39,233 nucleotides of DNA from a virus: IMG/VR virus record IMGVR_UViG_3300037459_000095, positions 1 through 39,233 of that record; one strand, given 5' to 3'. The notes under the pieces are model-generated. The model had not been told where the DNA came from. It made no database searches and saw nothing but the letters and a program-made list of their open reading frames with translations. Shown here one piece after another: positions 1-39,233 of the stretch; the first letter of the stretch is position 1; each line of letters opens with the position of its first letter. The translations under genes and the position numbers were made by a program.

Positions 1-127
1 AAGCTAAAATTGTTGAACTTGAAGCAAAGATAGCATCCAATGTGCCGCCATTACGAGAGCCAAAACTTGAAGACCCTGACATTGATTTTGATGAAGATAA
101 ATTAATCCAAGCCAAAATTGATTACAA
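1..127. repeat. Left copy of 127-bp contig-end overlap
   Basis: Bases 1-127 are identical to 39107-39233. The scaffold reading frame continues across the join without a break. This shows that the molecule is circular, or circularly permuted, with a unit length of 39,106 bp. The length equals a common assembler k-mer, so it is probably an assembly overlap rather than a packaged direct terminal repeat. Confidence 0.97.
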
Positions 128-557
128 GGTCGATTTAGCGATCAGTAAAAAAAGCAAGGGCGACGACAAGTTAAGACAGGAATCACAAGCAGAGCAGAAT
201 AGAGAGGACATTTCAAAGAAGTTTTTAGCCAATTGCGAAGTATTTGCAAAGGATAAGAAAGATTTCAATGAAGTTCTACAAAGTGTCCCCCCGCTACAGC
301 CAGCGGTTTTAGATGAGCTCATGGTTAGCGAACAATCTGCGGCGTTAGCTTATTTTCTAGGTAATCACCAGGAATTAGCTAATAAAATTGTGAAGATGAA
401 TCCTGTTAGAGCGGGCGTTGAGCTTGGCAAAATTGCTGCTAGATTAGCGGAGCCTAAACAAATTAAACCGAGTGACGCTCCAGATCCAATCGATCCTCTA
501 AAAGGTGGTGGAAAAACCACTACTGAAAGGGGGCCAAAAGGAGCCACATTTGAGTAA
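3..557 (+). CDS. Phage scaffolding protein, C-terminal part (gene crosses the contig junction)
   Basis: This is the 3' part of the gene that starts at 38866. Joined across the circular junction it is 798 nt, 265 residues. The protein is acidic, charged and helical, with coiled-coil stretches (KIVELEAKI) and a basic C-terminal tail rich in Gly, Lys and Pro, ending GPKGATFE. That composition suits a capsid assembly scaffold, whose basic C-terminus binds coat subunits in P22. It lies between portal and coat, the position of P22 gene 8. The GTG at 42 could be taken as a start if the contig were treated as linear, but that is an artefact of the cut. The family call rests on position and composition, not on a conserved motif. 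Confidence 0.85.
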   Translation, partial: AKIVELEAKIASNVPPLREPKLEDPDIDFDEDKLIQAKIDYKVDLAISKKSKGDDKLRQESQAEQNREDISKKFLANCEVFAKDKKDFNEVLQSVPPLQPAVLDELMVSEQSAALAYFLGNHQELANKIVKMNPVRAGVELGKIAARLAEPKQIKPSDAPDPIDPLKGGGKTTTERGPKGATFE

Positions 558-574
558 CTTGAGGATAGTTAATC

Positions 575-1873
575 ATGGCCGACAATAATTTTGACAGTAA
601 CTTTACACGAAAACTTGCAAGGGTTTTCCTGGAAAAGTTCGATAATATGCGAGTGTTATCAAAGCATGTAGACACTCAACTTTTAACGGGTAAGTTTGCG
701 CCAGATACAGGCGACACAGTAGACTTTAAGCGACCAACTGATTATAAATCAGTGCGAACTCCAAAAGGTGATGTATCAGGCGAAACAGCATCACCCATCA
801 TTACCGGTAAAGCTTCCGGCATAGTTCAGGATTACTTCACTGTTTTTGTCGATTATGACGAAGCGGACGAAGCGATTAAAATGGACCAAATCGATAAACT
901 CCTAGCACCACTAGCCACCCGTATCAAAACTGACCTTGAGTTAGATTATGCAGCCTTTATGATGAAGAACACCGCATTACTGGCGGGTACGGTTGGAACG
1001 GCAGCAGATACTTGGGACGATATCGCAGAAGCAGGCGCAGTCCTACAGTCCAGTGGTGTACCAGCCGATGCGCCTTGGTTTTATACTGTGAATCCCTTCA
1101 CACAACGAAAACTTGCAAGCACTAACCGTAGTCTAGGCGCTGGTGGTGTTGCTGGCGGCTTAGTTAAAACAGCCATTGATAAGGCGACTATCTCCGAAAT
1201 ATTTGCCGGTTTTGACAAGGTTATGACTGCAACGACTCTAGCCAGCTATACAATTGGCGCAGAAGCCGATCGCGCAGGCACTTTGTCAGGTACGCCCACA
1301 GTGACTTATTTAGCTGCTAAGGACACTATGACTCAAGTCTTGGCTGTAACAGCAGTAGGTGCGGGTTCTACGGTGCTTAACGCGGGCGAAACAGTGACTA
1401 TCACTGCTGCATCTGGCGCTATCAATCGTTTGAATCTGTCAACTCGCCAAGTTATATTGGACGAGACTAGCTCGCCAATCGTTTGGACAGGAACCGTCAC
1501 TGAAACAGTCACTCTAACCGGTGGAGCTGGTAACGTAACAGTAACAGGCCCCGCAATATTTGAGTTGGACGGCGCTTACAATACAGTTTCTCAATCTCCA
1601 TTATCGGGCGATATAGTGACTTTCTCAGGTGCGGCAAATGCGATTATCCAGCCTAACCTGTTCTGGCATAAGCAAGCCTTCTCAATTGGCTCAGTTCCTA
1701 TCAAGAAACTACACTCAACTGATACATTAGCAACCACTGAAGACGGTTTGCAATTCCGTGTATCTAAAGGGGTTGGATTCTTAGAGAACGAGCAAAAGGT
1801 TCGTTTCGACTTTAGACCGGCTTACGGCGTGATGAATCCGTTCTTTGCTGGACAAGGTTTCGGTGCCCCATAA
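575..1873 (+). CDS. Major capsid (coat) protein, P22 gp5-like
   Basis: The protein has 432 residues, close to the 430 of P22 gp5. It begins MADNNFDSNF and has the N-terminal pattern of P22-type coat proteins, in which a long helix is followed by a beta segment (TGDTVDFKRP) and a Gly-rich loop. Residues about 220-350 are beta-rich and rich in Thr, Val and Gly (repeated VTIT/VTLT), where P22 coat carries its inserted I-domain. The C-terminal part (FWHKQAFSIG, VRFDFRPAYGV) resembles the coat core. The ribosome site GAGG lies before ATG 575. It follows the scaffold by 17 nt and is followed by a strong hairpin, which probably sets coat mRNA level. The fold is expected to be HK97-type; that part is inference from the family. 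Confidence 0.93.
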   Translation: MADNNFDSNFTRKLARVFLEKFDNMRVLSKHVDTQLLTGKFAPDTGDTVDFKRPTDYKSVRTPKGDVSGETASPIITGKASGIVQDYFTVFVDYDEADEAIKMDQIDKLLAPLATRIKTDLELDYAAFMMKNTALLAGTVGTAADTWDDIAEAGAVLQSSGVPADAPWFYTVNPFTQRKLASTNRSLGAGGVAGGLVKTAIDKATISEIFAGFDKVMTATTLASYTIGAEADRAGTLSGTPTVTYLAAKDTMTQVLAVTAVGAGSTVLNAGETVTITAASGAINRLNLSTRQVILDETSSPIVWTGTVTETVTLTGGAGNVTVTGPAIFELDGAYNTVSQSPLSGDIVTFSGAANAIIQPNLFWHKQAFSIGSVPIKKLHSTDTLATTEDGLQFRVSKGVGFLENEQKVRFDFRPAYGVMNPFFAGQGFGAP

Positions 1874-1879
1874 ACCAAT

Positions 1880-1901
1880 AAGCCCCGTTTATGCGGGGCT
1901 T
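1880..1901 (+). terminator. Strong GC hairpin after coat gene
   Basis: AAGCCCCG and CGGGGCTT form a perfect 8-bp stem with a 6-nt loop, 7 nt after the coat stop. No T tract follows, so it may be a partial terminator or an mRNA 3'-end stabiliser rather than a full intrinsic terminator. Confidence 0.6.
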
Positions 1902-1921
1902 GATATCATGAGGATAAGAAA

Positions 1922-2458
1922 ATGACGTTTATTTCAACAGGCCTAAAAGCAATGGGCGGCAAAGGGAAAGCCTTTGATAATGGCAAGATGTTTGCTTATA
2001 CAACTTCTGATTCAATGGCAACGGTTAGAGCCTCTGGGTATTTCGACGGTGCATCATCTGATCTGGATTCTGAATATTTTATTGCCGTGAAAGCATCTGA
2101 CGGTGTAAGTATTTTAGCGCTAACGCGCGACTCTACCGGTCTGATACTTACCACGGACACAAACATCCAGGCTATCACTGGTGCTGGCGCTGTTGACGTC
2201 ATTACCGGGGTTACTCAGTTCACATCTGACGGCGCAGCACAGGCTTTGACTATTGCAGACGGTTATATCGGGCAACGAAAGGTTGTCGTTCATGTAGTTG
2301 ATGGAGGGAGTGGCGTATTAACTCCGGCGAATGGGCTTGGATATTCGACTATCACTTTCACGACTGCTGGCGAAGCTGTTGAGCTGATGTTCTTGGCAGG
2401 TGGATGGGCCGTAATCGGTTTTGGTGGGCTTACCGCTACATTACCGGCTATCGCTTAA
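1922..2458 (+). CDS. Head decoration-like virion protein
   Basis: The protein has 178 residues, is rich in Gly, Ala, Thr and Ser, has no charged clusters and is predicted all-beta. The stretch DGAAQALTIADGYIGQRKVVVHVVDGGSG is of the kind seen in phage head-surface or tail beta-sandwich proteins. It sits directly downstream of coat behind a strong ribosome site (GAGGATAAG) and between two hairpins, so it can be expressed at its own level. That fits an abundant structural protein. P22 itself has no gene here, but decorated relatives do. The role is inferred from position and composition; no family motif was recognised with certainty. Confidence 0.55.
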   Translation: MTFISTGLKAMGGKGKAFDNGKMFAYTTSDSMATVRASGYFDGASSDLDSEYFIAVKASDGVSILALTRDSTGLILTTDTNIQAITGAGAVDVITGVTQFTSDGAAQALTIADGYIGQRKVVVHVVDGGSGVLTPANGLGYSTITFTTAGEAVELMFLAGGWAVIGFGGLTATLPAIA

Positions 2459-2476
2459 TTGGCACCTTAAATCAAC

Positions 2477-2501
2477 AAAGGGGTTTCGGCCCCTTTCTTT
2501 T
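2477..2501 (+). terminator. Rho-independent terminator
   Basis: AAAGGGG pairs with CCCCTTT (7 bp, 6-nt loop TTTCGG) and is followed by CTTTT. It lies 19 nt after the decoration-like gene and probably ends the abundant coat/decoration transcripts while allowing some read-through into the tail genes. Confidence 0.8.
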
Positions 2502-2521
2502 AATCTTAATAGGTGGATACA

Positions 2522-2662
2522 ATGTCCGAAGAAAAAGTAAAGAAAGCACGTAAAATTGCTTGGTTAAAAGCCGATGGCAAAGCAGAGATAGAGCTATTTG
2601 ATACGCCCAATCTAGCCAAGAAAGCTGAGGAATTAGGCTGGACAAAGAAAGACGACAAGTAG
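2522..2662 (+). CDS. Small hypothetical protein between head and tail genes (46 aa)
   Basis: The ATG at 2522 follows the ribosome site AGGTGG and ends at TAG 2660. The 46-residue product is highly charged (MSEEKVKKARKIAWLKAD, ending GWTKKDDK), with a central LFDTPNLAKKAEELGW helix. It lies 4 nt upstream of the gp4-like gene, so the two are probably co-translated. Short Lys-rich genes at this spot are common in phage head modules, but I do not recognise a function. Confidence 0.6.
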   Translation: MSEEKVKKARKIAWLKADGKAEIELFDTPNLAKKAEELGWTKKDDK

Positions 2663-2666
2663 TGAT

Positions 2667-3104
2667 ATGGCAACCGGTGCAGATGTTATTAAAGGTGCAC
2701 TTCGTAGACTCCAAGTTATCGAAGATGAAACCCCTATTGAACCCAGTGAAATCAATGACGGCTTAGAAGACCTAAATGATTTTGGATCAGCCCACGAAGT
2801 CGGGTTTTTAGAGTTAGGTTTTGTCCCACTTGCTCTCCCTGCCAATACAATTAATATCCCTTTCCAGGCGTTAGGGTATTTTAAAGATCAACTCGCTCTC
2901 TATATGGCTGGTCAGTACGGCGCGCCAATACCGCAAAGTCTTGTACTGTCAGCGGATAAAACAATGAGATTTGCGTTAAACGCCTTTCAGCGTCCCATTG
3001 ATGTCGAATTCCCTGATACGCTTCCTGTTGGAGCGGCCAATGAATGCGACTCTATTATTAATAATGAGCATTTTTTCCCGATCAATTCAGATGAGAATTT
3101 CTAA
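2667..3104 (+). CDS. Tail accessory / head-completion protein, P22 gp4-like
   Basis: The protein has 145 residues. The N-terminus (ALRRLQVIEDETPIEPSEINDGLEDLNDF) has the layout of P22 gp4, a helix followed by an acidic turn and a second helix. The C-terminal end has the aromatic-proline pattern (HFFPINSDENF) seen at the same place in gp4. In P22, gp4 binds below the portal ring and extends the DNA channel before gp10 binds. It overlaps the next gene by one base (TAATG), indicating coupled translation. Similarity is weak at sequence level, but the place in the gene order supports the call. Confidence 0.8.
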   Translation: MATGADVIKGALRRLQVIEDETPIEPSEINDGLEDLNDFGSAHEVGFLELGFVPLALPANTINIPFQALGYFKDQLALYMAGQYGAPIPQSLVLSADKTMRFALNAFQRPIDVEFPDTLPVGAANECDSIINNEHFFPINSDENF

Positions 3105-4576
3105 TGCCGTTAATGACTTTACCCATTGCCGGCGGATTCTATCAGTCTGAATCACTCCCTATTTCAGCGCAACGGTGTATAGGCTGGTTTCCGGTCATTC
3201 CTCAAACAGCGAATGCCCTATCAAAAGCGGTCCTATTCAACACGCCTGGTCAAAAGGCCTTTTCTTCGTTAGGTGGTATTAATCGCGGCCAACATGTGGT
3301 TGGTGGGATTGACTTCGCTGTCAATGGGAATACGTTATTTCAAGTCAATGAGGATAAAACGAAGGTCTCAATAGGGTTTATTGAAGGCTCTGGGATCGTC
3401 TCAATGGCGCACAATAGCACTGAAGCCATTAACGGAGACAAGTTAGTTATCGTCGTTCCTGGTGGCAAGTCCTACGTTTACAACGGTGTCGATCTGGTAG
3501 AGATAACAGACACTGACTTTCGAACTTCCGATACCGTGTCATTTAAGGATGGGTTTTTTGTATTTACGGCATCAGACGGCAAAGTGTTTTTTAACTCAGC
3601 CTTAAATGACCCGTTAAACTACCGGGCTTTAGATTTTGGCACTGCGGAAATATCACCTGATTTAATTGTTGCCAGCATTGTTATTCATAATGAATTATTT
3701 ATTGTGGGTGTCGAGACAATCGAGCTATTCCAAAATATTGGTGGATCAGGGTTTCCTTTTCAACGCATCCCAGGCGCGAACATCCAGAAGGGCGCTCATG
3801 CAAAATTTGGTATCGTTGCATTAGATGAGACTTTTGCTTTTGTGGGTGGCGGCAAAGAGGAATTATCGACTATCTACCAAGTGGCTGACAGTAACAGTGC
3901 GGTCAAGATTGCGACTGGAGCGATTGATAACGAACTTCAAAAGTTTACGAAAGATGAGATATCAAACTGTGTGGCTATGACTTATTTCGAACGAGGCAGT
4001 CAGATTGCTATTTTCACCTTCACATCGAATAGAATACCAAGCAGAACTTTTGCCTACAACGCAACTACTTCAAAACTGTCCGGTATTCCGATATGGTTTG
4101 AATTCCAGACAGGGGTAACGGTTGATAATCGATGGAATGTTAACTCAATTGTTGTGGCTTATGGAAAAATCCTTGCAGGTACTACAGAGGGAGAAATAGC
4201 AGAGCTCGACAAGAACACTTACACCGACTTAGGAGAACCTATTTTAAGAGAGTTCACATCTGCCCCCCTATCCAACCAGGATGAGCCGTTATTTATTCCT
4301 AAGATTAAGCTGTGGATGGAGGCCGGAGTAGGATTAACTACTGGTGACGGTTCTGATCCTTCTGTCAGTATGGATTCATCTGTAGATGGCAAAACATACG
4401 GCAATGACCGACTAAGAAAGATCGGTAAAATAGGGAAGTTTGGCCAACAAACTGTTTGGAAAAGAAACGGGCGAACCGCCGCCTTTAAGTTTTGGCGTTT
4501 TAGAGTCACTCAACCGATTAAACCGGTTATTAGAAAACTTCAAGCGGTAGCGCAAGCGAGCGGTCCCAGTGACTAG
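3104..4576 (+). CDS. Packaged-DNA stabilisation / tail hub protein, P22 gp10-like
   Basis: The protein has 490 residues against about 470 for P22 gp10. The start (MPLMTLPIAGGFYQSESLPISAQRCIGWFPV) and the following GQKAFSSLGGINRG block match the gp10 family opening, where the N-terminus is followed by NTPG and GVSRG-like turns. The rest is beta-rich, with repeated hydrophobic strands ending in Gly or Asn, as expected for a beta-propeller hub. In P22 gp10 forms the hexameric hub that binds gp4 above and the needle below. The last 8 nt overlap the following gene. Confidence 0.85.
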   Translation: MPLMTLPIAGGFYQSESLPISAQRCIGWFPVIPQTANALSKAVLFNTPGQKAFSSLGGINRGQHVVGGIDFAVNGNTLFQVNEDKTKVSIGFIEGSGIVSMAHNSTEAINGDKLVIVVPGGKSYVYNGVDLVEITDTDFRTSDTVSFKDGFFVFTASDGKVFFNSALNDPLNYRALDFGTAEISPDLIVASIVIHNELFIVGVETIELFQNIGGSGFPFQRIPGANIQKGAHAKFGIVALDETFAFVGGGKEELSTIYQVADSNSAVKIATGAIDNELQKFTKDEISNCVAMTYFERGSQIAIFTFTSNRIPSRTFAYNATTSKLSGIPIWFEFQTGVTVDNRWNVNSIVVAYGKILAGTTEGEIAELDKNTYTDLGEPILREFTSAPLSNQDEPLFIPKIKLWMEAGVGLTTGDGSDPSVSMDSSVDGKTYGNDRLRKIGKIGKFGQQTVWKRNGRTAAFKFWRFRVTQPIKPVIRKLQAVAQASGPSD

Positions 4577-4835
4577 GTTAATCCCATTAAGAGAAACCGA
4601 GCCAGTCTTTTTGCCGGGAGGCAGAGGGACGCGACGATTTAATGAATATATCCGCAATTTAACCGATCAAGTGAATGACACTGTTGAAGAGGTTGAAACA
4701 AATTCTCGGCTTGAATTATTGGCGTCAATTGCTGATCTTAATGAGAGATTAGGGTCTGGCGATATACTAACATCAGATTCCGACAGTTTTACGGTCGATT
4801 CGACGGAATTATTTGTCGATTTAACGGAGGCATAA
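4569..4835 (+). CDS. Small coiled-coil protein next to tail hub (needle-associated candidate)
   Basis: The protein has 88 residues and starts at GTG 4569, overlapping the hub gene by 8 nt. The N-terminal 25 residues are Pro/Arg/Gly-rich (VFLPGGRGTRRF). An amphipathic helix follows (residues 25-65, QVNDTVEEVETNSRLELLASIADLNERL) with heptad-like spacing, then an acidic tail. The gene is in the position of P22 gene 26, the trimeric coiled-coil tail needle, but is much shorter. It may supply the needle plug or stalk base, with the next gene giving the distal part. That is inference only. Confidence 0.6.
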   Translation: MTRLIPLRETEPVFLPGGRGTRRFNEYIRNLTDQVNDTVEEVETNSRLELLASIADLNERLGSGDILTSDSDSFTVDSTELFVDLTEA

Positions 4836-6094
4836 TGGTACAACAAACGATTAATATCGGCGCAGTAGCTAATGATGGAACAGGCGATACATGGCGCGCT
4901 GCTATGGATAAAACCAACGACAACTTTGATGAATTGTTTGCTGTTGGTACGCCGAATAACGAAGTGATTATCAATTTTTTAAGCGATTTTCCTGCAGCAG
5001 TCGGCGGGGTAATAACGCTCGCAGCTGCTACACTTTATCGGGTCAGTGACAATATTCCCGCTGGGGACACCAGATTTGTTCTTTCCCAGGATAGTGTTAT
5101 TGACGGGCTGGATTCGTCAGTAGCGAGTATAACTTATACTGGATCGGGAGATATGTTCACCGCCTCTGACACTGCCAACAAGATCACTAGAGTGACTTTG
5201 GATGCACCCAGTGGAAGATTATTTAATATTGACGCGCCAACCGGTGCCGGCCTTTTTCAATTTGTCGATGCGACAGTTGATTCGTGCGATAGAGCGGGAA
5301 TATTTACAGGACTTGCCGCATTTCAATTAGTGAATGTGGCTTACAACAACATTAAAACGGACGGGCATACTTTCGCTGGCGCGTTTAATATTTTTACTTC
5401 TCAAACTAACTTATCCTTTGTGAATGGGGGATCATTATTTGACTTAGGTGCCGCGACCTTTAACGCATTTGACATTGATAAGTCATTTGTTAGTTTGGCA
5501 GCCGCTACAAAAATGCTAACAGGAGCCGCTTCATCAGCCAATATTAATGTAGGTAACGTGGGGTCAGTCACCGGCACCAGAATATTTGGCGCAGGTGCTT
5601 CTACTCCGTTATCAGGTGTATCACCTAACGATATAAGATGGATATTTCTTGGTAACGACGAGATTTCAGACACCAACCCAGACGGGTTGTTATCACTCAA
5701 TGCCAACGTAACGAATACAGTAGTCGGAACAGTGGATACACCGACCTTAGTCGCTGGAACTTGGGTGGTTGAAGGAACCTCATTTTTCACCGGCACCACT
5801 GCGGGAAGGCTGACTTATAACGGCGAAAGAGATTTAGCAGTGCCTGTTGACATAGTAACAACCATCCAATCGGCAAGCGGAACTAATAAAGACATTACGA
5901 CTTATTTAGCTTTAAACGGCACAATAATCGCTAATAGTGGGAAAACTAACCGCGTTGGCGCGACGGACCCTGGTAATACATCGTCACCTTGGCAACTTAC
6001 CTTAACAACGGGGGATTTCGTTGAAGTATTTGTTGAAAATAACACCGACGGAATTAGTTTATTAGTGGTTGATTCAGTTTTAAGGATCAGATAA
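4835..6094 (+). CDS. Virion fibre/needle-like structural protein
   Basis: The protein has 419 residues. The N-terminus INIGAVANDGTGDTWRAAMDKTNDNFDELFAV is the common phage attachment motif in which a beta strand and an NDGTGD turn precede a trimerising helix. Residues 45-270 look like a short beta-solenoid (repeated SxVxxLxxA, INVGNVGSVTGTRIFG). The last 140 residues (TWVVEGTSFFTGTTAGRLTYN to LLVVDSVLRIR) have the alternating strand pattern of C1q/TNF-like jelly rolls, a fold also used for the needle knob of phage Sf6. It sits where P22 has its needle gene and overlaps both neighbours by one base. It could be the needle tip or a separate fibre. Confidence 0.6.
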   Translation: MVQQTINIGAVANDGTGDTWRAAMDKTNDNFDELFAVGTPNNEVIINFLSDFPAAVGGVITLAAATLYRVSDNIPAGDTRFVLSQDSVIDGLDSSVASITYTGSGDMFTASDTANKITRVTLDAPSGRLFNIDAPTGAGLFQFVDATVDSCDRAGIFTGLAAFQLVNVAYNNIKTDGHTFAGAFNIFTSQTNLSFVNGGSLFDLGAATFNAFDIDKSFVSLAAATKMLTGAASSANINVGNVGSVTGTRIFGAGASTPLSGVSPNDIRWIFLGNDEISDTNPDGLLSLNANVTNTVVGTVDTPTLVAGTWVVEGTSFFTGTTAGRLTYNGERDLAVPVDIVTTIQSASGTNKDITTYLALNGTIIANSGKTNRVGATDPGNTSSPWQLTLTTGDFVEVFVENNTDGISLLVVDSVLRIR

Positions 6095-6426
6095 TGGCGA
6101 CCGAAGTATTAGTCAATTCTGTTCAGTCGACAAGTTCAGACACTATAGAAAAGTTTTATGATTCACCCAGCGGAGGCGCGGGAACTATTATAAGCGCCTT
6201 TACAGCTACTAATAACACTGGCGCTAATAGAAGTTACAAAGCTTATATTTTTGATGCTAGTGGGTCTTTATTGGAGGCTGTCGTGCCATTAAAGATCATT
6301 ATCAGGAAAAAATTTGATTTAGGTGCCTCAATTGTTGGCCATCTTATACCGCCAGCTGGAAGTTTAAGAATGGAAAGTGATTTAGCAGACACAATCGCGT
6401 TTAGAGTCACAGGCAGAGAACTATGA
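6094..6426 (+). CDS. Small beta-rich virion protein
   Basis: The protein has 110 residues with no charged clusters. Alternating hydrophobic strands (AGTIISAFTATNNTGANRSYKAYIFD, VGHLIPPAGSLRMESD, TIAFRVTGREL) suggest a beta-sandwich of the kind found in phage head or fibre accessory proteins. It overlaps the fibre-like gene by one base (TAATG), so it is probably made together with it and may bind it. Function not recognised. Confidence 0.55.
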   Translation: MATEVLVNSVQSTSSDTIEKFYDSPSGGAGTIISAFTATNNTGANRSYKAYIFDASGSLLEAVVPLKIIIRKKFDLGASIVGHLIPPAGSLRMESDLADTIAFRVTGREL

Positions 6427-6475
6427 CGGTTGTAGGGTATTCTTCGTGATATACTAAGACTATGGTAATATTGTT

Positions 6476-6913
6476 ATGATGGTAAAAGAGACAAAAAACA
6501 TGGATGAAATTAAGTCCATTATCTTTCATCCTACGATCCATCCTCATATCGAGGATGACGATAACAAAGTGGTTGATTTACCTGTTAAAGACTCGAAATA
6601 TATTGGTTGTTATATCGATGATAAAATTGTGGGTGTCGGTATGTTTCACAAAGTGGAAGGTTTAACCGTTTGTCATATGCACCTACTAAAAGAATATCGG
6701 AAAACGATCGGCCTTGAATTCGGCCTAGAGGCTATAAAACTCAGACCAGATGATGTTTTATACACTAATGTGGACGAAACATTCCCTAATATCATGAGAT
6801 ATGTTGAGGCGCTAGGCTTTAAGTTGATTGATACGGTTAAAAAGTGTGTCAAAAAAGACGGGTTATTTTATGATTCCAACGTCTACAAGCTCGATTTTAG
6901 TGAGGTGAAATAA
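6476..6913 (+). CDS. GNAT-like assembly protein, P22 gp14-like
   Basis: The protein has 145 residues; P22 gp14 has about 150. It has the order of a GNAT acetyltransferase fold: an N-terminal helix, YIGCYIDDKIVGVGMFHKVEG (beta hairpin), LTVCHMHLLKEYRK (strand and P-loop-like helix start) and MRYVEALGFKLIDTVKK (the EALGF turn typical of GNAT C-termini). The acetyl-CoA loop Q/RxxGxG/A is not intact, so catalysis is doubtful. Its place just before the gp7-like ejection gene is that of P22 gene 14. Two adjacent ATGs (6476, 6479) with a poor ribosome site follow a 49-nt gap. Confidence 0.7.
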   Translation: MMVKETKNMDEIKSIIFHPTIHPHIEDDDNKVVDLPVKDSKYIGCYIDDKIVGVGMFHKVEGLTVCHMHLLKEYRKTIGLEFGLEAIKLRPDDVLYTNVDETFPNIMRYVEALGFKLIDTVKKCVKKDGLFYDSNVYKLDFSEVK

Positions 6914-7719
6914 TGGCTATCGGTGGAGCAATTGTTGCAGTCGTCGGGTCTGTTGTAGCCTCAAGAAACGCAAGAAGGGCATCCGAGAGGGCGGCTGCAC
7001 AACAACAAGCGGCGGCGCAAGGTGGAATAGATGTCCAAAGCGAACAGTTCAATAGAATTCTTGAACTATTAGGCCCATCAATTGAGGGCGGCGATTTAGC
7101 GCGACAGCAACAACTTGGATTATTAGGTTTATTAGGTCCAGAAGCCCAGCAAGCGGCACAAGATCAGTTTAGCGAGTCTCCAGGCCAACAATTCATCAGA
7201 GAACGCCAACAACGAGCACTCACACGTAATCAGGCGGCTATTGGTGGCTTAGGTGGTGGAAACATACGAACGGCTTTACAAGAGCAGGCGGCAGGCTTTG
7301 CGCAACAAGATTTTGGTAATCAGTTTAATCGCTTATCCGCTTTATCCGGCGCAGGACAAACAGCAGCGACTAATATTGGTCAATTCGGGCAACAATCGGC
7401 AGGCAATATTGGCAATTTATTGGGTCAATTTGGGCAAGCTGGCGCTGCAGGTATATTCGGTCAAGCACAAGCGAGAAACCAACTTGTAAGCAATCTTTCA
7501 GCGATAGGTGCTAGCTTTTCAGACAGTCGACTAAAAAAGAATATCAATAAAATAGGAAAAATTGGTTGTTTGAATGTTTATGAGTGGACTTGGAAAACAA
7601 CCGGGTTGGATGATGTTGGATTCTTGGCAGAAGAAGTTAAACAGGAATTCCCTGATCTAGTCGAAGAGCATAACGGTTTCTTAAGGGTTCACTATAATGA
7701 AGTGTTGGAGGCGGCATAA
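6913..7719 (+). CDS. DNA ejection protein, P22 gp7-like, with S74-type C-terminal domain
   Basis: The protein has 268 residues. The first 20 are hydrophobic (AIGGAIVAVVGSVVAS), as in gp7-type ejection proteins. Residues 25-200 are rich in Gln, Ala and Gly with repeated GQFGQQ/GNIGNLLGQFGQ segments. Residues 203-268 begin SDSRLKKNINKIG and contain VYEWTWK, DVGFLAEEVKQEFPDLV and VHYNEVLEA. This is the layout of a peptidase S74 / intramolecular chaperone domain with the SD-x-R-x-K signature. Such domains trimerise and then cleave fibres; here one ends an ejection protein, as in some other podoviruses. It is in P22 gene 7 position and overlaps both neighbours by one base. Confidence 0.8.
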   Translation: MAIGGAIVAVVGSVVASRNARRASERAAAQQQAAAQGGIDVQSEQFNRILELLGPSIEGGDLARQQQLGLLGLLGPEAQQAAQDQFSESPGQQFIRERQQRALTRNQAAIGGLGGGNIRTALQEQAAGFAQQDFGNQFNRLSALSGAGQTAATNIGQFGQQSAGNIGNLLGQFGQAGAAGIFGQAQARNQLVSNLSAIGASFSDSRLKKNINKIGKIGCLNVYEWTWKTTGLDDVGFLAEEVKQEFPDLVEEHNGFLRVHYNEVLEAA

Positions 7720-8975
7720 TGGGTGTTGTATCGGCAAATCAATTTAATCTAGGTTTTGACGCGCCTGGCGTTATAAAAAGCGGTGTTGAGATAGGTGAGC
7801 AATTCAGACTCCAAGAGCTGCAAAAAAAACAGACACAGTTTATTGAAGGGGGCGGGTTAGAATCACCAACCGCGATCCAGGATGCGGGAAGAATTAGCAT
7901 AGATTTTCAAAAACAAGTCGCTAATGAGTTAGGTTTACTGGATCAACGCACTGGCCAAATCGATCAAGTTAGATTGAATGAAGCGGCTAACTTTGCTTTT
8001 AGTATTCAAAATCTCCCTATTGAGCGCCAAAATATCGCTATCGATAACCGCATTCGGAAGCTTGAGTCTGAAGGGCGTGACGCCAAACAAACAAGAGAGT
8101 TGTTAACTTTACCGGTGGAAAAAAGATTAGAAGGTCTTCAAGGCGTTCAATTAGCCGCATTACCGGCGCCTGAAAGAGCCAAAATTATACTTGAGGGATC
8201 AACGGGTAAAGGGCTAGGCAAAATCCAATTCGGTGGCCAAGAGACTTTTAAGGATGAGAGTGGGAATATTTTCTTTGCAACCAGCAAAAGAAACCCACGA
8301 ACCGGTAATGTTGAATCGGTAGTAACTCCGTTGGTTGAAGGAATAACCCCTCAAGGACAATTAATCCCCGTTTCAGGATCTGGAATTACTTCAGCCGAAA
8401 AGGTAACGGAAGCACAACAAATTTCTAATGTTAAATTCACTGAAAAACGAAGGGACGCATTAACCAAAGAGTTAGCAGATGCAAACAGAACAGCGGCAAG
8501 GAGTATTGTTAGTATTAATGCAGCTTTAAAGTTGTCTGAAAAGGCATCTCAAGGTCTAACCGGTTCCCTTAAGCTTCAATTAGGTAAGATATTCCCTGAT
8601 ATTGATGTATCAAACGAGGGCGCACTACAGTCAGCGTTTACTCAATTAGCACTAGTTCAATTACAAAGCTTTAAAGGTCCGACAACGGATTTTGAATTTG
8701 AAAAGGCGCAGTCAGTCGCTGGCGATTTAGGCGATCCTAAATCTGCCAACAAAGCAAGGTTGACAGGGTTAAAACGTGCAGCTTGGTTTGTTAGGCGAGA
8801 ATTTAAGCAATTTAGAGACTTTACCAAGAAAGGCGGCGATCCAGATGATTTTGCTTTTGATTTTAATGAAACCATACAAACCAAAAAAGGCCTAATAACC
8901 CTTATAGATTTGCGAGATACAGCGGCAGAATTTAATTTAACTATTGAGGAAACTATAAAAAGGTTGAATGAGTAA
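7719..8975 (+). CDS. DNA ejection protein, P22 gp20-like
   Basis: The protein has 418 residues; P22 gp20 has 471. The N-terminus is Gly/Phe-rich (NQFNLGFDAPGVIKSGVEIGEQFRLQELQ). The body is Gln- and Ala-rich and largely helical, and residues 240-330 form an uninterrupted helical stretch (ALTKELADANRTAARSIVSIN). There is no enzyme motif. P22 gp20 is packed in the virion and leaves with DNA to form part of the transenvelope channel with gp7 and gp16. The gene overlaps gp7-like and gp16-like genes by one base each, so the three are made as a unit. Confidence 0.75.
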   Translation: MGVVSANQFNLGFDAPGVIKSGVEIGEQFRLQELQKKQTQFIEGGGLESPTAIQDAGRISIDFQKQVANELGLLDQRTGQIDQVRLNEAANFAFSIQNLPIERQNIAIDNRIRKLESEGRDAKQTRELLTLPVEKRLEGLQGVQLAALPAPERAKIILEGSTGKGLGKIQFGGQETFKDESGNIFFATSKRNPRTGNVESVVTPLVEGITPQGQLIPVSGSGITSAEKVTEAQQISNVKFTEKRRDALTKELADANRTAARSIVSINAALKLSEKASQGLTGSLKLQLGKIFPDIDVSNEGALQSAFTQLALVQLQSFKGPTTDFEFEKAQSVAGDLGDPKSANKARLTGLKRAAWFVRREFKQFRDFTKKGGDPDDFAFDFNETIQTKKGLITLIDLRDTAAEFNLTIEETIKRLNE

Positions 8976-11032
8976 TGGCTGTTTTAGACTTAGCGACAGG
9001 CCAAAAAATTAAAGATGCCCCCACCGCTATAGAGCAACCTACCAACGATCCACTCATTGAGTTAAGAGGTTTACTTGATCGCCAAAGTCAAGGTGAACAA
9101 GGGCTTGATCAACAAATAGCCTCTGTTAGGCAGAGAATATCAGCGCCTCCTATTGAAGTTGAGCCAGAAACAGCAGTGCAAGCAGTCGGCAAAGCGGTAG
9201 AACCTGCAGCAAGATTTTTATTAGACCCAGCCGCAAGACAAGAAGCCTTAACTACCATCGGCACCGGTGCGGTGGCTCAGCCAGTGGCGGGTATTGCGGG
9301 ATTAGCCACAGCCCCATTTGCAGGGGCAGAAGCGGGCGCGGAAGTGGTTGAAGAGTTTCAGGGCGCGTTAACCATAGACCCACGAACGGAGGCCGGACAA
9401 AAAGCTTTGCAAGGCTTTGGCCAGTTGGCAACACCTATTACAAAAGTATTACAAGCCACTGAGACCGCTTTAGGCGACGCAGGGTTTGATTTGTTTGGGC
9501 CTATTGGTGGCGCATTAGCTCAAGCAATCCCCACAGTAATATTAGAGGCCGTAGGGTTTAAGGGTACTGCTGCATTAGCTAGAGGTGCAGTAAAACAAGC
9601 GGGACGGACTAAGGTAGCCAAACAGGCAGGGTTAGACGTAGAAGACGTATCCACTATTGAACGAACGATAGAAGGGGCTGCAGAGTCAACCAAAGGACTG
9701 GAAAAAGCAACAGGCGTCGAAACAGGCCTATTCCCTGCCCAGAAAACACAATTGCCAAGCGAATTAATTGATCAAAGACTCTTAACCCAATTGGATGCAA
9801 GCTCCAGACAAGCAGTGAAAGCACTTGAAAAGCAGAATAAACAGGTTTTCCAGGCAACCAATGAACTTGTTAACAAAATAGGTGGTGAAGCCGCTACAGA
9901 AGCAGGAGCGGCACGATTTAGAACAGCGTCTCAAAAAGCTCTAGATGCAGGCAAACAGCGACGATCACAACAGGTTAAGCCCTTGTTTGACCAGGCTATT
10001 AAAGAAGGCGCTACAGTTAATTTAAAGCCTGTTAGAAGTATTATAGATGAAGCTTTAAAGGATGCACCGCCCGGTGGAGATTTAAGCAAAACAATGAAAC
10101 GTATTCAGAATTTAATCCGATCCCCGGTAAAAGGTGGGGCTCCTAGTTTAAGACAGTTACAAAAAGCTAAATTTCAACTGGATGACATGATTGAAAAGTT
10201 TGGTGATGGGGCTCTGGGAAATTCTGTGAAGCGGGAAGTAGTACAGATTAAACAGGCTTTAGTGGCTCAAATGGAAAATGCTAGCCCTTTATTTAAAGAG
10301 GCTCAAAAACGGTTCCAAGAGCTATCGCCAGCCGTTGGAGAATTACAAGATTCTATTTTAGGTCAAGTTTCAAAAATTGATGATGTAAATATTAAAAACA
10401 TCTCACAGAAAATATTTGACCCAAAAGGCGCAGCCACTGATCCAACTGCGATAAGAAAAGCGAAGCAAATTATCGATAATGTTGACCCTGGCGCGTGGGA
10501 TGACCTATTAAGAGTTGAGTTAAATCGGCGCGTGAGCGCAATGGTTGAAACCATCGGCGATGCTGACTTAGCAACTAAGAACATACCAGGGCAGCTAAAA
10601 AGAGCAATATTTGGCAACCCTAAACAACGTCAAGCCCTGTTGGCAGGAATGAGCAAAGAACAAAAGAAAAACTTTGTATTCCTTGAAGATGTATTAAAAC
10701 GTGCAGAATCAGGCAGACAAGCCGGATCACCGACTGAATTATTCAAGCAATCAACCGAAAGACTGAAAGGGATTAGCGGAAAGTTAAGAGATAAACTCTT
10801 TAACCCGATCAAATCCATTCAAGAAACCGGGGAAAGCGCTTTATTTGATCGAAACGCCAGGAAATTTGCGGAAATAATGTTTGACCCTAAATTTGAGCCA
10901 AGACTATCAAAGTTAAGAAAGTTAGATCCTAATTCAGCCAGGGCTGGAACGGAGTTAGAAAAGTTATTTAAAGATGCCAAGGTTGCTGGTGCTGGACTGC
11001 CTCTAGTGGAGACGGAGAACAACAATGAGTAG
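8975..11032 (+). CDS. DNA ejection protein, P22 gp16-like
   Basis: The protein has 685 residues; P22 gp16 has about 609. The first 70 are polar. Residues 85-215 hold Gly/Ala-rich hydrophobic segments (TIGTGAVAQPVAGIAGLATAPFAG, FGPIGGALAQAIPTVILEAVGFKG) that could insert into membranes. Residues 230-560 are long helices with Gln/Lys repeats, and the C-terminus is basic and helical. This matches the third, largest ejection protein, which in P22 is needed for DNA passage through the inner membrane. The stop TAG overlaps the tailspike start in ATGAGTAG, so translation is coupled. Confidence 0.75.
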   Translation: MAVLDLATGQKIKDAPTAIEQPTNDPLIELRGLLDRQSQGEQGLDQQIASVRQRISAPPIEVEPETAVQAVGKAVEPAARFLLDPAARQEALTTIGTGAVAQPVAGIAGLATAPFAGAEAGAEVVEEFQGALTIDPRTEAGQKALQGFGQLATPITKVLQATETALGDAGFDLFGPIGGALAQAIPTVILEAVGFKGTAALARGAVKQAGRTKVAKQAGLDVEDVSTIERTIEGAAESTKGLEKATGVETGLFPAQKTQLPSELIDQRLLTQLDASSRQAVKALEKQNKQVFQATNELVNKIGGEAATEAGAARFRTASQKALDAGKQRRSQQVKPLFDQAIKEGATVNLKPVRSIIDEALKDAPPGGDLSKTMKRIQNLIRSPVKGGAPSLRQLQKAKFQLDDMIEKFGDGALGNSVKREVVQIKQALVAQMENASPLFKEAQKRFQELSPAVGELQDSILGQVSKIDDVNIKNISQKIFDPKGAATDPTAIRKAKQIIDNVDPGAWDDLLRVELNRRVSAMVETIGDADLATKNIPGQLKRAIFGNPKQRQALLAGMSKEQKKNFVFLEDVLKRAESGRQAGSPTELFKQSTERLKGISGKLRDKLFNPIKSIQETGESALFDRNARKFAEIMFDPKFEPRLSKLRKLDPNSARAGTELEKLFKDAKVAGAGLPLVETENNNE

Positions 11033-12911
11033 ATTTGTATTAGCGCAAGAAAGCACATTTGATATCAACGGACTCCCTCAAGTTGGGGCAACGCTAGACT
11101 TTCATAATCCAGGACTGCTAACTGACAAGGATACTTACCCAACAGAAGCAGACGCTTTAGCACGAACAAACCCCAACCCCAACCCAGTAGTGGCAAACGG
11201 CAGCGGGAATTTTGGTAATATTTGGCTTGTAAGTGATTATGATGTGACGCTAAAAGATAGCACCGGTGCCACTATTTGGGGACCAGAAAAGGTCGAATCT
11301 TTTGCAACGGATGCCACCAGCACCAAATTAAATCCATTAACAACAGCAGCAATGACGGCTGATAGTAGATTTACCACTACTGACGTCGGTGTGTCTGTTC
11401 CAGAAACCAAAGAATTCTCAACCGGTAACAGTGGTAGCGGAATTTATGACATTATTAGTGGGACAGGAACTGACAATGGGGAAGATATTTTAGCTCATGA
11501 TACAGCCAATATTAGCTTTGTACTTAGAAAAGGTCGAGAAGTATCAATCGAATCATTCGGGGCAGACAGGACCGGCGCAACCGATAGCACTGCGGCAATA
11601 CAAGCGGTTTGGGATTTTCTAACGGCTAACGGCGGAGGCATAGCCACTGCTGGTGAGGGGACATTTAAATATACTCGATTAACCATTGTAAGCGCTGTAA
11701 TCCAAAGGGGTGCGGGTTTGGCCGTTACATTCTTTGAGTGTACCGATAGCACAACCTTGGATGCAAACGTAGCTTTTGGCTCATCCATTAGAAAATTAGA
11801 CGATAATACGCGAGTATTTAGATTTGCTATGCAAGATTGCGAAATAACGACATCAGACCAAACAACTTTCCAAAATATTATTGGTATTAACCTTTGCGCT
11901 TGTGAGCGTGGAGACTGGAGAAACTTTTTCGTCGGCAAGTTTGGTTTTGGCGCGTTTGTATTCGCGAGAGCAGAAGGCGGCGCGGAGGGTTTAGGCTTTA
12001 CAGGAACTTCAGGACAAGATGGAAATTACCACACGTTTAATCATGTACAATTCAACGATTGCGGACAATTTAACACTGATAATGCAACTCTTTGGTTGTT
12101 ACACAAAGCCAACAGCAATAAGTTTTTTGGAATATTTGCAAAAGCTGGTATTGATGATTTAATTGTTATTAAGAACGGTAACGATAACGGATTCTTTGGT
12201 GGTACAGCAGAATCTTGTAGGGGTGTGGCAACTTTAGACAGCGCATTAGCTCGCGGTAACACAATCATTAATTTCCGTTGTGAAGTCGCTAGTGGAAATG
12301 CTTATAACATTACTAATGGCGCAAACAATAACTTTATTATGGTTGGGAGACATACAGGCATATCAGGTGTTGATTTTAATATAGATTCAGCTTCTGAAAA
12401 CTTAAATAGAATACTGGGGTTAGATGAAAACGATTTAAGAAGCTTCACATTCCCTCCAGTTTCTGACTATTCAACCGACCACAATAAAAGCGCGGCTAAG
12501 TTTGCTTCGGTTAATGGCGACGTCAATTACCCTTTATTTATAAAAGCTGAGACGAATGCCGATGTTACAAACTGGCCTAAAATGGTGTTGTATAACGACA
12601 TACTCGCAACAATAACAGGACAGATATTAGCTGAAATTGCGGTACAAAATAGTGATACGTCAAGCAGCGCAGCAGGCGAAAACGCCGCCATCACAATGGA
12701 AGCTGATGACCCTGTAGGTAATACTTTAATTAACTTGGAAGTGGGCGTAGGTGGCGTTAGAACCAAGGGTGTAGCCGCTAGCCCCACAACTGGCACAGGA
12801 GAAACTTTTTTAATGGTATTTGATGTAGACAACGCCACATTGGAAAGGGTGATTGTTGGCGCGGCAGATTCCGGCGGATCTGGATTTAAAGTTCTGAGAA
12901 TACCAAACTAG
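11025..12911 (+). CDS. Tailspike protein with beta-helix (pectate-lyase-like) domain
   Basis: The protein has 628 residues. Residues 1-95 (FDINGLPQVGATLDFHNPG, NPNPVVANGSGNFGNIWLVSDYDVTLKDSTGATIWG) form the common N-terminal adaptor of podovirus tailspikes that binds the tail hub. Residues 170-215 (VSIESFGADRTGATDSTAAIQAVWDFLTANGGGIATAGEGTF) match the opening of the Pectate_lyase_3 right-handed beta-helix. Repeated NNxF/NTIxNF rungs follow to about residue 450. The C-terminal 150 residues are a separate beta domain, probably trimerising. It most likely binds, and may cut, surface polysaccharide of the host; catalytic residues cannot be assigned by eye. It is the last gene of the virion block and is followed by a terminator. 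Confidence 0.88.
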   Translation: MSRFVLAQESTFDINGLPQVGATLDFHNPGLLTDKDTYPTEADALARTNPNPNPVVANGSGNFGNIWLVSDYDVTLKDSTGATIWGPEKVESFATDATSTKLNPLTTAAMTADSRFTTTDVGVSVPETKEFSTGNSGSGIYDIISGTGTDNGEDILAHDTANISFVLRKGREVSIESFGADRTGATDSTAAIQAVWDFLTANGGGIATAGEGTFKYTRLTIVSAVIQRGAGLAVTFFECTDSTTLDANVAFGSSIRKLDDNTRVFRFAMQDCEITTSDQTTFQNIIGINLCACERGDWRNFFVGKFGFGAFVFARAEGGAEGLGFTGTSGQDGNYHTFNHVQFNDCGQFNTDNATLWLLHKANSNKFFGIFAKAGIDDLIVIKNGNDNGFFGGTAESCRGVATLDSALARGNTIINFRCEVASGNAYNITNGANNNFIMVGRHTGISGVDFNIDSASENLNRILGLDENDLRSFTFPPVSDYSTDHNKSAAKFASVNGDVNYPLFIKAETNADVTNWPKMVLYNDILATITGQILAEIAVQNSDTSSSAAGENAAITMEADDPVGNTLINLEVGVGGVRTKGVAASPTTGTGETFLMVFDVDNATLERVIVGAADSGGSGFKVLRIPN

Positions 12912-12995
12912 TTATACATCCGATATCAGTTGTAGTATTATAGATAACGTCTAGGCGGTCTGAGAGTTCATTTCATTCCCTGAGTAGTAATAAAT

Positions 12996-13019
12996 AAGCA
13001 CCTTAACCGGTGTTTTTTT
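12996..13019 (+). terminator. Terminator after tailspike
   Basis: AGCACC and GGTGTT form a 6-bp stem (one G-T pair) with a 6-nt loop, followed by TTTTT. It separates the virion operon from the early-type small-gene region. Confidence 0.7.
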
Positions 13020-13034
13020 ATGCCTGAAATAAAG

Positions 13035-13063
13035 TTGACTTTAATAATTTATAGGAGTATCTT
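13035..13063 (+). promoter_or_regulatory. Sigma70-type promoter of the small-gene region
   Basis: TTGACT (13035-13040) and TATCTT (13058-13063) are spaced by 17 nt, a good match to the consensus. Initiation near 13070 would give a short leader before the gene at 13113. It follows directly on the tailspike terminator, so it is a plausible start for the rightward early-type transcript. Confidence 0.6.
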
Positions 13064-13112
13064 TAATTCATCAAGCATACAAATGTATTACAAACCAACA
13101 AAAGGAAAGACA

Positions 13113-13280
13113 ATGTTTACTCACAAAATCAAATCAAGTAATCAAAAATGTCATAGAGCGCCTTGGTGGCCAACCACATGCCAGGACTATATTAATCAAG
13201 ATAAACGCTGGCCTCTGATGATTTTAGCATCCGGTCAAATCACTAAAGTCTCTATTCATAATCTTGAACAGTTGAAATAA
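13113..13280 (+). CDS. Small hypothetical protein (55 aa), first gene of the small-gene region
   Basis: I chose ATG 13113 because it follows the ribosome site AAAGGAAAG and lies downstream of the predicted promoter. The frame is open further upstream to 13020, but those codons lie inside or before the promoter. The product has basic and aromatic residues (HRAPWWPTTCQDYINQDKRWP) and ends TKVSIHNLEQLK. No family recognised. It is followed immediately by the next ATG. Confidence 0.55.
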   Translation: MFTHKIKSSNQKCHRAPWWPTTCQDYINQDKRWPLMILASGQITKVSIHNLEQLK

Positions 13281-13448
13281 ATGAATAAAAAACAAAAATT
13301 CGTTGAGAGATTACCTACATCGGTAAGATTCTCAAGAGACGAAAGGAAGCGTATATGGGCTTTAACGCCTAACCTTTCGGAGTACGTTAAGCGAGCCGCA
13401 TTAAAGCAATTAGCGGCAGATGAGAAGCGATTGGGGATAACAAAATGA
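13281..13448 (+). CDS. Ribbon-helix-helix-like small DNA-binding protein (55 aa)
   Basis: The 55-residue product contains PTSVRFSRDERKRIWAL and NLSEYVKRAALKQLA. This is the strand-helix-turn-helix pattern of ribbon-helix-helix regulators: the VRFS strand would contact DNA, followed by helix A, the turn TPNLS and helix B. It starts directly after the previous stop and overlaps the next gene by 4 nt (ATGA). A role as a small transcription regulator of the early operon is likely but inferred from the fold pattern only. Confidence 0.6.
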   Translation: MNKKQKFVERLPTSVRFSRDERKRIWALTPNLSEYVKRAALKQLAADEKRLGITK

Positions 13449-13606
13449 GCTTAGAAACAGCCAACAAAAATGCAGCCGAAGCCTACGACATGGATATCAA
13501 GGACGTGGAACGCATTCGAAAACTATATCCTAATCAATTTTACGAAATGCTTGAGGAATTTATTGAGCATCGGGGCAGTATGGATAACGGGTTAAGGAGT
13601 AAATAA
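13445..13606 (+). CDS. Small hypothetical protein (53 aa)
   Basis: The start ATG overlaps the previous stop (ATGA). The product is acidic and helical, with Tyr/Phe-rich segments (DVERIRKLYPNQFYEMLEEFIEHRG). It overlaps the following ATG by one base. No family recognised. Confidence 0.5.
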   Translation: MSLETANKNAAEAYDMDIKDVERIRKLYPNQFYEMLEEFIEHRGSMDNGLRSK

Positions 13607-13728
13607 TGTCCGACTACGAAGAAGAAGCAGAGCACGGAGGAACCCCATCGAGCTTGATATACTTTAGAGCTTTAGCGGTAATTCTAATAATCGCTTATTC
13701 AGTTTACGCGACAATAATTTGGTGGTGA
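13606..13728 (+). CDS. Single-pass membrane peptide (40 aa)
   Basis: An acidic N-terminus (MSDYEEEAEHGGTPSS) precedes one hydrophobic segment (residues about 18-38, ALAVILIIAYSVYATIIWW). The start overlaps the upstream stop as TAATG. It is one of three consecutive short membrane proteins. They may act at the inner membrane during early infection, for example in exclusion of other phages, but no family is recognised. Confidence 0.5.
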   Translation: MSDYEEEAEHGGTPSSLIYFRALAVILIIAYSVYATIIWW

Positions 13729-13729
13729 T

Positions 13730-13864
13730 ATGAACGCTTTAGAAGTCAGCAAAAGCGCCATTAGATTAATGTATGTCGTTGGGTTCATTCAATTAATATT
13801 TTGGAGCTTGGCGGTTAAAGGGATTATTAATTTAGTTGAGTTAACTATAGGGTGGATAGTATGA
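13730..13864 (+). CDS. Single-pass membrane peptide (44 aa)
   Basis: The product is hydrophobic over most of its length (MYVVGFIQLIFWSLAVKGIINLVELTIGWIV), consistent with one or two membrane segments. It starts 1 nt after the previous stop and overlaps the next gene by 4 nt. No function recognised. Confidence 0.45.
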   Translation: MNALEVSKSAIRLMYVVGFIQLIFWSLAVKGIINLVELTIGWIV

Positions 13865-14037
13865 AATTCTTAAGAAGATTCGCAACCAATGACAATGTAG
13901 AAACTATTAGACAAATAGATAGTTATTTAAATTGGATTGTTCGTTTACTTAAAATAGCTGGAATGGTCTTGTTTGTAATTAGCCTCTCATACCTTACCGC
14001 TTATGTAACGCTTTTAATAGTGGGGAGCTACCAATGA
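13861..14037 (+). CDS. Small membrane protein (58 aa)
   Basis: ATG 13861 is preferred over the in-frame GTG 13852 because it overlaps the previous stop as ATGA and has GGGTGG upstream. A polar N-terminus (RRFATNDNVETIRQIDS) precedes a hydrophobic half (LLKIAGMVLFVISLSYLTAYVTLLIVG), probably a membrane hairpin. It overlaps the next gene by 4 nt. Confidence 0.5.
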   Translation: MKFLRRFATNDNVETIRQIDSYLNWIVRLLKIAGMVLFVISLSYLTAYVTLLIVGSYQ

Positions 14038-14285
14038 ATTTAACAAAAACATACCATCACAAAGAAACATCACTAAGAAACCTATCATTTAGAGAATATG
14101 AGTGCGGTATAACCTTCAAAGGCGGATATCAAGGTACTGCAAATGAATATCGGTTTGAAGTTGATGCAGAAGACTATCTAAAGGTAGCAAGGAAAGCCGT
14201 CAAGCGACTTAAAGATATTTCTGGTATGGATTACTGCATCATGGCTAAACATCCATCAGACACGACTTGGAGGGCTTTGCTATGA
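14034..14285 (+). CDS. Hypothetical protein (83 aa)
   Basis: This is a soluble mixed alpha/beta protein with a strand-rich middle (YECGITFKGGYQGTANEYRFEVDAEDYLKV) followed by a basic helix (ARKAVKRLKDISG). The start overlaps the previous stop by 4 nt, and the end overlaps the next gene. No family recognised. Confidence 0.5.
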   Translation: MNLTKTYHHKETSLRNLSFREYECGITFKGGYQGTANEYRFEVDAEDYLKVARKAVKRLKDISGMDYCIMAKHPSDTTWRALL

Positions 14286-14503
14286 GCTTACTAAAAAGTA
14301 GAGAAGGCTACTACCACATACCCCCTAAAGCACTTGACCACAAGTCAATAACCAGCGAACAGCTACAAAGTGATGTCGATAAATGGCTGGCGAAATCTCC
14401 AAAAAACGAAATAGAGCCTATACCAATAGGTCAATCAAGCTATCTAAGCGACTTACAGAAATCCCGTAAGCGAAGATATGGCAATCAAAAGAGGAGTGGA
14501 TAA
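14282..14503 (+). CDS. Hypothetical protein (73 aa)
   Basis: ATG 14282 is chosen because GGAGGG lies 8 nt upstream; a TTG at 14267 in the same frame is less likely. The product is polar, with SEQLQSDVDKWLAKSPKN in the middle and a basic C-terminus (LQKSRKRRYGNQKRSG) that could bind nucleic acid. It overlaps its upstream neighbour by 4 nt and the next gene by 1 nt. Confidence 0.5.
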   Translation: MSLLKSREGYYHIPPKALDHKSITSEQLQSDVDKWLAKSPKNEIEPIPIGQSSYLSDLQKSRKRRYGNQKRSG

Positions 14504-14775
14504 TGGAAAACGCAGATTTGCCAGCAATGCCTTTACCTATTGCTATGAATGACCAAGAGTGCTTAACCGTAAATGACTACGAAGGAAATAAAGAATCTGT
14601 AGGCCTAACGAAAAGAGAGCACTTTGCATCAATCTGCCAACCACCTATTGAAGTTTTAATCACTGCGCTGAAAGAAGGTTATCCTAGTGGGTTTACTGTT
14701 GAGCAATATATCGAATGTGCTGTAGGTTATAAAGTTAAAGAAGCTGACGCACTACTAAAAGAGCTAGAGAAATGA
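14503..14775 (+). CDS. Phage hypothetical with GLTKREHFA motif (90 aa)
   Basis: The central GLTKREHFASICQPP resembles a short motif (GLTKREYFA) I know from small hypothetical proteins in many proteobacterial phages, where it follows a variable N-terminus as here. The C-terminal half is helical (VEQYIECAVGYKVKEADALLKELEK). Function unknown. The gene is translationally linked to both neighbours through overlapping stop/start codons. Confidence 0.55.
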   Translation: MENADLPAMPLPIAMNDQECLTVNDYEGNKESVGLTKREHFASICQPPIEVLITALKEGYPSGFTVEQYIECAVGYKVKEADALLKELEK

Positions 14776-14996
14776 AAAATAGCCCAGCAATGGAAGAACT
14801 AGCACTCGCTATCGAAGATATCCGAGAACGCTCTACGAGCGACCAACATAGCGTTATTGATTTAATCCTTACCGAAGTACGGAAAACGCACAAAATCATC
14901 GAGGCGAACGATTTAATCGCTTTAAACAATGATTTACAAAGGTTAGAGACACTCAGGAAGCTAGCCAGTACTTATTTAACCATTCAAGCGTATTAG
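14772..14996 (+). CDS. Helical hypothetical protein (74 aa)
   Basis: The protein is all-helical and acidic, with leucine spacing suggesting a coiled coil or helical bundle (LILTEVRKTHKIIEANDLIALNNDLQRLETLRKLAS). It overlaps the previous gene by 4 nt. No family recognised. Confidence 0.5.
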   Translation: MKNSPAMEELALAIEDIRERSTSDQHSVIDLILTEVRKTHKIIEANDLIALNNDLQRLETLRKLASTYLTIQAY

Positions 14997-15004
14997 GAGG
15001 CGAT

Positions 15005-15397
15005 ATGAGTTACGGATGGGAAAATAGCGATAACGAGCAAGAGCCAGACCAAATAGATATGATGAATGAAACCGACTTAAGATTTCAATTAAGAGAATGG
15101 ATTAAAATATCTGAAATTCGCCGAAAAGAACTAGAAGCTAAAGACAAGGAGTTGATTGCTTTTCGTGAAGAAATGCACGGCTATATCGAAAGACAAGATA
15201 AAATAATTAATGATTTGGATTATGAATTATCAGTCAATAAGAAGGAAATGGTAGAGTTGAGAGATTTAGACCTTAACCGGTTGTTGGGTGAGGCTGCACT
15301 AGAAACAATGCTAACAAACTCTAAGCTGTCGGTTCAATTGGATAGCGCTAGAGGTGTGATTAAAAGGCTATTAACCAACAAAGAGGATAAATCATGA
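15005..15397 (+). CDS. Coiled-coil hypothetical protein (130 aa)
   Basis: The start follows a near-perfect ribosome site (TTAGGAGGCGAT). After an acidic N-terminus (NSDNEQEPDQID), residues 22-125 form a long charged helix with heptad spacing (RRKELEAKDKELIAFREEMHGYIERQDKIINDLDYEL). The strong ribosome site suggests high expression within this block. It overlaps the next gene by 4 nt. Function unknown. Confidence 0.55.
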   Translation: MSYGWENSDNEQEPDQIDMMNETDLRFQLREWIKISEIRRKELEAKDKELIAFREEMHGYIERQDKIINDLDYELSVNKKEMVELRDLDLNRLLGEAALETMLTNSKLSVQLDSARGVIKRLLTNKEDKS

Positions 15398-15582
15398 AAT
15401 ACTTTATTAAATACCGTGTATATCAAAATGGAAGCCAGGCATATAAGCTATTTAGAAGGTTTATTGAATGCGGTGGCGACTTTGAGAATGCATGGATAAA
15501 CATGGCGCTAGAGATTGATGGTAGGGCTGAGTTAGACGCTGTAACCCCACTGATAGGCGATAAAGAGGTGAGTGATGAATAG
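15394..15582 (+). CDS. Hypothetical protein (62 aa)
   Basis: This is a small mixed protein (YRVYQNGSQAYKLFRRFIECGGDFENAWINMALEIDGRAELD). The strand-helix opening resembles a short beta-alpha unit. It overlaps the previous stop (ATGA) and the next start. No function recognised. Confidence 0.5.
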   Translation: MKYFIKYRVYQNGSQAYKLFRRFIECGGDFENAWINMALEIDGRAELDAVTPLIGDKEVSDE

Positions 15583-16030
15583 ATTAGAATATCCATTTGA
15601 CCACGAATGGCATGTTTCTATAAACAAAGCAGCTGACGTATTACGTGATAAGGGTGAAAAACATCCGCACTACATGTATGAAGCTAAAACAATGGCGGAT
15701 GAAGTGCCTAGAATGATAATGATTTTTAAAGACGAGCGAGAAAAGAAACTACCACAAAAACATCAGCAATGCTCTAAGCAGGAACTGGAAGAAATTAAAA
15801 ATAATCACTTGTCATGTTGTTTGGGTGTTAAATGCTCCGAATGTCCATCGTTATTGGCGTTAGAATCTATTGAACGAGTTAAACCAGAAGATATTGACAC
15901 CGCTAAAGCCTGGACTTGTGCGGCCCATATTGTTAGTAGAGGCGGCGATACTATGGGAGAAGGATATTTAATGACGGTCGGCGATCGAATGTATTGGGAT
16001 AATGTTTATAGTAGTTTAGCCAACCAATAA
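15575..16030 (+). CDS. Cysteine-rich hypothetical protein (151 aa)
   Basis: ATG 15575 is preferred over the adjacent GTG 15572; AGAGGTGAG lies just upstream. The N-terminal 50 residues are helical with several His/Tyr. A Cys cluster follows (residues about 69-91: HQQC..SCCLGVKCSECP), able to bind zinc. The C-terminus (GYLMTVGDRMYWDNVYSSLANQ) is mixed. No known family. It overlaps the preceding gene by 8 nt. Confidence 0.5.
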   Translation: MNRLEYPFDHEWHVSINKAADVLRDKGEKHPHYMYEAKTMADEVPRMIMIFKDEREKKLPQKHQQCSKQELEEIKNNHLSCCLGVKCSECPSLLALESIERVKPEDIDTAKAWTCAAHIVSRGGDTMGEGYLMTVGDRMYWDNVYSSLANQ

Positions 16031-16045
16031 AATAAGGAGAGTATT

Positions 16046-16243
16046 GTGAGTAAAGCGACAGATTTAAGAGATGAAATACGTGAAGAGTTAGCAAATTACA
16101 TACATTCTGAGGGCTGTAATTGTTGTGAAGCACCAAATCATCAATGGTATCAAAATAAACTCGCTAAGCTTTTAGATGTTGAGCGTTATGATGACGATTC
16201 TGGTAATAACTTCTCAAATTACGAGACTAAAAAGGAATCATAA
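16046..16243 (+). CDS. Hypothetical protein with Cys-Cys-His motif (65 aa)
   Basis: It starts at GTG 16046 behind AAGGAGAG. The product has GCNCCEAPNHQWYQNKLAKLLD, a short Cys/His cluster that could bind a metal, inside a helical protein. It overlaps the following ATG by one base. Function unknown. Confidence 0.5.
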   Translation: MSKATDLRDEIREELANYIHSEGCNCCEAPNHQWYQNKLAKLLDVERYDDDSGNNFSNYETKKES

Positions 16244-16428
16244 TGAGTGATATAGAAGGACAGAATAACGAATGTGATCATGATTGGGAAATATTTGAAA
16301 GTGATGGTTATAAGCAGTGTACGTACCCGGAATGCCAAATAGAGCAAAATTTAAACGCTCAAGATTACGAAGATATTTTAATTGGTGAGCAAAATTTCGA
16401 AATGGACCAACAAAGAGAGGAGGATTAA
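16243..16428 (+). CDS. Small zinc-finger-like protein (61 aa)
   Basis: Residues 11-31 read CDHDWEIFESDGYKQCTYPEC, a C-x-H ... C-x4-C pattern with Trp after the His, as in small zinc ribbons that phages carry. The C-terminal half is very acidic. It overlaps the previous stop by one base and abuts the HNH gene. Confidence 0.5.
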   Translation: MSDIEGQNNECDHDWEIFESDGYKQCTYPECQIEQNLNAQDYEDILIGEQNFEMDQQREED

Positions 16429-16833
16429 ATGCCAATTGATTACTCAAGATATCCACCAGACTGGAAAACTAAAATGGTGCCAAGGATCCTAAAACGGGCC
16501 GACAATAAATGTGAATTCTGTGGTGTCGAGAATAAGACTAAATTAACATCCATTCCTTTTTGGATTAAAGATATTACCAGATATAAATTAAAACGCTTTT
16601 GGATTACTAACGAGAGTGATGTTAGGAGAATGGTCCCTTTTGCTGCTGACAAAATCAAGATAATAACTGTGGTACTAACTATAGCACATTTAGACCATGA
16701 TGAGGAAAATCATAACGTTAGCGACGATAGGCTAGCGGCTTTATGTCAAATTTGTCACTTAAACTATGATGCAAAGGAAAAAATGAGGCGGATCATGTCT
16801 AAAGCACTTGAAAAACAGGAGGTGTTGATTTAA
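16429..16833 (+). CDS. HNH endonuclease
   Basis: The protein has 134 residues. A zinc pair C28EFC31 and a second pair C106QIC109 flank the catalytic segment AHLDHDEENHNVS (His87, Asp89, His90), followed by LAALCQICHLNYDA. This is a typical small phage HNH nuclease of the AHLDH type. It may act as a homing-type or packaging-associated nuclease. It is the last protein gene before the 800-nt RNA region, and standalone HNH genes often lie beside phage tRNA loci. Its specificity is unknown. Confidence 0.88.
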   Translation: MPIDYSRYPPDWKTKMVPRILKRADNKCEFCGVENKTKLTSIPFWIKDITRYKLKRFWITNESDVRRMVPFAADKIKIITVVLTIAHLDHDEENHNVSDDRLAALCQICHLNYDAKEKMRRIMSKALEKQEVLI

Positions 16834-16885
16834 AATGGTGAGGCTGATTGATACCAGCGTCAAATAAATACCAGTTATACACGAG

Positions 16886-16985
16886 AGTCTTAAGAAAAGC
16901 ATTAATTTCAGAGCCTTAGTTTTAATAGTGTTACTGGTGAACTAAACGCTGCTATCAACTGGGGTTTTTGCTTTTTCTTAGGACT
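16886..16985 (+). ncRNA. Stem-closed RNA structure A
   Basis: AGTCTTAAGAAAA (16886-16898) pairs with the complementary stretch at 16973-16985 over 13 positions with one G-T pair. GC/GC pairing adds two base pairs inside a single bulged T. The 69-nt interior includes a TTAGTT/AACTAA pair. A run of T follows the 3' arm (to 16990), so it could also act as an unusual terminator with a very large loop. It is the first of five such structures in the 16834-17648 gap, which has no convincing protein gene. Confidence 0.5.
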
Positions 16986-17011
16986 TTTTTATTGCCTTTC
17001 AGAAAGTAAAT

Positions 17012-17130
17012 AAGCCTGTTTAAATGAGTTATTTAGTAAAAAGATGCTGGATTTTATCAACAACGTGTTTCAGTGGTAGTACTTGTCGGGTGTCGTTACC
17101 GTCACTAAATAGCTCAACTTAAACAGGTTT
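17012..17130 (+). ncRNA. Stem-closed RNA structure B, with tRNA D-arm-like segment
   Basis: 17012-17037 pairs with 17104-17130 to give about 25 base pairs, interrupted by one mismatch and one bulge; the core is CCTGTTTAA with TTAAACAGG. The 66-nt interior contains TTTCAGTGGTAGTAC, which is close to the D-arm consensus TTCAGTGGTAGAAC of tRNA-Gly-type genes, but no T arm or CCA is visible. It may be a degenerate or highly modified tRNA-like RNA. Confidence 0.5.
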
Positions 17131-17152
17131 CCTCAGAGTAGATGATATAAAT

Positions 17153-17247
17153 ACCTGTGTGGCGGAATTGGTAGACGCTTAAAATCCATATAGATTGCGG
17201 GGTGATCCTATGCAATCGTGAGGGTTCGAATCCTTCCGCAGGTTCCA
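17153..17247 (+). tRNA. tRNA-Leu-like gene with abnormal anticodon arm (structure C)
   Basis: The acceptor stem ACCTGTG/CGCAGGT (7 bp, one T-G), the Leu-type D arm (GCG...CGC with GAATTGGTAGA), the T arm GAGGG-TTCGAAT-CCTTC and an encoded CCA are all present. Between D and T arms lie 41 nt, about eight more than in a usual tRNA-Leu. CTTAAAA looks like a Leu(UAA) anticodon loop and TCCAT could be its 3' stem, but the 5' stem strand is missing. Two other pairings compete: AATC with GATT (6-nt loop), and GATTGC (17193-17198) with GCAATC (17212-17217). A perfect 10-bp inverted repeat (17139-17148 with 17247-17256) extends the acceptor stem outward. It may be a non-canonical tRNA, a decoy or a decayed copy. 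Confidence 0.6.
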
Positions 17248-17273
17248 TATCATCTAATAGTCAGTAAAGTAAT

Positions 17274-17355
17274 GGGCCTAACGGTTTGGAGCGGGTGAGC
17301 CGATTCTAGAAAACGTTGCCAGCACATGAAAGTTCGATTCTTTCAGGGTCCACCA
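17274..17355 (+). tRNA. tRNA-Ser-like gene with abnormal anticodon arm (structure D)
   Basis: The acceptor pairs GGGCCT with GGGTCC (two wobbles). The D arm GGTT...AGCC has the Ser-type loop (GGAGCGGGTG), the T arm GAAAG-TTCGATT-CTTTC is perfect, and an encoded ACCA follows. The 26 nt between D and T arms contain CTAGAAA, a Ser-type anticodon loop (AGA), but the flanking CGATT and ACGTT do not pair, and no long variable arm is clear. A perfect 10-bp inverted repeat (17261-17270 with 17355-17364) encloses the gene, as for structure C, so the same design is present twice with unrelated sequence. Confidence 0.55.
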
Positions 17356-17458
17356 CTTTACTGATTTATAGTTCTTATACCAGAATTGAACCTATAGCAG
17401 CACAATTGAATCCAAATGTCATGCAGACTTTAAATGCCACACAATTTATTTAGAGCTA

Positions 17459-17576
17459 CTTATCATTACGACATTTTAAGACCGTGGACAAAGCAGGTGA
17501 ATGTTGATGTGCCAACTCTCAGTTGGATATCGGAGCGACAACTCTAAAAACTGTTCTGCATACTGCGAGTGATAAG
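17459..17576 (+). ncRNA. Stem-closed RNA structure E, with tRNA-like D-arm segment
   Basis: CTTATCATT (17459-17467) pairs with AGTGATAAG (17568-17576; one T-G), and CG/CG continues after a bulged A. Inside are a perfect hairpin CCAACT-CTC-AGTTGG (17512-17526), a tRNA D-arm-like CTCAGTTGGATATCGGAG, and then CTCTAAA, which looks like an anticodon loop; its flanks (GACA with TGTT) pair around an oversized loop. No T arm or CCA is visible. Between D and E (17365-17458) I see no further confident feature. Confidence 0.4.
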
Positions 17577-17648
17577 AATATAGATTTAACCTTACATATC
17601 AACACAAGGTCTAGTGACCGTTATATTTAACAATTGGAGAAAATAAAG

Positions 17649-18068
17649 ATGGGATATTCAACAGATTTTAAAGGCGAACTAAAGTTTAAAGAAGAATTGC
17701 CAGCAAGTGAGCTAGCCGAGGTTAAAAAGTTTTTAGATGAAGATTCTAGCGATCATCCAGAATGGGGTAATATTGAAAGATATTATGTTGATTTAGAATT
17801 TTTAAACGATTTCTCTGGATTAAAATGGAATGGCGCTGAAAAGACTTATGGAATGGTCCAGGTTGTCAATATGATAATTAATAACATGATTGAACACGTT
17901 AACTCAGATTTTGGATTTACTGGTGAATTACAGGCCCAAGGTGAAGATATGGACGATAGATGGGTTCTCCTAATAAACGATGAAGGAATGGCGGAGAAAA
18001 AAGATATTGTTGTCACTGGGAATAAGGTTATATGTCCTCACTGTAAAGAGAATTTCATTATTGGATAA
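17649..18068 (+). CDS. Phage hypothetical of the MGYSTDF type (139 aa)
   Basis: ATG 17649 follows TTGGAGAAAATAAAG; the upstream in-frame TTG 17634 overlaps that ribosome site. The protein opens MGYSTDFKGELKF, a start I recognise from hypothetical proteins of many phages. It is beta-rich, with two EWGN/DRWVLL segments, and ends with a CPHCKENF zinc-pair motif. It is the first protein gene after the RNA region and heads a new small-gene run. Role unknown. Confidence 0.65.
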   Translation: MGYSTDFKGELKFKEELPASELAEVKKFLDEDSSDHPEWGNIERYYVDLEFLNDFSGLKWNGAEKTYGMVQVVNMIINNMIEHVNSDFGFTGELQAQGEDMDDRWVLLINDEGMAEKKDIVVTGNKVICPHCKENFIIG

Positions 18069-18092
18069 TTAGACAATCAATGGAGAATAAGA

Positions 18093-18311
18093 ATGAACAA
18101 TGAACTACAAAAATACGCAAGGACTCAATTAGCAGAAGGTCTTGCTCAGTTGCCTGAAGATAACCAAAGATTTTTCGTTAGAATATTTAACAATGAAAAT
18201 AGGGAGGCAGGTATAGAAGAGACGCTAAAGCTTCTTACAGGACATGAGCTTGATAAGGCTATGGACTTAGTTCAGAGAACCTTAACCAAAAAATCCCAAA
18301 AGATGGGCTAA
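18093..18311 (+). CDS. Helical hypothetical protein (72 aa)
   Basis: A good ribosome site (TGGAGAATAAG) precedes the ATG. The protein is helical (QKYARTQLAEGLAQLPEDNQRFFVRIFNNEN, then GHELDKAMDLVQRTL). Its layout resembles small phage proteins next to terminase or recombination genes, but I know no function. Confidence 0.5.
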   Translation: MNNELQKYARTQLAEGLAQLPEDNQRFFVRIFNNENREAGIEETLKLLTGHELDKAMDLVQRTLTKKSQKMG

Positions 18312-18329
18312 TCAATAGAGGAAATAAAA

Positions 18330-18521
18330 ATGATTAAAACAGATGTAGAGCTTCACCCGTTCAGAGTACCTAATTATGTAATAGTTAAAACTGAGCCAAA
18401 ACCTAGACAAGACGGGTATTCTGAAGCACCTAAATATCACCTCTCAGAACTAAGTGAGAGTGTGTTGAATGAATTATGCGAGCAATTTAAGAAAGATGTT
18501 TTTATAAAAGCTGGCAGATAA
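18330..18521 (+). CDS. Conserved phage hypothetical (63 aa, PNYVIVKTEP..APKYHLSEL)
   Basis: The pattern FRVPNYVIVKTEPKPRQDGYSEAPKYHLSELSESVLNELCEQFKKDVF is of a small family I associate with many phages: a strand, a basic Pro-rich loop and a C-terminal helix. The ribosome site GAGGAAA precedes the start. Function unknown. Confidence 0.6.
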   Translation: MIKTDVELHPFRVPNYVIVKTEPKPRQDGYSEAPKYHLSELSESVLNELCEQFKKDVFIKAGR

Positions 18522-18545
18522 CCCTAATAACTAAAGGAGAGAGTA

Positions 18546-18752
18546 ATGACTGACAGATTAAAGGGTTTAACCGTAGCGTTTACTTCTGATATTCGAGATG
18601 ATGACGCGAAATGTATTATTGACGCAATTCTAATGATTAAAGGCGTTGAATGTGTTTCCACAAGTGTTGCTAACTCCGAAGATTATATGAATAGGCAGCA
18701 AGTAAAAAGAGAAATAAGAGATAGTATTTGTAAGTTAGTTGACGATATCTAA
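18546..18752 (+). CDS. Conserved phage hypothetical (68 aa, MTDRLKGLTVAF)
   Basis: The order MTDRLKGLTVAFTSDIRDDDAKCIIDAILMIKGVECVSTSV is a beta-alpha-beta unit typical of a small phage family in which the strand GVxxVxxxV follows a helix and a basic helical tail ends the protein. The strong ribosome site AAAGGAGAGAG suggests good expression. Function unknown. Confidence 0.6.
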   Translation: MTDRLKGLTVAFTSDIRDDDAKCIIDAILMIKGVECVSTSVANSEDYMNRQQVKREIRDSICKLVDDI

Positions 18753-18768
18753 TAACAGGAGAGAGATA

Positions 18769-18792
18769 ATGACACTTAATTACTATTATTAA
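18769..18792 (+). other. Mini-ORF with strong ribosome site (MTLNYYY)
   Basis: CAGGAGAGAG lies 4-5 nt before an ATG followed by six codons and TAA. The ribosome site is as strong as that of neighbouring genes, so it should be translated. It may be a relic of a lost gene, or a leader peptide/minigene affecting the next gene at 18810. Confidence 0.3.
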
Positions 18793-18809
18793 CTCTGGGA
18801 GATAAGAGA

Positions 18810-19070
18810 ATGAGACAGGTTATGAAATTCTTTAAATTAGCTAGAGGTAGACTCAGAGTTGCTTTAGGATTCTGCCCCTTATGTAACTCTGACGCTCCAA
18901 AGGTTTACGATTGCTATCTTTGTGGTTGGTATCAACAGGCTAATGGTGACAAATATCCCCCAACCAAAGAAACTAAAGATAAATGGATTTCTGAATATAA
19001 GGCTTCTCTCGATGTATGGGCTAAAATCCCTAAGATTATAAAAGCTGCAAGAAAAATAAGAGAGCGATGA
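18810..19070 (+). CDS. Small zinc-ribbon protein (86 aa)
   Basis: CPLC (residues 22-25) and CYLC (35-38) form a four-cysteine zinc ribbon with the loop NSDAPKVYD and a following GWYQQANGD. The N-terminus and C-terminus are basic (FFKLARGRLRVALGF; IIKAARKIRER). It may bind nucleic acid or a protein partner. The reading frame stops at 19068-19070, but an adjacent +1 frame stays open for another 190 nt, so the C-terminus may originally have been longer. Confidence 0.55.
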   Translation: MRQVMKFFKLARGRLRVALGFCPLCNSDAPKVYDCYLCGWYQQANGDKYPPTKETKDKWISEYKASLDVWAKIPKIIKAARKIRER

Positions 19071-19260
19071 AACCCCAAGGAATGCTCCACAGAAGCCTAA
19101 CGACACTAAACAGCTTATAAACAACAGAGCTACCGATTTAAAGAACAAGTCCAAGGATGGCAAACAGCGAGCCAGGGAAGCTAAACAGCAAGCAGGCGTA
19201 CTCACTAAAGAGCAGGCTATCAAAGCATACCAACGATTGAGGAGCGATAGAAATGAATGA
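19060..19260 (+). pseudogene. Open frame without a start, possible frameshifted C-terminus
   Basis: This frame is open from 19060 to TGA 19258 but has no usable start codon until near its end. Its product is polar, basic and helical (NAPQKPNDTKQLINNRATDLKNK, REAKQQAGVLTKEQAIKAYQRL), looks protein-like and carries no low-complexity noise. It is in the +1 frame relative to the zinc-ribbon gene, so a one-base change or programmed slip near 19060-19068 would fuse them. No other gene covers this interval. Confidence 0.4.
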
Positions 19261-19525
19261 TAAAGAGCAAGTTATTAACTATTTACGAGAGCGTGGGCTA
19301 GAACCAACCCAAGAAGATATTGATTTCTTTTGTGGTAAATATGGGTTCGAGTCTGGAGTTGTTTGGGCCTGTGCAAGAATTGTCGAAATGCACGATAACC
19401 CGGTAATTGCTGATAATGTACTAAGTGAAGCTAATATTTCTCATGGAGAGCTTAAGTTGATGCCTGAATATGATTTAAAGTTTTTGAGGCCAGAAGATCC
19501 AACAATCCCTAAAGGGGTGGAATGA
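19253..19525 (+). CDS. Hypothetical protein (90 aa)
   Basis: GAGGAGCGAT precedes ATG 19253. The protein has helix-rich halves around a possible turn (YLRERGLEPTQEDIDFFCGKYGFESGVVWACARIVEMHDN), followed by an acidic Pro-containing tail. It overlaps the next gene by 4 nt. No family recognised. Confidence 0.5.
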   Translation: MNDKEQVINYLRERGLEPTQEDIDFFCGKYGFESGVVWACARIVEMHDNPVIADNVLSEANISHGELKLMPEYDLKFLRPEDPTIPKGVE

Positions 19526-19713
19526 TAATGAAGGCGGAAACCAAAAGATTAATTCGTATAAGGCAAGAAAATGTAGAAGCAATAAGCCAACTTAGTAATG
19601 AGAATAATAGATTAACAGTTAAAATGTGTGAGATAGAAGGTATTTGCCCGCATTGTAGAAACTGGCACTATCCGCATTGCGGTATGGACTTGTCTGAGGA
19701 TAAAGAGGAATAG
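19522..19713 (+). CDS. Small coiled-coil/zinc protein (63 aa)
   Basis: There are two in-frame ATGs (19522, 19528); the first overlaps the previous stop as ATGATA. A basic helix (RLIRIRQENVEAISQLSNENNRLTVKM) is followed by CPHCRNWHYPHCG, a compact zinc knuckle. It may bind nucleic acid. Function unknown. Confidence 0.5.
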   Translation: MIMKAETKRLIRIRQENVEAISQLSNENNRLTVKMCEIEGICPHCRNWHYPHCGMDLSEDKEE

Positions 19714-19715
19714 TA

Positions 19716-19952
19716 ATGAATAAATCAAAACCAATTGCCTGCCCTGAGTGCAGTCAAGATATGAGATTTCACCCACATTTAGCAGAGTGTCCAAACCACC
19801 CATCAAAATGGTCTAAAACGTATGCAAAAAAAGCAGAGTCATCAATCCCAATCAGTAAGATAGAAGAGTTAATAGCTAACTGCAACGACAAGACTAATTT
19901 TAACGCCCTTGAAGACGACCTACAAACCCTAATAGACGAGACCAAAAAATGA
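19716..19952 (+). CDS. Small zinc-finger protein (78 aa)
   Basis: Residues 9-28 (CPECSQDMRFHPHLAECPNH) form a C2-CH type finger. The rest is helical (ISKIEELIANCNDKTNFNALEDDLQTLIDETKK). AGAGGAA lies before the ATG, and the end overlaps the next gene by 4 nt. It is the third zinc-type protein in this run, which suggests a cluster of small host-interaction or nucleic-acid-binding factors. Confidence 0.5.
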   Translation: MNKSKPIACPECSQDMRFHPHLAECPNHPSKWSKTYAKKAESSIPISKIEELIANCNDKTNFNALEDDLQTLIDETKK

Positions 19953-20194
19953 TTAGTCCATTTTCGATTGAAAACATGAAAGAAGAACTCGCCAGAGCCT
20001 TAAATCAGATAGAAGCCAAAGACAAGGAAATAACTGATTTGAAACGAGCTTGTGGTATTTACACTCAAATATTAGCCACTCTACCGGCAAGGTGGGAGAA
20101 AAAATACACCCTTTTAGCCGATGAGGCCTATAAATTAACCAACAAACCAAACAAAATAGATTTTCCTATCTTATTACAGGATGAAGCGGAATGA
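19949..20194 (+). CDS. Coiled-coil hypothetical protein (81 aa)
   Basis: The N-terminal half is a heptad-type helix (NMKEELARALNQIEAKDKEITDLKRACG); the second half is a mixed helical segment (LPARWEKKYTLLADEAYKL). The EAKDKEI element also occurs in the coiled-coil protein at 15005, a likely shared building block. It overlaps both neighbours by 4 nt. Confidence 0.5.
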   Translation: MISPFSIENMKEELARALNQIEAKDKEITDLKRACGIYTQILATLPARWEKKYTLLADEAYKLTNKPNKIDFPILLQDEAE

Positions 20195-20526
20195 GTTTTG
20201 AAGCTCAAAGGCGTTCTTACTGTGATAGTTCTGTTAAGTTAAGAAGGGCTAGGCGGTTATATAAATACTTGGTAGCAAAGGCGATTATTAAGAATCCAGA
20301 ATTATCCTTTGTGCTAGCTGTTAAAGCTATCAATGCGGGGCTTTACTCATTTAACACTAGTCTTAATGATGTTGTTTTCTCATTATGGCGCGGGGCACAT
20401 AAATATGATTATAATTCTTTGGATTGGTGTCGCGTACCAGATTGTATTTGGTTTCAAGCAAAATACTATTTCAAAAGAACTGAGTCCGGATACGTTCAAA
20501 TTAAGAAAATAAGGATTAGGCTATGA
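20191..20526 (+). CDS. Basic hypothetical protein (111 aa)
   Basis: The protein is rich in Arg, Tyr and Trp (RRSYCDSSVKLRRARRLYKYLVAKAIIKNPELSFVLAVKAI, then LWRGAHKYDYNSLDWCRVPDCIWFQAKYYFKR). The basic N-terminal helix could bind DNA. It overlaps the methyltransferase gene by 4 nt, so the two are translated together. No family recognised. Confidence 0.5.
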   Translation: MSFEAQRRSYCDSSVKLRRARRLYKYLVAKAIIKNPELSFVLAVKAINAGLYSFNTSLNDVVFSLWRGAHKYDYNSLDWCRVPDCIWFQAKYYFKRTESGYVQIKKIRIRL

Positions 20527-21239
20527 GTATAAATTTGATTGAACTGCTAAATGTAGATTGTATGGAATACATGAAAACCTGTAGTAACGATCAATTCGAC
20601 CTCGCAATTGTTGATCCTCCATACGGGATTAACGCTCCTAACATGCAAATGGGTACAAATGTAAATAGAAAGGAGGGCGGGAAAGGAGGCACCTCTGTAG
20701 CAGTAAAGCTAAAAAAAGGCAGATTAAACTCCGGATCAGGAAAGCTGAAAAATAGAGCGCTAAATACTATGAACTGTGAATGGGATATATATCCACCATC
20801 ACCAGAATACTTCATAGAATTAACTCGAGTTTCAAAAAACCAAATAATATGGGGCGGCAATTACTTTGATTTAAGGCCATCGAGGTGCATTATTTGTTGG
20901 GATAAATGCCAACCATGGGAAAACTTTTCACAATGGGAAATGGCCTGGACTTCTTTTGATAAACCTGCAGCAATGTTTAGATATTCAAATACTGGTGGAG
21001 CAAATAGAGAAATTAAAATACATCCAACACAGAAACCGTTAAAACTTTATGAATGGCTGCTAGATAAGTATGCCAAAGAAGGAGATAGAATCATCGATAC
21101 TCACGGAGGCTCAATGAATAGCATGATCGCGTGCCATTACGGGGGATTTAATGCGGTTTGTTGTGAGTTAGATAAGGATTATTTCGAGGCAGCACAACAA
21201 AGATTTGACGACCAGACGCGCCAAAAGGCTATGTTTTGA
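20523..21239 (+). CDS. DNA N6-adenine/N4-cytosine methyltransferase
   Basis: The protein has 238 residues. Catalytic motif IV is DPPYGI at residues 31-36. The AdoMet-binding region comes later: HPTQKPLKLYEWLLDKYA, then DTHGGSMNSMIACHYGG (motif I) and VCCELDKDYFEAAQQR (motif II). This motif order (IV before I) defines the beta class of the D12/N6-N4 MTase group, common in phages. No restriction partner is seen, so it probably protects phage DNA or marks replicated DNA. Target specificity cannot be read from sequence. Confidence 0.92.
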   Translation: MSINLIELLNVDCMEYMKTCSNDQFDLAIVDPPYGINAPNMQMGTNVNRKEGGKGGTSVAVKLKKGRLNSGSGKLKNRALNTMNCEWDIYPPSPEYFIELTRVSKNQIIWGGNYFDLRPSRCIICWDKCQPWENFSQWEMAWTSFDKPAAMFRYSNTGGANREIKIHPTQKPLKLYEWLLDKYAKEGDRIIDTHGGSMNSMIACHYGGFNAVCCELDKDYFEAAQQRFDDQTRQKAMF

Positions 21240-21415
21240 TCCAACTAATAGTAGACGGTAGAGAGCTAACCAATATATCAGAAGCGGCTAAGGAGTATTT
21301 TTATAGCTTAGTGCTCAATAGTAAAGAGGGGCCTTTTGTCTGCCAAACGTTAAACTCAACAACTAAAGCGATTGTCCTGTTAGATAAAGAACAGCCGCAA
21401 ACCGAGTTATTCTAA
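21236..21415 (+). CDS. Small protein co-translated with the methyltransferase (59 aa, TTG start)
   Basis: Start TTG 21236 overlaps the methyltransferase stop (TTGA). The 59-residue product begins IQLIVDGRELTNISEAAKEYFYSLVLNSKEGPFVCQTL and ends EQPQTELF. The coding potential is convincing: no stops, a plausible strand-helix-strand order and direct coupling. The stop overlaps the 3' end of the minus-strand gene by a few bases. Function unknown. Confidence 0.55.
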   Translation: MIQLIVDGRELTNISEAAKEYFYSLVLNSKEGPFVCQTLNSTTKAIVLLDKEQPQTELF

Positions 21416-21564
21416 ACCTCTTTCTTATGAGCTTTGGCGATTAATTCAGCAACGATATCTTTCTTACGCCACACCAAGTGATTGGTGATGTACCTTTTTT
21501 TAGATATCTCATCTAAGTTAGTGTTGGTTAAAATCTCCAATTTCACAGTTCCAATGTTATTCAT
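21412..21564 (-). CDS. Lone minus-strand small gene, putative regulator (50 aa)
   Basis: Read on the minus strand from ATG 21564, it gives MNNIGTVKLEILTNTNLDEISKKRYITNHLVWRKKDIVAE, ending KAHKKEV. It is basic, with a short strand followed by two helices, a size and pattern suiting a small DNA-binding protein. AAAGGGCG serves as ribosome site on that strand. It is the only minus-strand gene I can support in the genome. It faces the gene at 21658 across a 93-nt region with a palindrome and a strong promoter, as in a repressor/early-gene switch. No family is recognised; the regulatory role is inference. Confidence 0.6.
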   Translation of the reverse strand: MNNIGTVKLEILTNTNLDEISKKRYITNHLVWRKKDIVAELIAKAHKKEV

Positions 21565-21573
21565 AATACGCCC

Positions 21574-21591
21574 TTTTAAATATGTTTAAAA
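21574..21591. promoter_or_regulatory. Operator-like perfect palindrome
   Basis: TTTTAAA-TATG-TTTAAAA is a perfect 7-bp inverted repeat with a 4-nt spacer. A related half-site cluster (ATATGTTTTAAA) recurs at 21602-21613 between the -35 and -10 boxes of the rightward promoter. It is a candidate binding site for the minus-strand protein. Confidence 0.5.
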
Positions 21592-21596
21592 TATAC

Positions 21597-21624
21597 TTGC
21601 AATATGTTTTAAAGATAGTATACT
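21597..21624 (+). promoter_or_regulatory. Rightward sigma70 promoter
   Basis: TTGCAA (21597-21602) and TATACT (21619-21624) are separated by 16 nt. It would start transcription near 21631, about 27 nt before the gene at 21658. The -10 region is itself palindromic (AGTATACT), so it could serve the opposite strand too. Confidence 0.65.
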
Positions 21625-21657
21625 CTATTCATTAACTTAAATAAAGAAGATTAGAAC

Positions 21658-22104
21658 GTGAAGATTGATTGGAAACATTTATCTACCACTAAAGGATATA
21701 AATCCCTTAAGGCTGCATGCGCCCATGACATACGTGAAAATTTGCGAGATAAGAAAGCGTCACTAAAAAAATTCAATTGGGTGATATGCCGTGCAAAGAG
21801 TTACGCCCATAATGAGAAAGTAAGTATAGATGTTATTCTTGATCGTTGGGAAGAAAACCGTAGTTACTGGTGGCTTAATTACTATCAAGACTGTAATCAA
21901 CCTAAAATAGCCACTAAAAAAGTATTAAAATCTCGTGGAATAAAGGGTCAAATAAAAGACGCTAAGCATGGTTTTTGGAGTAAACACGACACAGAACAAG
22001 GTATAAAGAATCATGTATGTAGAATCATACGTTCATTTCAAATGGCAGCATCAAATAAAACAAAACCTCGTTGGACTAAACGACGAAAAGAACGAGGTTA
22101 TTAA
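21658..22104 (+). CDS. Basic hypothetical protein under the divergent promoter (148 aa)
   Basis: Start GTG 21658 follows AGAAGA. The protein is strongly basic (KKVLKSRGIKGQIKDAKHGFWSKHD; ending KPRWTKRRKERGY), with an aromatic middle (WEENRSYWWLNYYQDC) and an opening DWKHLSTTKGYKSLKAA that I associate with uncharacterised phage proteins. Its promoter position resembles that of early regulators or replication initiators. It could be an RNA- or DNA-binding control protein, but no family is certain. It is followed by a 260-nt structured gap. Confidence 0.6.
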   Translation: MKIDWKHLSTTKGYKSLKAACAHDIRENLRDKKASLKKFNWVICRAKSYAHNEKVSIDVILDRWEENRSYWWLNYYQDCNQPKIATKKVLKSRGIKGQIKDAKHGFWSKHDTEQGIKNHVCRIIRSFQMAASNKTKPRWTKRRKERGY

Positions 22105-22190
22105 AGGAGTCTGTAAGTCGGTCACTTGAAGGGAAAATGATTTGGTAAGTAGAGGATCAAGCCTCAAAAACCATTGAAAAGTACTGGATT

Positions 22191-22237
22191 AGAAGGGGAG
22201 GTTTCGTTGAACTTGAGTAATACGAAAATATCCTTCT
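22191..22237 (+). ncRNA. Bipartite hairpin in 22105-22363 gap
   Basis: AGAAGG (22191-22196) pairs with CCTTCT (22232-22237), and inside it TTTCGT (22202-22207) pairs with ACGAAA (22222-22227) around a 14-nt loop. All pairs are perfect. Upstream, GAGG/CCTC forms a smaller stem near 22152-22165. No protein gene fits this gap. Confidence 0.45.
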
Positions 22238-22258
22238 TTTGTGTAGACTTCCATAAAC

Positions 22259-22322
22259 GCTCATACCGTCAGGCCTTTGGAGCTAACGTGACAACAGTTT
22301 GATCGACAAGGTGGGTATGAGC
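22259..22322 (+). ncRNA. Stem-closed RNA structure upstream of gene 22364
   Basis: GCTCATACC (22259-22267) pairs perfectly with GGTATGAGC (22314-22322), closing a 46-nt interior that contains GTCA/TGAC pairing and a CTTTGGAGC segment resembling the D-arm of structure D. It ends 41 nt before the TTG start at 22364, so it may control translation of that gene or be a separate small RNA of the 16886-17576 type. Confidence 0.45.
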
Positions 22323-22363
22323 ACCCAAATTTTAAGTGAAACGTTAATAAAGAGGAAAGGAAA

Positions 22364-22558
22364 TTGAAAACAGTTAATCTTAGTTTAGTCGGGCTTGATG
22401 GAAACGCCTTTTCTTTAATGGGTGCATTTCAATCACAGGCCAGAAAAGAGCATTGGACGGAAGAAGCAATCAAGGAAGTTTTAGACGAGGCTAAAGAAGG
22501 CGATTACAACCATCTATTAGTGGTTTTAGATAGTCATTGCGAACAATGTGATGAATAA
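22364..22558 (+). CDS. Conserved phage hypothetical (64 aa, MKTVNLSLVGLDGNAF)
   Basis: Start TTG 22364 lies after AGAGGAAAGG. The product MKTVNLSLVGLDGNAFSLMGAFQSQARKEHWTEEAIKEVLDEAKEGDYNHLLVVL belongs to a small family I know from many phages: strand, NAFxxMGAF helix, and a YNHLL helix. The non-standard start is supported by conservation of the MKTVNLS opening. It overlaps the next small gene by 8 nt. Function unknown. Confidence 0.65.
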   Translation: MKTVNLSLVGLDGNAFSLMGAFQSQARKEHWTEEAIKEVLDEAKEGDYNHLLVVLDSHCEQCDE

Positions 22559-22661
22559 ACAGATAAAGTATTTACGTGTAACTATTGTATTTTTGTCTTT
22601 AACCGTGATGACTCTTTCATTTATTTTAACAGTAGCGCTCCTAAAGCTCCATGCTTACTAA
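22551..22661 (+). CDS. Single-pass membrane peptide (36 aa)
   Basis: The ATG overlaps the previous gene by 8 nt. A short basic N-terminus (MNKQIKYLRV) precedes a hydrophobic stretch to the end (TIVFLSLTVMTLSFILTVALLKL). It is probably inserted in the inner membrane. Function unknown. Confidence 0.45.
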   Translation: MNKQIKYLRVTIVFLSLTVMTLSFILTVALLKLHAY

Positions 22662-22682
22662 TTAATTAATAAAGGCACAGAT

Positions 22683-23027
22683 ATGAAATTAGATAAATTC
22701 CAACACTTTGTTAAAGATGGCGAATACGAGCCAGATTTAACTGTAATGCAGGCGCAAAAGTTTCTAAACTCGCTCGATGGTGATTTGGATGAAGATTACC
22801 AAGCTATAAAAAGTGATCTGTGTGGGTTTTTAGATGCTGGAGATTTTATTGATGCTTACGCTGTCGGCGAAAATCTTGAATCTGTGCTTGATAGAACGGT
22901 TAGAGCTAAAGTAAACGCCTGTATTAAAGAAGCTCTCGAAGCAATAGAAGATATCGAAGCAGACGACGAGTTTGAGCCAGAGGATTGTATGGATATTGAT
23001 AAACGAGCTAAGGAGATAGACCAATGA
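22683..23027 (+). CDS. Acidic hypothetical protein (114 aa)
   Basis: The protein is strongly acidic (DLDEDYQAIKSDL, EAIEDIEADDEFEPEDCMDIDKRAKEIDQ) and helical. Small acidic phage proteins can mimic DNA or bind host nucleases such as RecBCD, and this one is 465 nt upstream of the ERF/exonuclease pair. That function is only a suggestion from charge and position. It overlaps the next gene by 4 nt. Confidence 0.55.
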   Translation: MKLDKFQHFVKDGEYEPDLTVMQAQKFLNSLDGDLDEDYQAIKSDLCGFLDAGDFIDAYAVGENLESVLDRTVRAKVNACIKEALEAIEDIEADDEFEPEDCMDIDKRAKEIDQ

Positions 23028-23317
23028 AAATCGATACCAGTACAACAGAGGGTAAGATTGAAGTTCAACAGGCTTTCGTTGACTCTAAAACATGTCAGTT
23101 TGAAGGTGGTGGGATGGGTTGGATTAATATACATAGGCGCGAAGGTGAATGCGGCTGGAATTGGGATTCATACAATTACAGAATCAAACCTCAAACAGTA
23201 ATAGAGGCGGCTAGAGAAGATGTAAATTCAGAAGCTTGGCATACTTCAACCAAGCAAGCTTATATTAACGGCGCTACATTTGGCGCGAAATGGCAAAAGG
23301 AACAAGACAATGAATAG
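23024..23317 (+). CDS. Hypothetical protein (97 aa)
   Basis: It has a mixed fold with a Gly/Trp-rich middle (FEGGGMGWINIHRREGECGWNWDSYNYRI) and a helical C-terminus (SEAWHTSTKQAYINGATFGAKWQKEQ). Phages often carry such proteins before recombination genes, but none of known function is recognised. It overlaps its neighbours on both sides. Confidence 0.5.
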   Translation: MKIDTSTTEGKIEVQQAFVDSKTCQFEGGGMGWINIHRREGECGWNWDSYNYRIKPQTVIEAAREDVNSEAWHTSTKQAYINGATFGAKWQKEQDNE

Positions 23318-23495
23318 CCTAATAAGCACTATAGAGAACGCAGAAACAAGGCAGCACGAAAGAGCGCTCGCCATCGCTATGCGTGATAAGAACCTACCAG
23401 AAGAAGAGGTTCAAGCCGAGGCAGAGCTACAAGGCATAGACTATAACCATGTCGTACTTGAGCGCAGCAAATTATTTGAGGATGAAATAAGATGA
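23310..23495 (+). CDS. Small helical hypothetical protein (61 aa)
   Basis: ATG 23310 (after AAGGAACAAG, overlapping the previous stop) is chosen over the upstream in-frame TTG 23280. The product is helical and charged (ISTIENAETRQHERALAIAMRDKNLPEEEVQAEAELQG). It overlaps the ERF gene by 4 nt, so it is part of the recombination operon. Confidence 0.5.
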   Translation: MNSLISTIENAETRQHERALAIAMRDKNLPEEEVQAEAELQGIDYNHVVLERSKLFEDEIR

Positions 23496-24196
23496 AAGAA
23501 TTAACAACAACAAACGAAAGCGCAATATTAAGTATTATCGAGAAAGTTGCACTAGATCCCAATGTCAATACTGAAAAAATGCAGCAAATTATTGATATGC
23601 AAATGCAGATACATGATAAGAATGCGCAGATTGAATACAATAAGTCAATGGTTCAATGTCAAAGTAAAATGCCTAAAGTAGTAACAAATAAGGTCAATAA
23701 ACAAACAAGTAGCACATATGCTGATTTATCTACAGTGTTAGTGACTGTGAAGCCTGTTTATACCAAATATGGGTTTGCTTTATCTTTTGGCAATAAAAAA
23801 GCAGAGAAGGCGGATCATGTCTGTGTTACCTGCGAAGTAATGCACAAAAGCGGCTATACAAAATATCATGAAGTTGAATGGCCTATTGATGATAAAGGCA
23901 TCCAAGGAAAAACCAATAAGACGCCGATACATGGCATGGCATCAACCAACAGTTATGCTCAAAGGTATTTAACTTGCAGGATTTTTAATATAGCGGTTGG
24001 CGATCATGATAATGATGGGAATGGGTGTGACTCTCCTACACTAACAGAAAGCCAAGTTTGTGACCTTCATGCGCTAATTATTGAAGTTGGCGCAGACGAA
24101 GACAAGTTTTGCAAATACATGAACGTCTCTTCTCTTAGCGAAATCCTTAACGAAAACTACCAAAGAGCTGTTAAGGTCGTGGAGTCAAAACGATGA
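23492..24196 (+). CDS. erf: ERF-family single-strand annealing protein
   Basis: The protein has 234 residues. Residues 25-140 hold the ERF core: IIDMQMQIHDKNAQIEYNKSMVQCQSKMP (helix), TSSTYADLSTVLVTVKPVYTKYGFALSF (the YADL and YGFALSF signatures), then VTCEVMHKSGYTKYHEVEWPID and GMASTNSYAQRYLTCRIFNI (the SYAQRYL signature). ERF anneals complementary single strands, circularising or concatenating phage DNA. It works with the exonuclease encoded next, whose start overlaps its stop by 4 nt. The C-terminal 50 residues are a variable helical domain. Confidence 0.93.
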   Translation: MKELTTTNESAILSIIEKVALDPNVNTEKMQQIIDMQMQIHDKNAQIEYNKSMVQCQSKMPKVVTNKVNKQTSSTYADLSTVLVTVKPVYTKYGFALSFGNKKAEKADHVCVTCEVMHKSGYTKYHEVEWPIDDKGIQGKTNKTPIHGMASTNSYAQRYLTCRIFNIAVGDHDNDGNGCDSPTLTESQVCDLHALIIEVGADEDKFCKYMNVSSLSEILNENYQRAVKVVESKR

Positions 24197-24798
24197 TCAT
24201 TTTAGACGTCGAGCAGGGGTCGGATGAATGGTTTCAAGCTCGCGTAGGGCTACCAAGCGCATCTAATTTTGGAAAGATAATCGCTCCAACTGGCAAGAAA
24301 TCAACTCAGTACAAAGCCTATATGAACGCTCTTATCGCAGAAGTCATGATGGGCCGTAAGATGAACACCTATCAATCATATGATATGACGGCGGCCATAG
24401 AGCTAGAACCAGAGGCTAGGAAATATTACGAATTCAAAACAGATGCAGAAGTTACTCAAGTCGGATTGGTTTATATGGATGAATCAAAAACCGTCTCTTG
24501 TAGCCCTGATGGCTTAATGGAAAGGAGAGGGCTTGAAATAAAATGTCCTAATCCAAATACACAAATTGAATATTTAAGAGCTAATAAACTTCCTGGAAAA
24601 TACATTCCTCAAATTCAAGGTTCTATGTTGGTTACTGGTTTAATAGAATGGGATTTTTTAAGCTACCATCCAGAATTACAACAATTATTAATCACGGTCG
24701 AATCAGACACGGCGTATCAAGCAAAGATGAAGGTCTATTTAGATGAGTTTGTCACTGAAATGAAAGAAGCGATCAATCAAATAAAAGGGATAAAATAA
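24193..24798 (+). CDS. YqaJ/lambda-exonuclease-type recombination nuclease
   Basis: The protein has 201 residues. It opens VEQGSDEWFQARVGLPSASNFGKII (the QGSxEWxxxRxGxxTAS signature) and carries the PD-(D/E)XK site as C-S-P-D106-G-L ... G-L-E115-I-K117-C-P. Usual family length is about 200-230. It resects double-strand ends to give 3' tails for ERF. It overlaps ERF by 4 nt and the coiled-coil gene by one base, so the three form one recombination operon. Confidence 0.93.
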   Translation: MIILDVEQGSDEWFQARVGLPSASNFGKIIAPTGKKSTQYKAYMNALIAEVMMGRKMNTYQSYDMTAAIELEPEARKYYEFKTDAEVTQVGLVYMDESKTVSCSPDGLMERRGLEIKCPNPNTQIEYLRANKLPGKYIPQIQGSMLVTGLIEWDFLSYHPELQQLLITVESDTAYQAKMKVYLDEFVTEMKEAINQIKGIK

Positions 24799-25739
24799 TG
24801 AACAGCGAATTAGTTGAGATCAAAAAAGGTTATGAGTTAACTACTTTAACCGATGGTTTGCCAGAATTTATAAAACTTATTAAATCAAAGGTTAGTATTG
24901 ATGATATTGACCTGTCGAAAAAAAAAGGCAGGGACGAAGTTGTAGCGAATGCATTTAAGGTCACGAAAGCAAAAACATCGATCGCTTTAAAGATAGATGA
25001 TCTCATTGATTCAAAAAAGAAAGAAATAGCGCCAACGCTTAAAATTATCGACATCCTAAAAGAAAGCAAGAAAACAACCAACAAAGAACTTTCAGACCTT
25101 TCAAAAAATGTCCGTCAATCTGTAACCAATTGGGAAGACGAAGAAAAAGAAAGAATTATCGCTGAAGCGCTTAGACTTGAGGCTGAAAAAATAGCCATAA
25201 AGAAGGAACAAGATCACGAATTTGCCATTTTAATGCATGAGAAATATTGCAGAGAACTCGCTGATCGACTTGCAGCCGAAAAGGTGGCGGAGGAATCTCG
25301 CCAAGCTAAAATCAAGAAAGAACGTGATGATCGCGAAAAGCTTATCGCTGAGAACGCCAAAATCGAAGCCGAAGAAAAGGCGGCTCAGGCCGAAAAGGAT
25401 AAAATCGCAGTACAGGAAAAGGCTAAGCGTGATACGAAGGCAGCAAAAGCGCAAGCTAAACAAGCTAAAATCGACGCTGCTAACGCCGAAACCCAAAGGA
25501 TAGCCGATGTTAAGCAAGCGAAAGAAGATGCCACACGACGAGAAGTAGAGCGCCAGGCGCAAGTAAAAAAAGACGAAGAAGAGGCTCAAAAAAAGATTGA
25601 GCGCAACAAAAAACACGTTGGAAAAGTTCGCGGAGAAATCAAAGAACACATAATGAAACTCTGTAAGCTAGACGAAAAGACCGCTAAATCAGTCGTATTA
25701 GCTTTACTTAAAACCGACAAAGTCACGATTAACTATTAA
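24798..25739 (+). CDS. Recombination-associated coiled-coil protein (313 aa)
   Basis: Residues 1-100 are a helical head (GLPEFIKLIKSKVSIDDIDLSKKKGRDEVVANAFKVTKAKT). Residues 105-265 are a long, highly charged coiled coil rich in Ala, Glu and Lys. The last 45 (HVGKVRGEIKEHIMKLCKLDEKTAKSVVLALLKTDKVTINY) form a compact C-terminal domain like that of phage proteins found next to ERF or RecT. The role is probably structural or accessory in recombination. The extreme Lys/Glu/Ala content is real composition, not a low-quality frame. Confidence 0.75.
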   Translation: MNSELVEIKKGYELTTLTDGLPEFIKLIKSKVSIDDIDLSKKKGRDEVVANAFKVTKAKTSIALKIDDLIDSKKKEIAPTLKIIDILKESKKTTNKELSDLSKNVRQSVTNWEDEEKERIIAEALRLEAEKIAIKKEQDHEFAILMHEKYCRELADRLAAEKVAEESRQAKIKKERDDREKLIAENAKIEAEEKAAQAEKDKIAVQEKAKRDTKAAKAQAKQAKIDAANAETQRIADVKQAKEDATRREVERQAQVKKDEEEAQKKIERNKKHVGKVRGEIKEHIMKLCKLDEKTAKSVVLALLKTDKVTINY

Positions 25740-25749
25740 AGTAAACAAA

Positions 25750-25929
25750 ATGAACAATAAAATGCTGTGGTGGGAAAAGAAGCTAGAAGAAATTGAATCA
25801 TCAAATATAAGAATGAGTTCAAACGATGATGTTATTTATGCGTTAGAAGTGATTGATGAATTAATCGATCAAGTCAGGATCGGCGACCCGAAGCATAACG
25901 ATGATTGCAGCTGTACACACTGTCATTAA
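25750..25929 (+). CDS. Small acidic protein with C-terminal Cys cluster (59 aa)
   Basis: ATG 25750 is followed by an acidic helical product (MLWWEKKLEEIESSNIRMSSNDDVIYALEVIDELIDQ) ending in CSCTHCH, which could bind a metal. The upstream sequence GTAAACAAA is repeated before the next gene too, with no clear ribosome site, suggesting weak or specially controlled translation. Confidence 0.45.
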   Translation: MNNKMLWWEKKLEEIESSNIRMSSNDDVIYALEVIDELIDQVRIGDPKHNDDCSCTHCH

Positions 25930-25947
25930 TTTAAATAGGTAAACAAA

Positions 25948-26124
25948 ATGAACAATCGAAACAAAAAGTTTTTAAACTCAGAAGCAAAACTAATCTGCCA
26001 GTCAAGAAAGTCAGAGGAGGAGATATTATTAAGACTTGAGATTGTTCACGGCATGGGAATGATAGCACAAATGAACATAGAGATTGAACGCGCAGAAGCC
26101 CGCCTGACTGCACATAACAGGTAA
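25948..26124 (+). CDS. Small helical protein (58 aa)
   Basis: It starts at ATG 25948 after the same GTAAACAAA leader as its upstream neighbour. The product is a charged helix (SRKSEEEILLRLEIVHGMGMIAQMNIEIERAEARL). The identical leaders suggest duplication of the start region or a shared control element. Function unknown. Confidence 0.45.
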   Translation: MNNRNKKFLNSEAKLICQSRKSEEEILLRLEIVHGMGMIAQMNIEIERAEARLTAHNR

Positions 26125-26136
26125 AGGAGAATAACA

Positions 26137-26157
26137 ATGAACCCTAAATTTTTGTAA
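26137..26157 (+). other. Mini-ORF with strong ribosome site (MNPKFL)
   Basis: AAAGGAG precedes ATG 26137, followed by five codons and TAA. As with the mini-ORF at 18769, the ribosome site is strong but there is almost no product. It may be a relic, a leader peptide, or a minigene that ties up tRNA. Confidence 0.3.
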
Positions 26158-26314
26158 AAACAATAGACTAACAAAGCCCTAACCGGAGGATTAAGCCGAT
26201 GATTTAGAGTAACGCTAGATGCGAAGAGGTTTGATACCTAGACAAAGATTATCTAACGAGGATAAGCGAACCGCAAAGTCGAGCGAAGTAGCTAGAGCAG
26301 ACCAACTGCTAAAC

Positions 26315-26417
26315 AACCGCACAATGGTACAAGACAATGATAATGCAGGGGTATTGCTTATAGCATTAAAAGGCCCTTAGATACTAACAATATCCCTCAT
26401 GCCGCTTAGTTGCGGTT
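26315..26417 (+). ncRNA. Stem-closed RNA structure in 26125-26519 gap
   Basis: AACCGCA (26315-26321) pairs with TGCGGTT (26411-26417). Inside, AGGGGTATTG (26347-26356) pairs with CAATATCCCT (26388-26397) over 10 positions with one G-T. TTTG follows the outer 3' arm. Just upstream are AGCAG-ACCAA-CTGCT (26296-26310), TTATC/GATAA around a 7-nt loop (near 26249-26266) and AGGT/ACCT. The whole 395-nt gap has no protein gene beyond the mini-ORF and reads as a structured RNA region. Confidence 0.5.
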
Positions 26418-26463
26418 TTGCGGTGCTCCAGTGGGTTCTTGTCATCTGCTGTAGTAGTTAAAC

Positions 26464-26505
26464 TGGCTAGGACTGGGATAATATCTCGCTAATGGGTCCT
26501 AGCCA
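26464..26505 (+). promoter_or_regulatory. 10-bp hairpin just before ribosome site of gene 26520
   Basis: TGGCTAGGAC (26464-26473) pairs perfectly with GTCCTAGCCA (26496-26505) around a 22-nt loop. The ribosome site AGAGG of the next gene begins within 5 nt of the 3' arm, so folding could affect translation of 26520-27019. Confidence 0.5.
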
Positions 26506-26519
26506 ACTAAGAGGTTAAG

Positions 26520-26660
26520 ATGACACAAACAAATAAACAGCGATACAAAGCATTAAACCGAGCCGATAGAAAATGGTTGGATGTCGAGAATACCAAGAAA
26601 TTCAGAACGTTTTTAGATAATCACGTAAAAGTAACACCAACCGCACCGCAAGGGGTTTAA
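26520..26660 (+). CDS. Small basic hypothetical protein (46 aa)
   Basis: ATG 26520 follows AAGAGGTTA. The product is basic (TNKQRYKALNRADRKWLDVENTKKFRTFLDNHVKV) and helical, a type often seen at the head of nin-like regions. It is spaced 2 nt from the YopX-like gene. Function unknown. Confidence 0.5.
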   Translation: MTQTNKQRYKALNRADRKWLDVENTKKFRTFLDNHVKVTPTAPQGV

Positions 26661-26662
26661 TA

Positions 26663-27019
26663 ATGAATAGGGTTATAAAGTTTCGAGCTTGGGATAAGGT
26701 TTGCAAGGTGATGAGCGGCACACCAAGAACGTTGCATTACATATACGATGCTGAACCCACAGTAAATACTGATAATCTTATCTGGCTAGGGTGGACCGGA
26801 TTAACCGATAAGAACGGTGTAGAAGTGTTCGAGGGCGATATCGTCACTTGGACTAGAGGTGCTACAAACGAATTGGAAGCCGGCGCTGTTGAGTGGGATA
26901 AAGAGTATGCAGGTTTTGGAATTACTGACGACCATTGTTTGGACTGGTGTCAGGCTATTGAGGTAATCGGAAATATTTATGAAGATAAAAATCTACTTGA
27001 TGATAACTCAGGTTTGTAG
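26663..27019 (+). CDS. YopX family protein
   Basis: The protein has 118 residues. It has the full YopX layout: IKFRAWDKVCKVM (N-terminal strand), then WTGLTDKNGVEVFEGDIVTW (the TGLxDKNGxEIYEGDIV signature), a variable strand region, and QAIEVIGNIYEDKNLL (the EVIGNIYEN end). Family members form large ring-like assemblies and are common in phages and prophages, but their role is unknown. Confidence 0.92.
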   Translation: MNRVIKFRAWDKVCKVMSGTPRTLHYIYDAEPTVNTDNLIWLGWTGLTDKNGVEVFEGDIVTWTRGATNELEAGAVEWDKEYAGFGITDDHCLDWCQAIEVIGNIYEDKNLLDDNSGL

Positions 27020-27053
27020 TACTATAACACTAAGATATTAAACAGGAGCTGCT

Positions 27054-27506
27054 ATGAAGGGTGTTAGGGGGTTTGTTAAGGGCCACAAGCATAGTGAAGA
27101 AACAAAAAGAAGGATAGGTTTAGCTCTTAGTAATCAAGTTTATTTTGAGTGTGATTACTGCGGGTTGTCATCCTCAGACAAGCCTTCAAGTTACAATAGA
27201 AAAAAAAGACATTTCTGTAGTATGGATTGCTACTCTCTCTTTAGAAAATATCTTTTACCGAAAGAAGAGCAACACAGGTTCGGAACGGGGTTTTCTAAAG
27301 AAGAAAAAACAAGAAGGGTAAAATGCAGATCCGATACGAATCACGCCATTAGAGATGGAAAGTTAAATAGAGAGCGTTGCGAATTATGTGAAAGCAAGAA
27401 TTCAGAGGCACATCACGATGATTATAACAAGCCGTTATCTGTTAGATGGCTATGCTTCTTATGTCATAGAAAATGGCACAAAGAAAACCCTGAGCTAATT
27501 AAATAG
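27054..27506 (+). CDS. HNH homing-type endonuclease with NUMOD3 and zinc finger
   Basis: The protein has 150 residues. Residues 9-26 (KGHKHSEETKRRIGLALS) are a NUMOD3 DNA-binding motif. C33-x2-C36 and C55-x3-C59 form a zinc finger. Residues 109-142 are the HNH core: CELC, AHHDDYNKPLSV (His120, His121, Asp122, Asn125), CFLCH and WH. The order fits a free-standing homing endonuclease. It has its own 34-nt gap with AGGAGC before the ATG and may be a recent insertion between YopX and the downstream recombination genes. Confidence 0.88.
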   Translation: MKGVRGFVKGHKHSEETKRRIGLALSNQVYFECDYCGLSSSDKPSSYNRKKRHFCSMDCYSLFRKYLLPKEEQHRFGTGFSKEEKTRRVKCRSDTNHAIRDGKLNRERCELCESKNSEAHHDDYNKPLSVRWLCFLCHRKWHKENPELIK

Positions 27507-27514
27507 GTGATGAT

Positions 27515-27958
27515 ATGAAAGCCAAACAACAAAATAAATGGACGCTTAATTCATCCCAAGCAGTTCAAGCACTTTGTGACTACTTACCCGGTAGATGGCT
27601 GGATGATAAATATTTAATACTAACCATTAAAACAGCGTCAAAATTAGACATACAAAACCGATGGATACAACAGTTTTACAATATGGTATCTGAGCAATCA
27701 GGACAACCCAGGCAGAGCTTAGAAAATCACTGTAAGTACACGCACGGAATGCCAATATTGTTAATAGACGATCCCGCTATGGCTGCAATTTGGCGCAAGC
27801 AGATGATGGGTTTAACGCCAGAAGAAAGACGCCTATCAATGGAAATTACATCTGTTACACGATTATTCGGATTAAAGGAAGCGTCCGAATACATCCAGCA
27901 GCTAATTAACCATTTTGACCACCACGAACTACCACGTAAAGATTGGAAGGATAAATAA
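27515..27958 (+). CDS. NinB-like recombination protein (candidate)
   Basis: The protein has 147 residues. The middle (YLILTIKTASKLDIQNRWIQQFYNMVSEQSGQPRQSLENHCKYTHG) has the strand-TIK-S-LDxQNR-helix pattern of lambda NinB/Orf, which binds single-stranded DNA and helps load recombinases. The C-terminal half is helical (LTPEERRLSMEITSVTRLFGLKEASEYIQQL). It lies directly before the YbcO and RusA genes, which matches the nin order. The similarity is partial, so an unrelated single-strand-binding role is possible. Confidence 0.5.
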   Translation: MKAKQQNKWTLNSSQAVQALCDYLPGRWLDDKYLILTIKTASKLDIQNRWIQQFYNMVSEQSGQPRQSLENHCKYTHGMPILLIDDPAMAAIWRKQMMGLTPEERRLSMEITSVTRLFGLKEASEYIQQLINHFDHHELPRKDWKDK

Positions 27959-27960
27959 TA

Positions 27961-28260
27961 ATGTCACGCAAGAAAAACAAAAAGATAACTGATTCCGCAA
28001 GGGGTGAAGATTGCCAAGTGAGGCTAGAAGGTATTTGCAACTTTAATCCAGAGACAACCATTCCCGCGCATTTAAACGGCGGCGGTATGGGGTACAAGCA
28101 TAATGATATGTTTATAGCTTACGCCTGTAGCGCTTGTCATGCGGTGATAGATGGGGCCGTTCAGGCGCTATACGACAAAGACGAATTAAAACTAGCACAT
28201 TATGAAGGCATGGTAAGAACTCAATACATTCTACTAGAGAAGGGGTTGATTAAGGCATGA
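27961..28260 (+). CDS. YbcO / DUF1364 nuclease-like protein
   Basis: The protein has 99 residues. DSARGEDCQVRLEGICNFNPETTIPAHLNGGGMGYKHNDMFIAYACSACHAVID carries the family signature: RGxxCQVRxPGxCxxNPETTVxAH ... ACSxCHxxID, an HNH-like zinc fold. YbcO proteins occur in lambdoid nin regions next to RusA. It overlaps rusA by 4 nt. The DNA substrate is unknown. Confidence 0.88.
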   Translation: MSRKKNKKITDSARGEDCQVRLEGICNFNPETTIPAHLNGGGMGYKHNDMFIAYACSACHAVIDGAVQALYDKDELKLAHYEGMVRTQYILLEKGLIKA

Positions 28261-28619
28261 TATACGAGATTACACCAGTACCAAAGCCAAGGCAGACCCA
28301 ATCAGACAGATGGAATAAAAGACCGCGTGTGATGCGTTACAGGGCTTTTGCAGAGGAGTGCCGGTTAAAGGGTGTCACGGTAGAGAATGGCGACTCAATC
28401 AAGTTCTTTATGCCAATGCCGAAATCATGGAGCAATGTTAATAAATCAATAATGACTGGCGCAGCGCACAAGCAGAAGCCCGACCTAGATAATCTATTAA
28501 AAGCCTTGATGGATGCTGTGTTGAAAGAGGACTGTATTATCCACAAGATAACCTCCATTGAAAAAGTATGGGCTGTAAAAGGCGCTATTGAGATAATTAG
28601 AGATGAAAAAGTCAATTAA
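28257..28619 (+). CDS. rusA: RusA-type Holliday junction resolvase
   Basis: The protein has 120 residues, the usual family length. Asp76 and Asp78 in KPDLDNLLKALMDAV (residues 74-88), and Asp92 in LKEDCII, correspond to the catalytic acids of E. coli RusA (metal-binding, introducing paired nicks). It would resolve junctions made by ERF-driven recombination and trim concatemers before packaging. It overlaps the YbcO gene by 4 nt and the HNH gene by 17 nt. Confidence 0.93.
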   Translation: MIYEITPVPKPRQTQSDRWNKRPRVMRYRAFAEECRLKGVTVENGDSIKFFMPMPKSWSNVNKSIMTGAAHKQKPDLDNLLKALMDAVLKEDCIIHKITSIEKVWAVKGAIEIIRDEKVN

Positions 28620-29016
28620 AAATAAATGGAAGAGTCGGTTAAGAAAAGCACCAACAACTAGGCTTAAATACAATACGTCTGAATCATTTTACGAAAGCGC
28701 TGCATGGAAACGGGTTAGATATAAAGTTTTATTCTCAAATAACGGCTGCTGTGAGCTTTGCGGAAGATCCAAAAGGGATAATGGCGTTATATTACATGTC
28801 GACCACATTAAGTCAAGGTCGACATATCCGAGCTTGCAATTGCTTGAGTCGAATTTACAGGTATTATGCGGTGATTGTAATATTGGCAAGGTTAATCTCG
28901 ATGAAGTAGATTGGCGGAAAGGTAGGCCGGAAGTGGTTGCCAAGGTCAGAGAGATACAAAAGAAGAGGAGCAAACAAGAGTCAAATTATTACAAAAGGCT
29001 CAACGGTAAACACTAA
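28603..29016 (+). CDS. HNH endonuclease (137 aa)
   Basis: A basic N-terminus (KNKWKSRLRKAPTTRLKYN) and FYESAAWKRVRYKVL precede the HNH core: C50ELC53, VDHIKSRSTYP (His65, Asp67, His68), SNLQVLCGDCNIGK (Asn84, C89, C92). This is the same core as HNH proteins encoded beside terminases, but here it is in the recombination block. Its start lies inside rusA by 17 nt. It could be a resolvase partner or a DNA-packaging nuclease. Confidence 0.88.
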   Translation: MKKSIKNKWKSRLRKAPTTRLKYNTSESFYESAAWKRVRYKVLFSNNGCCELCGRSKRDNGVILHVDHIKSRSTYPSLQLLESNLQVLCGDCNIGKVNLDEVDWRKGRPEVVAKVREIQKKRSKQESNYYKRLNGKH

Positions 29017-29066
29017 CAAGGCTGAAAGATTAGATTTTAATTAAACATTTTTAAAGGATAGTTAAC

Positions 29067-29336
29067 ATGAAAAAAGTATTTATAGACAGCTTTTCAAGCA
29101 GCATTATAAAGTTGGATAAAAAGGATAGGACAGACTTAAATGTTCTTTCCGTATTGCAAAAGGACTCCACAATTAGCACATTTGATATGACTGAGAAATG
29201 GAAAGGCGGTCAAGAGGTTTGGGAGTTCGTCAGCGAATTAATACAAAGAGAACTTATAACTGAAGAAAAAAGCTCTTATCCATGGCATAAATACAAACTG
29301 ACCAAGAAAGGCGAAGAACTAATTAGCCTACCTTAA
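29067..29336 (+). CDS. Winged-helix-like small protein (89 aa)
   Basis: Residues 25-88 (LNVLSVLQKDSTISTFDMTEKWKGGQEVWEFVSELIQRELITEEKSSYPWHKYKLTKKGEELI) have the helix-helix-helix-wing order of winged-helix proteins, with the typical KYKLTKKGEEL wing end. It may be a regulator of the late or lysis region that follows, or an accessory DNA-binding factor. No exact family is recognised. Confidence 0.55.
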   Translation: MKKVFIDSFSSSIIKLDKKDRTDLNVLSVLQKDSTISTFDMTEKWKGGQEVWEFVSELIQRELITEEKSSYPWHKYKLTKKGEELISLP

Positions 29337-29359
29337 CCCCACTATAAAAGGTAAAGACA

Positions 29360-29632
29360 ATGGAAAAAAAAGACTTAATTGAAATTATGGGCGATTGCGA
29401 GCCCAGCGGAAAAGGTTTAAATACCATCAATAACACTATTTTTGAAGGGTTGGTAATATTAAACAAGTATTCCTACAGCAGAGTTATCGATGGGGCTGAA
29501 TATAAGGTTCTTTATTCCATACGTATAGATGAAGCTATCAGCAACGGTATTACAAAAAAAGACCTAGAAAAGCTGAGAGCACTTAACTGGACCACTCAGT
29601 ATGAGACCCATTTTGTGTATTTTTTAAATTAA
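29360..29632 (+). CDS. Hypothetical protein (90 aa)
   Basis: It has a mixed fold (GDCEPSGKGLNTINNTIFEGLVILNKYSYSRVIDGAEYKVLYSIRIDEAISNGITKKDLEKL). The ribosome site AAAGGTAAAG lies upstream. Nothing in it matches a family I know. The following 115 nt carry only a doubtful 14-codon frame (29651-29695) and a short spacer. Confidence 0.5.
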   Translation: MEKKDLIEIMGDCEPSGKGLNTINNTIFEGLVILNKYSYSRVIDGAEYKVLYSIRIDEAISNGITKKDLEKLRALNWTTQYETHFVYFLN

Positions 29633-29748
29633 AATAGGAAAAGAGGGTTGATGGCTTGGGCTAGAGAACTTGATGATTTGAGTCAATCAGCTTAATAAGG
29701 TAAAATACAACCTTCACTAACTAAAGGTCTAAAGATGAAGTCGATAAA

Positions 29749-29910
29749 ATGTGCAAATTATCAATCATCAAAAAATGGTGGTTTGTTTCAAAAGATGGAA
29801 AAATCGTCTTATCTGGAATCGGCACATCCACCCAAGCAGCTTTAATTGCAAAGCAGCACGGCTATATTTTGACTGAATTTAACGACCAACTACAACAGGA
29901 TGCCGCATAA
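29749..29910 (+). CDS. Small hypothetical protein (53 aa)
   Basis: ATG 29749 gives the longest frame here (KLSIIKKWWFVSKDGKIVLSGIGTSTQAALIAKQHGYILTEFNDQLQQDAA). The alternative ATG at 29734, in another frame, stops early and is rejected. It overlaps the next gene by one base. Strand-turn-strand-helix order; function unknown. Confidence 0.5.
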   Translation: MCKLSIIKKWWFVSKDGKIVLSGIGTSTQAALIAKQHGYILTEFNDQLQQDAA

Positions 29911-29996
29911 TGCCAACAGGTCAAGATGGCGACACTAAGCCAAAAAACACAAACAAGACAGAACCAAAGCCAGAAAACAAAGACGAGAAAAAGTAA
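29910..29996 (+). CDS. Lys/Pro-rich peptide (28 aa)
   Basis: The product is almost entirely polar (GDTKPKNTNKTEPKPENKDEKK) and likely disordered. It overlaps both neighbours by one base (TAATG), so it is part of the lysis operon. No function recognised; it could be a spacer frame kept for translational coupling. Confidence 0.35.
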   Translation: MPTGQDGDTKPKNTNKTEPKPENKDEKK

Positions 29997-30481
29997 TGTT
30001 TGACGGTATTTGCATATTATTGGTATTGTTCTTGTTTCACAAAGTTGAAGAAGGTTATAGAGATATAGCCTTTTTTGTTTTATGTTTCTTTATTTTGAGT
30101 GATGTTATCTACCATTATTTCTTTTTGGATTTTAGAGCGGCGAATAATTGGGTAATATATTTACTATATAGCGCTGTTAATGTGTGGGTTATTTACAAAC
30201 TCGGCAAATTAATGTCGCCCCTGTTCATAATTAGGGTTTTAAAGGCTAATGTTTTGTTAAATATCGCGATATCTCTTTGGTTTATCTCAACGACAGATGA
30301 CAAAATGATCTATAATGTATACCCATATCTAGCAGGAATTCTTATGGTTCTTGCGTTATCTTTCCTATGGATGGTGAGTTATGGATGTAGACTATTGGTT
30401 AGCAAGGCTCATAATAGAAGTGCTTTCTATCGGCGCGTTCGCCTTTGTTATGGGTTGGAAATGCAAGGGGATGACAGATGA
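29996..30481 (+). CDS. Multi-pass membrane protein (161 aa)
   Basis: There are about four or five hydrophobic segments: residues 1-15, 24-46, 52-70, 76-98 and 108-132. A basic C-terminus follows (LVSKAHNRSAFYRRVRL). Its place just ahead of the holin-like and endolysin genes suggests a lysis role, but holins are usually shorter. It could instead be a superinfection-exclusion protein. Its 3' end overlaps the next frame by about 100 nt. Confidence 0.6.
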   Translation: MFDGICILLVLFLFHKVEEGYRDIAFFVLCFFILSDVIYHYFFLDFRAANNWVIYLLYSAVNVWVIYKLGKLMSPLFIIRVLKANVLLNIAISLWFISTTDDKMIYNVYPYLAGILMVLALSFLWMVSYGCRLLVSKAHNRSAFYRRVRLCYGLEMQGDDR

Positions 30482-30596
30482 CGGAAAACGTCACACTAGA
30501 GACCTTCAAGATTTGGACGAACTCGCAAGACAGGCTCCTAGACCGACACTCGAAGGATATAATAGCGATAGCCTTGGAACAAAAGGAGATCCATAA
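30381..30596 (+). CDS. Small membrane protein overlapping two neighbours (71 aa)
   Basis: The ATG at 30381 has GGATGGTGAG upstream. One membrane segment (LIIEVLSIGAFAFVMGW, residues 10-26) is followed by a polar tail with Pro (LARQAPRPTLEG). It overlaps the upstream gene by 101 nt and the downstream gene by 119 nt in different frames, an arrangement often seen in phage lysis cassettes (nested holin or spanin genes). It could be a small holin or inner spanin. Overlap makes it less certain than its neighbours. Confidence 0.5.
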   Translation: MDVDYWLARLIIEVLSIGAFAFVMGWKCKGMTDDGKRHTRDLQDLDELARQAPRPTLEGYNSDSLGTKGDP

Positions 30597-30870
30597 ACAG
30601 CTTGTTGAAATAGTTGGATTATTTAGAGGGGATATCAATGTCACAAAAAATATGATTGAGCTTCACATTGTTGAATATACCAAAGACCGCGAACAAATCG
30701 ATACCAGATTCACCAACCTTTTCAAACGTCAGAACAAAATAGATAAAATACTCCTTCAAAGGCAAAGCATGTGGATGTTCTTTAAAGGTCTATCGTGGAT
30801 TGCAAAGATTTTTATTATTGCAATCGTAAGTGCTATTGCTGCATCACTTGTTAAATTGGCGTTTATGTAA
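30478..30870 (+). CDS. Holin-like protein with coiled coil and C-terminal membrane segment (130 aa)
   Basis: Residues 8-95 are a charged coiled coil (DRLLDRHSKDIIAIALEQKEIHKQLVEIVGLF, REQIDTRFTNLFKRQNKIDKILLQRQ). A single strongly hydrophobic C-terminal segment (IAKIFIIAIVSAIAASLVKLAFM) follows. This layout matches XhlA-type membrane proteins that act with endolysins. It overlaps the endolysin gene by one base. It is either the holin or a membrane partner of it. Confidence 0.6.
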   Translation: MTENVTLETFKIWTNSQDRLLDRHSKDIIAIALEQKEIHKQLVEIVGLFRGDINVTKNMIELHIVEYTKDREQIDTRFTNLFKRQNKIDKILLQRQSMWMFFKGLSWIAKIFIIAIVSAIAASLVKLAFM

Positions 30871-31184
30871 TGATATTCAAAGACTCAACAATAGGACTAC
30901 AAAGCTTAAAGCCTCAACTACTATTAGCTCTCATAATCGTTGATCAAGTGATGCAGGCAGACGGCCAACAAGCCGTTATTACCTCACTAAACGATGCTAG
31001 ACACTCTAAAACATCTCTTCATTATAACGGCTCAGCGGCAGATTTAAGAAGCCGGTTTTTTGATGATCCTAAATTAATACTTGAATTATGCAAAAAAGCG
31101 TTAGGCAATAATCCAGATTTAGATATGATTTACGAAGGCAATCATTTTCATTTAGAATATCAACCTAAGAGAAAAGGTGAATAA
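30870..31184 (+). CDS. Endolysin, peptidase M15 family (104 aa)
   Basis: The zinc site reads S-L-H51-Y-N-G-S-A-A-D58-L-R and N-H92-F-H94-L-E-Y, with the typical ARHSxxSLH lead-in. These are the VanY/M15 residues His, Asp and His. The protein is a bare catalytic domain with no signal peptide or wall-binding domain, so it needs a holin for export. The enzyme cleaves peptide cross-links in peptidoglycan. It directly follows the holin-like gene. Confidence 0.9.
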   Translation: MIFKDSTIGLQSLKPQLLLALIIVDQVMQADGQQAVITSLNDARHSKTSLHYNGSAADLRSRFFDDPKLILELCKKALGNNPDLDMIYEGNHFHLEYQPKRKGE

Positions 31185-31185
31185 C

Positions 31186-31311
31186 ATGTACGAATCAAAG
31201 CAAGACCAAGACAAACACTACCAGCACCACCAGACAAATCAATACCCCAACCAAGGCACCAATCAGATGGATAGAGCGCTCAAGGAAGCCAGTAAGGACA
31301 AAAAGAAATGA
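31186..31311 (+). CDS. Small Gln/His-rich peptide (41 aa)
   Basis: The ATG at 31186 follows GAAAAGGTG. The product is rich in Gln, His and Lys (SKQDQDKHYQHHQTNQYPNQGTNQMDRALKEASKDKKK), probably disordered. It overlaps the ParB-like gene by 4 nt. Function unknown. Confidence 0.45.
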   Translation: MYESKQDQDKHYQHHQTNQYPNQGTNQMDRALKEASKDKKK

Positions 31312-31658
31312 TTGAGAAGTTTTGCACCATAGAAGAGGGCCAAATGTGCAAGCTAGGAAATAATACTTGGTTTATCGCTCGTTTAATAACATTAGCAAAA
31401 GATTTAAAGCCGTTCGATCTCCCTCTTAAGCACTTAAATGTCTATAACATATTCAATAAATTAACACTTAGGGAGATGGTAATGCACATGAAAGCCGTCA
31501 ATGATGTAGATATGAGTTACCCTATTATCTTGGATGAAGATGGCGAAATAATGGATGGAAGGCATAGAGTTATGAATGCATTGTTAAATAATATTAAATC
31601 AGTGAAGGCGGTTAGATTCGATAAAAACCCCGATCCATGCAGGGTCGAGAGCGATTGA
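31308..31658 (+). CDS. ParB/Srx-like domain protein (116 aa)
   Basis: Residues 70-105 (YPIILDEDGEIMDGRHRVMNALLNNIKSVKAVRF) contain the ParB-like PIxxDxxGxIxDGRHRxxAA signature with the GRHR motif. That motif is used by ParB nucleotide-binding and by some small nuclease or adenylating enzymes. The protein lacks the helix-turn-helix half of partition ParB, so it is not a partition protein. It may modify nucleic acid or protein during late infection. Confidence 0.8.
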   Translation: MIEKFCTIEEGQMCKLGNNTWFIARLITLAKDLKPFDLPLKHLNVYNIFNKLTLREMVMHMKAVNDVDMSYPIILDEDGEIMDGRHRVMNALLNNIKSVKAVRFDKNPDPCRVESD

Positions 31659-31693
31659 AATAAGGTGATATATTCACTAGAGGTTTATTTAAA

Positions 31694-31824
31694 CACTAAA
31701 CACTAAAGACTCTAGAATTGGGAGGATTAAGAAACTCACTTACCAGACCGGTATAAAAGGAAAATACACCTAGAACCAATTGAGCTACTGGAGATTCCCA
31801 AACACATAAACCCTAAACCCTAAA
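31694..31824. repeat. Two tandem heptamer pairs, CACTAAA x2 and CCCTAAA x2
   Basis: CACTAAA is tandemly doubled at 31694-31707, and CCCTAAA at 31811-31824. The shared consensus is C(A/C)CTAAA. AATTGG (31716-31721) pairs with CCAATT (31776-31781) between them. The repeats lie in the 233-nt gap before the second virion-like gene set and could be protein-binding iterons of an origin or regulator. The gap otherwise holds only the promoter next to 31892. Confidence 0.45.
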
Positions 31825-31835
31825 CCATTAGCTGA

Positions 31836-31862
31836 TTTTCATCATGCAAAATGTGTTAAAAT
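31836..31862 (+). promoter_or_regulatory. Extended -10 promoter candidate
   Basis: TGTTAAAAT (31854-31862) fits the extended -10 pattern TGnTAAAAT. The -35 region TTTTCA (31836-31841) is weak and 15 nt away. It is placed to drive the virion-like cluster from 31892. Confidence 0.45.
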
Positions 31863-31891
31863 ACTGTATCAAAACTAGGAGAATGCATTAG

Positions 31892-32527
31892 ATGGCTCTC
31901 GATACTCCAGTATTATTAGACGCACCCTCAGATGCCCTAGGATCGTCTGTTGTTAGTGCAACAATCAATATTCCAGACGGAGCAGCCTGTTTAGTATTTA
32001 TCTTCAACCGTAACACTGGGGTTTCTAATGTCTGCTCCGATAGTTCTGGTTTAACTTGGACTCAATTATTCGCATCGAGTGACCAACGGATCAGGGTTTT
32101 TACATCGACGGGAGACTCTGGAAGCGGATCAACTGTCGTCACAGTCACAAAAACCGGTCCATGTATTTGTCATATTATTAATATTGGTAACGCCTCGCTT
32201 ACGCCTGTTCAAACGAAAGAAATTGTATCAGTTGGCGGGGCTAATAAAACGCTGACTTTTGACAGCTCAATCACAACGGGTAATGCGTTTGTAGGTTATT
32301 TAGGGCATACAGTAGTAAGAACCACCACATCAGATAACAATGAGTTATCAAATGTCACTCTTGCTAGTTCGGCCACTTCCGCTTCTGAGTTCGATACAAC
32401 GGGTTCAACATTATCTTGGACTCATTCGGGAGCGACTTCCGCAGCATTTGGGCTTGAGATAGAAGAGGCCGGCGGCCCTACATTTCAAGCTGCATGGGCA
32501 AGTAATAGTAATAGGATAATACAATGA
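31892..32527 (+). CDS. Beta-rich virion-like protein (211 aa)
   Basis: The protein is Ser/Thr/Gly/Ala-rich and all-beta, with an N-terminal strand pattern (VVSATINIPDGAACLVFIFNRNTG) and the end GPTFQAAWASNSNRIIQ. The C-terminal AWASNSNRII is a short tail motif I know from phage structural proteins. AGGAG precedes the ATG. It overlaps the repeat protein by 4 nt, so the two are translated together. It is probably a fibre or appendage protein added to the P22-like virion; this is inferred. Confidence 0.55.
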   Translation: MALDTPVLLDAPSDALGSSVVSATINIPDGAACLVFIFNRNTGVSNVCSDSSGLTWTQLFASSDQRIRVFTSTGDSGSGSTVVTVTKTGPCICHIINIGNASLTPVQTKEIVSVGGANKTLTFDSSITTGNAFVGYLGHTVVRTTTSDNNELSNVTLASSATSASEFDTTGSTLSWTHSGATSAAFGLEIEEAGGPTFQAAWASNSNRIIQ

Positions 32528-33465
32528 AAAAGAATGTAGCCAGCCAGTCAATTGGCGCTCAGATGATAACAGCTGCTGACGGTACAGCCTTTACAGGCAC
32601 GGTGACGGTTCTAATTACTATTGATAATGGTACTCAATCGGCATCCGGCGGGACAGCTCCAGCACATGAGGGTAATGGATACCATAGCTATACACCAACA
32701 CAAGCAGAAACAAACGGCGACCATTTAGCCTTTACCTGGACCGGCACAGGCGCTATACCCGTAACCATTCAGATGTTCACTCAATTCCCGCAGACGGTAG
32801 ATAACGATACAAAAATATCACTTATCCCAACAACCGCAATGAGAGGTACTGACAACGCTGCTTTAGCTAGTGTGTGTACTGAAACTAGACTACAAGCATT
32901 AACTGACTGGTTAAATGGCGGCAGGTTAGATTTATTATTGGATGCCATACCAACAACGGCTATGCGTGGCACCGATAGCGCAGCACTCGCGAGCGTCTGT
33001 ACGGAGACTAGATTGCAAGCACTTACAGATTGGCTCAATGGCGGCAGACTTGACCTGTTGCTTGATGCAATTCCCACAACTGCAATGCGTGGCACAGACT
33101 CAGCAGCATTAGCGAGCGTTTGTACAGAAACGCGCTTACAGGCTCTCACTGACTGGCTAAACGGTGGAAGGTTAGACCTACTCCTTGACGCTATCCCAAC
33201 TACCGCCATGAGAGGAACAGACAGCGCGCTACTAGCAGTTAACCAAGTCACAGTATCCGATATACTAACCACTCAAATGACAGAGGCATACGCAGCAAAT
33301 GGAGTTGCACCGTCAATGGCGCAATCACTATTTGCAATTCATCAAATGTTGATGGAATTCTCTATTGCTGGAACATCGTACACAGTTAAAAAATTAGACA
33401 GTGCAGCTACAGCATTTGTCGTAACGTTAAATGATGCGACAAATCCAACGGGCAGCACAAGATGA
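32524..33465 (+). CDS. Virion-like protein with 41-residue tandem repeats (313 aa)
   Basis: Residues 1-100 are a beta-sandwich-like domain (DGTAFTGTVTVLITIDNGTQSASGG, YHSYTPTQAETNGDHLAFTWTGTG) as found in phage baseplate and appendage proteins. Residues 101-223 are three copies of a 41-residue unit (IPTTAMRGTD ... DLLLDA), and 224-238 a partial fourth. The C-terminal 75 residues (ILTTQMTEAYAANGVAPSMAQSLFAIHQMLMEFSIAG) are a conserved tail with a helical and a beta part. The repeats probably form a rod that sets spacing between the two ends. The DNA of the repeats is strongly diverged at silent positions. Confidence 0.65.
   Translation: MKKNVASQSIGAQMITAADGTAFTGTVTVLITIDNGTQSASGGTAPAHEGNGYHSYTPTQAETNGDHLAFTWTGTGAIPVTIQMFTQFPQTVDNDTKISLIPTTAMRGTDNAALASVCTETRLQALTDWLNGGRLDLLLDAIPTTAMRGTDSAALASVCTETRLQALTDWLNGGRLDLLLDAIPTTAMRGTDSAALASVCTETRLQALTDWLNGGRLDLLLDAIPTTAMRGTDSALLAVNQVTVSDILTTQMTEAYAANGVAPSMAQSLFAIHQMLMEFSIAGTSYTVKKLDSAATAFVVTLNDATNPTGSTR
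32824..33237 (+). repeat. 123-bp coding tandem repeat, protein-identical but codon-scrambled
   Basis: Copies are at 32824-32946, 32947-33069 and 33070-33192, with a partial copy at 33193-33237. Copies 2 and 3 encode identical 41 residues but differ at 29 of 41 codons, all silently. Copy 1 differs from copy 2 by one residue (Asn/Ser) and about 27 silent codons. The longest shared exact runs are about 11 nt by eye. Confidence 0.95.
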
Positions 33466-33704
33466 GTATCGCGCTGATAGTAACAAGAGGCTATGGTAAT
33501 GGTACTTTAGTTGGCACAATAAAAGATATTGTTTTACGTGGTTATGATATATCAACTGTCATACCGCCAACAGTCCCAATAGCTACCGGGTTAGTTGGCA
33601 TTCAATCTACTGGTAACGGCATCACTAGCAATCAATCGACCGGAAATGGTATAATAGGCAAACAGTCTGCAGGAAACGGTGTTATAGGAAGCGGGAGCCT
33701 TTAA
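33462..33704 (+). CDS. Small virion-like protein with QSTGNG repeats (80 aa)
   Basis: The first 28 residues (ALIVTRGYGNGTLVGTIKDIVLRGY) form a motif I have seen in short phage structural proteins (VTRGYGNGT ... VLRGY). The last 38 contain QSTGNG, QSTGNG and QSAGNG separated by 5-7 residues (with GI-GI-GV turns), a short beta-turn repeat. The three repeats again use different codons for the same residues. It overlaps both neighbours. Confidence 0.55.
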   Translation: MSIALIVTRGYGNGTLVGTIKDIVLRGYDISTVIPPTVPIATGLVGIQSTGNGITSNQSTGNGIIGKQSAGNGVIGSGSL

Positions 33705-34018
33705 TGGGTAGCTTAAATTTTAAAGAGGTTGGTCAGCCGATCAGGATTGATTTTAATGAAGATATCAGCCTGGCAACACCAACGCTCGTTTTAGAGCCCC
33801 AGCTTGGAGTAAAAAAAGACATTACAGACGGCGTAACCATCCCTAACACAACGATTATTGTAGGCAGTCAAACCCTAACCGCCAACGAATATATGGAGTA
33901 TTTCACCAAAGAAGAGGATTTGGATTACGTGGGGCAATGGCGATTTAAAGGCGAGTTAAACTTTAGCTCAACCGACATTAGACAATCTGATTACGAAAGA
34001 TTCACTGTAAAAGCATAA
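33704..34018 (+). CDS. Beta-rich virion-like protein (104 aa)
   Basis: It is an all-beta protein (IRIDFNEDISLATPTLVLEPQ, TIIVGSQTLTANEYMEYFTKEEDLDYVGQWRFKGELNF), in the style of the N-terminal BppU-like domains that attach phage appendages. It overlaps the upstream gene by one base. It probably completes the appendage made by the 31892-33704 genes. Confidence 0.55.
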   Translation: MGSLNFKEVGQPIRIDFNEDISLATPTLVLEPQLGVKKDITDGVTIPNTTIIVGSQTLTANEYMEYFTKEEDLDYVGQWRFKGELNFSSTDIRQSDYERFTVKA

Positions 34019-34030
34019 GGAGAAAGAGCA

Positions 34031-34213
34031 ATGCCAGGCCATACACCCGGAGAGAAGTTAAAAAACAATCCAAAAAAGAATAAAAAAGCAGCAAAACGAG
34101 TCAGCAAAACTATCCGAAAAGAGCGGAAGAAAGGCACGAAGCCCAGCAAAGCTGTAGCTATCGGACTATCAGTCGAAAGGCAACGCAAAAGGAAAGGACC
34201 TACTTTCGAATAA
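34031..34213 (+). CDS. Very basic small protein, DUF6496-like (60 aa)
   Basis: MPGHTPGEKLKNNPKKNKKAAKRVSKTIRKERKKGTKPSKAVAIGLSVERQRKRKG has over 20 Lys/Arg in 60 residues. The opening MPGHTP and the AVAIGLS element are those of a small family common near phage terminase and portal genes. Its charge suggests DNA or RNA binding, possibly during packaging. AAGGAGAAAG lies before the ATG. Confidence 0.7.
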   Translation: MPGHTPGEKLKNNPKKNKKAAKRVSKTIRKERKKGTKPSKAVAIGLSVERQRKRKGPTFE

Positions 34214-34262
34214 CATAACACAACTTATCGCACAGTTTAGAGGCGCAGAGGAGAAAACGGTT

Positions 34263-34481
34263 ATGATCAAAGCACTATCAAATTTATCCATCAGCTTATT
34301 ATCATTGGCTGGCTGGATTTATCTTATATCCCTTATTCTACTATTAACTAGTTGTGCTACTAACAAACCTTCACTCCAAGAAGTCGAACGCTTATGCAGC
34401 ACAGGCCACGTAGGAAACTACCACTATTCAGACGATGAGAGTAATATGCGGATAAACTGCCAAGGGGGTAAGAATGGATAA
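34263..34481 (+). CDS. Putative lipoprotein (72 aa)
   Basis: A hydrophobic signal (SISLLSLAGWIYLISLILLLTSC) ends in the lipobox LLTSC followed by ATN, so lipidation is likely. The 40-residue mature part is polar, with two Cys (Cys54 and Cys68 counted from the start). It could be an outer-membrane spanin (Rz1-like) that completes lysis, but its distance from the endolysin (3 kb) and lack of Pro-rich content argue for a different role. Confidence 0.55.
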   Translation: MIKALSNLSISLLSLAGWIYLISLILLLTSCATNKPSLQEVERLCSTGHVGNYHYSDDESNMRINCQGGKNG

Positions 34482-34653
34482 CGTAGACTATTCACTAGAT
34501 TTCAGGATAAAAGAAAAACTTAGAAAGGATATGTTGCATACTCTACATATGGGATATATTCACCACACACCATTAGGAAGCAGCGCAGCCAAAGGCCATC
34601 TAATGAGCGGTAGAGAAATCAACATACTGGCTAGACGGGTAGAAGATGAATAA
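34474..34653 (+). CDS. Hypothetical protein (59 aa)
   Basis: ATG 34474 overlaps the lipoprotein stop. The product is charged and His-rich (RIKEKLRKDMLHTLHMGYIHHTPLGSSAAKGHLMSGREINILARRVEDE). It overlaps the next gene by 8 nt. Function unknown; its place suggests the packaging operon. Confidence 0.5.
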   Translation: MDNVDYSLDFRIKEKLRKDMLHTLHMGYIHHTPLGSSAAKGHLMSGREINILARRVEDE

Positions 34654-34894
34654 CACAGAGAATCTACCACAGACCGACACAACACAAGAGATAGGAGAGG
34701 CATTAGCCGAAAAGGTCGCATTCCTATGCAATACTCTTAAGATGGTCGATAAGGAACCTAAAGTAGTTTACCAGGAAAAATCTAATCGAGTTAAAATCAC
34801 TTGTGATAATGAGAAATGCTTCCTAAGTTTCCATAGTTACAAACAATGGGATGAGATTATCGATAGATTTACTAATAGGTTATGTGATGGCTAA
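34646..34894 (+). CDS. Hypothetical protein upstream of small terminase (82 aa)
   Basis: The protein is acidic at the N-terminus (TENLPQTDTTQEIGEALAEKVAFLCNTL), then strand-rich (VVYQEKSNRVKITCDNEKCFLSFHSYKQW). It overlaps the terminase start by 8 nt. No family recognised. Confidence 0.5.
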   Translation: MNNTENLPQTDTTQEIGEALAEKVAFLCNTLKMVDKEPKVVYQEKSNRVKITCDNEKCFLSFHSYKQWDEIIDRFTNRLCDG

Positions 34895-35168
34895 GACACG
34901 CGCACAAGAAAACAGAGCCATACGTCAAGAGGCTTTGAGAGAGCAATTATCTGCTCAGGGTCATGTCCAGCATATTATTGAAATATGTAAAGAATTGAAT
35001 GAGCTAACTACTAAATTAGAACCTTCTGATATAACAAGAAAAAAGATAGTGATTGATACCAAATTATCACTGCTTAAAAAATACCTCCCAGACCTTAAAG
35101 CGGTAGAGCATTCAGGTCCAGACGGCGGCCCTATGCAGTTTGAAGAATGGTTGGAAAATCTTGAGTGA
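34887..35168 (+). CDS. Small terminase subunit
   Basis: ATG 34887 is chosen over the longer in-frame start at 34851, which lies deep in the previous gene. The 93-residue protein opens AKTRAQENRAIRQEALREQLSAQGHVQHIIEICKEL, the EALREQLSxQGHVQHV signature of a podoviral TerS family. It continues with a helical hairpin and ends LKAVEHSGPDGGPMQFEEWLENLE, the usual linker to the large subunit. It recognises the packaging start (pac) and stimulates TerL. The pac site often lies in this gene. Confidence 0.85.
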   Translation: MAKTRAQENRAIRQEALREQLSAQGHVQHIIEICKELNELTTKLEPSDITRKKIVIDTKLSLLKKYLPDLKAVEHSGPDGGPMQFEEWLENLE

Positions 35169-36684
35169 GGCAATCCAAAGACAAAGATTAAAGGATGACT
35201 TTCCATTCTACTCAAGAAACTGTTTAACTATTCGAAGTAAAGCAGCAGAAACCATCACATTAAAGCTCAACAAAGCTCAACTCCATATTCATAACTTAAT
35301 TGAAAAGCAGCTACTTGACACCGGAAGAGTTAGAGCGGTTATTCTAAAAGGTAGGCAGCAAGGCGCATCCACTTACATTCAAGGCCGGTTTACCTGGAGA
35401 ACCACCCACAGAAAAGGTGTGAAGGCTTTTATACTCACACATGAAGATGATGCCACTCAAAACCTATTCTCAATGGGAAAGCGATACTACGAGAATCTTC
35501 CCCCCTTTGTTAAACCGTCCATATCAGCCAGTAACGCCAGAGAGTTGAAGTTCGACAAGCTTGACTCTGGCTACAAGGTCGGCACAGCAGGAAATAAGTC
35601 AGTAGGAAGAAGCCAGACTAATCAATTCTTTCATGGTAGTGAGGTCGCATTCTGGCCCAACGCTGCAGAACATGCTAAGGGAATACTCCAAACTATCCCA
35701 GATATGCCCGGTACCGAGATTATTTACGAGTCTACCGCTAATGGGCTAGGCAACTTCTTTCATCAGCAATGGAAGCTAGCAGAGGCTGGTCTAAGTGACT
35801 TCATTGCTATCTTTGTACCTTGGTTTTGGCAGGATGAATACAGGAAAGAGCTACCCAAAGACTTTAGCAAGACCGAAGACGAAGCGAAGTTAGCCAATCA
35901 ATACGGACTGGATGATCAACAAGTCTATTTCATGCGTCAAAAGATTGTTCAGTTATCTGCAGATGGTACGGACGGATCAAAGGCTTTCAAGCAAGAATAC
36001 CCTATGAATGCGAGTGAGGCCTTTCAGGTATCCGGTAGTGACGGGTTGATACTGGCTAGTGATATTGTCGAAGCAAGGAAGAACGAGTGCAATCCAAGCG
36101 GCGCTTATGTCGTCGGTGTTGATCCATCAAGAGGAGGCGATAGATTCTCTCTCATTGACCGTATGGGCAGAAAGGCGTGGAATCTCAAGAGCTATACTGG
36201 CGACCAGGTAGACAAGTTAGGAAAGTCGGTGTCTATTTGCAAGTTAAGACTTGATACTGTTGATCCAATAGCAAAGAAAAAGCCTGACATGATGTTTATT
36301 GATGCCGGCGGAGGTGCTGATATTGTCGATAGGCTCCACGAGCTCGGCTACGAAGACAGAGTAAAGGCTATCTACTTTGGCTCAACTCCATTAAATACAG
36401 AAAAGTACAAAAACAAACGCTGTGAGATGTGGGGTGAGTGTAACTTGTGGTTAAAAGATGAAAACCTAGAAGTTGAAATACCTGATTCTGACACACTTCA
36501 AGCTGACCTGTGCGCTTCTCCTTATGATAGAGACTCACACGATAGAATTTGCCTATGGAAGAAAGAACGTATAAAATCAGACTATGGGTTTTCACCGGAC
36601 GAAGGTGATGCGGTTGCTTTAACATTTGCTGAACCCGTCAACCTTAACAAACCTCAAGACATAGACTTCGATAGCGAGTTTTAA
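35161..36684 (+). CDS. Large terminase subunit (ATPase and nuclease)
   Basis: I choose TTG 35161 (overlapping the TerS stop by 8 nt, 507 residues); an upstream TTG 35140 is also in frame. Walker A is GRQQGAST (residues 64-71), followed by FHGSEVAFW with SE in the Walker B position, and the coupling motif YESTANG. The nuclease half has VVGVDPSRGGDR, MFIDAGGGADIV and EGDAVALTF, the three acidic clusters of the RNase H-like terminase nuclease. It is a P22/Sf6-type headful terminase, which agrees with the circularly permuted genome. Confidence 0.93.
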   Translation: MSEAIQRQRLKDDFPFYSRNCLTIRSKAAETITLKLNKAQLHIHNLIEKQLLDTGRVRAVILKGRQQGASTYIQGRFTWRTTHRKGVKAFILTHEDDATQNLFSMGKRYYENLPPFVKPSISASNARELKFDKLDSGYKVGTAGNKSVGRSQTNQFFHGSEVAFWPNAAEHAKGILQTIPDMPGTEIIYESTANGLGNFFHQQWKLAEAGLSDFIAIFVPWFWQDEYRKELPKDFSKTEDEAKLANQYGLDDQQVYFMRQKIVQLSADGTDGSKAFKQEYPMNASEAFQVSGSDGLILASDIVEARKNECNPSGAYVVGVDPSRGGDRFSLIDRMGRKAWNLKSYTGDQVDKLGKSVSICKLRLDTVDPIAKKKPDMMFIDAGGGADIVDRLHELGYEDRVKAIYFGSTPLNTEKYKNKRCEMWGECNLWLKDENLEVEIPDSDTLQADLCASPYDRDSHDRICLWKKERIKSDYGFSPDEGDAVALTFAEPVNLNKPQDIDFDSEF

Positions 36685-36686
36685 TA

Positions 36687-38795
36687 ATGGCAACAGATAG
36701 CGAAGCACTAAAAGACATACACGCAGAAGGAATGGAACGCTTTGTGCAAGTGGAAGACCGAGATCAAAGACAGCTATCCATTGAAGAGATGCGCTTTGCT
36801 CATGTTCAAGGCGGTCAGTGGGATGAAGACTCAAGAACTAAACGAGCGAATAGACCCCGATTCACTATCAACCGCATTGAACCTGCTATCGACCAAATCG
36901 TCGGCAATCAAAGACAGAACAGAACCAACATCAAGATAAGACCTGTATCTGGCGGTGCTGATGAAAAGACAGCCAAAGTCTTTAATGGATTAATCAGGAA
37001 TATCGAGTCAGTCTCAAAAGCTGATAATTCTTATGATGCTGCCTTTGATGAGTCAATTGCTGGTGGCTTTGGTGGTTGGAGAGTGCTTACAGAGTTTAAT
37101 GATGACGATGTGTTTGAACAAGACATTAAGATAAAACCCATTAAATCAGCGGCAAGCTCTCTGTATTACGGCCCATCTGAAGAATACGACAAACGAGATG
37201 CGATGTATGCCTTTTTAATCACCAATTTCTCACCAGTTGACTTCAAGGCTAAATGGCCGGACGCATCACCCGCAACCTTTAACAGAAGTCAATTAACTAA
37301 TATTGCCAATTGCCGCAACTGGTTCAAGGAAGACTCTATCAGGGTCGCAGAGTATTGGAAGAAAGAGCCCGTCAATAGAGAACTGGCTTTAATGTCAGAC
37401 GGCAAAGTTATTGATTTAGAAGAAGAGGCGAAGGTTATTGATGAACTCGCACTCCAAGGCATCACCATCTTAAAAACAAGAAAGGTTAAAACTCACAAGG
37501 TAGTCATGTATAAAATGAGCGGATTGGAAATATTAGAAGGTCCTAATAAATGGGCTGGTAAATTTATTCCTTTAATTCCTGTGTTTGGTAAAGTCCATCA
37601 CATTGAAGACGATACCCACGTGAAAGGTATTGTTCGGGATGCGAAAGACCCTCAAAGAATCTACAACTATGAGACGAGCCAGGCCATCGAAACGAGCGCG
37701 TTAACCCCTAAAGACCCTTATTGGTACACTAAGACAATGGCTGCAGGCCATGAGGCTGCATGGAAATCATTCCCAAGGAAGAACCAGCCCTTTATGCCTT
37801 ACACTCCAGACGACAAACACCTTGGGCCACCAGTGAGAAGCGGCGCGCCATCACTACAACAGGCCTCACTCGCCATGATTCAACAAGCATCGATGGATAT
37901 AGAGGCTACTACCGGCATTCACGCCCCAGCATTAGGTAGAGCGCCCCAATTATTGAGTGAGAAGTCTGTCCAATCTCAAGCGGAGAAGGGTGATAGAGGT
38001 TCTTTTATTTATGAAGACAATCTGGAGAAATCGAAGGAGTATACCGGGGAGATATTAATTGATTTAATTCCTAAAATCTACGACACCGCTCGAACGGTTA
38101 GAGTGTTAAATGTTGATGGAACGAGCGAACAAGTGGACATTAACCAACATTTAAACCAAACCATTGAAGATCAACAAACCGGCGAGAAAGTGATAGTCAA
38201 CGACTTAACCCAAGGCAAGTATGATGTATTGGCCGACACTGGGCCAAGCTTTGCGACTAAACGCCAAGAATCAGCTGCTCAACTCATCGAACTTTCTGCA
38301 GGAAACGAATTAGTTTCTCAGTTAGGATTAGATATCATTGCTAGAAACTTAGACATTAACGATTCTGAAGAATTGCACGACAGAATTAGAGCGCACATGA
38401 TTAAGAATGGCGTTGTCCAACCCACTGAAGAAGAGATCAAAGAACTTGGTTTAGACCAACCTCAAGAACCTGACCCCACTCAAGTCGCATTACTAGACAA
38501 TGTCTTAATGGATACGGAAGAAAAGAAAGCTAATATAGAAAATACAGACGCAGACACCATTAATAAACAAGTGACCGCACAGAAAACAACGGCTGAGACT
38601 CTGGAAACACTGACTCAAACAGTTATCAGTAAGCTCGATAAAGGCTTACCATTGAGCAATCAAGAACTCATGATGTTGATTAAACAACGCGATATTGTCG
38701 GAGAAGGGCAGCAAGAAATAGACCCTGGTCCTAACAGCGTACAGGCAGACGATATATCCAATAGTTTAAATCAATTGAATATTCCACAGCAATAG
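36687..38795 (+). CDS. Portal protein, P22 gp1-like
   Basis: The protein has 702 residues, close to the 725 of P22 gp1. The start (DIHAEGMERFVQVEDRDQRQLSIEEMRFAHVQGGQWDE ... RPRFTINRIEPAIDQIVGNQRQNRTNIKIRPV) is the P22-type portal opening with the QWDExxxxxR and NxxxPxxxQxxGNxRQNR motifs. Later NPFTP-like turns, a helical wing, and a Gln-rich C-terminal part (TAETLETLTQTVISKL, LNQLNIPQQ) correspond to the crown and barrel. It is separated from the scaffold by 70 nt. Confidence 0.93.
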   Translation: MATDSEALKDIHAEGMERFVQVEDRDQRQLSIEEMRFAHVQGGQWDEDSRTKRANRPRFTINRIEPAIDQIVGNQRQNRTNIKIRPVSGGADEKTAKVFNGLIRNIESVSKADNSYDAAFDESIAGGFGGWRVLTEFNDDDVFEQDIKIKPIKSAASSLYYGPSEEYDKRDAMYAFLITNFSPVDFKAKWPDASPATFNRSQLTNIANCRNWFKEDSIRVAEYWKKEPVNRELALMSDGKVIDLEEEAKVIDELALQGITILKTRKVKTHKVVMYKMSGLEILEGPNKWAGKFIPLIPVFGKVHHIEDDTHVKGIVRDAKDPQRIYNYETSQAIETSALTPKDPYWYTKTMAAGHEAAWKSFPRKNQPFMPYTPDDKHLGPPVRSGAPSLQQASLAMIQQASMDIEATTGIHAPALGRAPQLLSEKSVQSQAEKGDRGSFIYEDNLEKSKEYTGEILIDLIPKIYDTARTVRVLNVDGTSEQVDINQHLNQTIEDQQTGEKVIVNDLTQGKYDVLADTGPSFATKRQESAAQLIELSAGNELVSQLGLDIIARNLDINDSEELHDRIRAHMIKNGVVQPTEEEIKELGLDQPQEPDPTQVALLDNVLMDTEEKKANIENTDADTINKQVTAQKTTAETLETLTQTVISKLDKGLPLSNQELMMLIKQRDIVGEGQQEIDPGPNSVQADDISNSLNQLNIPQQ

Positions 38796-38865
38796 TTTAA
38801 AATTATAGTACAGGTTTTCTCTATACCTATTTAAATAGATGCTTACACCAGCCAAAGGGCGCAAA

Positions 38866-39233
38866 ATGACAGACGAACTAGCTGAACAGGTTGAATCAGG
38901 TATTACCTTCGATGAAGAAGTCGACAACGCAATATCTAATGATGCTACAGAGGAGTCAGCACCTCAAGAGGACGAGAGTCCAGCGGCTGAAATGCCCGAA
39001 GAAATAGCTAGTGAGGCCGAAGGACAGTTATCCGAAAGGGCTCAGAAGCGTTTTAATAAGGTTACGTTTGACAAGCACGAGCAAGCTCGTAGGGCAGACA
39101 CAGCAGAAGCTAAAATTGTTGAACTTGAAGCAAAGATAGCATCCAATGTGCCGCCATTACGAGAGCCAAAACTTGAAGACCCTGACATTGATTTTGATGA
39201 AGATAAATTAATCCAAGCCAAAATTGATTACAA
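38866..39233 (+). CDS. Phage scaffolding protein, N-terminal part (continues at base 3 of window)
   Basis: ATG 38866 follows AAAGGGCG. The frame runs to the window end and continues through the circular join to 557, giving 265 residues. The N-terminal part is very acidic (TDELAEQVESGITFDEEVDNAIS, SAPQEDESPAAEMPEEIASEAEG), then helical (SERAQKRFNKVTFDKHEQARRADTAEAKIVELEAK). Acidic N-terminus, coiled coil and basic tail together match a scaffold. The upstream 70-nt gap has no clear promoter. Confidence 0.85.
   Translation, partial: MTDELAEQVESGITFDEEVDNAISNDATEESAPQEDESPAAEMPEEIASEAEGQLSERAQKRFNKVTFDKHEQARRADTAEAKIVELEAKIASNVPPLREPKLEDPDIDFDEDKLIQAKIDY
39107..39233. repeat. Right copy of 127-bp contig-end overlap
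   Basis: This stretch is identical to bases 1-127 and lies inside the scaffold gene. It should be removed once when the genome is circularised. Confidence 0.97.

Follow-up and report, generated by a model that had tools for sequence, protein, structure and literature searches.

A modular repeat gene and its genomic setting

The DNA analysed here is a viral sequence of 39,233 nt (the window, meaning this whole stretch). Upstream of its terminase and portal genes lies a gene encoding a modular protein, in which an N-terminal domain is followed by three full copies of a 41-residue module (123 nt per copy), the start of a fourth, and a C-terminal domain (Table 1). The module protein reads IPTTAMRGTD(N/S)AALASVCTETRLQALTDWLNGGRLDLLLDA. 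As the earlier note on this DNA had claimed, the phage also encodes an ERF protein and an exonuclease, which are adjacent to one another at 23492-24798. Tandem 7-nt repeats, TAAACAC and TAAACCC, occur at 31690-31711 and 31807-31826, just upstream of the gene cluster. One scaffold-like peptide (VELEAKIASNVPPLREPKLEDPDIDFDEDKLIQAKIDY) is encoded at both ends of the window (1-125 and 39110-39233), suggesting that the genome, of about 39.1 kb, is circular or has terminal redundancy.

Table 1. Features of the window (L-numbers, here and in the text, denote loci of relatives in viral contigs).
Feature	Coordinates	Strand	Remarks
ERF single-strand annealing protein	23492..24196	+	PF04404, E=7e-16; phrog_155
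YqaJ-family exonuclease	24193..24798	+	PF09588, E=1.6e-23
Modular repeat protein gene, 313 residues	32524..33465	+	open frame; relatives in 44 viral contigs
N-terminal domain, residues 1-100, MKKNVASQ type	32524..32823	+	conserved in L001, L002, L010-L013; beta strands in model, pLDDT about 60-74 over residues 11-80
Module copy 1, 41 residues	32824..32946	+	Asn at position 11
Module copy 2, 41 residues	32947..33069	+	
Module copy 3, 41 residues	33070..33192	+	protein identical to copy 2
Partial fourth copy, 15 residues (IPTTAMRGTDSALLA)	33193..33237	+	start of module repeated
C-terminal domain	33226..33465	+	common to relatives with different arrays and N-termini; 62-68% identity in L003, L004, L006; 79 viral loci
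First gene downstream of repeat gene	33462..33706	+	syntenic in L003, 46% identity
Second gene downstream of repeat gene	33704..34018	+	syntenic in L003, 47% identity

For the repeat protein, nothing in Pfam scored above the cut-off, and searches of PHROGs and of PDB sequences returned no informative match. The AlphaFold model is poor (pLDDT 54, pTM 0.26) and shows, at low confidence, an N-terminus of beta strands, helical repeats and a small C-terminal domain of mixed type; a PDB fold search with this model gave no significant match, the best being weak ones to immunoglobulin domains. The module probably forms a structural repeat of helices linked by the PTTAMRGTD turn, and, judged by its architecture and position, the protein is likely to be virion-associated and fibre-like.

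Silent sites are saturated between copies of one protein

The earlier note described copies 2 and 3 as identical in protein but different at 29 of 41 codons, and copies 1 and 2 as differing at about 27 silent codons and one residue. A recount returned exactly these figures, with 28 silent differences and one residue between copies 1 and 3. Copy pairs have 71% nucleotide identity, their longest exact run is 9-11 nt, and the reported switches between codon families of Leu, Arg and Ser are real, numbering five to eight per pair. Under independent draws of each codon from the codon usage of this phage, a pair should share 12.3-12.5 of 38-39 codons, and 10-11 are seen; sharing is therefore at about the random-draw count, and the description of the silent sites as near saturated was right. 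The dN/dS comparison among copies that the note had proposed was run by simple counting, but it is uninformative, since pS (0.91-0.97) lies beyond saturation and multi-step Leu, Arg and Ser paths give false nonsynonymous counts. It is the conservation of the protein, rather than the silent divergence, that exceeds chance.

The module is conserved across uncultured phages

Relatives of the repeat protein were found in 44 viral contigs, and none among INPHARED phage records (50,697 at E 1e-5). The module is present in other uncultured phages. The relatives have N-termini that are similar or different, middle modules that are different, and a similar C-terminus. L003, L004 and L006 carry the 41-residue module itself, and its codons are scrambled there as well. 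The window and L003 have the same gene order downstream of the repeat gene, and protein identity between the two is 97% in the modules (97-100%), compared with 68% in the C-terminal domain, 55% in the coat, 51% in the portal and 46-47% in the neighbouring genes. Purifying selection on a repeat protein is seen here in unusually clean form, the module surpassing the phage's portal and coat in conservation while its codons are essentially random.

The same pattern is seen in shorter motifs. Counted over the loci from the genome scan and the first six viral scans, IPTTAMRGTD has 116 occurrences and 110 DNA encodings. The 21-mer NGGRLDLLLDAIPTTAMRGTD occurs 24 times in 24 encodings. Because loci were found by peptide patterns, the conservation of short motifs is partly a product of how loci were chosen; DNA encodings played no part in that choice. 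Module-to-module comparison between phages showed that copies are scrambled there too, with a faint copy-by-copy match (P about 0.01) that suggests duplications older than the split of these phages.

Two relatives have features of their own. L006 (3287-4417) joins the shared modules and C-terminus to an unrelated N-terminal domain, and every copy of its module has Asp in place of Asn at position 31, despite scrambled codons. L390 (1995-3032) has two 41-residue copies equal at 41 of 41 residues, with 11 of 47 codons shared across the repeat, and its unit is private, the best match in another phage being 28/41.

Arrays recombine and probably differ in age

The single full copy in L004 (74-196) corresponds to copy 2 of L003 (92-336) up to codon 28 and to copy 3 from codon 30, with four codons excepted, and the chimera junction falls inside five shared bases, TGGCT. 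Unequal recombination between scrambled copies therefore occurs; L415/L423 may be a second chimera. Across 87 tandem pairs, the fraction of shared codons spans 0.17 to 1.0 continuously, the spread expected for duplications of different ages. Arrays with similar DNA do exist. The earlier note had counted DNA-identical repeats in ERF-carrying phages as evidence against its explanation, and in one ERF phage, L342, the array is partly similar in DNA, with 53% shared codons.

Origin of the scrambled copies

These data are consistent with old tandem duplications of a strongly constrained module, saturation of its silent sites with age, and changes of array size by unequal recombination, which we regard as the probable history of the array. 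The array would have been born by tandem duplication long ago, after which very strong purifying selection on each 41-residue module would have held the copies to one protein while their silent sites drifted to saturation. DNA-level concerted evolution between copies would have been absent, and unequal recombination between them would have shifted the size of the array.

The earlier note proposed instead that ERF and the exonuclease delete exact repeats. Under such selection against DNA identity, long shared runs would be removed by this pair of proteins or by other annealing, and the surviving arrays would be enriched for silent mismatches. We consider this rather unlikely as the explanation of the scrambling, although some of the data point towards it. 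Within the arrays of the window, L003 and L006, codon sharing is below random (mean z -0.91, P=0.0045), whereas pairs of the 41-residue module taken from different phages share slightly more codons than random (z +0.44), a contrast reached in 0 of 4000 simulations, and exact-match runs in this group are short (P=0.011, 0.003 and 0.023); these tests were post hoc, derived from the same data and uncorrected for relatedness. The longest runs of the window, taken alone, are no shorter than chance expectation, and a conditional test that permutes codons among equal residues within an array is weaker than the independent-draw test, giving P=0.027 for the window, 0.009 for L003 and 0.29 for L006. With the same permutation, Stouffer z was -0.68 and 0.49 over all saturated pairs in the first two sets, and -2.8 and -2.3 in the 41-residue group. 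An initial 20 saturated pairs hinted at a family-wide deficit (pooled z -3.43), but two later sets did not reproduce it (-0.03 and +0.58), and 43 other saturated tandem pairs likewise had no deficit (z -0.81), which argues against a general effect. The within-array deficit is a hint restricted to one group, that of the 41-residue module, in which drift alone does not predict sharing below random. Private scrambled units of the L390 type are also hard to attribute to age alone, unless their relatives are unsampled.

The distribution of recombinases is similarly divided. Among the 44 contigs, ERF was found in two, RecT in three and YqaJ in four; AAA_24, a family that includes Sak4-like annealing partners, was found in 6 of 24 contigs, Sak, Rad52 and RecA in 0 of 24, and 13 further contigs had none of ERF, RecT and YqaJ. 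Codon sharing averaged 0.33 in six contigs that carry ERF, RecT or YqaJ and 0.52 in the remaining 31 (two-sided P=0.015, or 0.042 without the window). The recombinase-bearing contigs thus had the more scrambled arrays, which favours the earlier proposal, in a comparison that was small, again post hoc and uncorrected for relatedness. However, scrambled arrays are also present on contigs of 44-46 kb in which no ERF, RecT, YqaJ, Sak, Rad52, RecA or AAA_24 was detected, indicating that ERF is not needed for scrambling, and the continuum of array ages also speaks against selection. The L004 chimera cuts both ways, as deletion between copies does happen but scrambling failed to stop recombination. 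Of the earlier proposal, the fixed protein and the saturated silent sites are shown, and the cause that it put forward has weak and mixed support. We see a modest chance that such selection contributes on top of the ageing of silent sites. We also find it doubtful that, in the presence of annealing recombinases, needed direct repeats survive only with scrambled DNA, their silent divergence being driven beyond random by selection or by the loss of matching copies. If true, recombinase-driven scrambling would be a natural counterpart of deliberate codon scrambling. The array lends itself, as a natural experiment, to asking whether repeats are made to diverge at silent sites by recombination.

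A further rival, which the earlier note had set against its own explanation, is assembly of the array from separately evolved modules of different phages. The region is indeed modular, with similar N-termini joined to different arrays and, in L006, a different N-terminal domain joined to shared modules, but in a comparison with all loci none of the window's copies had a close relative in DNA, codon sharing reaching about 0.42-0.46 at best, and we judge this origin improbable. A separate question is why DNA-identical copies are rare. There is about an even chance that their rarity is a sampling effect, short-read assembly collapsing or breaking on exact repeats: of 76 arrays, 17 are no more than 500 nt from the end of a contig, against an expected 4.7, and the L003 and L004 contigs start inside their arrays. 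DNA-identical arrays are therefore probably missing from the data, and their rarity here is no evidence of selection, but such an effect covers missing young arrays only, and neither the protein conservation of old arrays nor the real sequence of the window. Shaping of the silent sites by an overlapping antisense gene is very improbable. A 163-residue minus-strand frame does cross the array (32781-33272), with similar frames in L003, L050, L058 and L060, but silent sites of the sense strand look random and the antisense copies differ from one another while the sense copies are identical. We dropped the idea because the antisense copies are not conserved; the frame is probably a by-product of residue composition.

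Comparison with known repeat systems

The closest known pattern is that of polyubiquitin, which one account describes as head-to-tail, near-invariant units with many synonymous differences and with unequal crossing-over altering repeat number, and for which it presents concerted versus birth-and-death evolution as debated (PMC10457151, citing Nei et al. 2000). The phage array likewise combines a near-invariant unit (copies 2 and 3 identical; 97% between the window and L003), high synonymous divergence within one gene (10-11 of 38-39 codons shared) and gain or loss of copies by unequal recombination (the L004 chimera, and copies of all ages in relatives). In Plasmodium, according to the same account, polyubiquitin repeats of one locus generally resemble one another much more closely than repeats of different species do (PMC10457151). 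Unlike these, phage copies are no more alike within one phage than between phages, and in the 41-residue group they are less alike (mean z -0.91 versus +0.44), which rejects concerted evolution and places the array on the birth-and-death side. The module is not ubiquitin, which has the ubiquitin fold and a C-terminal Gly-Gly; its sequence is different, its repeats are predicted, with low confidence, to be mainly helical, and it has no known maturation into monomers.

In synthetic repeat genes, designed codon scrambling of one protein repeat avoids exact DNA repeats. Scrambling in the phage, unlike that of designed genes, is at the level of drift, with a weak sign of more. We found no report of scrambled protein repeats in phages in open-access papers, and the repeat-protein family appears to be common, and without annotation, in uncultured phages. 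We do not claim membership of the fibre or tail proteins, given the absence of a family or fold match (Pfam, PHROG, PDB sequence and fold, the last with a poor model). Nevertheless, as in modular phage fibre and tail proteins, an N-terminal domain, variable repeats and a C-terminal domain are combined and modules are exchanged between phages; unlike in those proteins, conservation of the repeat module far exceeds that of the portal and coat of the phage.
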